NCBI RefSeq assembly: GCF_021412625.1
Contig: NZ_JAKCFI010000002.1
Location: 248,001 to 312,000 of the forward strand
DNA: 64,000 nucleotides
Direction: 5' to 3'
DNA from: Myxococcus stipitatus
GTDB lineage: Bacteria; Myxococcota; Myxococcia; Myxococcales; Myxococcaceae
Below, piece after piece: positions 1-64,000 of the stretch (position 1 is its first letter; each line of letters opens with the position of its first letter). The position numbers were made by a program, and so were the translations under genes. Under the pieces are notes generated by a model, which was given only the letters and a program-made list of their open reading frames with translations, was not told the DNA's origin and searched no databases.

Positions 1-266
1 AGGAGCAGCTGGGGCTGGAGCAGCTGGGCATCCACGACAACTTCTTCGACCTGGGAGGCAACTCGCTCCTGTGGCTGAAGATCGTCGGACGGTTGAAGCG
101 CGAGCTGGGACGCGACGTCCCGCTCACCAGCGTCTTCGAGGCCCCCACCGTCGCCACCCTCGCCAAGAAGCTGGGGACGGCCCCCGCCCAAGCGGAGGCG
201 CCAGTCTTCGAGACGAGCCAGAGCCGAGGGGCGCAACGCCGCGAGCGGCGCAACCGCCGCGAGTAG
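1..266 (+). CDS. C-terminal end of an NRPS/PKS megasynthase: carrier protein (partial)
   Basis: Only the last 87 codons are present; the gene enters from the left edge, with reading frame starting at base 3. The fragment reads as a phosphopantetheine carrier domain: the motif DNFFDLGGNSLL contains the serine that would carry the 4'-phosphopantetheine arm, followed by the helix-rich remainder of an ACP/PCP and a stretch like the end of a carrier fold (VFEAPTVATLAKKLG). No thioesterase follows. The protein ends in a very basic tail (SRGAQRRERRNRRE), which could dock onto the next synthase; that role is inferred. The next synthase gene starts 45 bases later on the same strand, so the two are probably one biosynthetic operon. 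Confidence 0.85.
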   Translation, partial: EQLGLEQLGIHDNFFDLGGNSLLWLKIVGRLKRELGRDVPLTSVFEAPTVATLAKKLGTAPAQAEAPVFETSQSRGAQRRERRNRRE

Positions 267-311
267 CCCGTTCGTCCCCATCACCCAGACCCGCCTCCCT
301 GGAGACACACC

Positions 312-3300
312 GTGGACAGCAAGCTCCCGCAGGAGTTCGACAACGCCGACATCGCCATCATCGGCATGGCCGGGCGCTTCCCCGGCGCCTGGAGCGTGGC
401 GGAGCTGTGGAACAACGTCCGGACGGGCGTCGAGTCCGTCCGCTTCTTCTCGAAGGAGGAGTGTCGCGCGGCGGGCGTGCCCGAGGAGCGACTGGAGGAC
501 CCGGCCTTCGTGCGGGCCTCGGCCATCCTCCCGGAGCCGGAGTCCTTCGACGCGGCCTTCTTCGACATGCCGCCCCGCGAGGCGGAGCTCACCGACCCAC
601 AGCACCGTGTCTTCCTGGAGGTGTGCTGGGAGGCGTTGGAGCACGCGGGCTACTCGCCGCGTGACTTCCCCGGCGCCATCTCCGTGTATGGCGGGGCCAC
701 GCTCAACACGTACCTGCTGATGAACCTGGCGCGAAACCCGCGCGTGCTCGACACCTTCGAGCCGGTGCAGGTGAACATCGGCAACGGGGGCGACTTCCTG
801 ACCACGCGCGTCTCCTACAAGCTCGACCTGCGCGGCGCGAGCCACACCGTGCAGAGCGCCTGCTCCACGTCCCTGGTCGCGGTGCACCAGGCCTGCCAGA
901 GCCTCCTCAACGGCGAGTGCGACATGGCGCTGGCGGGAGGCGCGTCCATCAACGTGGGGTTCTTCCACGGCTACCGGCACGCGGAAGGCGGCATGGCCTC
1001 GCCGGACGGGCACTGCCGTCCGTTCGACGCGAAGGCCCAGGGCACGCTGTTCGGCAGCGGCGCGGGCGTGGTGCTGCTCAAGCCGCTGCGCGCCGCGGTG
1101 CGAGACGGCGATGTGGTGCATGCCGTCATCAAGGGGTCGGCCATCAACAACGATGGCGCGCGCAAGGCGGGCTTCACCGCGCCCGGCGTGGAGGGCCAGG
1201 CGCAGGTGGTGGCGGAGGCGCTCTCGGCGGCGGGGCTGGAGGCGGAGGACATCGGCTACGTGGAGGCGCACGGGACGGCGACTCCGCTGGGCGACCCCAT
1301 CGAGGTGCAGGCCCTCACGCGCGCCTACCGCGCCAGCACCCAGCGGCGGCGCTTCTGCGCGCTGGGCTCGGTGAAGGGCAACGTGGGCCACCTGGACGCG
1401 GCGGCGGGCATCACCGGCCTCCTCAAGACGGTGATGGCGCTGAAGCACCGGGAGCTTCCACCCAGCCTCCACTACGAGCGCCCCAACCCGGCCATCGACT
1501 TCGACGGCAGCCCCTTCTACGTCAACGCCACGCTCACGCCCTGGGGCGCGGGCGCGGGGCCTCGGCGCGCGGGCGTGAGCTCCTTCGGCGTGGGCGGCAC
1601 CAATGCCCACGTGGTGCTGGAGGAGGCCCCCGCGTTGCCGGCCAGCGCCGTCGCGCGACGCGCCTGGCAGCTGGTGCCCGTGTCCGCGCGCACGCCCACC
1701 GCCCTCGAGTCCGCCACGAAGCGCCTGGAGGCGGCGCTGCGGGAGCAAGCCGGAGGAAACCTGGCGGACGTGGCGTGGACGCTCCAGGTGGGGCGTCAGC
1801 GCTTCAAGCATCGCCGCTTCGTGCTGGCCCGGAGCGTGGAGGACGCGGCGGAGGCGTTGTCCCAGCCCCAGGGGCTGCGCGTCTTCACGGAGTCGCAGGA
1901 CGCCATCGAAAGGCCCGTGGCCTTCCTCTTCCCCGGACAGGGCTCGCAGCACGTGGACATGGGGCGCGCGCTGTATGAAGCGGAGCCCGTCTTCCGCGCG
2001 GAGGTGGACCGGTGCGCCGAGTTGTCCAGGGCGCACCTGGATGGGGTGGACCCGCGCATGGTGCTCTACCCGAGGCTCGAGGACCGCGAGGCGTGCGCGA
2101 AGAAGCTGGCGCAGACGGCGCTGACGCAGCCCGCGCTCTTCATCCTCGAGTACGCCACCGCGCGGTTGTGGATGTCGTGGGGCGTGAAGCCCGCGGCGAT
2201 GCTGGGGCACAGCATCGGTGAGTACGTGGCCGCGTGTCTGGCGGGCGTCTTCTCCCTCGAGGATGCCCTGTGCCTGGTGGCCGCGCGGGGCCGGTTGATG
2301 CAGCACCTGCCCTCCGGCGCGATGCTGGCGGTGTCCCTGTCCGAGGAGGAGGTGAGGCCGTACCTCGACGCGGCGGGCGCGGAGCTGAGCCTGGCGGCCG
2401 TCAACGCGCCCATGCAGTGCGTGCTGTCGGGGACCCATGCGGCGGTGGAGGAGGCGCGACGCCGTCTAGAGGAGGCGGGCGCGCAGTGCCGCGTGCTCGT
2501 GACGTCGCACGCCTTCCACTCGGCGATGATGGACCCCATCCTCGCGGACTTCACGGCTCGGGTGTCCACGGTGCCGCTGAAGGCGCCGGCGGTGCCCATC
2601 CTCTCCAACGTCACCGGGATGTGGCTGACGGCCGAGCAGGCCACGAGCCCGCGTTATTGGTCCGAGCACCTGCGCGGGACGGTGCGCTTCGAGGAGGGCT
2701 TGCGGACGCTCGCCGCGGACGCCAGGCGCGTGCTGCTGGAGGTGGGGCCGGGGCAGACCCTGGAGCGGTTGGCGAGGCGTCATCCCGCGCTCGCGTCCAC
2801 GCACCCGGTGCTGGCCTCCATGGCTTCGCCGCGTGACGACGGCGCGCTCTCGGACGTCCAGGCGCCGCTCGTGTACCAGACGCTCGGTCGACTCTGGCAG
2901 GCGGGGGTGGTCATCGACTGGAAGGCGTTCCATGGCGGAGAGCATCGCCACCGCGTGGTCCTGCCCACCTATCCCTTCGAGCGTCAGCGCCATTGGGTCG
3001 AGCCCGCGGTCACCCCGTCCACGGCCCCGAACCAGACGGTGGCGAGCGTGGCCACGGCGACGGAGGCCTCCCAGGCCCCGGAGACGGAGACAGCCCCCGC
3101 GAGACCCTGCCAGCCTCGACCCTCCCTGCGCAGCGCCTTCGTCACGCCGAGCACCCCGCTCCAACGCTCGCTGGTGGAGCTATGGCAGGAGATGCTGGGC
3201 GTGGCGCCCATCGGCATCCAGGACAACTTCTTCGAGCTGGGTGGGGACTCGCTCATCGCCGTGCAGCTCAGTGGCCGCATCAAGAAGCAGCTGGGGCTGG

Positions 3301-3485
3301 AGGTGCCGGCCTCCAGCCTCTACGAGGGCGTCACCGTGGAGGCGCTGGCCGCGCTGCTGACACCGCCCGCTCCGGAGACGAAGGCGCCGGTCTCGGACGC
3401 GGGGGCCGCGCTCCATCAGCGCAAGCAGGCGCTGGCCCGACAGCGCACGCTGCGCCGCTCCGACGACGAGTTCGAGGACCTGTGA
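312..3485 (+). CDS. Type I polyketide synthase module, KS-AT-ACP
   Basis: A 1057-residue single-module polyketide synthase. The ketosynthase spans about residues 12-440 with active-site Cys184 (ACSTS) and both catalytic histidines, His320 (EAHGTA) and His360 (NVGHL). The acyltransferase spans about 535-850 with nucleophile Ser634 in GHSIGE; its HAFH motif at 733-736 is the signature for malonyl-CoA, so it should add an unsubstituted two-carbon unit. The ACP near the C-terminus has Ser980 in LGGDSL. There is no ketoreductase, dehydratase, enoylreductase or thioesterase, so the beta-keto group would be left unreduced and release must happen elsewhere. The C-terminal tail is charged. The start is a GTG. 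The stop overlaps the ATG of the flavoprotein gene (TGATG), showing translational coupling. Confidence 0.95.
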   Translation: MDSKLPQEFDNADIAIIGMAGRFPGAWSVAELWNNVRTGVESVRFFSKEECRAAGVPEERLEDPAFVRASAILPEPESFDAAFFDMPPREAELTDPQHRVFLEVCWEALEHAGYSPRDFPGAISVYGGATLNTYLLMNLARNPRVLDTFEPVQVNIGNGGDFLTTRVSYKLDLRGASHTVQSACSTSLVAVHQACQSLLNGECDMALAGGASINVGFFHGYRHAEGGMASPDGHCRPFDAKAQGTLFGSGAGVVLLKPLRAAVRDGDVVHAVIKGSAINNDGARKAGFTAPGVEGQAQVVAEALSAAGLEAEDIGYVEAHGTATPLGDPIEVQALTRAYRASTQRRRFCALGSVKGNVGHLDAAAGITGLLKTVMALKHRELPPSLHYERPNPAIDFDGSPFYVNATLTPWGAGAGPRRAGVSSFGVGGTNAHVVLEEAPALPASAVARRAWQLVPVSARTPTALESATKRLEAALREQAGGNLADVAWTLQVGRQRFKHRRFVLARSVEDAAEALSQPQGLRVFTESQDAIERPVAFLFPGQGSQHVDMGRALYEAEPVFRAEVDRCAELSRAHLDGVDPRMVLYPRLEDREACAKKLAQTALTQPALFILEYATARLWMSWGVKPAAMLGHSIGEYVAACLAGVFSLEDALCLVAARGRLMQHLPSGAMLAVSLSEEEVRPYLDAAGAELSLAAVNAPMQCVLSGTHAAVEEARRRLEEAGAQCRVLVTSHAFHSAMMDPILADFTARVSTVPLKAPAVPILSNVTGMWLTAEQATSPRYWSEHLRGTVRFEEGLRTLAADARRVLLEVGPGQTLERLARRHPALASTHPVLASMASPRDDGALSDVQAPLVYQTLGRLWQAGVVIDWKAFHGGEHRHRVVLPTYPFERQRHWVEPAVTPSTAPNQTVASVATATEASQAPETETAPARPCQPRPSLRSAFVTPSTPLQRSLVELWQEMLGVAPIGIQDNFFELGGDSLIAVQLSGRIKKQLGLEVPASSLYEGVTVEALAALLTPPAPETKAPVSDAGAALHQRKQALARQRTLRRSDDEFEDL

Positions 3486-5122
3486 TGCGGCCCGCTCCTT
3501 CGCCTCGGTCGTCGTCCAGGGGGGCCGTGCCCCTGGACGGCTGGGATGTCGTGGTCATCGGCACCGGCATGGGGGGCTCCACGCTGGGGTATTCGCTCGC
3601 GCGCCAGGGGCGCTCGGTGCTCTTCCTGGAGCGAGGCCCCTCGCGACATGGGCCGGAGCCGGAAGGCGTGGCGTCGTCGTCGAACATGGCGCTGGCGCCC
3701 GTCGACCGTCGGGAGCGGTTGTTGCGCGCCGGGCAGTGGCCCGAGGCGCTGTTGCAACAGCTCCACGACCGCGCGCCCCAGTCCTTCCTCCACCCGTTGG
3801 GCGTGGGCGGGGGCGGTTCGTCCTCCCGCTTCGGGATGGTGATGGACCGCTTCTTCCCGGAGGACTTCACCCCGCTGGAGGGACGCAAGGACGCCAGCGC
3901 GAGCACGCTGCCCGAATCCTGGCCCATCTCCTACGAGGCGCTCGCTCCGTACTACGCGGAGGCGGAGGCGCTCTTCCGGGTGCGTGGCTCGGCGGACCCG
4001 GTCCGTCCGGGCGTGACGTTCCGACTCATGGAGCCGCCAGCGCCCGTGGGCAAGGAGGTGTCCCTGCTGGAGGGCTTCCAGTCGCTGGAGCTGAACCCGT
4101 ACCGCATCCACTACGCCTGCGAGCGGGTGGCCGGCTGTGACACCTGCGTGGGTTCGCTCTGCCCACGCGACTGCCGCAACGACGCGGGGAAGGTGTGCCT
4201 GCGCCCCGCGCTGCGCTCGTTCTCCGCGGGCATGCTCGACTGGTGCGAGGTGCTGTCCCTCCGCGAGGAGGGGGGGCGCGTCCAGGCCGCCCTCTGTCGC
4301 GGCGCGGATGGACAGACCTTCGAGGTGCGTGGCCGGACGTTCGTGATGGCGGCGGGCGCGTTCATGTCCCCGGCGCTGCTGCTGCGCTCGGTGTCGTCGC
4401 GACACCCCAGGGGCCTGGGGAACGGCAGGGACCTCGTCGGCCGCAACCTGATGCTCCACTGCTCCGACCACTACCTGGTGAGGTCGCGCAAGGCCCCGGC
4501 GTCCTTCGACATGGCGCACGGGGTGTCGCTCAACGACTTCTACCGGCACCAGGGCGAGAAGCTGGGCAACTTCCACGCGCACCCCCTGACCATCGACGCC
4601 GGGAAGGTGCTCAGCTGGCTCCAGGGCAAGCACTCGCTGCCGGCGTGGTTGCGGGTGCTCAGCCCCATCTTCCCCCTCGTGGCGAACGTGGGCGCGCGCC
4701 TGTACCGCGAGCGGGTCGTCTTCGGCTCCGTGCTGGAGGACCTGCCGTACGCGGAGAACCGCGTCACCGGCATCTCCGACGACGGCGTCGTGCGCTACGA
4801 GTACCGCGTCCACGACGAGCTGCGCCGCCGGGTGGACCTGTCCCGTCGACTCTTCCTGCGCGGCCTCGCGCCCCGGTTCAAGGTGAAGCTCATCTCCAAT
4901 CCCCGGGACGTCGCCCTGAACCTCGGCCACGTGTGCGGCACGTGCCGCTTCGGCGAGTCCCCGGAGACGAGCGTGCTGGACGCGAGCAACCGGGTCCACG
5001 ACGTGGACAACCTCTACGTCGTGGACGCGTCGTTCTTCCCATCCAGCGGGGGCATCAACCCCTCGCTCACCATCGCGGCCAACGCCTTGCGCGTCGCCGA
5101 CCTGCTGCACGCCCGGCTGTAG
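3485..5122 (+). CDS. GMC-family FAD oxidoreductase with a cysteine cluster
   Basis: A 545-residue flavoprotein. The N-terminal dinucleotide fold VVIGTGMGGSTLG binds FAD, and the C-terminal GMC domain ends in VVDASFFPSSGGINPSLT, the usual second FAD/active-site segment; the general layout is that of cholesterol oxidase and glucose dehydrogenase-type enzymes. Between residues 212 and 238 there are six cysteines (212, 218, 221, 226, 230, 238), much denser than in ordinary GMC oxidases and reminiscent of the iron-sulfur segment of FAD-dependent sugar dehydrogenases. No signal peptide is evident. Start codon is chosen from the one-base overlap with the synthase stop. Context makes it a tailoring or release oxidase for the polyketide; the substrate is unknown. 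Confidence 0.9.
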   Translation: MRPAPSPRSSSRGAVPLDGWDVVVIGTGMGGSTLGYSLARQGRSVLFLERGPSRHGPEPEGVASSSNMALAPVDRRERLLRAGQWPEALLQQLHDRAPQSFLHPLGVGGGGSSSRFGMVMDRFFPEDFTPLEGRKDASASTLPESWPISYEALAPYYAEAEALFRVRGSADPVRPGVTFRLMEPPAPVGKEVSLLEGFQSLELNPYRIHYACERVAGCDTCVGSLCPRDCRNDAGKVCLRPALRSFSAGMLDWCEVLSLREEGGRVQAALCRGADGQTFEVRGRTFVMAAGAFMSPALLLRSVSSRHPRGLGNGRDLVGRNLMLHCSDHYLVRSRKAPASFDMAHGVSLNDFYRHQGEKLGNFHAHPLTIDAGKVLSWLQGKHSLPAWLRVLSPIFPLVANVGARLYRERVVFGSVLEDLPYAENRVTGISDDGVVRYEYRVHDELRRRVDLSRRLFLRGLAPRFKVKLISNPRDVALNLGHVCGTCRFGESPETSVLDASNRVHDVDNLYVVDASFFPSSGGINPSLTIAANALRVADLLHARL

Positions 5123-5124
5123 CG

Positions 5125-5147
5125 CGCCCCCGTCACTTGGGGGGGCG
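5125..5147. terminator. Hairpin between convergent genes
   Basis: Seven perfect GC pairs (CGCCCCC with GGGGGCG) around a nine-base loop lie three bases after the flavoprotein stop and eleven bases before the stop of the opposing kinase gene. There is no T-run, so this is a candidate bidirectional terminator rather than a textbook one. Confidence 0.45.
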
Positions 5148-5157
5148 GCTGCCCGCG

Positions 5158-6321
5158 CTACCAGGAGGAGGTCTGCTCCGGCAGCTCCACCGTGAAGGTG
5201 CTGCCCAGGTTGACGCGGCTCTGTACCGTGAGCTTGCCACCCATGGACTCCACCAGCGTGCGCGCCACCGTGAGGCCCAGCCCCGCGCCCTTCTCCAGCG
5301 GCTTCGTCGTGTAGTAGGGCTCGAAGACCGCCTGCAGCTCGTCCTCGAAGATGCCGATGCCGGTGTCCTTCACGAACATGCGCGGGCCGAAGTCACCGAA
5401 CAGGTCCGGCAGCTCCACGCCCACGTGGATGCGGCGCGGCCGGTCCTTCACGTCCTCCACCGCGTCCGACGCGTTCACCAGCAGCTCCACCAGCACCTGC
5501 TCCAGCTGCCGGCGGTTGAAGACGACCGCGAAGGGGTCCTCCGGCAGCAGCACCGTCATCTCCACGGAGCTGCTCAACCGGCCATTGGCGCGAAGCCGCT
5601 CCACCACCGCGGGCACCAGCTCCCGCAGGTCGAAGCGCTGGATGTCCTTGGGGGTGGTGGGGCCCAGCGACAGCAGGTGCTGCCCGTACAGCCGCATCTG
5701 CTCGCCGGCGACGCCCAGCTTCTTGAGCTCCTCGACGTCCGGAGGCAGGCCCTGCATCGCGCGGCTGCGCACGTGGCCCAGCGCCCGCTGGAGCCCTTCG
5801 CCGATATGGCCCAGGTTCTGCGCCACGTCCGCCGCCAGCGTGCCCACGCGCGCCAGCCGCTCCATTTCCACCCAGCGGGTGCGTGGATCCTGCAGCGCCT
5901 CGGCGCGCTGGCCGCCGCGCTCGCGGTGCGCCTTGAGCTCCAGCAGCGTGTGCACCCGGACCTTCAGCTCCAGGGGGTCCAGCGGCTCCGTCGTCAGCAG
6001 GTCGTCCACCCCCGCCTCCAGCACCTGCCGGCGCGTCTGCCGGTCCGCGCTGCGCGTGAGCATGAGCACCGGAACCGACGGCGCGCCCAGCTCCGCCTGG
6101 AGCCGGCGGTACGTCGCCAGGCCATCCGTGCCGGGGCGCTCGGCGTCGAGCAGCACCAGGTCCGCCGCCTGACGCGACGCCACGCCCGTGTCCCCCACGG
6201 GGAGCACGTCATAGCCCGCTGGAGCCAGGATGGAGCACAGCCGCTCCATCCCCGCTGATTCCACGTCGACCGCCAACACCCGTGGACGGTACGTCTCGGT
6301 CGTTCCCGTCGTCTCCAGCAT
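5158..6321 (-). CDS. Receiver-histidine kinase hybrid with degenerate phosphotransfer residues
   Basis: A soluble 387-residue protein. Residues 13-125 form a response-regulator receiver domain with candidate phospho-acceptor Asp59 (LVLLDAE), but the conserved lysine of the final strand is replaced by Glu112 (TTEP). About residues 152-215 follow the dimerisation/phosphoacceptor pattern, yet the position that is normally the histidine of AHE-x-N is Gln168 (ADVAQNLGHIGEG). The ATPase domain looks intact, with an N-box (ELLVNASDA), the G1 box (DTGIGI) and the G2 box (GAGLGLT). The likely reading is a two-component protein whose kinase half cannot autophosphorylate in the usual way; His172 nearby could be an alternative site. 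Start ATG at 6321 precedes METTG-like residues; it is convergent with the polyketide operon. Confidence 0.88.
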   Translation of the reverse strand: MLETTGTTETYRPRVLAVDVESAGMERLCSILAPAGYDVLPVGDTGVASRQAADLVLLDAERPGTDGLATYRRLQAELGAPSVPVLMLTRSADRQTRRQVLEAGVDDLLTTEPLDPLELKVRVHTLLELKAHRERGGQRAEALQDPRTRWVEMERLARVGTLAADVAQNLGHIGEGLQRALGHVRSRAMQGLPPDVEELKKLGVAGEQMRLYGQHLLSLGPTTPKDIQRFDLRELVPAVVERLRANGRLSSSVEMTVLLPEDPFAVVFNRRQLEQVLVELLVNASDAVEDVKDRPRRIHVGVELPDLFGDFGPRMFVKDTGIGIFEDELQAVFEPYYTTKPLEKGAGLGLTVARTLVESMGGKLTVQSRVNLGSTFTVELPEQTSSW

Positions 6322-6668
6322 CACCCACCCCCACCGTGTTGACCGGGCGGACCGGGCCCGGGGTTCACAAGGAGTCCCTGCGAAGCCCGCGTCGGAATGG
6401 ATGAAGCCTTCCCCCGGAGGCCCGCCTCCACCACGGCGCGGCTCGACAGCGGGTGCTACATGCGAGCCCCATGCCGGGCTCGCGTTCGACGCCCTGTGTC
6501 TCAATCCAGGAGAAACCCGAGGATCACCCGAGTAACGGCAGGGGGTTGGAGCGTCGGCTTCCTCCAGAGCCCGAAGGGACGGACGTCCGCCAGCCAACAT
6601 CAGGGTGTCACTCGTGACCAGGAATCGTGTCTGACCCGGGTCTTGAATGACCCCGCCTGGGGCATCCC
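6322..6668. other. 347-bp gap upstream of the hybrid kinase
   Basis: No convincing coding frame on either strand. It holds a hairpin just after the importer operon (6647-6665), a perfect 10-bp palindrome GACCCGGGTC (6633-6642) and an inverted repeat GTCAC-TC-GTGAC (6607-6618). The promoter of the kinase gene should lie here but no clear -35/-10 pair stands out. Confidence 0.5.
6647..6665 (-). terminator. Hairpin after the nucleoside importer operon
   Basis: The inverted repeat ATGnCCCC / GGGGnCAT with a short loop begins four bases beyond the stop of the last permease gene. It is not followed by a T-run, so termination is plausible but unproven. Confidence 0.35.
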
Positions 6669-7598
6669 TCAGCGAGACTCCTGCTCGTAGGGCACGCCGA
6701 GTGCGGCCGGAGCGCGGCTTCGCTGACCCTGCAGGGTGAGGACGAGCAAGGTGAGCACGTACGGCAGGGCGAGCAAGACGCCCTGGGGTACGAGCTCGAG
6801 CAGGCCCGGGGCGCTGGAGGCCAGGCCGATGCGCAGCGCGTTGCCGAAGGCGAAGAACGCGGCGGCGAGGAACGCGCCCAGCGGGGTCCACCGGCCGAAC
6901 ACCATGGCGGCCAGGGCCATGAAGCCCAGGCCCGCGGGGGTGTGCTGTTCGAAGCGGTCCAGCACGGTGGTGGACAGCACCGCGCCGCCCAGCCCCGCGA
7001 GCAGTCCTCCGCCGACGACGGCGCCCCAGCGCAGCGCGGGCACGGACAGGCCCAGGGTGGCGACGGCGTGGGGCTTGTCGCCCACCGCGCGCAGGCGCAG
7101 GCCCAGCGGCGTGCGCGTCAGGAGGGCCTGGAGGAGGAAGGGCAGGGCCAGCGCGAGGTAGGTGGGCGCGGCGTGTCCGGAGAGGGCGCCCAGGAGGGGC
7201 ACCGAGGACAGGGCGGGCCAGTCCCACGCGGTGAGCTGCTGGATGGGCGGGGTGCCGTTGGGGCCGTAGTGCGTCTCCAGCAGGAAGGTGCCGCCGGCGA
7301 GCGCCACCAGGTTGAGCGCGATGCCGGAGACGACCTGGTCGGAGCGCCAGCGGATGCACAGGTACGCGTGGATGGCGGCGAGCGCGGCGCCCGCGAGCAT
7401 CCCGCCGACGACAGCCAGGGGCGTGGGGACGGTGAGCGCGGCCACCGCGGCGCAGAAGGCGCCCACGCGCATCATCCCCTCGATGCCCACGGCGACCACG
7501 CCCGCGCGCTCGGACAGCACCGCGCCCAGGGCGGCGAAGACGAGCGCCGGGGCGGCGTCCAGGGTGGCGAACAGGAGCCGGTTGACGATTTCAAGCAC
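6669..7598 (-). CDS. Nucleoside ABC transporter permease (NupQ/YufQ type)
   Basis: A 309-residue integral membrane protein with about eight to nine hydrophobic helices and the segment ERAGVVAVGIEGMM, the pattern that marks the second permease of BMP-type nucleoside importers (COG1079). It would form the transmembrane channel together with the permease encoded just upstream. Its start overlaps the end of that gene by eight bases, and it is the last gene of a four-gene operon of lipoprotein, ATPase and two permeases. Family membership is clear; specificity for nucleosides follows from the family and the nearby phosphorylase and deaminase genes. Confidence 0.92.
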   Translation of the reverse strand: MLEIVNRLLFATLDAAPALVFAALGAVLSERAGVVAVGIEGMMRVGAFCAAVAALTVPTPLAVVGGMLAGAALAAIHAYLCIRWRSDQVVSGIALNLVALAGGTFLLETHYGPNGTPPIQQLTAWDWPALSSVPLLGALSGHAAPTYLALALPFLLQALLTRTPLGLRLRAVGDKPHAVATLGLSVPALRWGAVVGGGLLAGLGGAVLSTTVLDRFEQHTPAGLGFMALAAMVFGRWTPLGAFLAAAFFAFGNALRIGLASSAPGLLELVPQGVLLALPYVLTLLVLTLQGQRSRAPAALGVPYEQESR

Positions 7599-8736
7599 GC
7601 GGCGCCTCCGGGGTGGGGGCCGTGGGAGTGGCGAGCGCGGGCGCCACCGCGCGGCGGCGGCGCAGCACGGCCAGCCAGATGAGGCGCCCGGCGACGAAGA
7701 GCAGCGCGAGGCCCTGGATGAGCTCGGGGAAGCTCTTGTGCACGTCGAGCAGCTGCATGCGCGTGCCGCCCGCGCGGATGGCGCCGAAGAAGAGCGCGGC
7801 CGCGGCCACGCCCAGCGGGTGGTTGTTGCCGATGAGGGAGATGGCGATGCCGTCGAAGCCGTAGGGCGCGCCGAGCGTCCCCGGGTAGCGGCCCTCCGTG
7901 CCGAGCACGAGCACCGCGCCCGCGCAGCCCGCGAGCGCGCCGGCCAGCGCCATGGCCAGCCCCGCCCGCCGCGCCACGGGGATGCCCGCGGCCCGCGCCG
8001 CCTCGTCGCCCAGGCCCACCGCGCGCGTCTCGAAGCCGGAGCGGGTCCGCTCCAGCCAGGCCCACACGGCCAGCGCAGCGAGCATGGCCAGCGGGAAGCC
8101 GAGGTTGAGGCGCGAGACGTCTCCCAGCAGGCGGGGCAGCGCGGCGGAGGGGTGGATCTCCGCGGTGCCGGTGATGGACGCGCCCGCCTCGGCCACGCCG
8201 CGCAGGGGGCCCACCACCAGCCAGTTGTCCACCAGCCGCAGCGCCACCCAGTTGAGCATGATGGTGGAGATGACCTCGTGCACGCCCCGGTACAGCCGGA
8301 GCGCGGCGGCCAGTCCCGCCCACGCGGCCCCGGCCAGCGCCGCGCCGACGAGCGCCGCCGGGATGTGCAGCGCCGCCGGCAGCTGGACGTGGGCGCCCAC
8401 CACCGCGGCGGCGAGCGCGCCCAGGAGCATCTGCCCCTGCGCGCCGATGTTGAAGAGGCCGACCTTGAAGGCCACCGCCACGGACAGGCCGGTGAGGGTG
8501 AGCAGCGCGGCCTTCATGGCCGCCTCGCCGATGGGGCGCGTGAGCACCGTCGCGGGCGCTCCGCCCAGGAAGTTCGGCCAGTCGCCGATGCCGCCCCACA
8601 TCATCTGCAGGTAGGCGGACGTCGCGGTGACGAAGCCGTCCGCGTCGCGCGTGAAGGCGATGAGCAGCCAGCACACCAGGAGCGACAGCGCCACCGACAA
8701 CACCGAGGGCAGGGCCTGCCTCGCTCTCTCACCCAT
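7591..8736 (-). CDS. Nucleoside ABC transporter permease (NupP/YufP type)
   Basis: A 381-residue polytopic membrane protein, the first permease of the importer (COG4603 type). It carries the expected KVGLFNIGAQGQMLLG segment and a long run of hydrophobic helices from residue 12 to the end, finishing in a short cytoplasmic Ala/Pro-rich tail. It pairs with the permease encoded directly downstream. The ATG at 8736 overlaps the end of the ATPase gene by eight bases, the same spacing as the following junction, so the three genes are translationally coupled. Confidence 0.92.
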   Translation of the reverse strand: MGERARQALPSVLSVALSLLVCWLLIAFTRDADGFVTATSAYLQMMWGGIGDWPNFLGGAPATVLTRPIGEAAMKAALLTLTGLSVAVAFKVGLFNIGAQGQMLLGALAAAVVGAHVQLPAALHIPAALVGAALAGAAWAGLAAALRLYRGVHEVISTIMLNWVALRLVDNWLVVGPLRGVAEAGASITGTAEIHPSAALPRLLGDVSRLNLGFPLAMLAALAVWAWLERTRSGFETRAVGLGDEAARAAGIPVARRAGLAMALAGALAGCAGAVLVLGTEGRYPGTLGAPYGFDGIAISLIGNNHPLGVAAAALFFGAIRAGGTRMQLLDVHKSFPELIQGLALLFVAGRLIWLAVLRRRRAVAPALATPTAPTPEAPRA

Positions 8737-10246
8737 GGGCCCGCTCCGCTCCCAGCATGCGTCGTCCCAGCTCCCGCTCGTCGTAGTCCGGCCGCGTGAA
8801 TTCGCCCGTCACGCGGCCCTCGAAGAGGACGTAGACGCGGTCGGCCAGCGCCAGCACCTCCTCCAGGTCGAGCGACACCAGCACCACCGCCGCGCCTTGT
8901 CGCCGCGCCTCGCGCAGGCGCGCGTGCACCTGCGCCACCGCGCCGATGTCCAACCCGCGCGTGGGCTGCACCACCACCAGCAGCCGGGGCTTCGCGTCCA
9001 GCTCGCGCGCCACGACCACCTTCTGCTGGTTGCCGCCGGACATGGCCTGCAGCGGCAGGGTGGGCTCCGGCGGGCGCACGTCGTACGCGGCCAGCAGCTC
9101 CCGGGTGCGCTCGCGGCGTCCGGCGAAGTCGATCCACGGCCCGCGCGCGAACGGGGGCTTCGTGTGCCGGCCCAGCGCCACGTTCTCCTCCACGCTCATC
9201 GCCTTCACCACCGCGCGGCGCAGCCGGTCCTCGGGCACGTGGCCCACGCCGCGCTCGCGCGCTTTCGCGGGGGTGAGGCCTGCGAGCGGTCCGCCCAGCA
9301 GCGTGCCCTGGCCCGACGTCAGGCGCCGCAGGCCGGTGAGCACCTCGGCCAGCTCGCGCTGCCCGTTGCCGTCCACGCCCGCGATGCCGACGATCTCCCC
9401 CGCGCGCACCGTGAGGTCCACGCCGCGCAGCGCCGGACAGTGGTTGTCGCCCAGGGCATGCAGCCCCTTGGCCTCGACGAGCACCTCGCCCGGCGCCTGT
9501 TCGGCGGGGGCGGGCTCGTCGGTGACGGCGCGCGGGGCGTCGCCCACCATGAGGGCGGCGAGCCGGTCCGCCGTCGTCTCGGAGGCGCGCACCTCCGCCA
9601 CCAGCCGCCCCCGGCGCATGACGGCCACGCGGTCCGCCACGCCGAGCACCTCCTTCAGCTTGTGGCTGATGAGGACGACGGTGCGCCCGGCGCGGACCAG
9701 GTCCTTCATCACGCGCCCGAGCTCGTCCGCCTCCTGGGGGGTGAGCACCGCGGTGGGCTCGTCGAGGATGAGCACGCGGGCGCCCCGGTGGAGCGCCTTG
9801 ACGATCTCGACCTTCTGCTGAGAACCCACGGTGAGGGTGTCCACGCGGGCCCGGGGGTCGAGCGTGAAGCCGAAGCGGGCGCATGTGTCGGCCACCTCGC
9901 GCACCGCGCGCTCCAGGTCCAGCCTTCCCCAGTGCGTGGGCTCGCGGCCGAGCACCACGTTCTCCGCCACCGTCAGCGTGGGCACGAGCATGAAGTGCTG
10001 GTGCACCATGCCGATGCCCCGGGCGATGGCGTCGCGCGGGCTCTTGAAGCGCTCGGGCCTGCCCTCGACGGACACCTCGCCCGAGTCCGGGTGGTACAGC
10101 CCGTAGAGCACGTTCATGAGGCTGGACTTGCCCGCGCCGTTCTCGCCCACCACCGCGAGCAGCTCGCCCGCGTGGATGTCGAGGGACACGTCGTCCAGCG
10201 CCGTGACGGCGCCGAAGGCCTTCTGGATCCGCTTGAGGGTAATCAG
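8729..10246 (-). CDS. Nucleoside ABC transporter ATP-binding protein, two tandem ATPase domains (NupO/YufO type)
   Basis: About 505 residues forming two ABC ATPase domains in one chain, as in sugar and nucleoside importers. The first domain has Walker A GENGAGKSS and Walker B LILDEPTAVL; the second has the degenerate P-loop GVDGNGQREL, the signature MSGGNQQK and a Walker B ending LLVVVQPTRGLD, in which the usual catalytic Glu is Gln, as commonly seen in the weak site of such proteins. No ATG or GTG lies near the first conserved residues (ITLKRIQKAFG). The best start is an unusual CTG at 10246 that overlaps the TGA of the binding-protein gene (CTGA); ATT one codon on is the alternative. Confidence 0.9.
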   Translation of the reverse strand: MITLKRIQKAFGAVTALDDVSLDIHAGELLAVVGENGAGKSSLMNVLYGLYHPDSGEVSVEGRPERFKSPRDAIARGIGMVHQHFMLVPTLTVAENVVLGREPTHWGRLDLERAVREVADTCARFGFTLDPRARVDTLTVGSQQKVEIVKALHRGARVLILDEPTAVLTPQEADELGRVMKDLVRAGRTVVLISHKLKEVLGVADRVAVMRRGRLVAEVRASETTADRLAALMVGDAPRAVTDEPAPAEQAPGEVLVEAKGLHALGDNHCPALRGVDLTVRAGEIVGIAGVDGNGQRELAEVLTGLRRLTSGQGTLLGGPLAGLTPAKARERGVGHVPEDRLRRAVVKAMSVEENVALGRHTKPPFARGPWIDFAGRRERTRELLAAYDVRPPEPTLPLQAMSGGNQQKVVVARELDAKPRLLVVVQPTRGLDIGAVAQVHARLREARRQGAAVVLVSLDLEEVLALADRVYVLFEGRVTGEFTRPDYDERELGRRMLGAERAHG

Positions 10247-11433
10247 GGCGAGGCGGCCTGGAAGGAGGCGAGGTCCGCCGGGAGGGAGGGCACCTTGATG
10301 TCGCCGGCGACGACGCGCTGGCGCAGCGCCTCCACCTTCTGGAGCGCCTCCGCCTTGCCCGGGAAGTCCACCCGCACCTCGGCCATGCCCACGCCGTGGT
10401 CCTTGAGTCCCAGCACCAGCTCGTCCGCGGTGAACTTGCCGTCCACCAGGTCCCGGGCTGCCTGGTACACGGCCAGGTCGCTGTGCTTGAGCATCGACGT
10501 GAGGATGGCGTCCGGCGCCACGTGCGACTGGTCCGAATCCACGCCGATGGCGTAGACGTTCTTGCCCGCCGCGCGCGCCTCCTTCACGGCCTGGATGACG
10601 CCGATGCCGTCCGCGCCGGCCGCGTGGAAGATGACGTCCGCGCCCTTGGCGATGAGGTCCTGGGCCACCTGCTTGCCCGCGGCCATGTCGTTGAAGCTGC
10701 CGGTGTAGACGGACATGAGCGTCTGGGCGGCCTCCGGCTTCGTCGTCTTCACGCCCGCGCGGTAGCCCACCTCGAAGCGCTGGATGAGGGGCACCTCGAT
10801 GCCGCCCACGAAGCCCACCTTGCCCGTCTTCGTCACCAGGCCCGCCAGCGCGCCCACGAGGAAGCTGCCCTCGTGCTCCTTGAAGAGGACGGTGCGCACG
10901 TTGGGCAGCTTCAGCGCCTTGCCCTGGGCGTCCAGCACCTGGCTGTCGATGAGCAGGAAGCGCGCCTGGGGGTTCTCCTGGGCGGCCGTCCGCACGGCGT
11001 TGGCCAGCATGTAGCCGTTGCCGATGGTGAGCTGGGCGCCCCGGTCCACGAGCAGCTGGAGGTTGGGGATGTAGTCCTCCTGGGCCTTGCTCTGGAGGAC
11101 GACGGGCTGGACGGGGAGGGTCTGGAGGGTGGTGGCGATGTCCGCCAGGTGACCGGGCAGGGACTTGCGCACCTCGTCCGGGGCGGCGTCCACGTACTTG
11201 CCCCCCTCGTAGCGCTTGCCGGCGGCCCACAGCTCCAGGCCCCGGATGGCGGCGTCGTTGAACGAGTGGTCTCCGCGGCCTCCCACGTCGATGACGAGCC
11301 CCACGGGGACGGCCTTCTTCGCGGGCTGCTGGGGGGTGGCGGCCGGGGCGCCGGGGGCGGGCGTCTCTTCCTTCTGCTTGCTACAGGCGCAGAGGAGCGC
11401 GGTGAGGGCAAGGACCTGGAGGCGGAGCGTCAT
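10243..11433 (-). CDS. BMP-family nucleoside-binding lipoprotein
   Basis: A 396-residue lipoprotein: a short hydrophobic signal ends in the lipobox LCAC, followed by a Pro/Ala linker and a periplasmic-binding fold of the basic membrane protein (BmpA/PnrA) family, with the typical opening VGLVIDVGGRGDHSFND and the later GADVIFHAAGADGIGV. Members bind purine or pyrimidine nucleosides and deliver them to the ABC importer encoded downstream. It is the first gene of the operon, divergent from pyrimidine-nucleoside phosphorylase across only 75 bases. At about 396 residues it is slightly longer than usual because of the linker. Confidence 0.92.
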   Translation of the reverse strand: MTLRLQVLALTALLCACSKQKEETPAPGAPAATPQQPAKKAVPVGLVIDVGGRGDHSFNDAAIRGLELWAAGKRYEGGKYVDAAPDEVRKSLPGHLADIATTLQTLPVQPVVLQSKAQEDYIPNLQLLVDRGAQLTIGNGYMLANAVRTAAQENPQARFLLIDSQVLDAQGKALKLPNVRTVLFKEHEGSFLVGALAGLVTKTGKVGFVGGIEVPLIQRFEVGYRAGVKTTKPEAAQTLMSVYTGSFNDMAAGKQVAQDLIAKGADVIFHAAGADGIGVIQAVKEARAAGKNVYAIGVDSDQSHVAPDAILTSMLKHSDLAVYQAARDLVDGKFTADELVLGLKDHGVGMAEVRVDFPGKAEALQKVEALRQRVVAGDIKVPSLPADLASFQAASP

Positions 11434-11508
11434 GTCCGGCCTATCTAGCAGATGCGGCGGCCTTTCGCGGAAGTGCATGGGGGGCCGGGTTCCTGGTATG
11501 GCAGATCC

Positions 11509-12813
11509 GTGCAACCCTACGAGCTCATCAAGACCAAGCGGGATGGCGGCCGGCTGGACCCGGCGGACATCCTCGCGTTCATCCAGGCGTATACGGCGGG
11601 AACGGTGGCCGACTACCAGATGTCGGCCATGTGCATGGCCATCTTCTTCCGGGGGCTGGACTCCCGGGAGCTGGGGGCCTGGGCGAAGGCCATGCTGGAG
11701 TCGGGGGAGGTGCTGGACCTGTCCGACACCCCGGGTGTGAAGGTGGACAAGCACTCGACCGGAGGGGTGGGGGACAAGGTGTCGCTCAGCCTGGCGCCGC
11801 TGGCCGCCGCGTGCGGGGTGCCGGTGCCGATGATCTCCGGCCGGGGCCTGGGCCACACGGGCGGGACGCTGGACAAGCTGGAGTCGATTCCGGGCTTCAA
11901 CGTCAACCTGTCGACGACCGAGTACCGCCAGCTGGTGCGCGAGGTGGGCTGCTGTCTCATCGGCCAGACGGCCCAGGTGGCCCCCGCGGACAAGAAGCTC
12001 TACGCGCTGCGTGACGTGACGGCGACGGTGGACTGCATCCCGCTCATCGCCTCGTCCATCATGAGCAAGAAGCTGGCGGAGGGCATCGACGCGCTGGTGT
12101 TGGACGTGAAGGTGGGCAGCGGCGCCTTCATGAAGCGCGACGAGGATGCCCGCACCCTGGCGAGGACGATGATCGGCCTGGGCGCGGAGATGGGGCGCAA
12201 GGTGGTGGCCCTGTTGACGGACATGGACCAGCCGCTCGGCCGCAAGGTGGGCAACGCGCTGGAGGTGATGGAGGCGGTGGACATGCTCCGGGGCGAGGCT
12301 CCGGAGGACTACACCGAGATCACCTACGCCCTGACGGCGGAGATGCTGGTGCTGGGCAAGAAGGCGGCCACGGTGGACGAGGCGCGCGAGAAGCTGCGCC
12401 GCGTGGTGGAGGACGGCAGCGCCATCCGCAAGCTGAAGGAGATCGTCCAGGTGCAGGGCGGCGACCCGCGCTCCATCGACGACTACTCGCTCCTGCCCCA
12501 GGCGCGCGCCACGGTGGACGTGGTGGCTCCTCGGGGGGGCTACGTGACGGGCATCGACACAGAGGGAGTCGGCCTGGCGGGCGTGGCGCTCGGCGCCGGG
12601 CGCCAGCGGGTGGACAGCAAGATCGACCCGGCCGTGGGCTTCACCCTCTTGAAGAAGACGGGCGAGGCCGTGAAGGAGGGCGAGCCCGTGGTGCGCATCC
12701 ACTTCAACGACGAGGGACCGGTGGATGACGTGAAGGCGCGTCTGCTGGCCGCGTACAAGTTCGGCGACGCGGCCCCCGCGCCCCGTCCGCTGGTGCGCGA
12801 GCGGGTGGAGTAG
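11509..12813 (+). CDS. pdp: Pyrimidine-nucleoside (thymidine) phosphorylase
   Basis: A 434-residue enzyme that splits thymidine, uridine or deoxyuridine with phosphate to give the base and (deoxy)ribose-1-phosphate. The family signature SGRGLGHTGGTLDKLE is at residues 110-125, the phosphate loop KHSTGGVGDK at 81-90, and SSIMSKKLAEG lies further on. Length and the short 80-90 loop resemble the Bacillus Pdp type more than E. coli DeoA. The GTG at 11509 is chosen because the residues after it match the family N-terminus (ELIKTKRDGG). It is divergent from the nucleoside importer, so imported pyrimidine nucleosides are likely its substrate. The last codons are part of a 72-bp tandem duplication. 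Confidence 0.95.
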   Translation: MQPYELIKTKRDGGRLDPADILAFIQAYTAGTVADYQMSAMCMAIFFRGLDSRELGAWAKAMLESGEVLDLSDTPGVKVDKHSTGGVGDKVSLSLAPLAAACGVPVPMISGRGLGHTGGTLDKLESIPGFNVNLSTTEYRQLVREVGCCLIGQTAQVAPADKKLYALRDVTATVDCIPLIASSIMSKKLAEGIDALVLDVKVGSGAFMKRDEDARTLARTMIGLGAEMGRKVVALLTDMDQPLGRKVGNALEVMEAVDMLRGEAPEDYTEITYALTAEMLVLGKKAATVDEAREKLRRVVEDGSAIRKLKEIVQVQGGDPRSIDDYSLLPQARATVDVVAPRGGYVTGIDTEGVGLAGVALGAGRQRVDSKIDPAVGFTLLKKTGEAVKEGEPVVRIHFNDEGPVDDVKARLLAAYKFGDAAPAPRPLVRERVE

Positions 12814-12924
12814 GGCGGCATCCCGCTCCTCGGAGGTGACGTGGTCTCCTCGCCCCGTTCGCTGGTGCGCGAGTGGGAGGAGCAGGGCGGCATCCCGCTC
12901 CTCCGCGGTGGAGGTCTCCTCCGC
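12781..12924 (+). repeat. 72-bp imperfect tandem duplication covering the 3' end of pdp
   Basis: Bases 12781-12852 (the last eleven codons of the phosphorylase, its TAG and flanking DNA) are repeated with changes at 12853-12924. The phrase CGCTGGTGCGCGAG and the phrase GGGCGGCATCCCGCTCCT occur in both units. The TAG of the first unit is CAG in the second. Confidence 0.7.
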
Positions 12925-13190
12925 CGCGTGCTCGGGTGGGGGCGGCGCCGGAGCGAGGGCGCGCGGCCCCTCCGGCGCAACCTGGGCTGTGGTGTGGGCC
13001 CGGCTCGTCGGGCTCGCCGAGGACCGGGCTCCCGATAGGTCCTCGATAAGTGGGGGCCCTGGACTCGTGAGTCCCGAGCCCGGCCCACGCCTCGCTCTGG
13101 TGGGAGGAGCGTGGCGTGGCGGGTGGGCCATCCCCCTCGCGGAGACGTCGTGGTCAGCGGGTCGTCGCGACGTGGAGGGCCACTCGGACC
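12814..13190. other. 377-bp gap between pdp and the SDR gene
   Basis: Contains the second half of the 72-bp duplication and a hairpin at 13018-13045. No frame has convincing coding bias or a recognisable protein, so the region looks non-coding. Confidence 0.5.
13018..13045 (+). terminator. Hairpin downstream of pdp
   Basis: CGAGGACC and GGTCCTCG form an eight-pair perfect stem around a twelve-base loop, about 200 bases after the phosphorylase stop. It lacks a T-run; terminator function is a guess. Confidence 0.3.
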
Positions 13191-13940
13191 TCAGGCGCCC
13201 TGGCCGCCATCCACGGTGAGCACGGTGCCCGTGACGTACGACGCCTCGGGGCTGGCGAGGAACACGACGCTCGCGGCGACCTCTTCCGGGCGTCCGAAGC
13301 GTCCCACGGGGATGGTGGCGTTGATGGCGGGCTTGAGCGGCTCCAGCCCGGCGGACATGTCCGTGTCCGTGAACCCGGGCTGCACCACGTTGACGGTGAT
13401 GCCCTTCGGCCCGAGGTCGCGCGCGGCGCCCTTGCTGAACCCGACGACGGCGGCCTTCGTCGCCGTGTAGTCCGCCATCCCGGGCATGCCCACGCGGTCG
13501 GTGACGCTGGAGCCCACGGTGATGATGCGCCCCCCGCTCCCCATCACCTTCACCGCCTCGCGGATGGCGGTGATGACGCCCGTGACGTTGACGTCGCTCT
13601 GTCGAACGAAGGCCGTCGCGTCGCTCCCGACGCCGTCCACCGCGCCAGCGACCGCCACGCCCGCGTTGTTGACCAGGATGTCCAACCGGCCGAAGTGCCC
13701 CGCCACCGCCTGGACCAGCCTCGTCACCTCCACCGCCACACCCTGGTCCGCCTGGAAGGCCGCCGCCCGAACGCCTTTCGCCTCCAGCTCCTTCACCAAC
13801 GCCCGAGCCTTCTCCGCGGAGGCCACGTAGCTGATGGCCACGTCCGCGCCTTCCGCCGCGAGCGCCCGCGCCGTCGCCGCGCCGATGCCCCGCGCACCAC
13901 CCGTCACCAGCGCCACCTTGCCTGCCAGCTTCTTCGCCAT
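13191..13940 (-). CDS. SDR-family NAD(P)-dependent oxidoreductase
   Basis: A 249-residue short-chain dehydrogenase. The cofactor motif TGGARGIG is at about residues 13-20, the NNAG motif near 90, the catalytic serine in VGSS, and Tyr-x-x-x-Lys in YTATK; the C-terminus VTGTVLTVDGGQGA is typical of the classical family. The start ATG at 13940 follows a purine-rich site (GAGGGA). It is divergent from a TetR regulator, and one of three repeated operator-like sites sits 22 bases upstream of the start codon, so this gene is the probable target of that regulator. The substrate cannot be told from sequence. Confidence 0.93.
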   Translation of the reverse strand: MAKKLAGKVALVTGGARGIGAATARALAAEGADVAISYVASAEKARALVKELEAKGVRAAAFQADQGVAVEVTRLVQAVAGHFGRLDILVNNAGVAVAGAVDGVGSDATAFVRQSDVNVTGVITAIREAVKVMGSGGRIITVGSSVTDRVGMPGMADYTATKAAVVGFSKGAARDLGPKGITVNVVQPGFTDTDMSAGLEPLKPAINATIPVGRFGRPEEVAASVVFLASPEASYVTGTVLTVDGGQGA

Positions 13941-13961
13941 GTCCGTTCCCTCGTTGATGTG

Positions 13962-13973
13962 TATCGATTGGTA
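13962..13973. promoter_or_regulatory. Candidate TetR operator, site 1
   Basis: TATCGATTGGTA matches 10 of 12 positions of the ideal palindrome TACCGATCGGTA inferred from the three sites in this divergent gap; nearest to the SDR start. Confidence 0.6.
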
Positions 13974-14038
13974 CATAATTGAGCGCGGACGCACCCCTCC
14001 CACCGCGATTCGTCGCGAGAGGGCGGCCACGAATTGTG

Positions 14039-14050
14039 TACCGACGGGTA
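14039..14050. promoter_or_regulatory. Candidate TetR operator, site 2
   Basis: TACCGACGGGTA, 10 of 12 positions of the same palindrome, in the middle of the gap. Confidence 0.6.
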
Positions 14051-14090
14051 CGGATTTACGACCGTGGCCGTCCTGAAGCAAGGCAATTAG

Positions 14091-14102
14091 TATCGAACGG
14101 TA
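14091..14102. promoter_or_regulatory. Candidate TetR operator, site 3
   Basis: TATCGAACGGTA, 10 of 12 positions; its last base is the A of the regulator's own ATG, which suggests autorepression. Confidence 0.6.
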
Positions 14103-14710
14103 TGAAACCCAGGACGCAAGCAGCCCCGGTGGGGCGCCCCCGAGCCTTCGACGTGGACGAGGCGTTGGATCGCGCGCTGCGCCTGTTCTGGCGTCAGGGC
14201 TACGAAGGCACGTCGTTGTCGGACCTGACGGACGAGCTGGGCATCAACCGGCCGAGCCTCTACGCGGCCTTCGGCAACAAGGAGGAATTGTTCCGCAAGG
14301 CGTTGGAGCGCTATGTGGAGCACCACCTCATCCTCTACCGGGAGGCGTTCGCGAAGCCCACGGCGCGCGAGGCCATGGAGCACCTGTTGCTCGGGCTCGC
14401 GGACGCGCAGACGCTGCCGCGCGGGCCCAGGGGCTGCATCACCGTCCAGGGGGCGTTGGTGAGTGGAGAGGCCGCCGCGCCCATCCAGAAGGAGCTGGCC
14501 GCGCGCCGGCTGGCGGGCGAGAAGGCCATCCGCGAGCGGTTGGAGCAGGGCCAACGTGACGGTGACGTCCCGCCGCATGTCGACTGCGCGGACCTGGCCC
14601 GCTACCTCAACACCGTCACCCAGGGCATGGCCGTCCAGGCCGCCACCGGGACGAGCCGCGAGGACCTGCGGCGCGTGGCCCGCATGTCCCTGGCGGCATG
14701 GCCGACGTAG
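14102..14710 (+). CDS. TetR/AcrR-family transcriptional regulator
   Basis: A 202-residue repressor. After a basic leader (GRPRAFD), a helix-turn-helix spans about residues 20-60 (GYEGTSLSDLTDELGINRPS, then LYAAFGNKEELF), the standard TetR pattern; the rest is an all-helical ligand/dimer domain. It is transcribed away from the SDR gene, and three copies of a TACCGATCGGTA-like palindrome lie between them, one touching this start codon. Regulators of this type next to an oxidoreductase usually respond to a small hydrophobic or electrophilic compound that the enzyme then reduces; that is inference here. Confidence 0.93.
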   Translation: MKPRTQAAPVGRPRAFDVDEALDRALRLFWRQGYEGTSLSDLTDELGINRPSLYAAFGNKEELFRKALERYVEHHLILYREAFAKPTAREAMEHLLLGLADAQTLPRGPRGCITVQGALVSGEAAAPIQKELAARRLAGEKAIRERLEQGQRDGDVPPHVDCADLARYLNTVTQGMAVQAATGTSREDLRRVARMSLAAWPT

Positions 14711-14964
14711 CGCGCTCGCGGCGTCCGCTCCGCTTTCGTTCAGGGCCTCCGCGCGCCGGGCCTCGAGCCCGCGCTGGAGCGCATGCATCCTGCAGACGCA
14801 GAGCCCACCTCCGGACGGGAGGCTCCGACCCGGACGCGGCACGTTGTCTCCCCCACGCGGTCGACGCGGCCCGGCATCCCCTTGGGTCGGCGAGAGGGGT
14901 CTGCTCCGCGCTTCCCGCCGGGCCCGGAACACGGCAATGTGCCGCCGCGCACTGGCGAGCACGC

Positions 14965-15375
14965 ATGAACACAGGCGAAGCGCTGTACCTGCATCCGGGT
15001 GTGAAGGTCCGGCCTTGTGAGTGGGGCTATGGCGTCTTCACCGACGCGTTCATCAAGGCCGGCGACCTCATCGAGGAGTGTCGCTACCTCAAGGTGCTCC
15101 AGAAGCACACGCGGCATCCCCCGCTCGACGACTACGTCTTCCAGATTCGCTGGAGCGAGCGCGAACAGCAGCCCGCGGGGGACTGGGTCGCGCTCGTGCT
15201 GGGCTACGGCATGCTCTACAACCACGCCAAGGAGCCCAACGCCGCGTACTACCGCGCGGTGGACCGCGACCTCTTCACCTTCTACGCCCTGCGCGACATC
15301 CACCCCGGCGAGCAGCTGTGCATCAGCTACGGCGACGAGTGGTGGGACTCCCGGGGACAGGGCGTGCCGACCTGA
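14965..15375 (+). CDS. SET-domain protein-lysine methyltransferase
   Basis: A 136-residue minimal SET domain with almost no flanking sequence. Visible landmarks are the opening WGYGVFTDAFIKAGDLIEE, the pseudoknot motif LYNHAKEPNA (matching the NHxxxPN pattern that binds S-adenosylmethionine) and the closing GEQLCISYGDEWW, which matches the ELxxDYG motif with its catalytic tyrosine. There is no pre-SET or zinc cluster. Bacterial members may methylate ribosomal, DNA-binding or host proteins; the target here is unknown. The gene stands alone between the TetR gene and a PilZ gene on the same strand. Confidence 0.88.
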   Translation: MNTGEALYLHPGVKVRPCEWGYGVFTDAFIKAGDLIEECRYLKVLQKHTRHPPLDDYVFQIRWSEREQQPAGDWVALVLGYGMLYNHAKEPNAAYYRAVDRDLFTFYALRDIHPGEQLCISYGDEWWDSRGQGVPT

Positions 15376-15853
15376 CCCGTGGCGGCGTCGCGGGAGGGGA
15401 CTCGCCCGGCCCCACCGCTCGGCCCCGTGGGCAGGGCCGTGCCCCGGGGGACCAGGGGTTCCGGTTCCTGCGGGCCTCCCGCCAGCGGCTCGGGGAGGCC
15501 GTGGCGCGCCCGCCTCGACGCGAGGCGCAACGACGACGCACCCTCGGTACAAGACATTCTTCTGGGGGAGGAGGGCCGCGGGTGAAATTCGGACCCTCTC
15601 TCCCGGGTGGGGGCGGGTATGATGCTCGCCTGATGGGGCTGCGAGCATACGAGAAGGGCACGGCGGGGGTTCGCCGGGGGGCCTGGGCGCGGGAGGCGAG
15701 GGCGGATGACCTCGCGGACGCGTCGGCGGAGCTGCGCATGCCTCTTGCCCCGGGCTCGACGCCGGTGTTCATGCACACCGTGCCAGGAGGGGCCGTCGTC
15801 TCCCGCCAGAAGCGGGGGGTGGCGGGGGCATGCGCGGCAGGAGTGTGACGGCG
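15376..15853. other. 478-bp gap before the PilZ gene
   Basis: No supported gene. Short open frames exist on both strands but none has consistent third-position GC or a recognisable domain. A TATGAT hexamer at 15619 resembles a -10 box but has no matching -35. Confidence 0.4.
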
Positions 15854-16219
15854 ATGGCCGAGAGGAACGATTCGATGAGTGACAAGGCCGAGGACCGGCG
15901 CGACTCCCCCCGGATTCCCATGCGCTTGAAGCTGCGACGGGCGGGGAGCTCGGCGGACTTCGAGGCGAAGGAGGGGGACCTGTCCCTGGGGGGCTGTGCC
16001 TGGCAAGGCGCTGGCCTGGAGGCGGGAGCCCAGGTGGAGGTCCGCTTCAACCTGCCCGCGCTGCCGGACGAGGTCGAGGCCCGGGGCGAGGTGCTCCACG
16101 TCACCGACGGCCCCCAGGGGCCCGCGGCGCACGTGCGCTTCGTGGACCTGCCGGTCGAGGCGGAGCTGGCCATCGCCCGCTACCTGGACGACGTGCGGCT
16201 CGCCGGTGGCAACCCCTGA
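15854..16219 (+). CDS. PilZ-domain protein
   Basis: A 121-residue PilZ protein, the usual cyclic-di-GMP receptor fold. The two binding elements are visible: the RxxxR-type leader in EDRRDSPRIP near residue 15 and DLSLGG near 44, matching DxSxxG. The remainder is the expected beta-barrel with alternating hydrophobic strands. Two starts are possible: ATG at 15854 with AGGAG ten bases upstream, or ATG at 15875 with GAGAGGA eight bases upstream, which gives MSDKAEDRRDSPR; both keep the whole domain. In myxobacteria such single-domain PilZ proteins often affect motility or surface polysaccharide. No partner is obvious here. Confidence 0.88.
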   Translation: MAERNDSMSDKAEDRRDSPRIPMRLKLRRAGSSADFEAKEGDLSLGGCAWQGAGLEAGAQVEVRFNLPALPDEVEARGEVLHVTDGPQGPAAHVRFVDLPVEAELAIARYLDDVRLAGGNP

Positions 16220-16249
16220 GCTCCACCCGTAGCGCGCGAGGACACCGCC

Positions 16250-16654
16250 ATGGCGGATGACATTCCCTGGGAGCGCCTGTTCGATGAGGCCACGCGCGTG
16301 CGCGAGCGCGCGCACGTGCCCTATTCCCGCTTCCCGGTGGGCGCCGCCATCCTCTACGCGGACGGCGCGGTGGTGGCGGGCTGCAACGTGGAGAACGCCA
16401 CCTACGGCCTCACCGTCTGCGCCGAGCGGAGCGCCTTCGCCGCGGGCGTGGCCCAGGGGCACTCCCGCCCCGTGGCGGTGGCCATCGTCGCGAACACGGA
16501 CGTGCCGTGCCCGCCGTGCGGCATGTGCCGGCAGGTGATGGCCGAATTCGCTGGCAATGCATTGCCGGTGCGCAGTCGCACCCCCAAGGGGGACGAGGCG
16601 CGCTACACCCTGGGCGAGCTGCTGCCGCACGCCTTCACCAAGGACTTCTTCTAG
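16250..16654 (+). CDS. cdd: Cytidine deaminase
   Basis: A 134-residue zinc enzyme converting cytidine and deoxycytidine to uridine and deoxyuridine. The zinc/catalytic motif CAE is at Cys57-Glu59, the second pair in PCxxC at Cys90 and Cys93, and the substrate loop NVENATYG at 47-54. The size fits the small tetrameric form. It is followed after 14 bases by an amidohydrolase gene. Together with the nucleoside importer and phosphorylase encoded 3.4 kb to the left it forms a pyrimidine salvage route: import, deamination, phosphorolysis. Confidence 0.96.
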   Translation: MADDIPWERLFDEATRVRERAHVPYSRFPVGAAILYADGAVVAGCNVENATYGLTVCAERSAFAAGVAQGHSRPVAVAIVANTDVPCPPCGMCRQVMAEFAGNALPVRSRTPKGDEARYTLGELLPHAFTKDFF

Positions 16655-16668
16655 GAAAGCCTGTACGC

Positions 16669-18012
16669 GTGGATCTGCTCCTGACTGGCGGAACCGTGGT
16701 GACGATGAACCGCGAGCGCGAGGTGCTCGTGGAGGCGGACGTGCTCGTCCAGGATGGGCGCGTCGCGAAGGTGGGGCGTGGACTGAAGGCGCGGGGAACG
16801 CGCCGGGTGGTGGACGTCACCGGCAAGGTGGTGCTCCCCGGCTTCATCCATGGCCATCTGCACGCCTGCCAGACGCTGTTCCGCGGCCGCGCGGACGGGC
16901 TGGAACTGCTCGACTGGCTGCGTGAGCGCATCTGGCCCTTCGAGGCGTCGCATGACGCGGCCTCGATGCGCGCCTCGGCGGACCTGACGTTCGCGGAGCT
17001 CATCCGCTCGGGCTCCACCGCCGCGCTCGACATGGGCAGCGTGCACCACTACGACGCCGTCTTCGAGTCGGCGCGGGACTCCGGCTTCCGGCTGGTGGGC
17101 GGCAAGGCGATGATGGACGCGGGCGCGAACGTGCCCGACGGCCTGCGCGAGTCCACCGCCGAGTCGCTGGCCCACAGCCTCCAGTTGCTGGAGCGCTGGC
17201 ACGACACGCACGAGGGCCGGCTGCGCTACGCCTTCGCCCCCCGCTTCGTCCTGTCCTGCACGCCGGAGCTGATGCGCGAGGTGGCGCGGCTGTCGCGCGA
17301 GCACAACGTGCGCATCCACACGCACGCCAGCGAGAACGCGAAGGAGACGGACGCGGTGCGCCAGTACTCGGGCGGCCGGGACAACGTCGACTTCTTCCAC
17401 ACGCTGGGCGTCAGCGGGCCGCACGTGACGCTGGCCCACTGCGTGTGGCTGTCCGCCGAGGAGCAGGAGCTGGTGCGCGACACGCGCACCGTGGTGTGCC
17501 ACTGCCCGGGCTCCAACCTGAAGCTGGGCTCGGGCATCGCCAAGGTGCCGGAGATGCTGGAGGCGGGCATCACCGTGGCGCTTGGCGCGGACGGCGCGCC
17601 CTGCAACAACACGCTCGACATGTTCTACGAGATGCGGCTCGCGGCGGTGCTCCACAACCCGCGCGTGGGGCCGCTGGCCATGACGCCCATGCGCGTGCTG
17701 GAGATGGCCACGCTCAACGGCGCCCGGGCGCTCGGCCTGGAGGACCAGGTGGGCTCCCTCGAGGTGGGCAAGCGCGCCGACATCACCGTGGTGGATGTGT
17801 CCGACCTGCACGCGGGGCCCACCCCGGAGGACGTGCTCGCGCCGCTGGTCTACTCGGGCCGGGCCACGGACGTGACGCACGTCTTCATCGACGGGCGGCC
17901 CGTGTTGAAGGACGGCGTGCTCACCACGCTGGACCGCTCCGCCGTGGTGTCCAACGCCAACGCCCAGGTCGAGCGCATCCTCCAGCGCCGCAAGCGCGCC
18001 CGGGGCAGCTGA
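16669..18012 (+). CDS. Amidohydrolase-family deaminase (SsnA/MtaD/TrzN-like)
   Basis: A 447-residue metal-dependent hydrolase of the cytosine/purine deaminase group. The metal motif HxH is at His63-His65 (FIHGHLH), further ligands lie in RIHTHASENAKE and TLAHCVWLS, and the active-site Asp is in ALGADGAPCNNTLDMF. The composite beta domain at both ends (GGTVVTMN and VGKRADITVVDV) is typical. Likely substrates are an adenine- or guanine-type base, nucleoside or thionucleoside, such as S-adenosylhomocysteine or methylthioadenosine; sequence alone does not decide. The GTG start at 16669 is preceded by AGGAAAG and follows cdd by 14 bases, indicating co-transcription in nucleoside salvage. Confidence 0.9.
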   Translation: MDLLLTGGTVVTMNREREVLVEADVLVQDGRVAKVGRGLKARGTRRVVDVTGKVVLPGFIHGHLHACQTLFRGRADGLELLDWLRERIWPFEASHDAASMRASADLTFAELIRSGSTAALDMGSVHHYDAVFESARDSGFRLVGGKAMMDAGANVPDGLRESTAESLAHSLQLLERWHDTHEGRLRYAFAPRFVLSCTPELMREVARLSREHNVRIHTHASENAKETDAVRQYSGGRDNVDFFHTLGVSGPHVTLAHCVWLSAEEQELVRDTRTVVCHCPGSNLKLGSGIAKVPEMLEAGITVALGADGAPCNNTLDMFYEMRLAAVLHNPRVGPLAMTPMRVLEMATLNGARALGLEDQVGSLEVGKRADITVVDVSDLHAGPTPEDVLAPLVYSGRATDVTHVFIDGRPVLKDGVLTTLDRSAVVSNANAQVERILQRRKRARGS

Positions 18013-18021
18013 GCGCGGCCC

Positions 18022-19404
18022 TCAGGCCGGCAGCCGCACCACGAAGGACGTCGCCCAGCCGGGCGCGTCCTCCACCTCCAGCCGGCCGCCATGCGCCTCG
18101 GCGGCGAGCCGCGAGAAGTACAGCCCCAGGCCGTAGCCCCGACGGCTGTCGCGCTCCGGCTCTCCCTGCACGTACTTGTCGAAGATGCGCCCGCGCAGCT
18201 CCCGGGGGATGGGGGCGCCGTCGTTGCGCACGGCCAGCCACCGCCCCGTCGCGTCCTCGCCGCCCTCCAGCCGCACCCGGCCCCCGGTGGCCGCGTAGCG
18301 CACGGCGTTGGTGGTCAGGTTCTCCACCACGCGCACCAGCAGGTCCAGGTCGCCCACCAGCTCCAACCGCTCGGGGGCAGCGACCTCCAACTGGATGCGC
18401 CGGGCGCGCGCCACGCCCTCCAACGAGCGGCGCACCTCGTCCAGCAACGCGCTCGCGAGCAGGGGCGCCCTGCGCGGCTCCAACCGCCCCTCTTCCAGGA
18501 GGGGGACGTCCATCATGTCGGTGATCATCCGGTCCAGGCGGGCGGTGATGGCCAGGCCCGTGCGCACGGACTCCAGGAGGCTGTCCGACTTCACCTCCTG
18601 CTCCATCCACGACAGCGTCATGGTGAGGGCGGACAGGGGGGAGCGCAGGTCGTGCACCAGGAACTGGGTCAGCTGCTCCTTGTCCCGTTGGAGCGCGCTC
18701 AATTGGGCGTTCTTCGCGTGCTCCTCGCCGAGCAGCCGCTCGATGGTGCGCCGCGCCTCCTCCACCTCCTGGAAGCGACGGGCCTCCAGGGCCCGGTCCA
18801 CCTCCGCGCGGGTGAGGGCGATGGCGGCCAGGCGCAGCCGCCGCGTCTTGTAGTGACTCATCGCCGCCATCATCAGCAGCGTCACCACGGCGACGGCCAC
18901 CGGGCCCCAGCCCACCGAGGCCTCCCGCATGAGCGCGCCCTGGGCGAGCGCCCCGAGCGACGCGGTGGCGTAGACGATGGCCGGCCGCAGCGCCAGCCCG
19001 CTGAGCGCGACCACGAGCGCGAACAGCCCCAGGCTGAAGCCCGCCACCCCCGCGGGGAAGGGGGAGATGGGCAGCGCCACGTGCTGGAGGCCGTAGACGA
19101 GCGCCACGTCCACCAGCGACTGCACCGCGCCGAGCCACCGCGCCTCCGGCCGCGCCCTCACGACGAACAGGACGGCGACCACGCCCACGTAGGGCCCCAG
19201 GATGGCCGGGTAGGGCTCCCAGTCCTCACCCCCCGCCAGCCACAGGACCGTCGTCAGCGCCAGGAAGACGGCGGCGCCGACCAGCCGCACCGCCGCGCCC
19301 GTCCCCAGCACGCTGCGGCGCTGGGCATCCACCGCCCGCGCCAGCGAATCCTCGAAGCGTTGCGGCCACGCCAACGTCCTGTCCACCTGGGTGGTTTTCC
19401 TCAC
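18022..19404 (-). CDS. Membrane sensor histidine kinase
   Basis: A 460-residue kinase. After a short cytoplasmic leader come about five to six hydrophobic helices (residues 35-185) with little periplasmic sequence, suggesting intramembrane sensing. A coiled linker (about 195-245) leads to the phosphoacceptor motif FLVHDLRSPLSAL and an ATPase domain with the N-box ENLTTNAVRYA and the G-rich YGLGLYFSRLAAEAHGG. No receiver is attached and no response regulator is adjacent, so the partner is unknown. It is divergent from the pspA operon across 221 bases, raising the possibility that it reports on membrane state; that is inference. Confidence 0.93.
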   Translation of the reverse strand: MRKTTQVDRTLAWPQRFEDSLARAVDAQRRSVLGTGAAVRLVGAAVFLALTTVLWLAGGEDWEPYPAILGPYVGVVAVLFVVRARPEARWLGAVQSLVDVALVYGLQHVALPISPFPAGVAGFSLGLFALVVALSGLALRPAIVYATASLGALAQGALMREASVGWGPVAVAVVTLLMMAAMSHYKTRRLRLAAIALTRAEVDRALEARRFQEVEEARRTIERLLGEEHAKNAQLSALQRDKEQLTQFLVHDLRSPLSALTMTLSWMEQEVKSDSLLESVRTGLAITARLDRMITDMMDVPLLEEGRLEPRRAPLLASALLDEVRRSLEGVARARRIQLEVAAPERLELVGDLDLLVRVVENLTTNAVRYAATGGRVRLEGGEDATGRWLAVRNDGAPIPRELRGRIFDKYVQGEPERDSRRGYGLGLYFSRLAAEAHGGRLEVEDAPGWATSFVVRLPA

Positions 19405-19521
19405 TTCCCGGGTCAGGGCAAGTTATCGGGAGGGGGAGGCGCCGGGCGGGCGTCCGTGCGGAGGGTGGGAGCCCGCACGTGGAGCGCCGGGCTTGTGGCG
19501 CGCCGGCAATCGCCTTAGGTG

Positions 19522-19536
19522 AGTGCACGTAGCACT
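19522..19536. promoter_or_regulatory. Inverted repeat in the kinase/pspA divergent gap
   Basis: AGTGC-ACGTA-GCACT, five perfect pairs with a five-base spacer, 90 bases upstream of pspA. It may be an operator, but there is only one copy. Confidence 0.25.
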
Positions 19537-19625
19537 GATCAGACGGGGCGGTTGTGGCTGCTTGCCCGCCCCGGAGTTCGTGTAAGGTGGACGGGAGTAG
19601 GTCTGGACGGAGGTAGACCGGCGAC

Positions 19626-20363
19626 ATGTGGGACAGACTCAAGAGGGCATTGCGCAGCTTCGCGGGCTTCTTCGTCTCCTCCATCGAGGATCCGGAGCTC
19701 ATCCTCGAGCAGAACATCCGCGACCTGAACGACCAGGTCCCGAAGATGAACGAGTCCATCGCCATGGTTCGGGCGAACGTGACGCTGCTCGAGAAGGAGA
19801 ACGCCAAGTACAAGGAGGACGTGCGCTCGATGACGGCCAAGGTGAAGGCCGCCATCCAGGCCGGTCGTGACGACCTGGCCGCGCAGTACGCGACCAAGCT
19901 CCAGATCGAAAAGGACGCGCTCGAGCGCAACGAGGCGCAGCTGACCACCGCGCGCCAGGCGTACGAGAAGGCCCTGAACGTCAAGAAGGCGTTCATGCGC
20001 GAGAAGGACCGCAAGACGCAGGAGGCCATGACGGCCATCCGCGACGCGCGGCGCGCCAAGTGGCAGGCCAAGGTGGCCGACACGATGGAGTCCTTCACCG
20101 TCGCGGGCATCGACTCCACGCACGACGAGATGCTGCGCAAGGTGGAGGAGCGCACCGCCGTGAACGAGGCGCGCATGCAGATGGCGCTCGAGTCGGTGGA
20201 CCACCAGGCCGCGCAGATCGAGGAGGAGGCCGAGAAGATCCAGGCCAACGAGCTCGTGAAGCAGTTCAAGATGGAGATGGGGCTGATGGACAGCCCCGCC
20301 CCGGTGTCCGACGTGAGCGGCGCGGCGGGGAAGACCATCGGCAAGAAGGTGGGGGTCGAGTAG
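19626..20363 (+). CDS. pspA: PspA/IM30-family membrane-stress protein
   Basis: A 245-residue protein that is almost entirely coiled coil, starting with the amphipathic helix [19 protein letters not shown] and the family phrase [16 protein letters not shown]. PspA/IM30/Vipp1 proteins are bacterial relatives of ESCRT-III that polymerise on damaged inner membranes and limit proton leak. The start has a good site (GGACGGAGG). Two further genes follow at 47- and 40-base spacing on the same strand and probably form one operon: a lipid- or solute-binding-like protein and another coiled-coil membrane protein. There is no PspF, PspB or PspC here, so regulation differs from the enteric system. Confidence 0.93.
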
Positions 20364-20410
20364 TCCCCCCGTTGGGTCGCCATGAGGAGACGAGGCCTGG
20401 GAACTGACGG

Positions 20411-21598
20411 ATGAAGCTCCACCGTGGACCAGGCCTCTTCCTCTTCTTGTCCCTGTGCGTGCTGGGCGCGGGCTGGGTGCTCGCGTCCCGCATGGGGTAC
20501 CTGGACAAGCTCCAGGCGCGCTTCTTCCCGGCCACGCGCGAGGCGGTGCGCCTGTCGCCGGGTGACTTCCCGGCGGGCGTGTCCGCGCCGGTGGCGGACG
20601 TGGCGTCGGTGCCGCTCAGGCCCGTGCTCATCGGCTTCACCCCGCGCGGCTCGGCGGCGGGGCTGCTCGTCGCGGCCGGTGGGGCCACCACGCTGGACAA
20701 CCCCACGGCGCCCGCGGGCGCGGCGCAGGGCTCCCTGAAGACGGCGTACGCGCTCGACGCCCGCGCGGTGCTCTTCGGGCGGGAGGAGGAACTGCGGCAG
20801 GCGCTGGCCATCGGCGCGGAGAACGGCGGCGTGGACATGGCCATGCTGTCGGTGGACCGGCTGGCGTCGTGGGCGCCGGGGCTGCGGGACGCGGCGCCGC
20901 GCACGGTGCTGCTGGCGGGGCGCAGCCGGGGGCAGGAGGCGCTCGCGGCGGTGGGGGTGACGGACCTGGCGGGCCTGCGAGGCAAGCGCGTGGGTGTCTA
21001 CCCCTTCAGCTCCACGCACTACTTCGCGCTGTGGGTGCTGGCGCGCGCGGGGCTGCGCACCTCCGACGTGCGCTGGGTGGACCTGCCCTCCACGCTGGAC
21101 GCCGGGCGCGCGCTGCGCGAGGGCCGGGCGGACGCGGTGGTGGGGCTGTGGGGCGACGTGGAGCTGGCGGCCCGCGACAGGGGCGGCGCGGTGCTGGCGA
21201 CGACGGCGGACGCGCCGCACCTGGTGGCCACGGTGCTGGTGGCGCGGGGCGACTTCGCGGCGCGCTATCCGGACGCGGTCCGCCGCGTGCTGCGCGGCAT
21301 GCTGGACGCGGGACAGAGCGTGCTCAAGGACCCCACGGCCGGGGCGCGGATGCTGGGCGAGGTGGCGCCGTACCTGGGCGACCCCATCGAGGCCATCCGC
21401 AGCGCGCCGCCCGCGACGCTGGCGGACAATCGGGCGTTCTTCGGTCTTTCCGGCGAGGCGCCAGTCACCTATGACGAGCTGTATCAGAGCGCCGCCGCGC
21501 TCTTCCAGAAGCTCAAGCAGGGCCCTCCGGTGCCCCTCGCGGAGGACACGCGGGACCTGGGGGCGTTGAAGTACGTGTCGGAGGCGCGAGGGCCCTGA
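20411..21598 (+). CDS. Periplasmic substrate-binding-like protein (NMT1/SsuA-ThiY type)
   Basis: A 395-residue protein with an N-terminal membrane anchor or signal ([18 protein letters not shown]) and no lipobox. Residues 75-350 follow the fold of NMT1/ABC-type binding proteins: [17 protein letters not shown] at the start, [16 protein letters not shown] for the hinge, and [15 protein letters not shown] in the second lobe. No transporter permease or ATPase lies next to it, which is unusual for this family and suggests a binding or sensing role linked to PspA rather than import. The gene begins 47 bases after pspA. Confidence 0.82.
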
Positions 21599-21638
21599 GG
21601 CCCAGCCCGGGCGAGGCGCCGGGACGGGGAGGACGGAC

Positions 21639-22445
21639 GTGGCGAAGAAGTCGCCGAACTACATCAAGGCCGCATTCCTGATGCCCGCCAACCTGGTGGG
21701 GCTGGGGACGGCGGTCGCCTCGGCGGCGATGACGGGCGAGCCGCTGCCCGCCCTGGTCGCGCTGGGGTTGGAGGGGCTGTACCTGGGGCTCTTCTCGTCC
21801 ATGCCGCGCTTCCAGCGCGCCGTGCGCTCGCGGGAGCCGGCGGACCCGGAGGCGGCGCGCAAGGCGGTGGACTCGCTCCTGGCGGACCTGTCGCCCTCGC
21901 AGCGCGAGCACTACCAGCAGCTCGTCGGGCTGAAGGAGAAGATCCTCGCCAACTACCGCAAGCTGCCGGGCGGCAAGGTGCTGGAGTCGGACAGCGAGCC
22001 GAGGCTGGACGCGCTGCTCACGTCCTTCCTGCGGCTCATCTCCACGCTGAACCAGCACCGCTCGTTCCTCAACAGCTCCGACCGCGAGAACCTGGAGAAG
22101 GACGTGCGGGAGCTGGAGGAGGACATCGCGCGGGAGGCCAACCCGCGGCTGCGCGAGGTGAAGCAGAACCGGGTGGACATCCTGCGCAAGCGCCTGTCGC
22201 GCTTCGAGCAGGCGGGGGAGAGCCGCGAGGTGGTGAGCCACCAGCTGGCGGGCATCGAGGACCTCATGCGGCTGACGCACGAGCAATCCATCGCCATCCG
22301 CGACCCGGAGAGCGTCAACCGGCAGCTCACCGTGCTGAGCGCGGAGGCCGAGGCCACCGAGGAGTCCGTGCGGCAGATGGAGCAGTTCCTCGAGTTCACC
22401 GAGGAGACGCGCGGCCCCCTGCCGCATGGCTCGCGGGTGCGGTGA
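21639..22445 (+). CDS. Conserved coiled-coil protein of the pspA operon, unknown function
   Basis: A 268-residue protein. Residues 10-55 contain two hydrophobic segments (AAFLMPANLVGLGTAVASAA and ALVALGLEGLYLGLF) that look like a membrane hairpin; from residue 65 to the end it is charged and strongly helical with heptad-like patterns. I do not recognise the family. The GTG start has a good site (GGGGAGGA). Position as third gene after pspA, and the membrane hairpin plus coiled coil, suggest that it anchors or recruits PspA. Confidence 0.78.
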   Translation: MAKKSPNYIKAAFLMPANLVGLGTAVASAAMTGEPLPALVALGLEGLYLGLFSSMPRFQRAVRSREPADPEAARKAVDSLLADLSPSQREHYQQLVGLKEKILANYRKLPGGKVLESDSEPRLDALLTSFLRLISTLNQHRSFLNSSDRENLEKDVRELEEDIAREANPRLREVKQNRVDILRKRLSRFEQAGESREVVSHQLAGIEDLMRLTHEQSIAIRDPESVNRQLTVLSAEAEATEESVRQMEQFLEFTEETRGPLPHGSRVR

Positions 22446-22537
22446 GGGCGGGCGGCGGCCGCCACGTGACTGCGCGGGTCGACCGGACCCTCCGGCGCGG
22501 TCAGTTGCCTGGCCGTCATCCGGGCCCCTGGCCGGGT

Positions 22538-22551
22538 GGCGGATATCCGCC
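22538..22551. promoter_or_regulatory. Perfect 14-bp palindrome upstream of the ABC operon
   Basis: GGCGGATATCCGCC is exactly self-complementary and sits 51 bases before the lipoprotein ATG. A possible -35 (TTGACT, 22567-22572) follows, which would place the palindrome just upstream of the promoter. The -10 is weak. Confidence 0.35.
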
Positions 22552-22601
22552 GCGCACACGAATAGATTGACTCTCCGCTCCAGCCGTCCTGTCCTGCCCT
22601 C

Positions 22602-24266
22602 ATGTTCCGCCGAGCCTGGCTACCGACCCTCCTCCTCGTGCTCGCTGTCGCGGGTTGCGCGCGTTGTGGTGACAAGGACAAGGGGCCTGTCGCCGCCTCG
22701 GGGGCCTCGGGCCCCGCGCGCTTCCTCCCGCGCGACGCGCAGGCCTCCATCGTCATCGCCGACCTGGGGGCGCTGGGCGAGAAGCTGGCCCGCTTCCAGA
22801 AACTGAAGGCCGCCTCCTTCGCCGCGCAGCTGCGCAACTTCTCCTCCGCGGAGGGGTACGTGAACGCGGTGATGCGGCAGGTGGGCGTGGACCTGCGCAG
22901 CCGTCAGGCCCTGGAGGCCGCGGGCATCGCCCCGGAGCGGGGCGCGGGCGCCGCGTTCCTCGGGGGCAACCGCGCCGTCTCCGTCGTCGGCGTGAAGGAC
23001 GCGGAGAAGCTGGAGACCACCTTCGCCGGCTTCGCGAGCACCCGCCTGGGCGCCTCCGAGAAGAAGGACGAGAAGGGCGCGGGCGGCAGGCTCGTCACCT
23101 TCGGCCGCCCCGGGGCCACCGAGCCCGCGCTGGGGCTGCTCTTCATCGACGGAGGGTCGTTCGCGCTGCTGGGCGCCGGGCCGTCCGTCGCCTCGCTGCG
23201 GGGGCTCGCCACCCAGCCCGAGGACCGCTCGCTCGCGAAGGAGCCGGTGCTCACCGCGTCGCTCCAGCGCATGCCCGCGCAGCGGGACTTCCACGTGTAC
23301 CTCCCCGGCGGCGCGGGCCTGCTGCTGCCGGCGGGCACGGTGCAGGGTCTCACGCTGACGGGCCGCGTGGAGGACTCCGCCGTCACCGTGAACGCGGACG
23401 CGCCCTGGCCGGACACGCAGGCGTCGCTGGCCGCGCTGGACCGGGTGAAGGACACCCCGGACCTGCGCGGCTACCTGCCCCCGGACAGCTTCTTCGTGGC
23501 GCGCTTCAGCGGCGACCCGTCGCAGCTCGACGGCGTGTGGCCGTACCTCGTGGGCGACTACCTCACGCGCGCCATCCAGAAGAGCGGCCTCGACATGAAG
23601 GCGGAGCTGCTCGACAACCTCAAGCCGGGCATGGTGCTGGGCCTGTCCCTCTCGCCGAAGGTGAACCTGGGGATGGGCATGCCGGCGCTCGACCTGCGCC
23701 GCACCAACCCGTTCCGCTTCGTCCACCTGGTCGCCGTCTCGGAGCTGGAGGACTCGGCCCGGACGCAGAGCCTGTTGGAGCGGGTGCCCCAGTTCTCGGA
23801 GAACTTCGGCGCGAAGGTGGAGGGCGCGGACCTGAAGGGCCAGCGCGTCTACCTCACGTCGTACCGGGCGGGGGAGGGCGCGCACTTCGCGCTCGCGCCC
23901 AACGGGCGGCTGCTCGTCGCCTCGCCGCAGTCGCAGCTGGAGGCGTCGCTGGCCGCGCTGGCGCAGAAGGCCGCCGAGGGGCCGCTGGGCGCCGACCTGC
24001 GCGACGCCGGCAAGGACGCGGCCTTCAGCGCGGTGCTCGACCTGCGCCGGCTGGCCGAGGCGGTGAAGAACCTCCCTTCGGAGGCGTGGGGCATCGGCGG
24101 CTTCGCCATCAAGGCCACCACCGTCCGCTGGCTCGAGGCCACCGACGACCTGCGCGCCGTGACGCTCGCCGTGACGCGCAAGGAGCGCGCGCTCCAGGCG
24201 GAGCTCTCCCTGCGACTGGCCCCCACCACCCCGACCTCCACCACGACCCAGCCGGCCACTCCGTGA
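22602..24266 (+). CDS. Lipoprotein associated with a LolD/MacB-like ABC transporter
   Basis: A 554-residue lipoprotein with the lipobox LAVAGC after a 17-residue signal. The body is a secreted protein with repeated segments of the type LPRDAQASIVIADLGAL and YLPPDSFFVARFSGDP, two related halves suggestive of a tandem beta-rich domain, loosely like DUF3352 proteins. I do not know its function. Its last codons overlap the GTG of the ATPase gene (GTGA), and the permease and a fourth membrane protein follow with ATGA overlaps, so it is the first gene of a tightly coupled four-gene operon and probably the periplasmic partner of the transporter. Confidence 0.82.
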   Translation: MFRRAWLPTLLLVLAVAGCARCGDKDKGPVAASGASGPARFLPRDAQASIVIADLGALGEKLARFQKLKAASFAAQLRNFSSAEGYVNAVMRQVGVDLRSRQALEAAGIAPERGAGAAFLGGNRAVSVVGVKDAEKLETTFAGFASTRLGASEKKDEKGAGGRLVTFGRPGATEPALGLLFIDGGSFALLGAGPSVASLRGLATQPEDRSLAKEPVLTASLQRMPAQRDFHVYLPGGAGLLLPAGTVQGLTLTGRVEDSAVTVNADAPWPDTQASLAALDRVKDTPDLRGYLPPDSFFVARFSGDPSQLDGVWPYLVGDYLTRAIQKSGLDMKAELLDNLKPGMVLGLSLSPKVNLGMGMPALDLRRTNPFRFVHLVAVSELEDSARTQSLLERVPQFSENFGAKVEGADLKGQRVYLTSYRAGEGAHFALAPNGRLLVASPQSQLEASLAALAQKAAEGPLGADLRDAGKDAAFSAVLDLRRLAEAVKNLPSEAWGIGGFAIKATTVRWLEATDDLRAVTLAVTRKERALQAELSLRLAPTTPTSTTTQPATP

Positions 24267-24964
24267 TTCACGCCCGAGACGTCACCAAGGAATACCTCGA
24301 TGGAGATGGCACCCGGGTCCGGGTGCTCGACGGCATGTCCCTCGACGTGGACGCGGGGGACTTCGTCGCGGTGGTGGGCCCGTCCGGCAGCGGCAAGTCG
24401 ACCCTGCTGCACCTGCTCGGGGGCCTCGACGTCGACTACCGGGGCGAGGTGGTGGTGGGCGGCGTGAAGCTGGGAGGCCTGGGCGACAAGGCGCTGGCCC
24501 GCTTCCGCAACACGCACGTGGGCTTCGTGTTCCAGTCCTTCCACCTCATCCCCAACCTGTCCGCGCTGGAGAACGTGCTGCTGCCCTCGCACTTCGGCGC
24601 GAAGCCCCAGGACGCCGTCAAGCGCGCCGAGGCGCTGCTGGAGCGCGTGGGCCTCGCCGCGAAGAAGGACCGCGCCCCGGTGCGGCTGTCGGGCGGAGAG
24701 CGCCAGCGGGTGGCCATCGCCCGGGCCCTCTTCGGCGGGCCGAAGCTGCTCCTGTGCGACGAGCCCACGGGCAACCTGGACGCGGCCACGGGCGCGGGGG
24801 TCATCCAGCTGTTCCAGGAGCTGCACCGCGAGGGCCTCACCGTGCTGGCCGTCACCCACGAGGAGCGGATGAGCGCCGCCGCGCGCCGCGTGCTGCGGCT
24901 CAAGGAGGGCAAGCTGGTGGCGGAGGGCGCCGCGTCTCAGGTCGCCTCGGGGGGCGCGCCATGA
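24263..24964 (+). CDS. ABC transporter ATP-binding protein (LolD/MacB type)
   Basis: A 233-residue single ABC ATPase. Walker A is GPSGSGKST near residue 36, the Q-loop is VFQSFHLIPNLSALEN, the signature is LSGGERQRVAIARAL and Walker B is LLLCDEPTGNLD. The sequence IPNLSALENVLLP and the short length place it with LolD/MacB/FtsE-type ATPases that drive extrusion of lipoproteins or other molecules from the inner membrane. It pairs with the permease encoded next. Confidence 0.95.
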   Translation: MIHARDVTKEYLDGDGTRVRVLDGMSLDVDAGDFVAVVGPSGSGKSTLLHLLGGLDVDYRGEVVVGGVKLGGLGDKALARFRNTHVGFVFQSFHLIPNLSALENVLLPSHFGAKPQDAVKRAEALLERVGLAAKKDRAPVRLSGGERQRVAIARALFGGPKLLLCDEPTGNLDAATGAGVIQLFQELHREGLTVLAVTHEERMSAAARRVLRLKEGKLVAEGAASQVASGGAP

Positions 24965-26241
24965 GGCTGGACGCGCTGTCGCGGCTGGTGCGGCTGAGCC
25001 TGGCGCGCGAGCGCAAGGGCGCCTTCTTCTCCGCCTTCGGCGTGGCCATGGGCGTGGGCACGCTCGTGTTCTTCATCGCGCTGGGGCTGGGCGTGGGGCG
25101 CGTCATCCGCGAGAAGATCTTCCCCAACGACGCGCGGCTGGTGGACGTGGTGCCCGCGTCGGTGTCGCTGGGCTCGCTCCTGGGCGGTGGCACGCTGGAC
25201 GCTGCGGCGGTGGAGCGGCTGCGGGCGCTGCCCGGCGTGGAGGCCGCGCACCGGAAGATGAGCGTGCGCGTGCCCGCGGTGACGCGCTACGACGGCGTCT
25301 TCTTCGGCACGCGCCTGCGCATGGGCATGGAGGTGCTCGCCGTCGGCGTCGACCCGGACCTGGTGAAGGGCGACGTGCAGTTGGGCGAGTTCAAGGACGC
25401 GGGCGAGGGGCAGCCCATCCCCGCGCTGGTGTCCACGCGCCTGTTGGAGCTGTACAACAAGACGTTCGCGCCGGCGCGCAAGCTGCCGCAGCTGTCGTCG
25501 GGGATGATCGTCGGCTTCGGCTTCCCGGTGGAGTTCAACCGCTCCTACGTCTCCGCCTCGGCGACGGGGCCGAGCGTCCCGACGCAGACGCAGGTGGTGG
25601 GCGCGTCCGACCGGGCCATGTTCGCGGGCATCACCCTGCCGCTGGAGACGGCCGTGCGCATCAACCGGCAGGCGGGCGTGGACGCGGAGAACTACTCGGG
25701 CGTCACGCTGGTGGCCAGGGACCCTTCGCACGTGCCGGCGCTGGTGGACGCGGTGAAGGCCATGGGGCTGGAGATCGACGACCAGGAGCGGCGCATGGCG
25801 GAGAACTCGGGCGCGGCCGTCGCGCTCACCACCTCCGCGCTGGCGCTCCTGTCCATCCTCATCTGCGTCCTGGCGGCGGTGAACATCGCCCACGCGCTGT
25901 CCGCCTCCGTGCGCGCCCGCGCCAAGGAGATTGGCGTGATGCAGGCGGTGGGCGCCTCGCGCGCGGACATCCGCGCCATCGTCCTGGCCGAATCCGCCGT
26001 GGTGGGGCTTGCGGGGGGCGTCATCGGCACCGGGGTGGCGCTCGCGGCGTCCTTCGGCGTGGACCGCTTCGCCGCGGGCTATCTGCCCAACTTCCCGTAC
26101 AAGCCCGAAAGCTTCTTCTCCTTCCCCTGGCCGGTGGTGCTGGGCGGCGTGGTCCTGGGCCTCCTGGCGGCGCTCGCCGGGGCCTACTTCCCCAGCCGCC
26201 GCGCCGCCGCCACCGACCCCGCACGGACGCTCGCTGGATGA
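24961..26241 (+). CDS. ABC transporter permease, FtsX/MacB fold
   Basis: A 426-residue permease with one N-terminal helix (AFGVAMGVGTLVFFIALGLG), a periplasmic domain of about 250 residues, and three C-terminal helices; this is the FtsX/LolC/MacB mechanotransmission layout. The phrase EIGVMQAVGASRADIRAIVL between the second and third helices is the coupling loop. The ATG at 24961 overlaps the end of the ATPase gene by four bases. With only one permease gene, it would work as a homodimer like MacB. Confidence 0.93.
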   Translation: MRLDALSRLVRLSLARERKGAFFSAFGVAMGVGTLVFFIALGLGVGRVIREKIFPNDARLVDVVPASVSLGSLLGGGTLDAAAVERLRALPGVEAAHRKMSVRVPAVTRYDGVFFGTRLRMGMEVLAVGVDPDLVKGDVQLGEFKDAGEGQPIPALVSTRLLELYNKTFAPARKLPQLSSGMIVGFGFPVEFNRSYVSASATGPSVPTQTQVVGASDRAMFAGITLPLETAVRINRQAGVDAENYSGVTLVARDPSHVPALVDAVKAMGLEIDDQERRMAENSGAAVALTTSALALLSILICVLAAVNIAHALSASVRARAKEIGVMQAVGASRADIRAIVLAESAVVGLAGGVIGTGVALAASFGVDRFAAGYLPNFPYKPESFFSFPWPVVLGGVVLGLLAALAGAYFPSRRAAATDPARTLAG

Positions 26242-27005
26242 CGCTCCCCTCGCGCAAGACTCTGCTGGGCAACGTGCTCAGCGTGGCCGCCATCGCCTGG
26301 ATCTACGGCGGTGACCTCGCAGACGCCCTCAGGGCCCGCACCGCGGACGTGTCCGCGCTGGTGGAGCTGCCCTCGCCCGTGCGGCCCTCGGTGGTGCTCG
26401 CCCTGACCGGCGTCGCCCTCGCCGTGGCCGTGTTCGGCCTCGTCCAGGGGCGGGGCGAGGGTTTCAAGGGCTTCCGGCTGCTGCCCATCCTGCTGGTGGG
26501 CGCGCTCTTCGCGGACCTCGCCCTGGCGGAGAGCCGCATCCCCATCGACTCGACGGACGTCGCGTCCATGTCCCTGCAGCGCTTCTCCAAGCTCGCCCAG
26601 GAGCTCTCCACGCAGGACGCGGTGGCGGAGGACCCCCGCGTGCTCCAGCCGCTCCTGGAGGAGCTGGGGCGGCCTCCGTACCTGGCCCGGGGCGAGCCCG
26701 TGCCGGCGTATGCCCTCCAGGTCCGCAAGGACTGCGAGGGGCCGGTGCGAGATGCACCCGGGGTGCGGGTGGGGACGTTGCTCTATTGCGTCGCCCCCGA
26801 GCGGAAGGGGGCCTGGGTGACGCTGGTGGGGCTGCCCGCGGAGCGGCGTTTCGGTGCTCCGGAGGTGCTGTCCGTGGGAGGGCAGACGCGCTTCCTGCTG
26901 GTCACCCCCACGATTCCGGACGAAGCCCCCGAACCAGGCGCGGCCCCGGCCTTCCGGGACGCGCCGGTGGCGGAAGACGCGGGGACCTCCAGCCTCCAGC
27001 CTTGA
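26238..27005 (+). CDS. Membrane protein of the ABC operon, unknown function
   Basis: A 255-residue protein with hydrophobic segments at about residues 10-28, 47-65 and 80-98, followed by a soluble, probably periplasmic, region containing two cysteines (KDCEGP and LLYCVAPE) that could form a disulfide. The C-terminal 30 residues are Pro/Ala-rich. I do not recognise it. The start overlaps the permease stop by four bases (ATGA), so it belongs to the transporter operon. Confidence 0.78.
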   Translation: MTLPSRKTLLGNVLSVAAIAWIYGGDLADALRARTADVSALVELPSPVRPSVVLALTGVALAVAVFGLVQGRGEGFKGFRLLPILLVGALFADLALAESRIPIDSTDVASMSLQRFSKLAQELSTQDAVAEDPRVLQPLLEELGRPPYLARGEPVPAYALQVRKDCEGPVRDAPGVRVGTLLYCVAPERKGAWVTLVGLPAERRFGAPEVLSVGGQTRFLLVTPTIPDEAPEPGAAPAFRDAPVAEDAGTSSLQP

Positions 27006-27068
27006 CAGGGGCGGCGCCACAGACCTGTTGCTTGCCCGGCTGCCGGGCGCGGAGGGGGCCTCGTGTGG

Positions 27069-27098
27069 TTGACCCTGCGCTCGCGCGATCGCTAGGCT
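27069..27098 (+). promoter_or_regulatory. Sigma-70-type promoter for the PEGA kinase
   Basis: TTGACC, 18 bases, TAGGCT; predicted start of transcription about 27105, eighteen bases before the GTG. The MoxR gene at the right end has an almost identical promoter. Confidence 0.45.
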
Positions 27099-27122
27099 CC
27101 ATGCGAACGGACCCTCCCCCAC

Positions 27123-29747
27123 GTGACGACCTCTCAACCGAAGCGTCAGCCCATCCCTTTCGGGAAGTACCTCCTTCTGGACCGCATCAACATCGGCGGC
27201 ATGGCGGAGGTGTGGCGCGGAAAGCAGTTTGGCGCCAGCGGCTTCGAGCGGCTCGTGGCCATCAAACGCATCCTGCCGAACATCGCGGAGGACGAAGAGT
27301 TCATCTCGATGTTCATCGATGAGGCGAAGATCAGCGTCCAGCTGAGCCACGCCAACATCGCGCAGATCTACGAACTGGGGCAGATCGCCAGCAGCTACTT
27401 CATCTCGATGGAGTACATCCCCGGCAAGGACATGCGGGCCATCTTCGACCGGTGCCGGAAGAAGGGGGAGCCCGCGCCCGTGCCGCTGGTGGCGTTCTGC
27501 ATCTCCAAGATGTGCGAGGGCCTGGACTACGCCCACCGGAAGAAGGACGGGATGGGGCGGGACATGAACATCGTCCACCGCGACATCTCGCCGCAGAACG
27601 TCCTCCTCTCCTTCGAGGGCGAGGTCAAGGTCATCGACTTCGGCATCGCCAAGGCGGCGGGCAAGGCGACCAAGACGCAGGCGGGCATCCTCAAGGGCAA
27701 GTTCGGTTACATGAGCCCGGAGCAGATCCGCGGCCTGCCCTTGGACCGCCGTTCGGACGTGTTCGCCATTGGCGTGTGTCTCTACGAGATGCTCACCGGC
27801 GAGCGCCTGTTCGTGGGCGACAGCGACTTCAGCGTGCTGGAGAAGGTGCGCAAGGCGGAGGTGCCGCCGCCCTCCACGTACAACCGGCGCATCCCGGAGG
27901 CGCTGGAGAAGATCGTCATGCGCGCGCTCGCCAAGGACGTGGACGAGCGCTACCAGTACGCCAGCGAGCTGGGCGACGACCTGCAGCGCTTCCTCATCAC
28001 CAGCGAGACCATCTTCGGCCGCAAGGACCTCATGCAGTACATGAAGTCCACCTTCGCGGAGGAAGTGGAGCGCGAGAAGCAGCGCCTGTCGGACTACGCC
28101 GACATCCGCCCGCCCGACGGCATGCTCGCCGCGCTGGAGGCCGCGCAGGGCTTCGGTGGCGGCGGCATGTCCGCGCCGCCGCCTCCCGCCGCGCCGCCGC
28201 CCGTGGCCGTGCCGGTGGTGCAGCCGGTGGCGCCCGCCGCGCCCCGCGCCACCGCGGCCATGGGCGCCGTCACCAACGCGCCGCCGCCCGCCGCCTCGGG
28301 CGTGCGTCGCTCGCCCACGCTGGCGGCGCTGCCCAAGCTGACCGCGGCCACGGCCGCGCCCGCGCCCAAGGAGGACGAGGTCCAGGCGACGCAGCTGGTC
28401 TCCAGCGACCACGTCTTCGACGACAGCCCGGAGCCCACCACGCAGCCGGGCGCCCAGGTGGGGCGCACCGTGACACCGCTGGAGACGCACGCCCCCGCCG
28501 TCGACGAGGACGAGTCCCCGTCCGGCAAGACGGCGCTGATTCCGCCGCCCTCGTCCGTCTCGCCCCCGCGCCTGTCGCAGACGAACATGCCGGTGCTCAC
28601 GCCGTCCGGGCCGTCCGCGCGCCCCTCGACGACGGTGCCCACGCTGGTTCCCGCCGAGGTCGCCGCCCAGGCCCCCGGCAACCGTACGAGCCGGGGCGGG
28701 GGAGACGGGCTGCCGCGCATCGCGCGGGACGCGCCGCCGGACGTGTCCCAGGGCGTCTCCCGCAACGCGCTGCCGCCGGACGTGTCCCAGGGCGTCTCCC
28801 GCGCGGCGCTCCAGGCGGCGCAGTCCTCCCGGCCGCCTCCGGCGCTGGCGTCGGGCAACCCGGTGCGTCCGCCGCCGCGGCCCGAGCCGGTGGAGGAGGA
28901 GTCCCAGGACGAGGAGATTCCGACGACGTCGGTGCCCGCGCTCAACGGCGGCAAGGGGCTCGACAAGCGCGTGCTCTACTGGCTCGGCGGCCTGGTGGCC
29001 CTGGCGCTCGTCGCCGTGCTGGGGTGGCTGGGGCTCGGCCCCGGGGCGGGCTACGTCATGCTGGACCTGCAGCGCGTCCCGCAGGACGTGCGCTCGCGTG
29101 TGAGCGTCACGCTCGACGCCCAGCCGGTGCCGGTGGATGGGAGCACCACGCTCCTGCGACAGGTGCCGGCCGGCCCGGTGATGGTCACCGTCAGCGCTGA
29201 GGGCTTCAAGACCTTCACCAAGACGGTGCCCGTCAACAGCGGCAAGGAGGTCACCTCCGTCGAGGTCGTGCTGGAGAGCCTGGTGCGCACCGCGTCGCTG
29301 GTGCTCGTCACCACGCCGGCGGACGCCCAGGTGAAGGTGGACGGCAAGGTGGTGCGCGAGCAGGGCCGCTCGGACGCCTTCATCAAGGGCGTGCCCATTG
29401 GCGGCAACGAGTGGGTGGTGGAGGTCAGCGCGCCGCGGCACAAGCCGGCGTCGAAGCGCGTGCCCGTCTCCGGCGAGGGGCCGGTGGAGGTGGCGCTGAA
29501 GCTCGAGCCCGTGGTGACGAAGGTGTCGGTGAAGGTCGACTCGCGTCCGGCGGGCGCCATCATCTTCGCGGGTGGCCAGGAGCTGGGCGAGACGCCCGCC
29601 ACGGTGCAGCTGAACCCCTCGGTGCGCCAGCTCACGCTGCGCCTGAAGTGCCACAACGACGCGGAGGTGGACGTGCCGGCTTCCGAGGCCGGAGAATCCA
29701 TCTCCACCGAGACGGTGACGCTCAAGCGGCAGTCGCGCTGTCGCTGA
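27123..29747 (+). CDS. Ser/Thr protein kinase with PEGA repeats
   Basis: An 874-residue membrane kinase. The catalytic domain covers about residues 14-295: glycine loop INIGGMAEVWRG, catalytic lysine in VAIKRI, HRDISPQN in the catalytic loop and VIDFGIAKA for the magnesium site, then GYMSPEQIRG. A Pro/Ala-rich linker (about 320-610) contains a 13-residue tandem repeat (PPDVSQGVSR). One transmembrane helix (LGGLVALALVAVLGWLGLG) precedes an extracytoplasmic part with three to four PEGA-like beta repeats (TTPADAQVKVDGKVV, DSRPAGAIIFAGGQE). PEGA regions are thought to sense or bind envelope components. It starts with GTG at 27123 and is followed by an AAA ATPase. Confidence 0.93.
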   Translation: MTTSQPKRQPIPFGKYLLLDRINIGGMAEVWRGKQFGASGFERLVAIKRILPNIAEDEEFISMFIDEAKISVQLSHANIAQIYELGQIASSYFISMEYIPGKDMRAIFDRCRKKGEPAPVPLVAFCISKMCEGLDYAHRKKDGMGRDMNIVHRDISPQNVLLSFEGEVKVIDFGIAKAAGKATKTQAGILKGKFGYMSPEQIRGLPLDRRSDVFAIGVCLYEMLTGERLFVGDSDFSVLEKVRKAEVPPPSTYNRRIPEALEKIVMRALAKDVDERYQYASELGDDLQRFLITSETIFGRKDLMQYMKSTFAEEVEREKQRLSDYADIRPPDGMLAALEAAQGFGGGGMSAPPPPAAPPPVAVPVVQPVAPAAPRATAAMGAVTNAPPPAASGVRRSPTLAALPKLTAATAAPAPKEDEVQATQLVSSDHVFDDSPEPTTQPGAQVGRTVTPLETHAPAVDEDESPSGKTALIPPPSSVSPPRLSQTNMPVLTPSGPSARPSTTVPTLVPAEVAAQAPGNRTSRGGGDGLPRIARDAPPDVSQGVSRNALPPDVSQGVSRAALQAAQSSRPPPALASGNPVRPPPRPEPVEEESQDEEIPTTSVPALNGGKGLDKRVLYWLGGLVALALVAVLGWLGLGPGAGYVMLDLQRVPQDVRSRVSVTLDAQPVPVDGSTTLLRQVPAGPVMVTVSAEGFKTFTKTVPVNSGKEVTSVEVVLESLVRTASLVLVTTPADAQVKVDGKVVREQGRSDAFIKGVPIGGNEWVVEVSAPRHKPASKRVPVSGEGPVEVALKLEPVVTKVSVKVDSRPAGAIIFAGGQELGETPATVQLNPSVRQLTLRLKCHNDAEVDVPASEAGESISTETVTLKRQSRCR
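28733..28802 (+). repeat. 39-bp tandem repeat in the kinase linker
   Basis: The phrase GCCGCCGGACGTGTCCCAGG and its continuation to CTCCCGC occurs twice, 39 bases apart, encoding PPDVSQGVSR twice. It keeps frame. Confidence 0.75.
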
Positions 29748-29848
29748 GCGGGTGTCCCGTTAAAGTGAAGGGTTTCGAGCCCCGCTGGCTCCCATGAGCG
29801 AGCAAGCGGGGGCGCCAGCTCCCCGTCCGGCGGAGCGACAGGAGGCGT

Positions 29849-31612
29849 GTGTCCGTGAGCAAGGTGCGCAAGGTCCAGAAGGCAGACCCATTGGCCGACC
29901 TCCCCCGGTGGGCGCAGCAGCTGGCCCGGAAGTACTACACGAAGACGGTGAACACCTTCCTGCTCTACGGAGCGGTGAGGGACCTCCAGCCCCTCCAACT
30001 GGAGGACGGCGGGCGGGGCTTCGGCACGCTGAAGACGTTCCTGTCGGAGGAGCTGTTCGGCGGCCGGGACCACGTCCTGTTCTACGACCGCTCGTCGGGC
30101 ATCCGCTCGGCCACGCCGGAGACGCAGAAGGACCTGTCCCGCGTCATGTCCGGCTACGACGCGATGTACGGCACGGACTACGCCAAGGTCATGCCGAGGG
30201 ACCCCGGCCGGGCGCTCCAGGTCCTGGAGAACTTCCTGCGCATGCGCCTGAGCGAGGGGCGCTCGCTGGCACTCATCATCGACTTCGCGGAGACGCTGGT
30301 GCCGGGCGGGGAGATTTCCCACCTGTCCTCCGAGGACCGCTTCGTGCTGGCCACGCTGGACAAGTGGGCGCACGACCCGCAGTTCCTGGCCGGTGACGTG
30401 TCCGTGGTGCTGCTGGCGGAGAACCTGGCGGACATCGCGCCGCGCATCTCCCGCAACCCCTACGTCTCGCCCATCGAGCTGCCCCTGCCCACCGAGGAGG
30501 AGCGGCTGGAGTACGTGCGCTACAAGCTGGAGGGCAAGCGGCTGCAGTCCGTGTCGGAGGTGCCGCTTTCGGGCCTGGCGAAGATGACCGCGGGCCTGTC
30601 GCGCATCAACCTGGACCGCGTGCTGACGGAGGCGCTGGAGCGCGAGGTCCGCGTCACCTCCGACCTGCTCAAGGAGAAGAAGAAGGAGATCATCCAGGCG
30701 GAGTGTCACGGCCTGCTCGAGTTCATCGAGCCGACGCACACCCTGGACGCGGTGGCGGGGCACGCGAAGGCGAAGCAGATGCTGCGGCAGGCCGCCAGCG
30801 CGCTGAAGAAGGGGCGCCTGGAGGTCATGCCCATGGGCTACCTGCTGTCCGGGCCGGTGGGGACGGGCAAGACGTTCATGGTGAGCTGCTTCGCGGGGGA
30901 GATTGGCATCCCCGTGGTGAAGTTCCTCAACTTCCGCAGCCAGTGGCAGGGCGTCACCGAGGCCAACCTGGAGAAGATCTTCAACCTCCTCAAGGCCCTG
31001 TGGCCGGTGGCGGTGATGATCGACGAGGCGGACACCTTCCTCGGCAACCGCGACTCCGGCGGGGACTCCGGGACGAGCAGCCGCGTGTTCGGCTCCATCG
31101 CGTCCTTCATGGGCAACACGCAGTACCGCGGGAAGATCGTCTGGTTCCTGATGACGGCGCGGCCGGACCTGCTGCCCATCGACCTCAAGCGACAGGGCCG
31201 CGCCGAGGAGCACCTGGCGCTCTTCTACCCGCAGACGGACACCGAGCGTGACGAGCTCTTCCAGGTGATGTCCAAGAAGACGGGCGTGTCCGTGGAGGAC
31301 ATCGGTTCGTTCTCCGCCATGATTCCTCCGGGCGTGCGCGCCTTCAGCGGCGCGGACATCGAGGCCGTCATGGTGCGCTCGAAGTTCCGCGCGCTGGCGG
31401 ACGGCCGCGAGTCGGTCACGAAGGACGACGTGGCGGCGGTGCTGGCGGACTTCGTGCCGCCCAGCTACCCGCTGGAAATCGAGCTCCAGAACCTGGTCGC
31501 GGTGCAGGAGTGCACCAGCCGGGAGCTGCTGCCGGAGAACTTCCGCGCGTTGGATCGCGACCTCATCACCCGCAGGGTGCGCGAGCTGAAGGCCCTGCTC
31601 GAGGAGCGGTAG
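29849..31612 (+). CDS. AAA+ ATPase, two-module protein
   Basis: A 587-residue protein. Residues 15-270 resemble a degenerate AAA module: strand-like DVSVVLLAENLADI and a helical lid, but no recognisable P-loop. A linker rich in Lys/Glu leads to a canonical AAA domain with Walker A GPVGTGKT at 335-342, Walker B VAVMIDEADTFLGN, and the arginine-finger region (KRQGRAEEH). The C-terminal lid is followed by 70 helical residues. This is typical of remodelling ATPases of the Cdc48/spastin-like group; client and partners are unknown. GTG at 29849 has GGAGG just upstream; GTG at 29855 is an alternative. It lies 101 bases after the kinase and may share its transcript. Confidence 0.88.
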   Translation: MSVSKVRKVQKADPLADLPRWAQQLARKYYTKTVNTFLLYGAVRDLQPLQLEDGGRGFGTLKTFLSEELFGGRDHVLFYDRSSGIRSATPETQKDLSRVMSGYDAMYGTDYAKVMPRDPGRALQVLENFLRMRLSEGRSLALIIDFAETLVPGGEISHLSSEDRFVLATLDKWAHDPQFLAGDVSVVLLAENLADIAPRISRNPYVSPIELPLPTEEERLEYVRYKLEGKRLQSVSEVPLSGLAKMTAGLSRINLDRVLTEALEREVRVTSDLLKEKKKEIIQAECHGLLEFIEPTHTLDAVAGHAKAKQMLRQAASALKKGRLEVMPMGYLLSGPVGTGKTFMVSCFAGEIGIPVVKFLNFRSQWQGVTEANLEKIFNLLKALWPVAVMIDEADTFLGNRDSGGDSGTSSRVFGSIASFMGNTQYRGKIVWFLMTARPDLLPIDLKRQGRAEEHLALFYPQTDTERDELFQVMSKKTGVSVEDIGSFSAMIPPGVRAFSGADIEAVMVRSKFRALADGRESVTKDDVAAVLADFVPPSYPLEIELQNLVAVQECTSRELLPENFRALDRDLITRRVRELKALLEER

Positions 31613-31619
31613 TCCCCTC

Positions 31620-32561
31620 TCAGGCGACCGGCACCGGCGTGCGCAGGTGCGGGTCGTCCACGTGCTCCACCACCGCCACGCGGTCGCCGACGGACAGGGC
31701 GTCGTGGAGCAGGACGATGGCCTCGTTCGAGTGGCGGATGCAGCCATGGGAGACGTTGCCCCCCAGCAGCGCGGGGGCATTCGTCCCGTGGAGCTCCTCC
31801 GCGGAGTGGCGTCCGTCCGCCCAGGACAGGTCCAGGATGCGCGTGCCGAAGACGTGCCTGTCGTTCCACAGCCGCGCGCCCGCGGCCTCCGCCGCCACCT
31901 GGTCCAGCTTCGTCCGGACGACCTTGAGCCCGGCCCGCGTGGGCGTGCCGGCGGTGCCCGTGGCGTTGGGGAAGACGTCCACCAGCTGGCCCTTCGTGTC
32001 GAAGAGGAAGGTGCGGTGCTCGCGCAGGGCCACCACCACGCGCACGGGTTGGCCGTCGTAGAGCGGGTTGGGCAGTCCCCGTGACTGGCCACGCGTCCCC
32101 GGGGCCGGCGCCAGCGTCTCCAGCGCGCGCAGCGTGGGGGCATCCAGCACGCCCGTGGGCTGGAGGTTGGGGAAGGTCGCGCGCGCGTGAACCTGGAAGT
32201 TGCGCAGCGCCCGCGTCGTCTGCTGACCGAAGCGGCCGTCCGCGCCGCCGTGCAACGCGAAGCCCATGTCCAGCAGCGCCGCCTGGACGGCGCGCACCCC
32301 TTCTCCCTGGGCTCCCGCGCCGAGCAGCCGCAGGCTGGAGGCCACTTCGGAGAGCTGGGGCTGGCCCACGAAGCGCTCGTGCGTGAGCGGGCGCGCAGGG
32401 GGGCCCCAGCCGGGGGCGCTCCAGTCCTCCACCGTCGTCCGCGTGTCGGGACGGGCATCCGCGCGCGCCGTGGACGCGGGAGGGGCGGGAAGGGGCGGGG
32501 CCGTTCCCTGCGCGGAGGGGAGCGGGAGACGAGGCGTGTCGCGAGAGATGGACGAGGTCAT
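31620..32561 (-). CDS. L,D-transpeptidase (YkuD) with peptidoglycan-binding domain
   Basis: A 313-residue cell-wall enzyme. A Pro/Ala-rich N-terminus without a clear signal peptide precedes a peptidoglycan-binding domain (GVRAVQAALLDMGFALHGGA, about 85-150) and a YkuD catalytic domain with the motif HGTN and SHGCIR, nucleophile Cys274. Such enzymes make 3-3 crosslinks or attach proteins to peptidoglycan. The lack of a visible signal is odd for a periplasmic enzyme; the true start may lie elsewhere or export may be unusual. It lies 32 bases after the lytic transglycosylase gene on the same strand, so the two may be made together. Confidence 0.9.
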   Translation of the reverse strand: MTSSISRDTPRLPLPSAQGTAPPLPAPPASTARADARPDTRTTVEDWSAPGWGPPARPLTHERFVGQPQLSEVASSLRLLGAGAQGEGVRAVQAALLDMGFALHGGADGRFGQQTTRALRNFQVHARATFPNLQPTGVLDAPTLRALETLAPAPGTRGQSRGLPNPLYDGQPVRVVVALREHRTFLFDTKGQLVDVFPNATGTAGTPTRAGLKVVRTKLDQVAAEAAGARLWNDRHVFGTRILDLSWADGRHSAEELHGTNAPALLGGNVSHGCIRHSNEAIVLLHDALSVGDRVAVVEHVDDPHLRTPVPVA

Positions 32562-32593
32562 CCCCCGTCCCGTTGCAATTCACTCGCCCGGGC

Positions 32594-35197
32594 TCACGGC
32601 GCGCTGACGCTGAGCACCTTGCCGGTGGGGATGGTGCGGTGGTCCTTGATGTTGTTCCACCGCATGATGTCCTCCACGCTGACGCCGTAGCGCTGGGACA
32701 CGGACCAGAGCGTCTCGCCCTCGGCGAGCGCGTGGACCTTGCCGCCCGGCTTGGCGGGGAGGGAGGCCACGTTGCGGGCCACCACGGTGCCGGCGCGCTC
32801 CTGCACCTGCGCGGTGCCCTCGGGCCACACGTAGATGAGCGAGCCCACCTGGAGCGTGGGGTTGCGACGGCGCAGGTTGTTCCACTGCTTGAGCTGGTCC
32901 ACGGAGACGTTGAACTTGGTGGCGATGACCCACAGGCTGTCGCCGGACTGCACGCCGTAGGTGATGCGCTTGCGGCCGTTGAGCGTCTCCGTCTTCACGG
33001 GGCCGGCGGCCACGGGGCCCTTGGGCGTGCCAGCGGGGACCTCGTCCTCCGGGCGGTGCACCACCACGCCGCTGCGCCGCGCCTGCGCGACCTTGTTGGC
33101 CAGGGCGCCGCCGCTCGCCTTGCCCGCGGGCACCGGAATCACCAGCTCCGCGCCCAGCTTGAGCGTCCGCGCGCTCTTGAGGCGGTTCATCTGGAGGATG
33201 GCCTCGGTCGCGCTGCCGTAGCGTTCGGCGATCTGCGACAGCGTGTCGCCGCGCTTCACCTTGTGCATGCGGAACGTCAGGCGCTCGGCGGGGGAGATCT
33301 TCTTGAAGCCCTCCGCGAAGCGCGTCGCGGTGCCGGAGGGCAGCCGCAGCTTGTAGGGGTTCTTCACCGACGCGGGCGGGGTGCACCAGCGCTTCAGCTC
33401 CGGGTTGAGGTCCTGCACCTCCTTGACGTTCACCCCCGCCGCGCGCGCCACGACGTCCAGGTCCGTGGCGTCCGTCAGCTCCACCTCGTCGAAGGCGAGC
33501 GGCTGCTCGTACTCGAACTCGGTCTCGGCGAAGCCGAACGCCGTCGGGTTCTTCGCCACCAGCGCGGCGGCGATGAGCTTGGGCACGTAGTGCTTGGTCT
33601 CCTTCGCCAGCCCCTTCTCCTCCGACAGGAGCCAGAAGTTGTTGGTGCCGTAGCGCTCCACCATGCGCCGCACGCGGTAGGAGCCGGTGTTGTAGCCGGC
33701 CCAGGCCAGATACCAGTGGCCCAGCTCCGAGTGCAGGTCCTTGAGATAGGTGGCGGCGGCGCGCGTGGCCTTGATGGGGTCGCGGCGCTCGTCCACCCAG
33801 AAGTCCTGCTTGAGGCCGTACTGCTTGCCCGTGCTGGAGATGAACTGCCACGGCCCGGCGGCGTGCGCCCACGAATAGGCGTGCGCGGAGAAGCCGCTTT
33901 CGATCATCGCCAGGTACACCGTGTCGCGCGGCAGCCCGTGCTTCTCGAGGATGGGCTGCATCACCGGCAGGTAGCGCGCCGAGCGTGACATCCACTTGCG
34001 GAACCACCGGCGCCCCGGGCCCTGGAAGAACTGGATGTACTGGGCCACCAGCGGCTGCATCTCCACCGGGATGTCGTAGCGGTCTTGAATCTGGGACACG
34101 TCGAAGCTGCCCAGGTCGGTGATGAGCGGCAGCTCGGCGGGCGTGTCGTCCTCGCGGAAGGTGGGCTCCTCCAGCGCGTCGAGCATTCGCAGGCGCAGGG
34201 GGTTGGCCAGCCCCAGCCGACGCAGGGACTGCATCACCTCCGCGTTCGGCCTCGCCGCGGGGTCCAGCGTGGCGCCCTCCAACGCGCGCAGCTCCTCCAA
34301 CTCGGCGGACTCGGACTCCACCTCGGCGCTGGTCGCCTCGGGCTCCTCATCGTCCGCCATCGCCGCGCCGCTCGCGAACGCCCGCTTGTCCTCGTCCACG
34401 AGGGCGCCCGTGGGCTTTGTGGCGGAGGCGCCACCCTTGCCGGTCGCCGGGGCGAGGGTGGTATCGGGCTGGCCGCCCTCCGTGGGCGCCGCGCCGCGAT
34501 TCGCCGTGGCCACCGGCGAGGGAGCCGGTGCGACTGGCTGGCCGGAGGACCGTGCCGGGTCGACCGCCGCCGCGTCGCGATTCGTGGTGGCCACCGATGA
34601 GGGCGCCGGTGTGACTGGCGGACCAGAGGTCCGTGCCGCGTCGCGATTCGCGGTAGCTGCCGACGAGGGAGCGGGTGCGATTGGCTGACCAGGGGCCTGC
34701 GCCGCGTCGACCGCGTTCGCCGCGCCACGATTCGCCGTGGCCTCGGCGGAAGGCTCCTCCGCGGGGGTTCCCGCGCCCGCCTGCCCGGGAGCCGGCACCG
34801 TCGCCTTGGGTGTCGCGGTGGGGGCCGTGTTGGCGAGCGCCGCGCCAGCCTGGGCGGGAGCCGGGGATGTGCCGCTGGCGTCGGCCGGAGTCCGCGCCGT
34901 CGTGTCAGCCGCGTTGGCCTGAGGGGGCTTGCTCGCGGAGGTCTCGTTGCTCGCCGGAGAGACACCGCCTGGGGCGGCCGGTGCCGGGGCGGTCGCGGGG
35001 AGCGCGGCCTGGGCCGCCGCGCCGCCCGCCGTCATCAGCGTGCTCTTCGCGTCCAACGTGGCGCTCGCGGCCAGCGCGCGTGATTCGTCCGCCGCGAGCA
35101 CGCGCATGCCCGCGGGGGGCGGAGGCATGGGCGGCGGCACTCCGGCCGAGGCGGGAGGCGGAGCCAGGTTCAGCACGAGGAGGCAGAGAGGCAGCAT
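32594..35197 (-). CDS. mltD: Membrane-bound lytic murein transglycosylase D with LysM domains
   Basis: An 867-residue secreted enzyme with a short signal (LCLLVLNLAPPPASA). Residues 30-290 are low-complexity Ala/Pro/Thr with repeats of the type TANRDAA...SGQPVAPAPS, probably a flexible spacer across the periplasm. The catalytic SLT domain (about 400-560) has Glu433 in AMIESGF followed by GPWQFISSTGKQYGL and AGYNTGSYRV. Three LysM modules bind glycan at about 644-692, 743-790 and 817-865. It cleaves glycan strands to 1,6-anhydro ends. The spacer is much longer than in enteric MltD. A plausible promoter lies 43-70 bases upstream. Confidence 0.93.
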   Translation of the reverse strand: MLPLCLLVLNLAPPPASAGVPPPMPPPPAGMRVLAADESRALAASATLDAKSTLMTAGGAAAQAALPATAPAPAAPGGVSPASNETSASKPPQANAADTTARTPADASGTSPAPAQAGAALANTAPTATPKATVPAPGQAGAGTPAEEPSAEATANRGAANAVDAAQAPGQPIAPAPSSAATANRDAARTSGPPVTPAPSSVATTNRDAAAVDPARSSGQPVAPAPSPVATANRGAAPTEGGQPDTTLAPATGKGGASATKPTGALVDEDKRAFASGAAMADDEEPEATSAEVESESAELEELRALEGATLDPAARPNAEVMQSLRRLGLANPLRLRMLDALEEPTFREDDTPAELPLITDLGSFDVSQIQDRYDIPVEMQPLVAQYIQFFQGPGRRWFRKWMSRSARYLPVMQPILEKHGLPRDTVYLAMIESGFSAHAYSWAHAAGPWQFISSTGKQYGLKQDFWVDERRDPIKATRAAATYLKDLHSELGHWYLAWAGYNTGSYRVRRMVERYGTNNFWLLSEEKGLAKETKHYVPKLIAAALVAKNPTAFGFAETEFEYEQPLAFDEVELTDATDLDVVARAAGVNVKEVQDLNPELKRWCTPPASVKNPYKLRLPSGTATRFAEGFKKISPAERLTFRMHKVKRGDTLSQIAERYGSATEAILQMNRLKSARTLKLGAELVIPVPAGKASGGALANKVAQARRSGVVVHRPEDEVPAGTPKGPVAAGPVKTETLNGRKRITYGVQSGDSLWVIATKFNVSVDQLKQWNNLRRRNPTLQVGSLIYVWPEGTAQVQERAGTVVARNVASLPAKPGGKVHALAEGETLWSVSQRYGVSVEDIMRWNNIKDHRTIPTGKVLSVSAP
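34480..34740 (-). repeat. Degenerate repeats in the mltD spacer
   Basis: About three copies of a roughly 26-codon unit reading (S/T)G-P-V-APAPS-VAT-NRDAA. DNA copies share phrases such as GCGTCGCGATTCG and GCCACCG. Copy number may vary between strains. Confidence 0.55.
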
Positions 35198-35239
35198 GGG
35201 GTCGCAGGAAGAGTGCGCCCAGAAGCAGGCGAAGCCGGC

Positions 35240-35267
35240 AGTATTCGCGCTTTTTCTTGACAGTCAA
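35240..35267 (-). promoter_or_regulatory. Promoter for the mltD-transpeptidase pair
   Basis: On the minus strand TTGACT (35267-35262), 16 bases, AATACT (35245-35240); predicted start about 35233. The -35 is embedded in the perfect 11-bp palindrome TTGACTGTCAA (35257-35267), which could also be an operator. Confidence 0.45.
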
Positions 35268-35339
35268 ACAACGAGTCGCGCGGTGTGGCCGCTCAGAGGA
35301 CGCTGCGTGGAGGCGCCCGTCCAGGTGCTGACGCCTCCT

Positions 35340-36932
35340 TCACCGTCCGCCGGGCTTCGGGCCGTCCGCTGGCTTGCCCTTCGACGGGGCGGCCACGGGC
35401 TGTCCGTGCCCCGGCCCCAGGATTCGCGGCAGGTACGTCGCGAAGTCGAAGTGGGGCGAGTTCTCCGGGTTGTGGCAGGTGACGCAGAGGGCCTCGCCGG
35501 GCGCGGCGACGATGTTGTCGGTGCTCGGCTCGTCCGCGTGCAGGGAGCCGGGGCCGTGGCAGCTCTCGCAGCCCACGTCCTCGCGCCCCGCCACCTTGTC
35601 GAGGCGGCACACGCCGCCGGGCTGCTCCCACCCGGTGACGTGGCACCCCACGCAGTTGAGGTGGAACTGCTTGCCCACCTCCTCCAGCGTCTCCCACGCG
35701 TGGTGGTGCTTCGACTTCTCCCACATGGGGAAGGCGTCCTCGTGGCAGGTGCGGCACGGCTCGTTGCCGACGAAGGCCGCCTTGCCCGGCGCGGGCGCGG
35801 GGCAGTCCTGTCCATGCTCCTTCGCCCACGCGAGGTTGAGCTTGCCCACCTCCGCGTCGTACTTCGCCACCAGCGATTGGGCCTCCGGCAGCGACGGCAG
35901 CCCCGACTCCAGCGGGACGAAGCGCACGGTGAAGCCGTTCACGTCGGGCGTCGTCGCGGGCGGCGTGGTCAGCAGGGCCTGCTTGCGCGCCACCAGCTCG
36001 TCGCGCTTGGCCTGCTTGAGGGCCTTGAGCTGTGGGTCGATGCCCGGGAGGTTGATCTCCTTGTCCAGCAGCGCGGCGCGCTGCTCCAGCGCCGCGACCT
36101 CGCGGTCCGTGTCGCCCTGACCCTTCTGGAACGTGAAGCGGCCTGGCTGGGGCGCGTAGGCCAGGTCCACGCGGACCAGCGAGCGCCCCTTGCTCTGGGG
36201 CGCAACCACCGGCACCGCGGAGCGCACCAGCCGGTTCTGCTCGCCCGCGAGCTCTGTCGCCGAGCGGGTCGCCACGAGCAGGTCCGCCGCCAGGCCCGGC
36301 GTGTCCGCCACCTTCTGGGCCTCCTCCAGTGGCAGGTCCACCAGCGCCAGGACGAAGTCGGCGCCCTCCGCGCGGGCGCGGGCGCTGGTGGCCACCAGCT
36401 GCTCCGCCGTGTCCGCCGCGACGACGCCCACCTTCCGGGGGCCCGCGGCGACGAGCTTCACCGCGCCCGGGGCGACCTCCGGCAGCCCGAGCCCCTCCCG
36501 GAAGCCGGCGCCGCGCGTGTCGTCGAGGGGACCGGTGGCGCGCGCGGCCAGCCCCATCATCCGCATCGCGTCCGCCAACGCCTTCGCCTTCAGCTCCTCC
36601 TGGGGGACCTGGCCCGGCTTGAGGGTCGCCTCGCCGAAGAGGCTGTTGCCGCCGTCGACATAGAGGACGGGCAGGGCGCCCTTGCGCGCCTCCCGCACCT
36701 GGAACGCCGCGCGCGCGATGCCACCGCGCATGTTCTCGCTGCAGCCACAGGGGCCGAGATAGCCCTGGGTATCCGCGGAGAGGAAGAGGATGGCGCCGGT
36801 CGCCGAGGAGGCGCTGGTCGCCGGGGTGCCCGCCTCGGCCTCGGGGGGGCGGGGGGGTGGATCCTTGCGCATGCACCCGGTGAGCACCACGCCCGCGAGG
36901 GCGGCGAGCAGGACGGGGCGCATCCGCGTCAC
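35340..36932 (-). CDS. Multiheme cytochrome c lipoprotein with a degenerate 5'-nucleotidase-like domain
   Basis: A 530-residue lipoprotein (lipobox LTGC). Residues 45-260 resemble the N-terminal metallophosphatase domain of 5'-nucleotidases (ILFLSADTQGYLGPCGC, then LYVDGGNSLFG), but the second metal site reads DGGN instead of DAGD and no GNHE motif is seen, so phosphatase activity is doubtful. The C-terminal 170 residues carry four CxxCH heme sites (CRTCH, CVGCH, CESCH, CVTCH) with extra histidines (KHHHAWE), as in cytochrome c554-like proteins. It is an outer-facing electron carrier. Its ATG overlaps the stop of the CheY-like gene by four bases. Confidence 0.88.
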   Translation of the reverse strand: MTRMRPVLLAALAGVVLTGCMRKDPPPRPPEAEAGTPATSASSATGAILFLSADTQGYLGPCGCSENMRGGIARAAFQVREARKGALPVLYVDGGNSLFGEATLKPGQVPQEELKAKALADAMRMMGLAARATGPLDDTRGAGFREGLGLPEVAPGAVKLVAAGPRKVGVVAADTAEQLVATSARARAEGADFVLALVDLPLEEAQKVADTPGLAADLLVATRSATELAGEQNRLVRSAVPVVAPQSKGRSLVRVDLAYAPQPGRFTFQKGQGDTDREVAALEQRAALLDKEINLPGIDPQLKALKQAKRDELVARKQALLTTPPATTPDVNGFTVRFVPLESGLPSLPEAQSLVAKYDAEVGKLNLAWAKEHGQDCPAPAPGKAAFVGNEPCRTCHEDAFPMWEKSKHHHAWETLEEVGKQFHLNCVGCHVTGWEQPGGVCRLDKVAGREDVGCESCHGPGSLHADEPSTDNIVAAPGEALCVTCHNPENSPHFDFATYLPRILGPGHGQPVAAPSKGKPADGPKPGGR

Positions 36933-37312
36933 CAGAGGATGCTCTGCACCAGTTCGTCGATCTTCTCGCCCATGGCCTCCAGCCCGTTCACCTTCGACAG
37001 GGAGCCGTCGGCGCCCACCTGCTCGGCCAGCTTGGACAGCTCGTCGTCGGGCAGGCTGGAGAACAGCACGATGGGGATGTCCTGCGTGCCGTATTCGTTC
37101 TTCAAGGTGCGGCAGATGTCGGTGCCCTTGGCCTCGGGCATGTGGATGTCCGTGAGGATGAGGTCCGGCCGCCAGCTCTGGAGCGTCTTCTCGAACTCCA
37201 TGAGCGTGGAGGTGGCGACGACCTCATAGCCGCGCGCCTCCAGCACGGCCTTCTCCATGGCCAGCGTGATTTCGCTGTCGTCAATCAGGAGGATTCTTCG
37301 CTTCTCGGACAC
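36929..37312 (-). CDS. Single-domain response regulator (CheY-like)
   Basis: A 127-residue receiver domain and nothing else. The acidic pair is in LLIDDSE, the phospho-acceptor Asp in LILTDIHMP, the switch Ser/Thr in VLFSS and the lysine in LSKVNG. It has no output domain, so it acts by binding a partner. The GTG start at 37312 has a good site (GGAAGG). It is the first gene of a two-gene operon with the multiheme lipoprotein, an unusual pairing, and is divergent from the MscS channel gene. Confidence 0.92.
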   Translation of the reverse strand: MSEKRRILLIDDSEITLAMEKAVLEARGYEVVATSTLMEFEKTLQSWRPDLILTDIHMPEAKGTDICRTLKNEYGTQDIPIVLFSSLPDDELSKLAEQVGADGSLSKVNGLEAMGEKIDELVQSILW

Positions 37313-37495
37313 GTCGACCTTCCTTCGGGGCCGTTTCTTATCCTACCCCCACGCGGCGCACCAATGCCTTTCCCACGCCCCGGGAAGGGCCCCGGCGCCG
37401 CGGTCGCGCGAGGTCCTCCGCCCGTCGCCCGCTCCCCAGGGGGGCGGCCCGGACTTCTTCCGGCAAACGCGTCGAAAAAGAGTAAGGAAGACCCC

Positions 37496-39139
37496 ATGAT
37501 GCACCGAGACAGCCGGGCCTGGGTGGCCCTCCTCCTGGTCTGGAGCGCCCTGTGGGCCGTGCCCGCCGGGGCCCTCAATGGCGGGCTGGCCATGCCGGCC
37601 AACCCGGTGGACCGGCAGACGCCCCACGCCACCGTGCAGGGCTTCCTGTCCGCCGCGCATCGGGGCGACTACGCCACCGCCGAGCACTACCTCGACCTGG
37701 ACTTCATCCCCCGGGACCAGCAGGCCGAGCGGGGCTTCCAGCTGGCGCGCCGGCTCAAGTTCGTGCTGGACCGCAAGCTGGCCATCGACCTGTCGTCGGT
37801 GAACAAGACGCCGGAGGGGGATCCGGCGGACCCGCGCTACGACCAGCTCGGCGTCATCACCCTGGAGGGCGCCAGCGTCCCCATCCGCCTGCAGCGCGTG
37901 TCGCAGGCCGGGGAACACGTCTGGGTCTTCAGCGAACCCACCGTGAAGATGGTGGACGCGCTCTTCGAGGCGTACGGGCCCCGCGTGGCGGAGTGGCTGC
38001 CGCCCGTCTTCTTCTCCGGGACGGTGCTGGGGCTGGAGCCGTGGCAGTGGCTGGGGGTCCTGGTGACGCTGGTGGGCGCGCTGGGACTGGCGATGGTGCT
38101 GGAGCGCGTGGCGCTGGCCTTCGGGCTGCGGCTGGCGCGCTGGACGCGCGTCAACCTGGACGATCAGATGGTGGCCGCGGGCCGGGGGCCGCTGCGGCTG
38201 CCCTTCTTCGCCATCCTGCTGGCGGCGGGCACGTCGTTCCTGCTGCTGCCCCGGCCGATGCAGACGCTGTTCAACCGGGTGAGCTACTCGCTGCTCATCG
38301 TCTCGGTGGCGTGGTTCATCCTGCGCTTCCTGCGGGTGTTCTCCACCTTCGTGCAGACCCGGGTGTCCTCGGAGACGCGGGACCCGGCGCGCGCCCGCTC
38401 GCTGCGCACCCAGTTCGCGGTGCTTCGCGCCGTCTTCGAGGCGGCGACGTACGTGGTGGCCGCGGCGCTGCTCCTCATGCAGTTCGAGGTGGTGCGCAAC
38501 GTGGGCGTGTCGCTGCTGGCCTCCGCCGGCATCGCCGGCCTGGTGCTCGGCCTGGCGGCGCAGAAGTCCATCTCCACGTTGCTGGCCGGCATCCAGCTGT
38601 CCATCACCCAGCCGGTGCGCATCGGCGACCAGGTGGTGGTGGAGACCGAGTTCGGCACCGTGGAGGAAATCACCCTGACGTACGTGGTGCTGCGCGTCTG
38701 GGACCAGCGGCGGATGATCATCCCCATCACCTACTTCCTCGACAAGCCGTTCCAGAACTGGAGCAAGTCGAGCCCGGAGCTGCTCGGCGCCGTCACCCTC
38801 CAGGTGGACTACTCCACGGACATCGACGCCCTGCGCGCCGAGCTCTCGCGCATCCTGGAGCAGGACTCGCGGGGCCTGTGGGACCGGCGGCTCCAGACGG
38901 TCGTGGTGCTGGAGGCCCAGGACCGCACCCTCACCGTGCGCGCCCTGGTGAGCGCCGCCAACCCCGACAAGCTCTTCGAGCTGCGCTGCCTCGTGCGCGA
39001 GCGCCTGGTCGCCTTCCTGCGCCAGCGGCCCCAGTGGCTGCCCTTCACCCGCACCGAGTCAAGAACCGCGCCCCAGCCCGTTTCTCCTGCGCCCGAGGAA
39101 ATTCCGCCGGAATCCCAGGGCCTGGGACCCCGCTCATGA
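37496..39139 (+). CDS. MscS-family mechanosensitive ion channel
   Basis: A 547-residue channel. A cleavable signal (LLLVWSALWAVPAGA) leads to a periplasmic domain of about 150 residues, then five hydrophobic helices; the last, pore-lining helix is SLLASAGIAGLVLGLAAQKS, followed by the hallmark ISTLLAGIQLSITQPVRIGD of the MscS beta domain. It lets small solutes out during osmotic downshift. The large N-terminal domain puts it with MscM/YbiO-like channels. The start ATG is preceded by AAGGAAG; the next codon is also ATG. Confidence 0.92.
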   Translation: MMHRDSRAWVALLLVWSALWAVPAGALNGGLAMPANPVDRQTPHATVQGFLSAAHRGDYATAEHYLDLDFIPRDQQAERGFQLARRLKFVLDRKLAIDLSSVNKTPEGDPADPRYDQLGVITLEGASVPIRLQRVSQAGEHVWVFSEPTVKMVDALFEAYGPRVAEWLPPVFFSGTVLGLEPWQWLGVLVTLVGALGLAMVLERVALAFGLRLARWTRVNLDDQMVAAGRGPLRLPFFAILLAAGTSFLLLPRPMQTLFNRVSYSLLIVSVAWFILRFLRVFSTFVQTRVSSETRDPARARSLRTQFAVLRAVFEAATYVVAAALLLMQFEVVRNVGVSLLASAGIAGLVLGLAAQKSISTLLAGIQLSITQPVRIGDQVVVETEFGTVEEITLTYVVLRVWDQRRMIIPITYFLDKPFQNWSKSSPELLGAVTLQVDYSTDIDALRAELSRILEQDSRGLWDRRLQTVVVLEAQDRTLTVRALVSAANPDKLFELRCLVRERLVAFLRQRPQWLPFTRTESRTAPQPVSPAPEEIPPESQGLGPRS

Positions 39140-39258
39140 GGTGTGGGATGGGCGTGACATGGAGTGCTTGCCTGGGCGTGGGGCCTCTTGAATATTGGGC
39201 CGGACGCGTCGTCAGAGCGTTGGAATTTTCGCACCTACCGCATGTGGGAGTCTTCGAG

Positions 39259-39846
39259 ATGAAGCGTCATTCCAGGTTGTGCGGAGCCCTTGTCCTGTTG
39301 GCCGCCGCGGTGCCGCTGACCGCGGGCGCGCAGGAGCGGGGCCGCACGGACGGGCCCGAGGGGTCCGAGTACGGCAAGGGGGGCTACTCCGGCTCGAACA
39401 GCGCGGGGGTCTCCTTCCAGCTGGATTGGGGCGCGGCCATCAACGCCGAGGAGCCGTCCCGGGATGCCCCGGAGGGTCCGCCGCTCTATCTGGGCGGCAC
39501 CGTGTCCTGGTGGGGCGCGGACTGGTTCGCGCTGGACGCGAACGCGACCTACGTCTTCGACGGCGGGCGCTTCGTGGCCTCGGTGGGCCCGCGCTTCCGC
39601 TCGTGGGGCTGGCCGGTGGTGTTCTCCGCGGGCATTCGCGCGGGCGCCATCTACACCCCGGAGTACGTGAACTCCTCGCGTGAGAAGGAGGAGCTGCACT
39701 TCGGCATCTCCCCCCACGTGGGCGCGGAGGTGCTCGTCGGCCACCGGGACAACATCTCCCTGGGGCTGCACTACACGCCGGACATCCCCATCGGCGGGCC
39801 GGGCGTCACGCACCGGCTGGGGATGTCCGTGGGGTACCGGTTCTAG
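39259..39846 (+). CDS. Outer-membrane beta-barrel-like protein, unknown function
   Basis: A 195-residue protein with a signal peptide (ALVLLAAAVPLTAGAQE) and a body made of alternating short strands, rich in Gly, Tyr, Trp and Ser, ending in the aromatic GMSVGYRF. A final Phe is the classical recognition signal of outer-membrane barrels. I do not recognise the family. GGGAG is eight bases before the ATG. It heads a four-gene run (gaps of 18, 14 and 4 bases) with LpoB and a COG3014-like lipoprotein, so an envelope role is likely. Confidence 0.78.
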   Translation: MKRHSRLCGALVLLAAAVPLTAGAQERGRTDGPEGSEYGKGGYSGSNSAGVSFQLDWGAAINAEEPSRDAPEGPPLYLGGTVSWWGADWFALDANATYVFDGGRFVASVGPRFRSWGWPVVFSAGIRAGAIYTPEYVNSSREKEELHFGISPHVGAEVLVGHRDNISLGLHYTPDIPIGGPGVTHRLGMSVGYRF

Positions 39847-39864
39847 AACAGGGGAGGTCCCGAA

Positions 39865-40695
39865 ATGATTGCCCAAGTCCTCGCCGCGACCCTGGCGCTG
39901 GCCTCCGGTCAGGCGTCCATCAGCGTGCCGATGTCCGGTTCGGGCCCGACGGTGGGTCTGCCGTTCCCGTCGAGCAGCGTGCAGACGTACAACATCATCC
40001 AGTGGGATCCGAACAACCTGCCGCGCATCTACGAGCGCTCGGACCAGCTCCCGTTGACGGACGAGGAGCTGACGAAGCTGTCGCAGGCGGGGTTCGAGCC
40101 CGCGCAGCTGGTGAAGATGATCGAGGAGCGGCGCTGCGCGTGTGACGCGAGCGCGGACGGCCTCATCCGGCTGAAGAAGGCGGGGGTGGACAAGAACGTG
40201 CTGGCGGCGGTGTCGCGCCACGGCCTGGCGCCCAACCGCGAGCTGAACCTGCTGGTGACGCTGGACTTCACCGGCGAGAGCCGCACCGCCCGCGAGGCCT
40301 TCCTCTACTTCTTCGTCGAGGACGGCGACGTCACGCGCGTCTTCAGCGCCAACATCCCGGAGCTGCTGCAGCGCCGCAACCGCCACGAGTCGATGGTGGA
40401 CCGCAGCGACATCCTCGTCGCCCGCACGGTGCGCCGCGTGGAGCTGGCGGGCCGCGTGCCGCTGAAGACGTACGGCAAGCACACGGTGCTGGTGGCCGCC
40501 AGCGCCAGCCCCACGCTCACCCACCCCTCGCAGCTCAACGACCAGGAGCGGGCGAAGGCGCAGACCTACACCTTCGACTATCCCCGGGCCTCGCTCCAGA
40601 GCCTGTGCCGCCTGACCGCCGGGTACCGGCGTGACGCGGTGCTGGCCTACAAGTGGAACTTCGAGGGAAGCCGCTTCGAATGCGAATGGAACTAG
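39865..40695 (+). CDS. Secreted protein of the lpoB operon, unknown function
   Basis: A 276-residue protein with a weak signal sequence (MIAQVLAATLALASGQA). Residues 60-125 form a helical module (LTDEELTKLSQAGFEPAQL, then IRLKKAGVDKNVLAAVSRHG) that looks like two related short helix-hairpins, followed by a beta-rich region (LNLLVTLDFTG, FLYFFVEDGDV). A Cys pair (RRCACD) lies at the junction. I do not recognise it. A strong site (GGGGAGG) precedes the ATG. Confidence 0.78.
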   Translation: MIAQVLAATLALASGQASISVPMSGSGPTVGLPFPSSSVQTYNIIQWDPNNLPRIYERSDQLPLTDEELTKLSQAGFEPAQLVKMIEERRCACDASADGLIRLKKAGVDKNVLAAVSRHGLAPNRELNLLVTLDFTGESRTAREAFLYFFVEDGDVTRVFSANIPELLQRRNRHESMVDRSDILVARTVRRVELAGRVPLKTYGKHTVLVAASASPTLTHPSQLNDQERAKAQTYTFDYPRASLQSLCRLTAGYRRDAVLAYKWNFEGSRFECEWN

Positions 40696-40709
40696 GAGTC
40701 ACCCCCACC

Positions 40710-41318
40710 ATGAAGACCCATCGTCTGATTCTGTCCGCCTGCCTCGCCCTGTCGCTCGCCGCGTGCGGGGGCCCGCGCGCGTTCACCCGCGGCACCTACG
40801 AGGACCCGAACGAAATCGAGATGCTGTCGGACCAGTTCAACGAGAACGACCTGCAGCTCATCGCCAAGAAGATGGCGGAGTCGCTGGCGGGCTCGCCTCG
40901 CTTCAGCCAGCCGCGTCCGGACGGCTCGCTGCCCATCGTCCTGGTGGGCAAGCTGAAGAACAGCACTTCCGAGCACATCGACATGCGCTCGCTGGGGGAC
41001 AAGATCCAGACGGCGCTGGCGCAGACGGGCCGCTTCGCGATGGTGGACCAGGCCGCGCGCCAGGACATCGCCGAGGAGTACGAGTACCAGAACTCCGGCT
41101 ATGTGAACCCGAACGCCGCCAAGGGTCCGGGCCAGCAGGTCTCCGTGGACTTCCTGATGACGGGGGACCTGGCCTCCATCATCCAGGAGGTCGGCCGGGA
41201 CAAGCTCGTGTACTACAAGATGACGGCCAAGCTCAGCAACGTGCGCACCGGCCTCATCGAGTGGACGGACGAGAAGCAGCTGCGCAAGAAGTTCGAGAAG
41301 CGCGGGGTGAGCTGGTAG
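40710..41318 (+). CDS. lpoB: LpoB-like lipoprotein, penicillin-binding protein activator
   Basis: A 202-residue lipoprotein with lipobox LAAC. The body matches the LpoB/YcfM pattern: LPIVLVGKLKNSTSEHIDM, DKIQTALAQTGRFAMVD, and VDFLMTGDLASIIQEV, a TolB-N-like alpha/beta fold. In gamma-proteobacteria LpoB sits in the outer membrane and reaches through the peptidoglycan to switch on PBP1b. The ATG at 40710 follows TAGGAG. The next gene, a COG3014-like lipoprotein, starts four bases after this stop; that pairing is also seen near lpoB elsewhere, as far as I recall. Confidence 0.88.
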   Translation: MKTHRLILSACLALSLAACGGPRAFTRGTYEDPNEIEMLSDQFNENDLQLIAKKMAESLAGSPRFSQPRPDGSLPIVLVGKLKNSTSEHIDMRSLGDKIQTALAQTGRFAMVDQAARQDIAEEYEYQNSGYVNPNAAKGPGQQVSVDFLMTGDLASIIQEVGRDKLVYYKMTAKLSNVRTGLIEWTDEKQLRKKFEKRGVSW

Positions 41319-41322
41319 CTCC

Positions 41323-42576
41323 ATGACCTCCGCCCACCGCTCCGGAGCGCGCCCCCGAGGCTGGAGCGCGCTCGCGCTGGTGAGCGTGCTCCTCCTGTCG
41401 GGCTGCGCGGGTGACTACGTGGCGCGCACGCGAGGAGTGCGCGCCGCGTATCAGTCCGAGGACTATCCGCAGGCCCTGGAGGTGCTGGATGCCGTGGCCC
41501 GAGAGGGCACGGAGAAGGACCAGCTCCTGATACTGCTCGACCGGGGCATGGTGCTGCACACCGCCGGCCGGTGGGCGGAGAGCAACGCCGTGCTCGAGGA
41601 GGCGGAGAAGCTCAGCGCCCAGCTCGACTACGTCTCCGTCACCGAGGAGGCGGGGGCGCTGCTCTCCAACGAGCGCCAGCGCGCCTACCGGGGGGAGGAC
41701 TTCGAGAAGCTGATGATCTCCGTCGTCCAGGCGCTCAACTACGCGAAGCTGGGCGACGACGAGGCGGCCATGGTGGAGGTGCGCCAGGTCAACGAGCGCC
41801 TCCAGAAGATGGTGATGGACGAGAAGAAGCCCTACGAGCAGCTCGCCATCGCCCGCTACCTCGGAGGCGTCATCCGCGAGGACCAGCACGACTGGGACTC
41901 GGCCTTCATCGACTACGCGAAGGCGTACGAGCTGGCGCCGGGGATGGGCGCGCTCGTGGAGCCGCTGCTGCGGCTGGCGAAGCAGACGGGCCGCGACGAC
42001 ACCTATCGCGAGCTCGTGGAGAAGTTCCCGGACGTCCCCCACACGCCGCTCACCGCGGGGGAGGGGCAGGTCGTCGTGGTGGTGGAGGCGGGCCTGTCCC
42101 CGGAGAAGCAACGCGCCTCGCGCGAATACGGCGGGGGGGGCGGCCTCATCGAGGTCCCCGTCTACCGCGACCGTGGCGGCGCCCCGGTGGTGAGCGTCCA
42201 GCTGGGAGAGGCGCGGGCGCGGGCGGTGACGGTGACGTCCCTGGCGAACGTCGCGCGGCTGCATCTGGACACCCGCATCGGGGGCATGCTGGCCAAGCAG
42301 CTGGCGGGCGTCGCGTTGAAGGCGGGCGTGGCCGCGGGCGTGGGCGCCCTCACGAAGAGCGAGGAGGTGGGCGCGCTCGCCTTCCTGCTGCTCAACGCCG
42401 CCAACGCCCCAGACCTGCGCTCCTGGCTTTCCCTGCCGGCGGAGTTCCAGGTGGCCCGCTTCCGGGTGGCGCCAGGGAGCCACACCGTGCGTGTGGTGGC
42501 GGGAGGTCGGGAGACGGTGCACCCGGTGGAAGTCCAGGCGGGAAGGGTGGAGCTGTTGGTGGTGCGGCGCTATTAA
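41323..42576 (+). CDS. COG3014-like TPR lipoprotein
   Basis: A 417-residue lipoprotein (lipobox LSGC). Residues 40-220 are helical TPR-like repeats (YPQALEVLDAVAREG, AIARYLGGVIREDQHDWDSA). Residues 235-417 form a beta-rich domain with VVVVVEAGLSP, a glycine-rich patch and a hydrophobic segment (VALKAGVAAGVGAL), ending in a PEGA-like strand pattern. This arrangement is that of COG3014 proteins, which occur beside lpoB. Its exact role in cell-wall synthesis is unknown to me. It is the last gene of the operon. Confidence 0.82.
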   Translation: MTSAHRSGARPRGWSALALVSVLLLSGCAGDYVARTRGVRAAYQSEDYPQALEVLDAVAREGTEKDQLLILLDRGMVLHTAGRWAESNAVLEEAEKLSAQLDYVSVTEEAGALLSNERQRAYRGEDFEKLMISVVQALNYAKLGDDEAAMVEVRQVNERLQKMVMDEKKPYEQLAIARYLGGVIREDQHDWDSAFIDYAKAYELAPGMGALVEPLLRLAKQTGRDDTYRELVEKFPDVPHTPLTAGEGQVVVVVEAGLSPEKQRASREYGGGGGLIEVPVYRDRGGAPVVSVQLGEARARAVTVTSLANVARLHLDTRIGGMLAKQLAGVALKAGVAAGVGALTKSEEVGALAFLLLNAANAPDLRSWLSLPAEFQVARFRVAPGSHTVRVVAGGRETVHPVEVQAGRVELLVVRRY

Positions 42577-42607
42577 CCCGGCGGTTTTGTTGTAGGGTGC
42601 GCGCCCC

Positions 42608-43393
42608 ATGTCGGTCCTGGCCACGACGGCCCTCTACTCCCTCATCATCGTCATCGGCGCGCTGCTGGGCGCGGTGGCCGTCGTGTGGAACGAGCGCGCC
42701 ACGCACATGGTGCGCTTCCTGGCCTTCGCCGCGGGCGTGATGCTGGGCGCCGCGTTCTTCCACATGCTGCCGGAGGCGTACGCCGGCGGCGGGTGGTGGG
42801 CCTTCGCGTTGATGCCCGCGGGCTTCGTCTTCCTGCTGGTGCTCGAGCGCTACCTCGTGGCGCACGCGGGCGAGGACCTGCCCGGGGACCACATGTCCGG
42901 CCACGGGCGGTCCGCGCAGCAGGCGGGGCAGGTGCTCGGGCTCACCGCGTTCCTCGGGTTGTCGACGCACACGCTGTTCGACGGCATCGCCCTGGGCTCG
43001 GCGGTGGAGGAGGGCGTGGGGTTGATGGCGCTGCTGGCCATCGTCGCCCACAAGGTGCCCTCCGCGCTGTCGCTGGCGTCCATCCTCAAGTCGGAGGGGC
43101 GCTCGCGCGGCGGCATCCTGCTGCTCTCCGCGCTCTATGGGGCGATGGTGCCCGCGGGCGCGCTGCTGTACTTCGTCTTCGACGCGATGCTGCACTTCGA
43201 GAGCCTGGCGCCCAAGGCGCTGTCCTTCTCCGCGGGGACGTTCCTCTACATCGCCGTGTCGGACCTGCTGCCGCACGTGCACCGGCACGGCAAGGACCAG
43301 CCGGGGCGCAACGTGCTGGCGCTCTTCGTGGGCCTGGCCCTGATGTTCCTGCTGGCGCGCTGGGTGGGGCACCCGGGGCACCCCGGCCACTGA
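42608..43393 (+). CDS. ZIP-family divalent metal transporter
   Basis: A 261-residue membrane protein with seven to eight helices. The ZIP metal site is visible in helix IV (STHTLFDGIALGSA) and helix V (VAHKVPSALSLA), where H-x-x-x-D/E-type ligands line the path. A short His-bearing loop (GDHMSGHGRS) lies between helices III and IV. The C-terminal end is His/Gly/Pro (GHPGHPGH). It probably takes up zinc or iron. No ribosome site is evident in the 31-base gap, so a leaderless or very short leader transcript is possible. Confidence 0.92.
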   Translation: MSVLATTALYSLIIVIGALLGAVAVVWNERATHMVRFLAFAAGVMLGAAFFHMLPEAYAGGGWWAFALMPAGFVFLLVLERYLVAHAGEDLPGDHMSGHGRSAQQAGQVLGLTAFLGLSTHTLFDGIALGSAVEEGVGLMALLAIVAHKVPSALSLASILKSEGRSRGGILLLSALYGAMVPAGALLYFVFDAMLHFESLAPKALSFSAGTFLYIAVSDLLPHVHRHGKDQPGRNVLALFVGLALMFLLARWVGHPGHPGH

Positions 43394-43591
43394 CGCGCCG
43401 TCGCCGTCCCGCGTCCTCGCTCGTCCCTCCCGTGGCTCCGGCGGGAGAGGGGAATCCCGGCGCCCGGTCGTCCGCCTGGGAGGACGCTGCGCGCGGAGTG
43501 GAGCGGGAGCACCCTTCGAGCAGACTTCGGCTGGAGCGGCGCGTGGCTCGCGCGTCGACTCGGGGTCGAGCGCAAGGAGAGGCACCCGGCC

Positions 43592-44029
43592 ATGCTCACC
43601 GTGGGAGACCTGATGACCCGCGACGTCATCACGCTGGACGAAGCGGATGACCTGTTGCGCGGCGATGACTTGTTGAAGCTCAACCACATCCGGCACCTGC
43701 CGGTGGTGCGCGAGGGCCGGCTGGTGGGGCTGGTCAGCCACCGCGACCTCATCCGCGCCCTGGCCCGGCAGGCGGGCGCGCCTCGCTTCGAGCCGGTGTC
43801 CGTCACGTCCATCATGTCCCGGGACGTGGTGACGGTGAGGCCGGACCTCTCCGTCCAGGACGCCATCTACAAGCTGCTGGACCACCGCTTCGGCTGCCTG
43901 CCCGTCGTCGACACGGGAGGCCGGCTGGTGGGCATCATCACCGAGGCGGACTTCATGCGCATGGCCGTCCGGCTGCTGGAGTCCGCCGAGGCGCGACGGG
44001 GCGAATCCATGGGGGCTTCCGCCCCGTGA
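43592..44029 (+). CDS. CBS-domain pair protein
   Basis: A 145-residue protein consisting of two CBS motifs: VGDLMTRDVITLDEADD...HIRHLPVV and VTSIMSRDVVTVRPDLSVQD...RFGCLPVVD, each ending in a G-x-x-D segment (LVGLVSHRDLI, LVGIITEADFM). Stand-alone CBS pairs bind adenine nucleotides and regulate other proteins. AAGGAGAGG precedes the ATG. The membrane protein gene 16 bases downstream is probably co-transcribed. Confidence 0.93.
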   Translation: MLTVGDLMTRDVITLDEADDLLRGDDLLKLNHIRHLPVVREGRLVGLVSHRDLIRALARQAGAPRFEPVSVTSIMSRDVVTVRPDLSVQDAIYKLLDHRFGCLPVVDTGGRLVGIITEADFMRMAVRLLESAEARRGESMGASAP

Positions 44030-44045
44030 GCGGAGGGCCTCCCGC

Positions 44046-45122
44046 ATGAGCACCGCGAGCCCCGCGTCCCAGGCCCGTCGCGACGTCACCCCGAAGCGGG
44101 CGCGCCGCCCGCGCGCGTGGAACTGGCTGCCCGGGGTGGTGCTGCTCGCGGCCTTCGTCGCCTTCGTCGCCCTGCGCTCCGACGAGGAGCGGCAGTTCGC
44201 GCGGATGCTGCAACGCGCGAGGCCGCAGTGGCTCCTGGTCGCCGTCGTGCTCCAGATGGCGTCCTACGTCGCCGCGGCGGGGTGTTGGCTCCTGGTGCTG
44301 AAGAAGGTGCGGGTGGAGGTGCCGGTGATGCGGACAGCGGGCCTGTCCGTGATGAAGCTGTCCTTCGACCAGCTCGTGCCCACCGCGGGCATCGGCGGTT
44401 CGGTGGTGGTGATGCGCGGGCTGCAACGCGAGGGCGCGCCGCCGCGCGTCGCCACGGCGGCGCTCCTGGTGGACATGGTGTCCTTCTACGCCGCGCAGGC
44501 GGTGGCGGTGGTCGTCGCCATCCTCGTGCTCTGGTTCCGCGCGCGGCTGCACGCGACCATCCTGGGCCTGGCCACCGCGTTCGCCGCGCTCGCGTGCGCG
44601 GTGCCGGTCGCCATCCTCTGGCTCACCCGGCATGGAGGCTGGACGCCGCCCCGGTGGACGCACCGAATCCCCGGGTTCACGTCGCTGCTGACCTCCATCT
44701 CCCAGGTGCCCCCGGAGCTGGTGCGCGACAGGGGCCTGCTGGCGCGCGCGAGCGCGTGGCAGTTCACCGTCTTCGTGGTCGACGCGCTGACCCTGTCCTG
44801 CATGCTGGTGGCCGTGGGGCACCCGGTGGACTTCCCGGACGTGTTCGCCAGCTTCATGCTCGCGACGCTGGTGATGACCCTGAGCATCATCCCTGGTGGC
44901 GTGGGCACCTTCGAGGCCACGGCGGTGGGGACGCTGTCCTCGCTAGGCGTTCCGGTGCAGGTGGGGCTGACGGCGGTGCTCCTCTTGCGAGGCTTCACGC
45001 TGTGGTTGCCGCTGCCCATCGGCGTGGTGCTCCTGCACCGGATGTTGGGGGTCCGACTGCACGAGGTGATGGGCCACGGCGACGCGGAGTCCGCCTCCCA
45101 GGCGGGGTCCGGGCGCGCGTGA
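44046..45122 (+). CDS. YbhN/MprF-type lysylphosphatidylglycerol-synthase transmembrane-region protein
   Basis: A 358-residue protein with about eight helices and the family landmarks FDQLVPTAGIGGSVVVMRGL and MTLSIIPGGVGTFEATAVGTL, which correspond to the flippase-like half of MprF without the synthase half (UPF0104/DUF2156-free form). It likely moves or shields a lipid across the inner membrane; the cargo is unknown. It follows the CBS gene by 16 bases. Confidence 0.88.
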   Translation: MSTASPASQARRDVTPKRARRPRAWNWLPGVVLLAAFVAFVALRSDEERQFARMLQRARPQWLLVAVVLQMASYVAAAGCWLLVLKKVRVEVPVMRTAGLSVMKLSFDQLVPTAGIGGSVVVMRGLQREGAPPRVATAALLVDMVSFYAAQAVAVVVAILVLWFRARLHATILGLATAFAALACAVPVAILWLTRHGGWTPPRWTHRIPGFTSLLTSISQVPPELVRDRGLLARASAWQFTVFVVDALTLSCMLVAVGHPVDFPDVFASFMLATLVMTLSIIPGGVGTFEATAVGTLSSLGVPVQVGLTAVLLLRGFTLWLPLPIGVVLLHRMLGVRLHEVMGHGDAESASQAGSGRA

Positions 45123-45194
45123 GGCGCGGGAACGCTTTGGCTTGGCTTTCGCGGCGCGGGACTGGAGGATGCGCGCGCCCGAGCGGGCACTCCC

Positions 45195-46055
45195 ATGGAA
45201 AAGCGCACCGACTGGTATGAGCACCCGGCGTACTACGAAGCCATCTTCGGCACGGACACGGTGCGCGAGGTGGACTTCCTCGAGGCGCTCAGCGCGCGTC
45301 ACGGCACCGGGGGTTCGTTGTGGCTGGAGCCCGCCTGCGGCGCGGGGCGGCTCGTGGCCGAGGCCGCGAAGCGCGGCAAGCGGGTGGTGGGCTACGACAT
45401 CTCGGAGGCGATGCTCGCCCACGCGAAGAAGCGCCTGACGCCCGCGCAGCGTCGGCGCGTGACGCTGGCCCAGTCCCGCATGGAGGCGTTCTTCGAGCCC
45501 TCGCTGGAGGGCTCGGTGGACGTGGCCCACAACCTGGTCTCCACCTTCCGCTACCTGGACAGCGAGGCCGCGGCCCTGGCGCACCTGGAGGGCACCCGGC
45601 GGCTGCTCAAGCCGGAGGGACTCTACGTGCTGGGGTTCCACCTGACGGACTATGCGCGCACTTCACCGGAGCACGAGCGGTGGGTGGGGCGCGTGGGGAA
45701 GGACTCCGTCGTCTGCAACACGCACGAGGGCCTCCCCGAGCGTCGCGCGCGCCGCTCGCCCATGCGCAACCGGCTGCGCGTCTCGGGCCCGGGCAAGGAC
45801 TGGCTCATCGAGACGACGTGGTACTTCCGCACGTACAGCGCGCCCCAGGCCCAGAAGCTGTTCCGCGCGGCGGGGTTGGACGTCGTGGCGACGTACGACT
45901 TCGACTACGACCTCGAGTCCCCCGTGCCGCGCAACAGCCTCCGGCTCGACCGCGTCTTCGTCCTGCGGCCCTCGGCGGGGGGCCGCGCGAAGGCTTCCGC
46001 GCGCCGTGGCGCGACGGCGCGGGCGCGGAAGTCGACGCGGACGAAGAAGGCCTGA
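45195..46055 (+). CDS. Class I SAM-dependent methyltransferase
   Basis: A 286-residue enzyme. The SAM-binding loop is LWLEPACGAGRLV near residues 41-53, the acidic ribose ligand is in VVGYDISEAML, and the fourth motif is VDVAHNLVSTFRYL. The C-terminal 30 residues are Arg/Lys/Ala-rich (ARRGATARARKSTRTKK), which could bind nucleic acid or simply be a disordered tail. It is convergent with the TfuA gene thirteen bases away; it may be unrelated to that operon. The substrate is unknown. Confidence 0.9.
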   Translation: MEKRTDWYEHPAYYEAIFGTDTVREVDFLEALSARHGTGGSLWLEPACGAGRLVAEAAKRGKRVVGYDISEAMLAHAKKRLTPAQRRRVTLAQSRMEAFFEPSLEGSVDVAHNLVSTFRYLDSEAAALAHLEGTRRLLKPEGLYVLGFHLTDYARTSPEHERWVGRVGKDSVVCNTHEGLPERRARRSPMRNRLRVSGPGKDWLIETTWYFRTYSAPQAQKLFRAAGLDVVATYDFDYDLESPVPRNSLRLDRVFVLRPSAGGRAKASARRGATARARKSTRTKKA

Positions 46056-46068
46056 GCGGGCCCGGGGT

Positions 46069-47424
46069 TCAGGGCCGCTGTCCCGCCTGGGTGAGCACGT
46101 AGGTCAGCTCGCGCAGCGCCGCGCGACGCATGGCGTCCAGGCCGGAGAAGCCGTGGTCGAGCGCCGCCCGGTCGAGGTCCGAGGGGACCAGCCGGCCGTG
46201 GTGCTCCTCGAAGTACCAGGCCCAGAGGGCGGGCTCGGTGATGCCCGCGTCCTCCAGGCGCGGCGCGCTCAGCCCCACCGCGGCGAGGACCTGCTCCTTG
46301 TCCCGGGCCCGGCGCACCAGCTCCGCGTACTCGCCCGTCAGGCGCAGGTGGTCCGCGAGGTGGCGCAGGACGTCCGGGGCGAAGAGGGTCTCCACCCAGC
46401 GCACGTGGGACTCGTCGCGCAGCAGTCGGGAGAGGTCGTCCACGTGCTGCGCTTGCTTCCACTGCTCGAAGTCGCTGGCGGAGAGCTGGTGCTGGTGACG
46501 GAGCGCGTCCTCGGTGGCGCGCAGCTCCTCGGCATCCGGTTCTCGGCCCACGCGCCGGGCCTCCTCCACCGCGAGCGCGCGCGCCATGCTCGCCCTGCGC
46601 GCCTCCGGCATCCGCCCTCGGAGCCGGAGCTCGTCGAGCAGGGCCTCGGGAGGGAGCCCCTCCAGGGTATGGCCGGGGTCTCCTCGCAGGGGGACGCGGT
46701 CGGCCCTGCGCCGCGCCTCCTCCCAGGCATCCGTGTGCTGGAACGAGAAGCGCGTCTGCTTCGGCGCGAGCCCCTCCGCCAGCCGGATCCGCATCGTCTC
46801 GAGCAGCGCCCTCGCGTCCGCGCGCTTGACGTCCACGCGCCCCGTGGGGAGCCAGGCCCCCAGCGACTCCAGCTCGGGCGCCGGCGCGCCCGCGCTCGCG
46901 CCGAGCGCCAGCACCTTCGGCCAGGAGCGGTCGACGTAGAAGAGGCCCTTGGCCACGCGCTCCAGGGCGGCGCGGGTGCCCTCGCCGACGACGCCCGCGT
47001 CGCGGGCCGCCGCGAGCGTGGCGCGCAGGTTCACCATCGCTTCGGACAGGGGGCGCCAGCCGTCCTCGGCGCCGGCGTGGGCCACCGCGACCTCGTCGTC
47101 GTCCTCCAGGTCGCCGCGATGGAAGGCCTGGTAGATGGCGCCCACGCCCTCCATGCCGAAGGACGCCAGCTCCGCGGCGCGCAGCGCGCCCATGCTGGAG
47201 GCGCCGAAGACATGGATGCCCTCGGAGAGGGCCCAGAGGATCTCCTTGTGCCAGACGGCGGGCACGTGCTCGAAGAAGCCGTCGATGATGCCGATGGCCG
47301 CCGGCCTCTCTCTCGCGGCGCGGTACACGTCGCCCTGCTGCGCGGGCGGGAGGAACTCCACGCCGGGCAAGAGCACCCGGTCCTCGGCGCGCAGCGTGGG
47401 GCCCGCGAAGACGAAGGCCCTCAT
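46069..47424 (-). CDS. TfuA-domain protein, YcaO partner, with long C-terminal extension
   Basis: A 451-residue protein. Residues 1-185 match TfuA (FVFAGPTLRAEDRVL, IGIIDGFFEHVPAVWHKEI, FGASSMGALRAAEL), a domain named from trifolitoxin synthesis that works with YcaO enzymes, probably to supply sulfur for backbone thioamide formation. The remaining 265 residues are helical, with several Arg/Glu-rich segments (RMPEARRASMARALAVEEAR) and no family that I recognise, about twice the normal TfuA length. Its ATG overlaps the YcaO stop by four bases (ATGA), so the two proteins are made in equal amounts. Confidence 0.88.
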   Translation of the reverse strand: MRAFVFAGPTLRAEDRVLLPGVEFLPPAQQGDVYRAARERPAAIGIIDGFFEHVPAVWHKEILWALSEGIHVFGASSMGALRAAELASFGMEGVGAIYQAFHRGDLEDDDEVAVAHAGAEDGWRPLSEAMVNLRATLAAARDAGVVGEGTRAALERVAKGLFYVDRSWPKVLALGASAGAPAPELESLGAWLPTGRVDVKRADARALLETMRIRLAEGLAPKQTRFSFQHTDAWEEARRRADRVPLRGDPGHTLEGLPPEALLDELRLRGRMPEARRASMARALAVEEARRVGREPDAEELRATEDALRHQHQLSASDFEQWKQAQHVDDLSRLLRDESHVRWVETLFAPDVLRHLADHLRLTGEYAELVRRARDKEQVLAAVGLSAPRLEDAGITEPALWAWYFEEHHGRLVPSDLDRAALDHGFSGLDAMRRAALRELTYVLTQAGQRP

Positions 47425-48686
47425 GTCGCCTGCTCCTGGAGGACGCGCCTGGCGCGAGGCCCCGGCAGGTAGCCGGGCGCCTCGTGCGTGGACTCCAGGC
47501 CGGGGACCACCACGCGCACCACGGGGATGCCCAGCTCTGGCTTGGTGAGGTCCACCGCCACCACCTGCCCCAGGCCCGCCTCGCGCAGCCGCGACAGCAC
47601 CCAGCCCAGGTCGTCCTCCAGCGTGTCTCCGTCGTGGGTCGGCGCCCCGCGGAAGCAGCGCGCGGGGGGCTCCTCGCGCAGGCGCGCGCGCAGCCGCTCC
47701 GCGACGACGCCCTCGCGCGCCTGCTCATAGGCCTTGCGGTGCAGGTCGTCACGCGCGCCGCTGATGCGCGTCAGCCGGCTCTGCGCCGCCTCCGTCAACG
47801 CGCGCAGCAGGGCCACCTCGCGGGAGGGATGACAGCCCATGCCCGACGCGACGGCGACGGGCCGCAGCGGCTCCGGCTCGGTGTCGACGATGGAGCAGGT
47901 GAACGCGGGGACGCCCACGTCCGTGGTCGTCTCCCAGACGCCCACCGACACTCCCGCGCGCGCATAGGTCTCCAGCACCGACCGGCACGCCGCGTCGTCC
48001 ACGCTGCCCAGGTCCAGGCGGGTGGCGGCCTGCTCCCGGGGTCCGCGCGCGAACCAGAGCGCGGTGGAGTCGCGCTCCACGACCTCGCACAGGCCATGGA
48101 GCGTGGCCTCGAGGACGTGGTTGCCGGAGGCGAGCCCGTTGCTGCTCATCAGGAAGGCGCCGCTGCCGGTGGGCAGTGGCAGCGAGAAGTCCGTGTGGAC
48201 CAGGTCGAAGGGGAGCCACAGGGGGCCCGCGCCCATCAGGTCCATGCCCTCCACCCACAACATCCGCCAGTTGGGATGGAACAGGCTCACCGACAGCCGG
48301 GGCAGGCCGGCCACGTCCACCGCCGGCGCGCGGTAACGCAGCTCGTTGTACGTGGCCAGCCTCAACGGCAGCGTGACGTGCTCGGCGTGATAGCCCTCCA
48401 CGGACTCCATCAACCCGGACGCCTTCGCCGCCTCCAGCGTCAGCCCCTTGCCCTGGGACACGGCCAGCGAGCGCGAGTTGGGGCGCGTCACCATCACCAC
48501 GGGGATGCCGACGGTGTCCAGGCCGGTGACGTTGGCGACGCGGGTGATGCCCATCACCGGCATGAGCGGGCGCACCCGCTCCAGCGTCTGGGCGGGGGAC
48601 ACGCAGCGGTGGGTGCCTTCGCGGAAGTGCTTGCGTGTCGCGGAGCCGGTGCCTCCGCCGGGGATGTCCGTGGGCGCGGCGCGCAT
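47421..48686 (-). CDS. YcaO-domain ATP-dependent cyclodehydratase/thioamidase
   Basis: A 421-residue YcaO protein. ATP-site elements are visible: the glutamate of ASGLMESVEGYHAEH, then SSNGLASGNHVLEATLHGLC with EVVERDS, and a later ALTEAAQSRLTRISGARDD. YcaO enzymes activate a peptide-backbone amide with ATP; with a TfuA partner the family usually makes thioamides, and this one lacks the Pro-rich C-terminus typical of azole-forming enzymes. It ends RRVLQEQAT. No E1-like partner or RiPP leader-binding protein is encoded nearby. The ATG shares its A with the TGA of the 219-aa gene upstream. Confidence 0.92.
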   Translation of the reverse strand: MRAAPTDIPGGGTGSATRKHFREGTHRCVSPAQTLERVRPLMPVMGITRVANVTGLDTVGIPVVMVTRPNSRSLAVSQGKGLTLEAAKASGLMESVEGYHAEHVTLPLRLATYNELRYRAPAVDVAGLPRLSVSLFHPNWRMLWVEGMDLMGAGPLWLPFDLVHTDFSLPLPTGSGAFLMSSNGLASGNHVLEATLHGLCEVVERDSTALWFARGPREQAATRLDLGSVDDAACRSVLETYARAGVSVGVWETTTDVGVPAFTCSIVDTEPEPLRPVAVASGMGCHPSREVALLRALTEAAQSRLTRISGARDDLHRKAYEQAREGVVAERLRARLREEPPARCFRGAPTHDGDTLEDDLGWVLSRLREAGLGQVVAVDLTKPELGIPVVRVVVPGLESTHEAPGYLPGPRARRVLQEQAT

Positions 48687-49345
48687 CAGGACTCGCCGTT
48701 CGGACCCGGGGGCGTGGGGCCCTGGTGTCCGTGCTCGAGGCCCGACCTGGGGCTGTAGCTGAACAGGATGCTGTTGAGGTTGAGCAGGAAGCAGGTGATG
48801 GGCTCCGCCATGGGGCCTGGCACCGAGTTCTGGGGCCGCTTCGGCGAGGCCTTCCCCTGGTCGGGGAAGGGATTCGGCGGGATGTTGGCGACGACCGTCT
48901 CGTTCTTGAGGAGCGGGATGAGCGCGTCGTTCAGGCTCTTGGAGTCGGGGGTGAACCGCTCCGCCTTCATCCACGTCTCCGTCTTCACCCAGTAGACGTA
49001 GCCATCTGGCGCGTAGATGAGGATGTCGGACTCGTCCACGGTGATCGTGGACTTCGCCTCGATGGCGGGCAGGGGCCCTCCGGCCTCCTTGGGCCTGGCC
49101 ACGAGCTTGACCGGCGCCGTCGACGGCCGCGCGCCCTTCACGGCGACGAACGAGGGGTTGGCCTGCTTGACGATTTCGATGACGTCCGGCTCGCCCTCCA
49201 CGTGGAAGTCCAGCAGCGGCGTCACGTTCTCCGGCTTGCCAGGGTCGGTCAGGGGAATGCCCTGGACCTTGAACTGGGTCGTGAAGCCCTCGAGGATGTT
49301 GATCTGCGCCGGTTCGATGAAGAAGTACGAATAGGGGCCAGGCAT
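48686..49345 (-). CDS. Unknown 219-aa protein heading the YcaO-TfuA operon
   Basis: A 219-residue protein with no signal peptide and no family that I recognise. Residues 1-125 are beta-rich with Ig-like or Big-like strand patterns (YFFIEPAQINILEGFTTQFK, STITVDESDILIYA, GYVYWVKTETW). Residues 126-165 are helical then Pro-rich. The C-terminal 45 residues are different: AEPITCFLLNLNSILFSYSP followed by a Gly/Pro/His tail ending in NGES. There is one cysteine, in that segment. The gene is translationally coupled to YcaO, so it is either the substrate or a partner of the thioamidation enzymes. It does not look like a nitrile-hydratase-type leader. Confidence 0.8.
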   Translation of the reverse strand: MPGPYSYFFIEPAQINILEGFTTQFKVQGIPLTDPGKPENVTPLLDFHVEGEPDVIEIVKQANPSFVAVKGARPSTAPVKLVARPKEAGGPLPAIEAKSTITVDESDILIYAPDGYVYWVKTETWMKAERFTPDSKSLNDALIPLLKNETVVANIPPNPFPDQGKASPKRPQNSVPGPMAEPITCFLLNLNSILFSYSPRSGLEHGHQGPTPPGPNGES

Positions 49346-49364
49346 GCGTCGTACCTCGTGGAGA

Positions 49365-49389
49365 GGCCCGGGGCCTGGAGCCCTGGGCC
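49365..49389 (-). terminator. Hairpin between the kinase gene and the YcaO operon
   Basis: GGCCC and GGGC arms pair with GCCC and GGGCC across a single A-C mismatch, loop of five bases. It lies between the stop at 49422 and the ATG at 49345, so it can separate transcription of the two units. No T-run. Confidence 0.4.
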
Positions 49390-49421
49390 GGGGGAAGGTG
49401 CGGCGGTGCGTCTGTGATTGT

Positions 49422-52400
49422 CTAGGAATAGCCCAATCGCCGCGCCGCGTCTCTCGCGGCCAGCAGGTGCGCCCTCGCGTCCGGCGGCGACGTGGCCGCC
49501 ACGTCGAGCGCGGCGGAGAGGGGCGCGGAGAGTTCGTCCGGCAGGCGCTGTTGGGGCGCCGCGAGCATCGCGCGCGCGTGTCCCAGCGCGGCGGTCACCT
49601 GCTCCGCCTCCAGCGCCACGGACAACAGGGGCCAGAGCGCCAGCCATTGAAAGGGATAGACGAGCGACAAGGGCTGCCACAGGCGCAGGGCCTCGGTGGC
49701 GGAGGCGTGCGCGGTGACGCGGTCTCCCGCGCGCAGGGCGACCCAGGCCAGGTTGGCGTGGGCCGCGCCCTGGTAGTCCGCCATCCCCGACACGGTGGCC
49801 AGCTCCAGGCCCTTCAGCGCCGTCTCGCGCGTCGCCTCCACGTGGCCTCGCAACCGGTGGATGACCGCCAGGTAGGCCAGGCCCCGCGTGCGCAGCGTCA
49901 CGTCGCCCAGGCGCTCGGCGCCGCGCAGCGCCTCCTCCATCCACGCCTGGGCCTCCTCCAGGGCTCCGTGGAACAGCAGCACCATGGACACCACGCACCG
50001 GGCACCCGCGTGTTCCGCGTCCCCCTCTGACTCCAGCGCGGCCTGCGCGTAGGCCCGGGCGTGGGCCACGGTTTCGTGGGTGGCCTGATAGCGCTCGCTG
50101 CGAAGCTGCATCTGCACCAGCGAGTTGAAGAAGCGCGCGCGCTGCAGGGGTGTGCCGTGGGCGAGCATCACCGGCCGCACGCCCTCCACCAGGGCCTTCA
50201 TCTCGTCGAGCTGCGCCAACCAGTAGTGCACGGTGATTCGCTCCCCCTGGAGCTGCACCCACTCCTGCCACCAGGCGGCCTCATGCTGTCCGGGGACGGC
50301 GGTGACGCTGTCGGGCGGCGGGCCCAGCTCGGCCCCCGCCTGGGCATAGACTCGCAGCGCTTCCTCGTTCTGATGGTGCGTCTGCAAGGACTTGCCTACC
50401 TTCCGCAGCACATGGGCTCGACGGACACGGGCGACCTGCGGAATCCGTGCCAGGGCCTCCGTGAAGGCGGCGCGCGCTTCGTCCTGGCGGCCGGAGAGCG
50501 CCAGGACCTCGCCCAGCCCCTCCCAGACGGTCTCGATGGCGAGGGTGGGCGCGTTCGACGGGGACGCGTCCGCGTTCAGCGAGGACGCCTCGGCCTCGCC
50601 CAGGGCGGCCTCGTAGAAGCCGATGGCGTCGCCGTTGGCGTAGGCGGCGCGGGCGGCCTCCGCGGCGCGAGCGAACCACACGCAGGCGCGAGAGGGGACC
50701 CCCGCCCGGGACCAGTGGTGGCCGAGGCTCGCGGCGAGCGGCGTGTGCCGCTGCGTCCCGTCGAGGCCCGCCTCCAGGCGTTGGGCGCAGCGGTGGTGCA
50801 GGGCGCTGCGCCGCGTCGGGGGGATGCGCGCATAGGCCACCTCGCGCAGCTTGTCGTGGACGAAGCGCAGGCGTCCGCCCCCGGCCTCCTCGAGCACCTG
50901 GCGTCGGCGCAGCTCCTCCACCGCCTCCAGGCTCGCGCTGTCCGGCAGCGCGGCGGTGGCCAGCAACAGCTCGCCGTCGACCTCGCGGCCCAGCACGGAG
51001 GCGGCCTCCGCCAGCGCGCGGCCGTCCGGCCCCAGGTCGGAGAGCCGCCGCTCGATGAGCTCGGCGACGCTGCCCGGCAGGGGCAGGGGACGCCCGCCGG
51101 CGGCGTCGCCCGCCGCGAAGAGCCACTCCCCGGAGCCGGCGCGGAACAGCAGGCCCGCGTCGATGGCGGCGCGCAGATACTCGGCGATGAAGAAGGGGTT
51201 GCCGCTCGTCTCGCGCACCAATGCGTCCACGAACGGCGTGGGCACCTCGCGCAGCGCGAGCATCCCGCGCACCATCTTCCCCGCGCTCGTCGCGTCCAGC
51301 CGGCCCACCTCCACGCGCACCGCGTCCGGCGCGCCGACCACCGAGCGCAGCGCCTCGCCCATCTCGTCCATCCGGTAGGTGCCCAGCAGCAGCACCGGCC
51401 GCGAGGACAGGTGCCGCGCGTCCAGCTCCTGGAGGAAGCTCACCGTCAGCTCGTCCGCCCACTGCAGGTCGTCGAGCACCAGCAACAGCGGCTGGTCCTC
51501 CGCGAGCGCGCGCAGCGTCTCCCGGAGCGCGGAGAGCACCCGGGCGCGCGCGTCGGGGGCTGGCAGCGGCGCGGGGGCGGGGTGCTCCGCCGCGCCCGGC
51601 AGCTGCGCGAGCGAAGGCTCGTAGGGCGCGAGCACGGGGCCCCGGGGCCCGAGCAGCCGCCGCGTCTCCTCCGCGCCCCGTTCGTTGCAGCGGTCCGCCA
51701 CCGCGAGCAGGAGGGGCCGCAGCGGGTGCAGCGGCGCGGCGTGGACATCCGCGCCGCCCACGCCCAGGGGGATGCACTCGCCCGTCACCACCGCCATGCG
51801 TCGCCACGCGGCCTCCGACGCCAGCTCCAGCGCCAGCCGCGTCTTGCCCGCGCCGCTCTCTCCGCCGAGGAACACGCGGCCGCCCTGGCCGCGCTCCGCC
51901 GCGTCGAGCGCCGCCGTCAGCCGCCCCAATTCGCCGCCGCGCCCGGCCATGTCCGGCCGGTAGAGGTAGGCCGGCGTGCGCGGCGCGGCCTGGGCCGAGG
52001 GGACGGCGCCCTCCGCGCCGAGCGCCTCCAGCGCAGCGGCCACGTCCTCGGCGTACCCGGGGCGCTCCTGGGGCTTCTTGGCGAGCAGCCGCAGCACCAG
52101 CGCGTCCAGGCCCACGGGGATGCCCGCGACGCGCAGCGAGGGCGGCACGGGCGACAGGTGCAGGTGCTGGTGCGGCAGCGGGCCCTCTCGCCCGGGGACG
52201 AAGGGAGGCCTCCCGGTGAGCTGCTCGTAGAGCAGACACCCCAGGGCGTAGAGGTCCGCGCGGGCGTCCACGTAGTCGCCCCTCAGCTGCTCCGGCGCCA
52301 TGTACGTGTCGCTGCCCACCACCGCGCCGCTCACGTCGAGCGTCTCGCGCCCTCGCGAGCCGCCGAAGCGCGCGGCGATGCCGAAGTCCATCAGCACCGG

Positions 52401-52913
52401 CGTGCCGTCCGGCCGCAGGAAGACGTTCTCCGGCTTGAGGTCCCGGTGGACGATGCCGTTGGCGTGCAGGAACCCCAGCGCCGAGCACAACCCCCGCGCC
52501 AGCGTCAGCGCCGCGCGCAGCCGCGCCTCCTTCAGGGGCTCCGTCGAAGGAGGCGGCGTGGCCTGCCGCAGCGTCTGCCCGCGCAACAGCTCCATCGCGT
52601 ACCAGGGCAGCCCCGCCTCCACGCCCTCGTCGACGATGCGCACCACGCCCGGGTGCCTCAACCGCCGCAGCGCGTGGACCTCCCGCCGCAGGCTCGCCAG
52701 CGGCACCTCCGCCGCCGCGCGCACCGTCTTCACCGCCACCGCCTCGCCCGTGTCCGGGTGCCGCCCCCGGTAGACGACGCCCATGCCTCCCTGCCCGAGC
52801 ACCTCGAGCAGCAGATAGGGGCCGAGCGTCGCGCCCACCTCGGGCAGCCCCGGAAGCCGTCCAGGCACCGCCGGAACGCTGCTGGCCTCCTTCGTCATAG
52901 GGCGGGCCAGCAT
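49422..52913 (-). CDS. Ser/Thr kinase fused to an AAA ATPase and TPR-like region
   Basis: A protein of about 1163 residues in three parts. Kinase, residues 30-300: glycine loop LGQGGMGVVYRG, catalytic lysine in VAVKTV, HRDLKPEN and MDFGIA. AAA16-type ATPase, about 340-700: P-loop GESGAGKTRLALE near 350 and Walker B LLLVLDDLQWAD. The rest is a long helical TPR-like region. This is a known myxobacterial and cyanobacterial layout of soluble regulatory kinases; the ATPase/TPR part resembles MalT-type STAND proteins. ATG at 52913 follows GGGGGGACC; ATG at 52898 (MTKEASS) is the other candidate. It is divergent from a sigma-54 activator. Confidence 0.9.
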   Translation of the reverse strand: MLARPMTKEASSVPAVPGRLPGLPEVGATLGPYLLLEVLGQGGMGVVYRGRHPDTGEAVAVKTVRAAAEVPLASLRREVHALRRLRHPGVVRIVDEGVEAGLPWYAMELLRGQTLRQATPPPSTEPLKEARLRAALTLARGLCSALGFLHANGIVHRDLKPENVFLRPDGTPVLMDFGIAARFGGSRGRETLDVSGAVVGSDTYMAPEQLRGDYVDARADLYALGCLLYEQLTGRPPFVPGREGPLPHQHLHLSPVPPSLRVAGIPVGLDALVLRLLAKKPQERPGYAEDVAAALEALGAEGAVPSAQAAPRTPAYLYRPDMAGRGGELGRLTAALDAAERGQGGRVFLGGESGAGKTRLALELASEAAWRRMAVVTGECIPLGVGGADVHAAPLHPLRPLLLAVADRCNERGAEETRRLLGPRGPVLAPYEPSLAQLPGAAEHPAPAPLPAPDARARVLSALRETLRALAEDQPLLLVLDDLQWADELTVSFLQELDARHLSSRPVLLLGTYRMDEMGEALRSVVGAPDAVRVEVGRLDATSAGKMVRGMLALREVPTPFVDALVRETSGNPFFIAEYLRAAIDAGLLFRAGSGEWLFAAGDAAGGRPLPLPGSVAELIERRLSDLGPDGRALAEAASVLGREVDGELLLATAALPDSASLEAVEELRRRQVLEEAGGGRLRFVHDKLREVAYARIPPTRRSALHHRCAQRLEAGLDGTQRHTPLAASLGHHWSRAGVPSRACVWFARAAEAARAAYANGDAIGFYEAALGEAEASSLNADASPSNAPTLAIETVWEGLGEVLALSGRQDEARAAFTEALARIPQVARVRRAHVLRKVGKSLQTHHQNEEALRVYAQAGAELGPPPDSVTAVPGQHEAAWWQEWVQLQGERITVHYWLAQLDEMKALVEGVRPVMLAHGTPLQRARFFNSLVQMQLRSERYQATHETVAHARAYAQAALESEGDAEHAGARCVVSMVLLFHGALEEAQAWMEEALRGAERLGDVTLRTRGLAYLAVIHRLRGHVEATRETALKGLELATVSGMADYQGAAHANLAWVALRAGDRVTAHASATEALRLWQPLSLVYPFQWLALWPLLSVALEAEQVTAALGHARAMLAAPQQRLPDELSAPLSAALDVAATSPPDARAHLLAARDAARRLGYS

Positions 52914-52940
52914 ACCGGTCCCCCCTGGCGGGTCCCATCT

Positions 52941-52978
52941 GCGTCTCGTCAGGACGCGACCGCGTCCCGCCAGGACGC
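52941..52978. promoter_or_regulatory. Two tandem inverted repeats, candidate enhancer sites
   Basis: GCGTC-N7-GACGC occurs at 52941-52957 and 52962-52978, centres exactly 21 bases (two helical turns) apart. They lie at about -119 and -98 relative to the predicted sigma-54 start, the usual place for an enhancer-binding protein, and 28-65 bases upstream of the divergent kinase start. Confidence 0.6.
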
Positions 52979-53041
52979 AGGTTCGCGGGGTGGGACGGGG
53001 GTTGTTGGGGTAAACCCCTGAAATGACGAAAAAGGTGGTTC

Positions 53042-53058
53042 TGGCACGCTTCGCGCAT
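53042..53058 (+). promoter_or_regulatory. Sigma-54-like promoter
   Basis: TGGCACG-N4-GCGCA. The -24 GG (53043-53044) and -12 GC (53055-53056) are correctly spaced; the -24 half is perfect and the -12 half matches three of five bases of TTGCA. It points at the activator gene 53227. Confidence 0.5.
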
Positions 53059-53112
53059 GGGATTCGCGCGCGGCATCGCGGGACACCGGATGCCCAGCCG
53101 TCATGGAGGTTC

Positions 53113-53150
53113 GGGAACGCGGAAGGAGGGGCCGCTCCTTCCGCGTTCTT
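53113..53150 (+). terminator. Strong leader hairpin ahead of the sigma-54 activator gene
   Basis: GAACGCGGAAGGAG (53115-53128) pairs perfectly with CTCCTTCCGCGTTC (53135-53148) around a six-base loop; two more G-U pairs extend it. It lies between the promoter and the start codon and may attenuate or stabilise the message. TTCTTC follows, not a true T-run. Confidence 0.5.
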
Positions 53151-53226
53151 CATCTCCGCTACACTTGCCTCCCTCCGATGCGGCCCTGGCGGGTACTGTC
53201 GGATGGTTCCGGACGGAGGCGAGTGG

Positions 53227-54951
53227 ATGCACGAGGAGATGCCGCAGCTCATGAGCGCGCTGCGGGGGGCGAAGGACTTCGAGACGGCGGCGGCCACCAC
53301 CCTGAAGCGGATGCTGGCCGTGGCCCAGGAGGCGGTTGCGTCCAGTCGGTACGCAGCCCGCGCCCGGGTGCTCCGCGGAATCGTCCACCTGCGGCCCGGT
53401 GAGGCCTATCGCCGGCTGGCCGCGCTCGATGTGGGGGCGAAGGAGATTACGGAAGCCAATGTGGGGACGCCCTTCTTCACGTCGGCGACGGCGTGGCGGG
53501 CGGTGGTGGAGCACCGGTGCGCGGTGTCCATCGACGTGAACGTGGGCACGGTGCAGCCGCACGCGCCGGACGCGCCGGTGACGGGCGACCCGGGGCTGGC
53601 GGGCTTCCACAGCAACGAGAGCCGGCAGCGCTTCCTCGGGCGGCACGCCACGCACGTGTGCGTGCTGCCGCTGCGCACGCCGGGCGGCGGCATCGAGGGC
53701 ATGATTTCGCTGGAGGCCGACTGCCTGGCGGCGATGGGGCAGGAGTTCGTCTGGCGCGACGCCGGCGAGCAGCTGCAGCTCCTGGCGGACGTGGCGGCGC
53801 CCTACCTGGCCGGGCTGCCCCAGCGGCCCGTGGCCACGCCGGAGGTGGACGAGTTCCTCCCGGTGGTGGGCCGCTCCATGGCGGAGCTGTTGCCCATCCT
53901 GCGCGTGTTCGCGCTCCAGGACGAGACCATCCTCATCAGCGGCGCGACGGGCGCGGGCAAGTCGCGGCTGGCGCGCTGGTGCCACGAGCGCTCCAACCGC
54001 CGCGGCAAGCCGTTCGAGACGCTGGACCTGGTGACGGTGCCGGAAGACCTCCAGATGGCGGAGCTCTTCGGTTGGAAGAAGGGCGCCTTCACGGGCGCCG
54101 TGCGCGACGCGCCGGGCAGCGTGGCGCGCGCGGACGGCGGCACGCTGTTCATCGACGAAATCGACAAGCTGTCGCTCAAGGCGCAGGCGGGCCTGCTGCA
54201 CCTGCTGGAGTCACGCAGCTACCGCCCCCTGGGCGAGGGCACCGGCGAGCGGCAGGCGGACGTGCGCTTCATCATCGGCACCAACGCGGACCTGCACGCG
54301 GAGGTGCGGGCGGGGCGCTTCCGCGAGGACCTCTACTACCGCGTCAACGTGCTGCCCGTGCGCATGCCGGCCCTGCAGGAGCGGCAGGACGAAATCCCGC
54401 TGTGGGCCCAGTACATGGTGAACCGGCGCCACAAGGAGCGGGTGCCGGAGGGCTCCGCGCGCGTGACGCAGGACGCGGAGCGGCTCCTGGTGGGCAGCTC
54501 CTGGCCGGGCAACCTGCGTCAACTCGACAACATCGTCCGCCGCGCCTACACGCTGGCCATGGTGGAGCACGGCGTCGCGGGCGGCGAACTGGTGCTCCAC
54601 GAGAAGCACGTCGCCCGGGCGTTGGACTACGAGCAGGCGCCCGGGAGCAAGCCCCTGCCGGAGGCCCTGCGCGCCGCCGCCCAGGCCTTCGTGGCCGAGG
54701 CCCGACGCCGCAACGCGCCACTGGACCTGGACCTGGCGGACGCGTTCCGCGGCCTGGTGCTGGGCATGGCCATCCGCCAGGTGGGCCGCGACGACGGCTT
54801 CAAGCTGCTCGGACGCGAGAGCCTGGTGAAGAACCGCAACCACCACAAGGCGCTCAAGCGGGAGCTGGAGAAGGTGGAGGCCCTCTACAAGGCCCTGGGC
54901 GAGGACGCCTCGCCTTTCGCGGACCTGTTGTCGGAGGACGAGGCTGCCTGA
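53227..54951 (+). CDS. Sigma-54-dependent enhancer-binding protein (GAF-AAA)
   Basis: A 574-residue transcription activator. About residues 1-200 form a GAF-like sensor (ALDVGAKEITEANVGTPFF, THVCVLPLRTPGGGIEGM). The AAA domain has Walker A GATGAGKS at 239-246, the sigma-54-contact motif GAFTGA at 286-291, Walker B LFIDEIDK, and the R-finger region GRFREDLYYRVNVLPVRMP. The C-terminal 120 residues end in a helical segment that may be a DNA-binding helix-turn-helix but is not the standard Fis type. ATG at 53227 is chosen for GGAGG seven bases upstream; an earlier ATG at 53023 would run through the hairpin with non-coding base use. Confidence 0.93.
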   Translation: MHEEMPQLMSALRGAKDFETAAATTLKRMLAVAQEAVASSRYAARARVLRGIVHLRPGEAYRRLAALDVGAKEITEANVGTPFFTSATAWRAVVEHRCAVSIDVNVGTVQPHAPDAPVTGDPGLAGFHSNESRQRFLGRHATHVCVLPLRTPGGGIEGMISLEADCLAAMGQEFVWRDAGEQLQLLADVAAPYLAGLPQRPVATPEVDEFLPVVGRSMAELLPILRVFALQDETILISGATGAGKSRLARWCHERSNRRGKPFETLDLVTVPEDLQMAELFGWKKGAFTGAVRDAPGSVARADGGTLFIDEIDKLSLKAQAGLLHLLESRSYRPLGEGTGERQADVRFIIGTNADLHAEVRAGRFREDLYYRVNVLPVRMPALQERQDEIPLWAQYMVNRRHKERVPEGSARVTQDAERLLVGSSWPGNLRQLDNIVRRAYTLAMVEHGVAGGELVLHEKHVARALDYEQAPGSKPLPEALRAAAQAFVAEARRRNAPLDLDLADAFRGLVLGMAIRQVGRDDGFKLLGRESLVKNRNHHKALKRELEKVEALYKALGEDASPFADLLSEDEAA

Positions 54952-55013
54952 GACTGGAGGGAGGATGACCCTGGGTACAATCCTCACCCGGTGGGTGGCC
55001 TGCTAGCTTGAAG

Positions 55014-55038
55014 GGTCCACGACGTCGGGGGGTGGACC
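55014..55038 (+). promoter_or_regulatory. Hairpin covering the ribosome site of the SDR gene
   Basis: GGTCCAC pairs with GTGGACC around an eleven-base loop that holds the GGGG run; the GTG start follows at once. It could limit translation. A TACAAT -10-like hexamer lies at 54976. Confidence 0.3.
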
Positions 55039-55842
55039 GTGAAGCTCATCGCGAACAGCGCCATCGTGACAGGAGGCGCGCAGGGAATTGGCCTGGCCAT
55101 CGCCGCGCGCCTGATGCGCGAGGGCACCAGCGTGCTCGTCTTCGGGAGGACGGAGTCGAAGGTGCTCGCGGCGGCCGAACGCCTCACCCGCGAGGCAGAG
55201 GGGCGCGCCCGCGCGGTCGCCTGTGCGGGCGACGTCTGTCGCGCGGAGGACGTGGCCCGGGCGCTCGACGTCGCCACGGCCGAACTGGGGCTGCCGGGCA
55301 TCCTGGTGAACAACGCGGGCACCATCGGCCTGTCGCTCCTCGTGGACCTGCCCGAGGAGGAGCTCGACCGCATGTTCCAGGTCAACGTGAAGGGGCCCTT
55401 CCTCTTCATGAAGGCCTTCTCTCGCGCGCTCATCGCCGCGAAGAAGACAGGCGTGGTGGTGAACGTGACGTCGCTCTTCCAGGAGGTGGTGACGGAGGGC
55501 ATGGGCCACTACGCCGCCTCGAAGGCCGGGCTGTGGAACCTGTCACGCGCCGCGGCGCTGGAGCTGGGCCGCCACGGCATCCGCGTCAACGTGGTGGCGC
55601 CGGGCGCCACCCTCACGCCGCTGGCGGCCGACTTCATCGAGGAGCCGACGATGAGCCGCGAGCTGCGCGCGCGCACGCCCCTGGGCAGGCCCCACGGGAC
55701 GCCGGACGACGTGGCGCGCGTGGTCGCCTTCCTCTGCGCGGAGGAGTCCTCCTGGATGACCGGGGAGAGCCTCACCGTGGACGGCGGCAACCACCTGCGG
55801 GGCATGCACAGCTACTGGGACACGCTGAACCCGCCCCGGTAG
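55039..55842 (+). CDS. SDR-family oxidoreductase
   Basis: A 267-residue short-chain dehydrogenase: TGGAQGIG cofactor loop near residue 11, NNAG near 91, VNVTS with the catalytic serine, Tyr-x-x-x-Lys in YAASK, and the closing MTGESLTVDGGNH. The start is a GTG next to a hairpin that overlaps the ribosome site. The 3' end runs 31 bases into the opposing heme-oxygenase-like gene. No operon partner. The substrate is unknown. Confidence 0.92.
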   Translation: MKLIANSAIVTGGAQGIGLAIAARLMREGTSVLVFGRTESKVLAAAERLTREAEGRARAVACAGDVCRAEDVARALDVATAELGLPGILVNNAGTIGLSLLVDLPEEELDRMFQVNVKGPFLFMKAFSRALIAAKKTGVVVNVTSLFQEVVTEGMGHYAASKAGLWNLSRAAALELGRHGIRVNVVAPGATLTPLAADFIEEPTMSRELRARTPLGRPHGTPDDVARVVAFLCAEESSWMTGESLTVDGGNHLRGMHSYWDTLNPPR

Positions 55843-56618
55843 CCGCCCGCGGGCGCGCCCATGCCCGTCGCGCCCCGGGCCAGCTCGTCGCACACCAGGG
55901 AGTGGAGGCGGAAGGCCATGCGCGCCTCCTGCACGATTTCGAGCGCCTCGTCCTCCTCCAGCTCCAGCCCGTCGATGCGCGAGTGCAGCCGCACCTGGAA
56001 CGCCGTCAGCTCCGGGGCGGTGTACGCGCCGTGGAAGCGCGTGCCCTGGTCCTCGCCCAGCTCGAAGGCGCTCGCCACGACGCGCGCGCGCTCGGGCGCG
56101 TGGATGAGGTCCAGCACGCACCGCGCATACGCATGCGCCACGAGCAGATGCGGAGCGTCCTCCGCCACCTCGCGCAGCCGCTCGGCGTGCAGCCGCGTCT
56201 CCACGCACGCGAAGCCCTCCGCGCGAGGCTCGCCGGAGAAGTAGCGCAGGTCCTCCTCCAGCGCGGCGGCCCGGCGCAGCTCCGGCATCAGCAACACGGG
56301 CGTCAGCGCCCCGCGCGCCACCCGGGGCAGCACGCCCTCGAAGGCCGAGTAGAGCGCGTGCAGCTGGCGCAGGTAGCCGACGTAGTGCTGGGCCCGGACG
56401 TACTGGCCGTAGACGCCATCCCACGACCCGGTGAAGAGCGACTGGAGGAACAGGGAGCGCTCGGCCTGCTCGCGCGCTCGCGCCGTGCCCTCGGCCAGCA
56501 GCACGGACAGGGGCGCTGGCCGGGCGACCTCCGCCGCTCGCGCTTCACTCTCGCTCTGCCGTCGCACGCGCGCGGACTGCTCCGTCCGCGGCAGCCGCAG
56601 GGAGCCCGTGGCGCTCAC
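55812..56618 (-). CDS. Heme-oxygenase homologue lacking the proximal His and distal glycines
   Basis: A 268-residue helical protein clearly aligned by eye with heme oxygenase: EGTARAREQAE matches EATKEVHTQAE, PVLLMPELRRAAALEEDL matches PVYFPEELHRKAALEQDL, and LLVAHAYAR matches LLVAHAYTR. The heme-ligand histidine (H25 of HO-1) is Arg49 here, and the flexible distal helix GDLSGG is LDLIHA at 169-174, with only the aspartate kept. Normal heme cleavage is therefore unlikely; it may bind another ligand or sense heme. An insertion of about eight residues (YVRAQHYV region) precedes the second helix. The GTG start overlaps the stop of the small upstream gene (GTGA). Confidence 0.85.
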   Translation of the reverse strand: MSATGSLRLPRTEQSARVRRQSESEARAAEVARPAPLSVLLAEGTARAREQAERSLFLQSLFTGSWDGVYGQYVRAQHYVGYLRQLHALYSAFEGVLPRVARGALTPVLLMPELRRAAALEEDLRYFSGEPRAEGFACVETRLHAERLREVAEDAPHLLVAHAYARCVLDLIHAPERARVVASAFELGEDQGTRFHGAYTAPELTAFQVRLHSRIDGLELEEDEALEIVQEARMAFRLHSLVCDELARGATGMGAPAGGYRGGFSVSQ

Positions 56619-56869
56619 TGCTTCCACCCGCCCAGCGTCGGCGCATGCAGCGCGGCGGCCGGCTCCGACTCCTCGCGACCGCCGCCCTCCGAGTCCGCGA
56701 GGTTGTGCAGCGCCTCCGCCAACGTCAGGCCGATGGCCCTCAACACCTCCTCCTCCACCCGGAGCGTCACGGGCCCCATCGCCAGGTGGATGTGCCCACA
56801 GGTGCACCGCGTCACCTCGGCGCAAGGCCCCCTCGCCAGCACCGTCTTGCCGCATCCCTGACCGAGCAT
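56615..56869 (-). CDS. Small Cys/His protein co-transcribed with the heme-oxygenase homologue
   Basis: An 84-residue protein. The first half has four cysteines and two histidines (GQGCGKTV, GPCAEVTRCTCGHIHLAMG), arranged so that CxCxHxH could bind metal; the middle (TLRVEEEVLRAIGLTLAEAL) is an amphipathic helix. I do not recognise the family. A strong ribosome site (AAGGAGTG) precedes the ATG at 56869, and a Fur-box-like promoter lies directly upstream. Its stop overlaps the start of the following gene by four bases. Confidence 0.82.
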   Translation of the reverse strand: MLGQGCGKTVLARGPCAEVTRCTCGHIHLAMGPVTLRVEEEVLRAIGLTLAEALHNLADSEGGGREESEPAAALHAPTLGGWKQ

Positions 56870-56888
56870 CGCGTCACTCCTTGATTTT

Positions 56889-56907
56889 GATTTTGATTAT
56901 CGAAATC
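56889..56907. promoter_or_regulatory. Fur-box-like operator
   Basis: GATTTTGATTATCGAAATC fits the 6-6-1-6 hexamer model of Fur sites (GATTTT, GATTAT, C, GAAATC); one more GATTTT precedes it at 56883. It is AT-rich in very GC-rich surroundings and overlaps the predicted transcription start of the heme-oxygenase-like operon. Confidence 0.6.
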
Positions 56908-56913
56908 AAATGA

Positions 56914-56942
56914 ATGATGCCGGAAGGGCCCCTGGGAGTCAA
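56914..56942 (-). promoter_or_regulatory. Promoter of the heme-oxygenase-like operon
   Basis: On the minus strand TTGACT (56942-56937), 17 bases, CATCAT (56919-56914). The predicted start, about 56907, falls at the edge of the Fur-like box. Confidence 0.5.
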
Positions 56943-57015
56943 TTCCCGGATTCCATGTGGGGAGTGGGAGGCGCTCTGGGGCGCGGGCCCGGGTGGGGCC
57001 TCGCGTGGGGGGGGC

Positions 57016-57768
57016 CTACGGCGACGGGGTGGGGTCGTCGCGCGTGGGCGGTGTGAGGGTGGGGGCCGCTTCGGTGGGCGACGGGGCGTCGTCGATGGGG
57101 GTGGGCGCGGCCTCTGTCGGGGCGAGGGCTTCGCCGCGGACGCCCGAGGGCGCGGGCGGCGTCACCGTTGTGTCCGGAGCGACGGTGGGGACTGTGTCGG
57201 TCGGGGCGGTGGGCTCCGCGTCCAGGTCGAAGTCACCGGGCAGGGGCGGGGCGGGGAGGTCGTCGCCTCCGGCGGGGATGGGCACGCGGTTCGCGTCGCG
57301 CAGGCCCGCGAGGACGCTGGCGCCGCTGGGGGCCACCCTGAGCTCCGCGTAGCGCGCGCGGGCGAAGCGGTGGCCTTGGCCTTCCTGGAAGAAGAACGAC
57401 TCCGCGCCCAGCCGGGCCCAGCCTCCGCGCAGCCGGTAGCGCAGCTTGAATTCTCCGGGCGCCAGCGGCGTGTCTGGCGAGTCGATGCGCACGAACTGGC
57501 CCACGCCGTGCTCATCCAGCTTCAGCACCAGGTTGCCGTCGCGAGAAGGGGACGTGTCGGGCGCCCTGATGTCGACCCAGCCCCGCTCGCGGGTGATGGC
57601 GTAGTCGAGGCGCATGTAGTCGCCCTGAATGAGCGAGCGCGGGTCGACGGGGGCCAGCTCCAGCAGCACCAGCTGCCCCGTGGCGAGAACGCGCTCCTTC
57701 TGGACGACGAGCGCGAGCGTGGAGGCGAGGACGAGCGCCAGGCCTCCGAAGATGACGTGGGTGCGCAT
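57016..57768 (-). CDS. GDYXXLXY-domain protein
   Basis: A 250-residue protein with one N-terminal membrane helix (LALVLASTLALVV) and the defining motif GDYMRLDY near residue 48, followed by a beta-rich periplasmic domain. The last 80 residues are Pro/Thr/Asp-rich with repeats such as APTEAAPTP, unusual for the family. It is normally encoded with DUF4401 and DUF2157 membrane proteins, exactly the two genes upstream here. The start overlaps the DUF4401 stop. Function unknown. Confidence 0.9.
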   Translation of the reverse strand: MRTHVIFGGLALVLASTLALVVQKERVLATGQLVLLELAPVDPRSLIQGDYMRLDYAITRERGWVDIRAPDTSPSRDGNLVLKLDEHGVGQFVRIDSPDTPLAPGEFKLRYRLRGGWARLGAESFFFQEGQGHRFARARYAELRVAPSGASVLAGLRDANRVPIPAGGDDLPAPPLPGDFDLDAEPTAPTDTVPTVAPDTTVTPPAPSGVRGEALAPTEAAPTPIDDAPSPTEAAPTLTPPTRDDPTPSP

Positions 57769-58865
57769 CACCGCGCCTCCGTGGTCGACATGCCGGGGAG
57801 GCCGCGGCGGATGAAGAGCTGGTGGAGTCCCAGGAAGACGAGCCCGCTGCCGACGAGCGCGAGCGCCTTGGCCAGCAAGGTGAGGGACAGGTCGTAGTAG
57901 TAGAGGCTCCCCGCCACGAGCAGGAAGGCCACCGCGACCCCGAGCATGAGGTTGCTGCGCCGGTGGAAGCCCAGGATGAGCAGGCCCGTGGCCGCGACGA
58001 CGGCGGGCATGTCGAGCGTGAGGAGGGCCAGCAGCGTGAGCGCGGCGAAGATGGCGGCGCCCTCGACGCCGGAGGGCTCCAGGCCCTGGGCCTTCATCGC
58101 CTTCCAGGCGGTGAAGAGGGTCAGCGCCGTCAGGCACAAGGTGTAGAGGACGGCTGGCGCGTCGGGCAGCTCGAGGACCGTGAGCCAGGCCCCGGACCAG
58201 AGCCTCAGGGTCAGGTGGAGGGGGAGGCAGACGGTCAGGGCGAAGACCACGGGGGAGACCAGGTGCGTGTGCCGGCCGTCGCCCATGTGAGGCTGGCCCA
58301 GGTACAGGACATGGAGGAGGACCGCCTCCGCTATCGCCGCCAGGGTCATGCCCGGTCCACCCACCAGTTGGTAGAGCAGGACCTGCAGGGCGGTGGCCAC
58401 CATCACCGTCATCAGGAAGCGCATGATGGTGTCGGGGAAGAGCACCAGGAGCACCGTGCCCACGACGACCGCCGAGCCGGCGGCGACCTCCAGCTCTCGC
58501 GGCCCCGCCGCCGCGATGCCTCCGATGAGCATCACCACGCCCGCCAGGCACACGGCCATGGTGAGCTGCTCGAGGAACACCCCAGAGGTGAAGGCGCGGA
58601 GCGCGGTGGCGCCGATGCAGAACACGAGCCCGATGCCCATCATGGCCCCTTCGTTGTCCACGATGCCGATGCAGGTGAACAGGCCGACGAGGAAGAGGGC
58701 CGCGACCCACGCGCCCAGGCCCGCGAGGGCCTTCACGAACCAGGGTGTGGCGGTGCTGTTGCGCTGGTGGACCTCCATGACGGCGCGCGCGCGCGGCATC
58801 GCCTCGGAGGCGAGCAATCCCTCCGCCTCCAGTCCCTGCAGCACTTCCTGGAGCGATGGACGCAT
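57768..58865 (-). CDS. DUF4401-type membrane protein
   Basis: A 365-residue protein that after 60 soluble residues is almost all hydrophobic, about ten helices. Order in the operon, size and the sequence STATPWFVKALAGLGAWVAA at the first helix fit DUF4401. It sits between a DUF2157 and a GDYXXLXY gene with one-base gaps or overlaps. No enzymatic motif seen; function unknown. Confidence 0.85.
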   Translation of the reverse strand: MRPSLQEVLQGLEAEGLLASEAMPRARAVMEVHQRNSTATPWFVKALAGLGAWVAALFLVGLFTCIGIVDNEGAMMGIGLVFCIGATALRAFTSGVFLEQLTMAVCLAGVVMLIGGIAAAGPRELEVAAGSAVVVGTVLLVLFPDTIMRFLMTVMVATALQVLLYQLVGGPGMTLAAIAEAVLLHVLYLGQPHMGDGRHTHLVSPVVFALTVCLPLHLTLRLWSGAWLTVLELPDAPAVLYTLCLTALTLFTAWKAMKAQGLEPSGVEGAAIFAALTLLALLTLDMPAVVAATGLLILGFHRRSNLMLGVAVAFLLVAGSLYYYDLSLTLLAKALALVGSGLVFLGLHQLFIRRGLPGMSTTEAR

Positions 58866-58866
58866 G

Positions 58867-59889
58867 TCAGGACTCCTCCGTGGTGCCGGTGTCGCGGGCT
58901 TCTCGTCGCAGCCACCAGACGGCGGCCGCCACCTGCGCGATGACGGCCCCGGAGAGGACGAAGAAGACGACGGCCAGGTCGTCGAAGCTGTGCGTGTCGA
59001 GGAGCCTGCTGCCGAGGAACGTGGTGATGAGCGTCATGGCGCACAACGCTCCGAGGGTGAGCAGGAACAGCTCGCCTCCCAGGTGTCGATGGAGCGCGTA
59101 GCTCGCGGCGAACGTCGCCAGCAGCAAGCCCACTCCGACAGGGCCCGCGATGCGCGTGATCGTGTAGTCGATGACGAACGCGGTCGAGACCGCGAGCAAG
59201 GGGCCCATCGTCAGGCCCGCCAGGACGCGTGCCATCCACCGGCCCTGGAGCCAGGGCACGCGCTGGTTCGCGAAGTGCTCGTGGGTTGCCCAGGCGAAGC
59301 CGTTGAGCAGGCCGACCCCCACCGCCATCCAGGCCATGAGGAATCCGTCGCCGTCGAACACCTGGCCCCAGACGAGGAAGCCGCCGACGTCCAGCAGGAC
59401 CAGGAGCAGGAGCCACAGCGGCGAGAACCGCGACACAGCGACCCACGGGAGGATGAGCACGGCCCAGCCCACGAACAGCTCGAACGCGTCCGCGCCTGTC
59501 TGATACGCCTGCCCGTAGACGGCGAGCAGGGGCCCCACGAGCACCGAGGCGGCGAGCAGCCCGAAGTGGCCGAAGCGCTGGCTGACCGGCCCCGACCCCA
59601 CGGAGGCCAGGGTGCACCCCGTGATTGCGAGCGCGATGAGCCCCAGCTTCGCGAAGCGATGCAGCCCTGCCCAGTTGTAGGCGAAGAAGTAGACGACGCC
59701 GCTGAGCACGAGCAGCGCGCCGAGCGCGATGAGCGTCGTGGCGAGGAACCGCTGCCAGGCTTCCCGGGTGGGCGGAGCGAGGGCCAGGTCCCGCGCGCGC
59801 CTCAGGTATGGAGGCGGTAGCACGCCCGCGTCGACGAGCGCCTGGAGCCGTTCGGGCGTCGCTTCCAGTTCGAGGATGTCTTTAGGCAC
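58867..59889 (-). CDS. DUF2157-type membrane protein
   Basis: A 340-residue protein. The first 50 residues form a soluble helical domain (LEATPERLQALVDAGVLPPP), as in DUF2157, followed by about ten helices beginning with FLATTLIALGALLVLSGVVY. It is the first gene of the three-gene operon. The GTG at 59889 is the only start near the conserved N-terminus. Confidence 0.87.
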   Translation of the reverse strand: MPKDILELEATPERLQALVDAGVLPPPYLRRARDLALAPPTREAWQRFLATTLIALGALLVLSGVVYFFAYNWAGLHRFAKLGLIALAITGCTLASVGSGPVSQRFGHFGLLAASVLVGPLLAVYGQAYQTGADAFELFVGWAVLILPWVAVSRFSPLWLLLLVLLDVGGFLVWGQVFDGDGFLMAWMAVGVGLLNGFAWATHEHFANQRVPWLQGRWMARVLAGLTMGPLLAVSTAFVIDYTITRIAGPVGVGLLLATFAASYALHRHLGGELFLLTLGALCAMTLITTFLGSRLLDTHSFDDLAVVFFVLSGAVIAQVAAAVWWLRREARDTGTTEES

Positions 59890-60066
59890 GGCGTCGACTG
59901 TATCGCGGGCGGTGGTCGCGAAGGGAAGCTGGACGGCGTGAGGTTCCTCATGGAGGTGCCTTGCTCGCTCCGGTGCGCAGCGCGTTGCACACGCGGACCG
60001 CAGCCGCGTGAAGCGTGTTACACGCTCGAGCAGACAAGTACCCAGCAGGGGCGTGGAGGAGGGTGG

Positions 60067-60507
60067 ATGGCCGGGATTCCAGATGACGTCTACGAGCGGC
60101 TCAGGGGCGCTGTGCGCCCGGGGCGACGAGCTCGCGGAGGCGGGTGAGCACCGGGCGGCGCTGTCCCTGTTCCTGGAGGCGCTGCGCCTGATCCCCGAGC
60201 CGGTGCTCGACTACGAGGCGACGACCTGGGTCTGCGCCGCGCTGGGCGACACGTACTTCCACCTCGGCGATTACGAGCGGGCACGCGCCGCGCTCCTGGA
60301 CGCCGTCCAGGCCCCTGATGGATTGGGCAATCCGTTCATCCACTTGCGCCTGGGGCAGTGCCAGTTCGAGCTCGGCGACACGCGGCGCGCGGGAGACGCG
60401 CTGGCGCGGGCCTACATGGGCGCCGGTGAGGAGATCTTCGCGGAGGAGGACGAGAAGTACACCTGCGCTTCGTCAAGACCCTCCTGCGCCCGCCCCCGGA
60501 TGCGTGA
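60067..60507 (+). pseudogene. TPR protein gene with two compensating frameshifts
   Basis: The reconstructed 145-residue product begins MAGIPDDVYERLRALCARGD and ends FVKTLLRPPPDA; its middle (LGNPFIHLRLGQCQFELGD, YMGAGEEIFAEED) is a recognisable small TPR family often found beside polymorphic toxins as immunity or adaptor proteins. In the window the first 12 codons and the last 14 are in one frame and the middle in another. One extra G in the run near 60105 and an extra AC at about 60464 (TACACCTG for TACCTG) explain it; together they add three bases, so the frame is restored. Either the copy is damaged or the assembly has two small errors. Confidence 0.7.
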
Positions 60508-60533
60508 TGATGTGCTGACCCGAGAGGAACGCC

Positions 60534-61931
60534 ATGCGCCACGTCGGATGCCGTCGCTACAGTCGAGGTGTCTCCCGGCTCTGCGTGTCGCTCGCGCTCG
60601 GCCTGTCCCTCACCGTCCTCGCCGCCACTCCGTCCATGTCCATGTCCACGCCCGTCGCCGTTCCCAGCCCCCCGGTGCTCGAAACGTTGTGGGGGCAGGT
60701 CCACTCGAAGCAGCTCCCGCCGCCGCCGCTCGTGCGCCATGCGGACGTGGAGGCGCACCTGAAGGCGCTGGAGGGGCGGTCCCCCGACTTCTTCCTGTTG
60801 GAGGTCGTGGGGCACTCGGTGGAGGGCCGCGCGCTCTACCACGTCTCGGTGGGAACGGGGGCCCGGCACGTCCTGCTCTGGTCCCAGATGCACGGCGACG
60901 AGCCCACGGCGACCACGGCGCTGCTCGACTTCCTCGAGTACCTGCGCACCCACCGCGATGAGCCGTGGGTCTCGCGGCTGTTGTCGGAGCTCACCCTTCA
61001 CGCGGTGCCCATGCTCAACCCCGACGGCGCCGAGCGCTTCCAGCGACGCAACGCGCAGGGCATCGACATCAACCGCGACGCGCTCGCGCTCCAGACGCCG
61101 GAGGCGCGGACGCTCAAGGCGCTGCGCGAGCGCCTCCAGCCCTTCATCGGCTTCAACCTCCACAACCAGGGCTGGCGCCACGGCGTCGGCCGCACGGGGC
61201 GCCCGGCATCCATCTCGCTGCTCGCCGCGGCCTTCGACGAGGCGCGCGGGGACAACCCCGGCCGGCTCCTGGCGAAGAAGGTCTGCGCCGTCATCCGCGA
61301 CGCGGTGGAGACGCTCGCGCCGGGGCAGGTGGGCCGCTACGACGACACCTTCGAGGTGCGGGCCTTCGGCGACAACATGACGCGCTGGGGGACGCCCTCC
61401 GTCCTCATCGAGACGGGAGCCTGGCCCTCCGCGACGCCCGACGAGCCGCTCATCCGCCTCAACTTCGTCGCGCTCGCCACGGCGCTGGACGCGCTCGCCA
61501 GCGGCCGCGCCGAGCAGGCCGACGTGTCGCGCTACGAGTCCATTCCCCAGAACGACAGCTCGGGCATCGTCCACCTCCTGCTCAAGGACGTGGGGCTGTT
61601 CGGCGTGGACGGCAAGCCGTTCACCGCGGACGTGGGCATCGCCGTCACGCGCGCGGTGCGCACCCGGGGCAAGGTCCGCTCCGTGGCCCACGTCGGCAGG
61701 GTGGAGGAGCTCGGGGACCTGCGCGTGCTCGGCGCGCTGGAGACCGTCGACGGCGCGGGGCTGTTCGCCGTGCCCCTCCCCGCGAAGGGCGCGAAGCCGG
61801 GCGACACGGTCCGCTTCCCCCAGCCGGCGAAGCACGCCCTGTCCCTGGGCCAGCTCGCGGAGCTGATGCTCGTCAAGCCGCTCGCGGAAGGCGCGTGGCG
61901 CGTCGAGCGCGTCATCCGCTACGACCGCTGA
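60534..61931 (+). CDS. M14-family zinc carboxypeptidase-like protein
   Basis: A 465-residue secreted peptidase with a signal region (VSLALGLSLTVLAATPS). Zinc ligands are in MHGDE (HxxE) and in FNLHNQG; the arginine/asparagine pair is suggested by GIDINRDAL; the catalytic glutamate is in SVLIETGAWP. This places it with M14 peptidases, the succinylglutamate-desuccinylase/murein-peptide-like subgroup being possible. The C-terminal 130 residues are a separate beta-rich domain. It starts 27 bases after the TPR gene. Confidence 0.9.
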   Translation: MRHVGCRRYSRGVSRLCVSLALGLSLTVLAATPSMSMSTPVAVPSPPVLETLWGQVHSKQLPPPPLVRHADVEAHLKALEGRSPDFFLLEVVGHSVEGRALYHVSVGTGARHVLLWSQMHGDEPTATTALLDFLEYLRTHRDEPWVSRLLSELTLHAVPMLNPDGAERFQRRNAQGIDINRDALALQTPEARTLKALRERLQPFIGFNLHNQGWRHGVGRTGRPASISLLAAAFDEARGDNPGRLLAKKVCAVIRDAVETLAPGQVGRYDDTFEVRAFGDNMTRWGTPSVLIETGAWPSATPDEPLIRLNFVALATALDALASGRAEQADVSRYESIPQNDSSGIVHLLLKDVGLFGVDGKPFTADVGIAVTRAVRTRGKVRSVAHVGRVEELGDLRVLGALETVDGAGLFAVPLPAKGAKPGDTVRFPQPAKHALSLGQLAELMLVKPLAEGAWRVERVIRYDR

Positions 61932-61937
61932 GCCCCG

Positions 61938-62852
61938 TCACGGTCCGGCCGCGTCGCCCCCGGAGAGGAACGCCTTCAGCTCCGGCAGCACCTGCTCGGG
62001 CCGCTCCTGGTGCGGGCCGTGGGCCGCGTCCACGCGCACCAGCCTTGCCCCCGGAATCCGGCGGGCCGCCTCTTCGGCGAGCGACACGGGCAGCACGTCC
62101 TCCCGCTCTCCCCAGACGAGGAGCACGGGGAGCCTCAGCTCCCCCAGCCGCTCGCGGACGTGGAACACCGGCCCCGTCAGGGGCACCAGCGCGTCGAAGG
62201 CCCGGGCGGCCTCGTCACGACCCTGGGGCACCGCGTGAAGCTCGTACCCCAGCTCCCCCAGCCGCTGCCCCAGCGGGGTGGGCACGGGAGGGACCAGCCG
62301 CGCCCAGACCCACGGACCGAGCGAGCGCGCCAGCCGCTCCGGTCCCGCGCGGAAGAACAGGCGGGCCTTGCGCGCCATCTCCGGCCCCAGCCCCATCGCG
62401 TCCACCAGCGCCAGCCGCTCCACGGGCACCCGGCCGCGCAGCGCCAGCTGGAGCCCCACCAGCCCGCCCAGCGAGTGTCCCACCACGGCCACCGGCCCCG
62501 GCGCCAGCTGCTCCAGCAGCGCCTCCACGGGGCCGGTGAAGAAGCGACAGGCGTCCTCGGCCGAGCGGACGGGGCCGTCGCCGGGGGACGACATCCCGAA
62601 GCCGGGCAGGTCCACGGCCAGCACCCGGCGCCCCCGGGCGAGCGCCGTCAGGTACACGAACCAGGAGGAGGCCGCGCCTCCCCGCCCGTGCAGCAGCACC
62701 ACCGCCGGCCCCTGGCCGCCCTCCAGGACCCGCACGGCCCCTCCCCCCGGCACCCAGTGCACCGTCGCCCTCACGGCTGGGGCAAGCTGACCCAACAACC
62801 CCCTCTCCACCGGCCCCACGGAGGGGGACTGGGCCAGGGCGGACGACTTCAT
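61938..62852 (-). CDS. Alpha/beta hydrolase
   Basis: A 304-residue hydrolase. The oxyanion segment is VVLLHGRGGAASSW, the nucleophile elbow VGHSLGGLVG, the acid is in LLVWGEREDVLP and the histidine in DAAHGPHQERPE. The cap region between strands is short. It is convergent with the M14 peptidase gene, six bases apart. The substrate is unknown. Confidence 0.9.
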   Translation of the reverse strand: MKSSALAQSPSVGPVERGLLGQLAPAVRATVHWVPGGGAVRVLEGGQGPAVVLLHGRGGAASSWFVYLTALARGRRVLAVDLPGFGMSSPGDGPVRSAEDACRFFTGPVEALLEQLAPGPVAVVGHSLGGLVGLQLALRGRVPVERLALVDAMGLGPEMARKARLFFRAGPERLARSLGPWVWARLVPPVPTPLGQRLGELGYELHAVPQGRDEAARAFDALVPLTGPVFHVRERLGELRLPVLLVWGEREDVLPVSLAEEAARRIPGARLVRVDAAHGPHQERPEQVLPELKAFLSGGDAAGP

Positions 62853-62979
62853 GGGCCACCCCTCGGGGAAAACGCACGGGAAGGGGTGGACAGGACGGGG
62901 TGGGACATGGGAACGAAAAGGGGCCGGAGAGACGGGGATTGGGAGGGCAACTTACCGGAATGCCCGGGCTTCTGCGGTG

Positions 62980-63009
62980 TTGAGCCGGATACCCGGTCAA
63001 CCCTAGGCT
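62980..63009 (+). promoter_or_regulatory. Sigma-70-type promoter for the MoxR gene
   Basis: TTGAGC, 18 bases, TAGGCT; predicted start about 63016, 22 bases before the ATG. Same -10 and same spacing as the PEGA-kinase promoter. Confidence 0.5.
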
Positions 63010-63037
63010 GCCCGCCGCCAGTCCTTCACGAGGCGAC

Positions 63038-64000
<963 letters not shown>

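Follow-up and report, generated by a model that had tools for sequence, protein, structure and literature searches.

The window that we analysed is a stretch of 64,000 nucleotides from Myxococcus stipitatus (contig NZ_JAKCFI010000002.1, positions 248,001 to 312,000). Two overlapping genes on its minus strand span positions 56869-55812, with a gene for a small Cys/His protein first and a gene for a heme oxygenase-like (HO-like) protein second (Table 1). Read along the minus strand, the order is TTGACT, 17 bases, CATCAT, the palindrome TTGATTTCGATAATCAAAATCAA, AAGGAG and then the ATG of the small gene. A small Cys/His reading frame overlapping the HO-like gene by four bases had been predicted here, and the GTGA at the junction agrees with this. 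Across the 42 linked loci that were parsed by script, the small-gene stop is GTGA in 40 and ATGA in 2.

Table 1. Features of the operon in the window.
Feature	Position	Strand	Basis or remark
HO-like gene starting with GTG, predicted pseudo-heme-oxygenase of 268 aa	55812..56618	-	ORF, Pfam, alignments and model
Small Cys/His protein gene, 84 aa	56615..56869	-	ORF translation, family alignment and model
GTGA overlap of small-gene stop and HO-like gene start	56615..56618	-	sequence
Arg49 codon, proximal-histidine position	56472..56474	-	sequence, alignment and family variation
LDLIHA codons (residues 169-174), replacing distal GDLSGG	56097..56114	-	sequence and alignments
AAGGAG, probable ribosome-binding site of small gene	56877..56882	-	sequence
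Fur-type palindrome TTGATTTCGATAATCAAAATCAA	56887..56909	-	second register overlaps, 56881-56903
19-base Fur-like box GATTTCGATAATCAAAATC	56889-56907	-	motif search against shuffles
CATCAT, predicted -10 element	56914..56919	-	promoter scan
TTGACT, predicted -35 element, 17-bp spacer	56937..56942	-	promoter scan

The HO-like protein matches PF01126 (Heme_oxygenase) in a Pfam search with 88.1 bits, where the cut-off is 23, and structure prediction gives it a heme oxygenase fold. Its top-listed sequence and fold matches are true heme oxygenases, and its nearest protein relatives are from Myxococcus. The original prediction had the alignment with heme oxygenase running over the whole length; this stands for residues 36-241, but the alignment leaves out the first 35 residues, for most of which model confidence is low. 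This low-confidence tail includes a basic motif, RTEQSARVRR (residues 11-20 of P0001; window 56559-56588, minus strand), which is conserved in Myxococcus and partly in Corallococcus. HO-1 and HmuO are also among the matches, and the residue-level alignments are those to Leptospira HO and human HO-2. They place Arg49 opposite the proximal histidine and LDLIHA opposite GDLSGG, which bears out the prediction of a heme oxygenase homologue without its catalytic residues. The functional enzymes of PF01126 have both a conserved proximal histidine and the distal GDLSGG glycines. Because the HO-like protein has neither, it has quite probably lost classical heme cleavage. Heme-contact and distal-network residues are taken by their positions in human HO-1.

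We found the HO-like gene in 62 of 96 genomes of the same family (Myxococcaceae, going by those relatives that carry names). By coordinates the small gene is adjacent to it in 56 of the 62, and the adjacency is found in genomes of six genera, so the operon is an old one. PF01126 matches occur in 68 of the 96 genomes, and six of these were excluded because they have other heme oxygenase relatives only. In G114, G118 and G031 these relatives have the histidine and the glycine motif, while those of G034 and G099 are of the second heme oxygenase type by score (G099 was also missed by the subfamily profile). The sixth genome, G113, has a different degenerate relative (L092, 2656-3282) with neither the histidine nor the glycines, which sits on a long separate branch and was not counted. 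The alignment covers 57 of the 62 genomes (five were without a locus), with 47 main-clade rows and 10 Archangium-type rows. A contig scan for relatives outside the family, in which two peptide patterns were searched, returned 25 loci, of which 23 belong to the family and two to Streptosporangium; the Streptosporangium locus L152 has the histidine and GDLSGG. A record titled Comamonas sp. KCTC 72670 (L136) carries a Myxococcus-type HO-like gene at 70% identity, and this title looks mislabelled.

The proximal position in the 47 main-clade rows is Arg in 26, His in 10, Ala in 8, Leu in 2 and Val in 1. The HO-1 G139 position is Leu (29), Gln (12) or Arg (6) in these rows, and Gly appears there in 0/57 rows overall. 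The S142 position is Phe (30), Leu (6), Tyr (6), Ser (4) or Ile (1). At G143 we see Thr (21), Ser (11), Ala (6) and others, with Gly in a single row (G021, which keeps Gly-Gly at 143-144), and at R183 we see His (25) and others, with Arg in none. The window genome also carries a second heme oxygenase with the histidine and Gly-Gly, as well as HemS. As a control, we looked at the second heme oxygenase from 21 genomes that have both proteins, and it has the histidine in 21/21 and Gly-Gly in 21/21.

Loss of the proximal histidine had been described for this one gene. That picture does not hold, as the position drifts across the whole family, and on the tree (which carries a long-branch warning and has open forks at 6 of its 57 inner branches) all ten rows with His fall in one 11-row clade whose one other member is the window genome. 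The remaining main-clade rows have R, A, L or V at this position. Judged by eye, the simplest reading would be an old loss to Arg, then one return to His, and then a new loss in the window lineage. A return followed by renewed loss would fit a position that is no longer held by selection. We also considered whether the proximal histidine is kept where the second heme oxygenase is lost, and among the 27 same-genus genomes the pattern was not clean: five of the 10 genomes with His have a single PF01126 match (G008, G009, G012, G013, G014) and five have two, and the His-free G007 also has a single match.

Two other histidines had been named as ones that might reach the heme site. His173 is present in the window row alone (1/47 main-clade rows), and we rejected it as a conserved replacement. 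His78 is invariant in the 47 rows, but by alignment it lies outside the proximal helix. The invariant histidines of the main clade are H78, H144, H157 and H162, and by alignment of the 47 rows none of these supplies an alternative in the proximal helix.

Several positions of the old distal side are fixed. Y90, R166 and D170 (HO-1 Y58, R136 and D140) are invariant in 47/47 main-clade rows, HO-1 Y114 is replaced by His144 in 47/47, and the N210 position (residue 239) is His in 21, Gln in 20, Glu in 4 and Asp in 2. The main-clade proteins have about nine extra residues before helix 2, and W66, G71 and H78, in or beside this insertion, are invariant in the 47 rows, as are R147, R210, R233 and R237. 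In the alignment, the Archangium-type rows have A, L, V or T at the proximal position and R, H or Q at the residue that follows it, and the His found there in G033 and G065 may be a shifted proximal ligand. These rows keep Gly143 in 10/10 and have lost R136 in 10/10 and D140 in 5/10; His144 is kept in 2/10, Asp170 in 5/10 and a polar residue at 239 in 0/10.

Such a pattern could come from a heme oxygenase that still works, but with an atypical ligand: oxygen would be activated by the Asp/Arg/Tyr network, and the iron would be bound by a different histidine or by no protein ligand at all. Some oxygen chemistry may survive, given the invariant polar residues behind the distal helix, and the four invariant histidines, the ten rows with a proximal His and the Gly-Gly of G021 point the same way. 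We nevertheless think that this reading is rather unlikely. G139 is replaced in every row and G143 in 46/47 main-clade rows, the Archangium-type proteins keep Gly143 but not R136, the alignment offers no alternative histidine in the proximal helix, and the genome has both a second heme oxygenase with its motifs intact and HemS.

The HO-like gene has a median dN/dS of 0.40 and the second heme oxygenase one of 0.36, both over the same 78 pairs from 13 genomes (NG86, which is rough at this base composition). Since the two values resemble each other, the HO-like gene is not decaying. There are also 45 core positions that are invariant among the 21 main-clade representatives, and these include Y90, R166, D170, H162, His144, W66, G71 and H78. 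The lost catalytic residues would suit a functionless, slowly decaying duplicate, but with these values, with the small gene kept adjacent in six genera and with the four-base overlap and the box present in the 42 loci parsed, we rejected a decaying pseudogene and regard such a duplicate as extremely unlikely. An entropy test gave no support for a retained heme pocket: the 17 heme-contact positions had a mean of 1.10 against 0.99 for the rest of the core (p 0.26). With the heme contacts varying no less than other core positions, we see no sign of selection for classical heme holding; this variability argues against a classical heme site and lends no support to one that is tightly conserved. 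Constraint lies on the distal polar network and the new insertion instead of on the heme contacts.

The heme oxygenase fold is known to host dimetal sites in heme oxygenase-like dimetal oxidases, or HDOs (PMC13108848), where it is likewise re-used without the classical heme ligand. The HO-like protein could by analogy be a non-heme metal protein or enzyme that binds its metal through residues of the former distal network, although we find this improbable. The main clade fits, given the uniform change of Y114 to His, the choice of His, Gln, Glu or Asp in place of N210, and the retention of D140. The Archangium-type rows do not, with their low counts at the same three positions. HDOs use a 3-His/3-carboxylate (or 3H/4C) ligand set, for which we can note H144, D170 and H/Q/E/D239 by alignment. 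None of the best 50 fold matches listed is labelled as an HDO, which excludes nothing. A more specific version, which we count as a long shot, would have His144 and the residue that replaced Asn210 form a new metal site beside the kept Asp170, so that the former heme oxygenase would act as an iron or heme sensor or an oxidase, induced by iron starvation, with a small metal-binding family as its partner. If true, an enzyme that once took iron from heme would have become a non-heme iron protein inside its old distal pocket.

The small protein is harder to place. C6, C16, C22, C24, H26 and H28 are invariant among its 18 close relatives, and in the wider alignment C22 is the sole invariant residue of the Cys/His set, so metal binding by the protein is a guess. 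No Pfam match above the cut-off was found among 20 members, and no NCBIfam match to the small protein was above the cut-off. The model (pLDDT 81.3) has four strands and a helix, and even its best fold match in the PDB, at E 0.8, is not convincing. We considered a Bfd- or HemP-like identity as a possibility. Members occur in 75/195 Myxococcota genomes and 18/90 genera.

At 18 of the loci that we examined the small gene is not linked to an HO-like gene, and 7 of these have a telling neighbour confirmed by Pfam: HmuY (L096), a TonB receptor and HmuY (L116), a DUF2470/CREG protein cut by the contig end (L117), DHOR and imelysin (L094), imelysin with one predicted ORF between (L120), flavodoxin (L122) and Fur (L123). 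DUF2470/CREG proteins go by the name HugZ, and the small ORF of L126 is 'Com-like'. At L117 (3-700, another Myxococcota genome) the small-gene start codon overlaps the stop of the DUF2470/CREG-barrel (HugZ-like) gene by one base, which suggests that a heme-related partner with an unrelated fold has been swapped in. A distant relative of the small protein lies directly upstream of the fur gene at L123 (3158-3938). In two genus g33 genomes (L112 and L113) the small gene is elsewhere, divergent from a histidine-phosphatase gene (by Pfam for L112 and by sequence similarity for L113). No clear iron or heme neighbour was found within the examined stretch at 9/18 of the unlinked genes. The C-terminal GWKQ is present in 40/42 linked small genes and absent in six unlinked ones (L093-L098); near-constancy in the one group and absence in the other would fit a stretch of DNA that helps to initiate translation of the downstream gene, and not a function of the peptide. 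Overall, the small protein represents a family without a name, which at some of its loci marks heme or iron operons of other Myxococcota.

For the promoter, the original prediction had named a Fur-like box, and with the E. coli Fur consensus as background we agree. The 19-base box is expected 0 times in shuffles of the 64-kb window and is conserved across genera. A degenerate 23-base palindrome with at most three mismatches occurs at three places in the 10.1-Mb genome (and in one overlapping register at the first of them), and a backward-palindrome control gave no matches in the genome. The three places are the HO-like operon, an hmuY gene (PF14064) and a TonB receptor-HmuY-HemS-FecCD operon. 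The last of these (L127, 641-6943, contig 4 of the same genome) has a Fur-type box, a small Cys-rich ORF, a TonB receptor, HmuY, HemS/ChuX and an FecCD permease, and is a heme-uptake operon. On contig 6 an HmuY-family gene lies downstream of a near-consensus Fur-type box (L124, 501-1352). The HO-like operon has the same type of box as the heme-uptake operon; it differs in having no transporter and in adding a small family without a Pfam match above the cut-off.

The box is widespread. Our script found a linked small gene in 42 of 57 loci and the box in all 42, each differing from one of three templates at 0 to 5 positions. Six genus g33 genomes without an adjacent small gene have it directly before the HO-like gene, and six Archangium-type loci show it on reading, so that 54 of the 62 genomes were inspected. 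Conservation of the operon, the overlap and the box across genera makes the arrangement more than chance. The iron control and the link to heme biology that had been predicted are supported by the shared box type, and the operon is predicted to belong to a Fur/heme-uptake regulon. HemS is present in 45/96 genomes, all 45 within the 62 that have the HO-like gene. This is in keeping with a function in the same pathway, with relatedness explaining part of it. HemS is absent from 17/62, so the HO-like gene does not depend on it. In M. xanthus, FurA controls siderophore genes and a furA mutant has been published (PMC11388931); we found no statement on the HO-like operon in the available part of that study.

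According to an eLife paper (PMC11634067), pseudo-heme-oxygenases are present in a number of organisms, and what they do is for the most part not understood. The same text describes PfHO, an apicoplast HO-like protein of Plasmodium falciparum which has lost the proximal histidine and Gly-Gly, does not degrade heme, needs its N-terminus and is required for apicoplast gene expression, and AtHO2 of Arabidopsis, a plastid protein with Arg in place of the proximal histidine and a suggested role in photomorphogenesis. Like PfHO, our protein has a heme oxygenase fold (here predicted), a lost proximal histidine, bulky residues in place of the distal Gly-Gly and an extra N-terminal segment. Unlike our family, PfHO is a eukaryotic apicoplast protein for which that text, where consulted, describes no small Cys partner, and its inactivity is reported, while that of our family is a prediction from sequence. 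The window protein shares Arg at the proximal position with AtHO2, whereas across the bacterial family this position can also be H, A, L or V. With human HO-1 and HO-2, Leptospira HO and Corynebacterium HmuO the family shares PF01126, the fold and, in the main clade, the Asp140/Arg136/Tyr58 positions, and it differs from them in having no conserved proximal histidine, no GDLSGG and the insertion before helix 2 (main clade). A predicted heme oxygenase fold with its proximal ligand lost, as in PfHO and AtHO2, fits the description of a pseudo-heme-oxygenase. A literature search, with most subscription papers outside its reach, found no bacterial pseudo-heme-oxygenase under Fur control among the results listed, and none is described in the available parts of PMC11634067, PMC13108848, PMC9738627, PMC3986340, PMC9973013, PMC11388931 and PMC11832031.

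The comparison with PfHO raises an alternative in which the protein binds no heme and instead contacts other proteins, to regulate or scaffold the response to iron starvation. We consider it unlikely. The unconstrained heme-contact positions, the invariant residues in or beside the insertion, the four invariant arginines and the conservation of SARxRR within the N-terminal tail in Myxococcus and Corallococcus would all suit such a role. Speaking against it, the predicted co-regulation with heme-uptake genes suggests a heme-related task, and the Archangium-type proteins lack the N-terminal motif, which is also altered in those of genus g33.

We hold with moderate confidence that the HO-like protein serves the iron-starvation response as an accessory protein that handles heme. 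Its operon is predicted to be Fur-repressed when iron is present. For this explanation we observed the homology, the predicted fold, the family substitutions, the conserved operon and a Fur-type box common to heme-uptake genes. As iron falls, Fur would leave the promoter, and coupled translation would yield the small protein along with the HO-like one. The latter would then bind heme, or a heme breakdown product, imported by the TonB/HmuY/FecCD system and hold it or pass it on, with the cutting done by HemS or the second heme oxygenase where present. Its partner may be the small Cys/His protein, perhaps with a bound metal. Against a heme-handling role stand the variable heme contacts, the invariant Y58/R136/D140 network, the ten rows with His, the 17 genomes without HemS, the single invariant Cys of the small family and the 9 unlinked small genes that have no iron or heme neighbour.

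Where a source names members of the family, they are called 'heme oxygenase', often 'biliverdin-producing', and the residues contradict this. If we are right, a bacterial pseudo-heme-oxygenase family tied by its promoter to heme uptake would make a role of this fold without heme cleavage directly testable. Pseudo-heme-oxygenases would then no longer be just a curiosity of the plastids of plants and malaria parasites, but would extend to a family in bacteria that can be grown and mutated.
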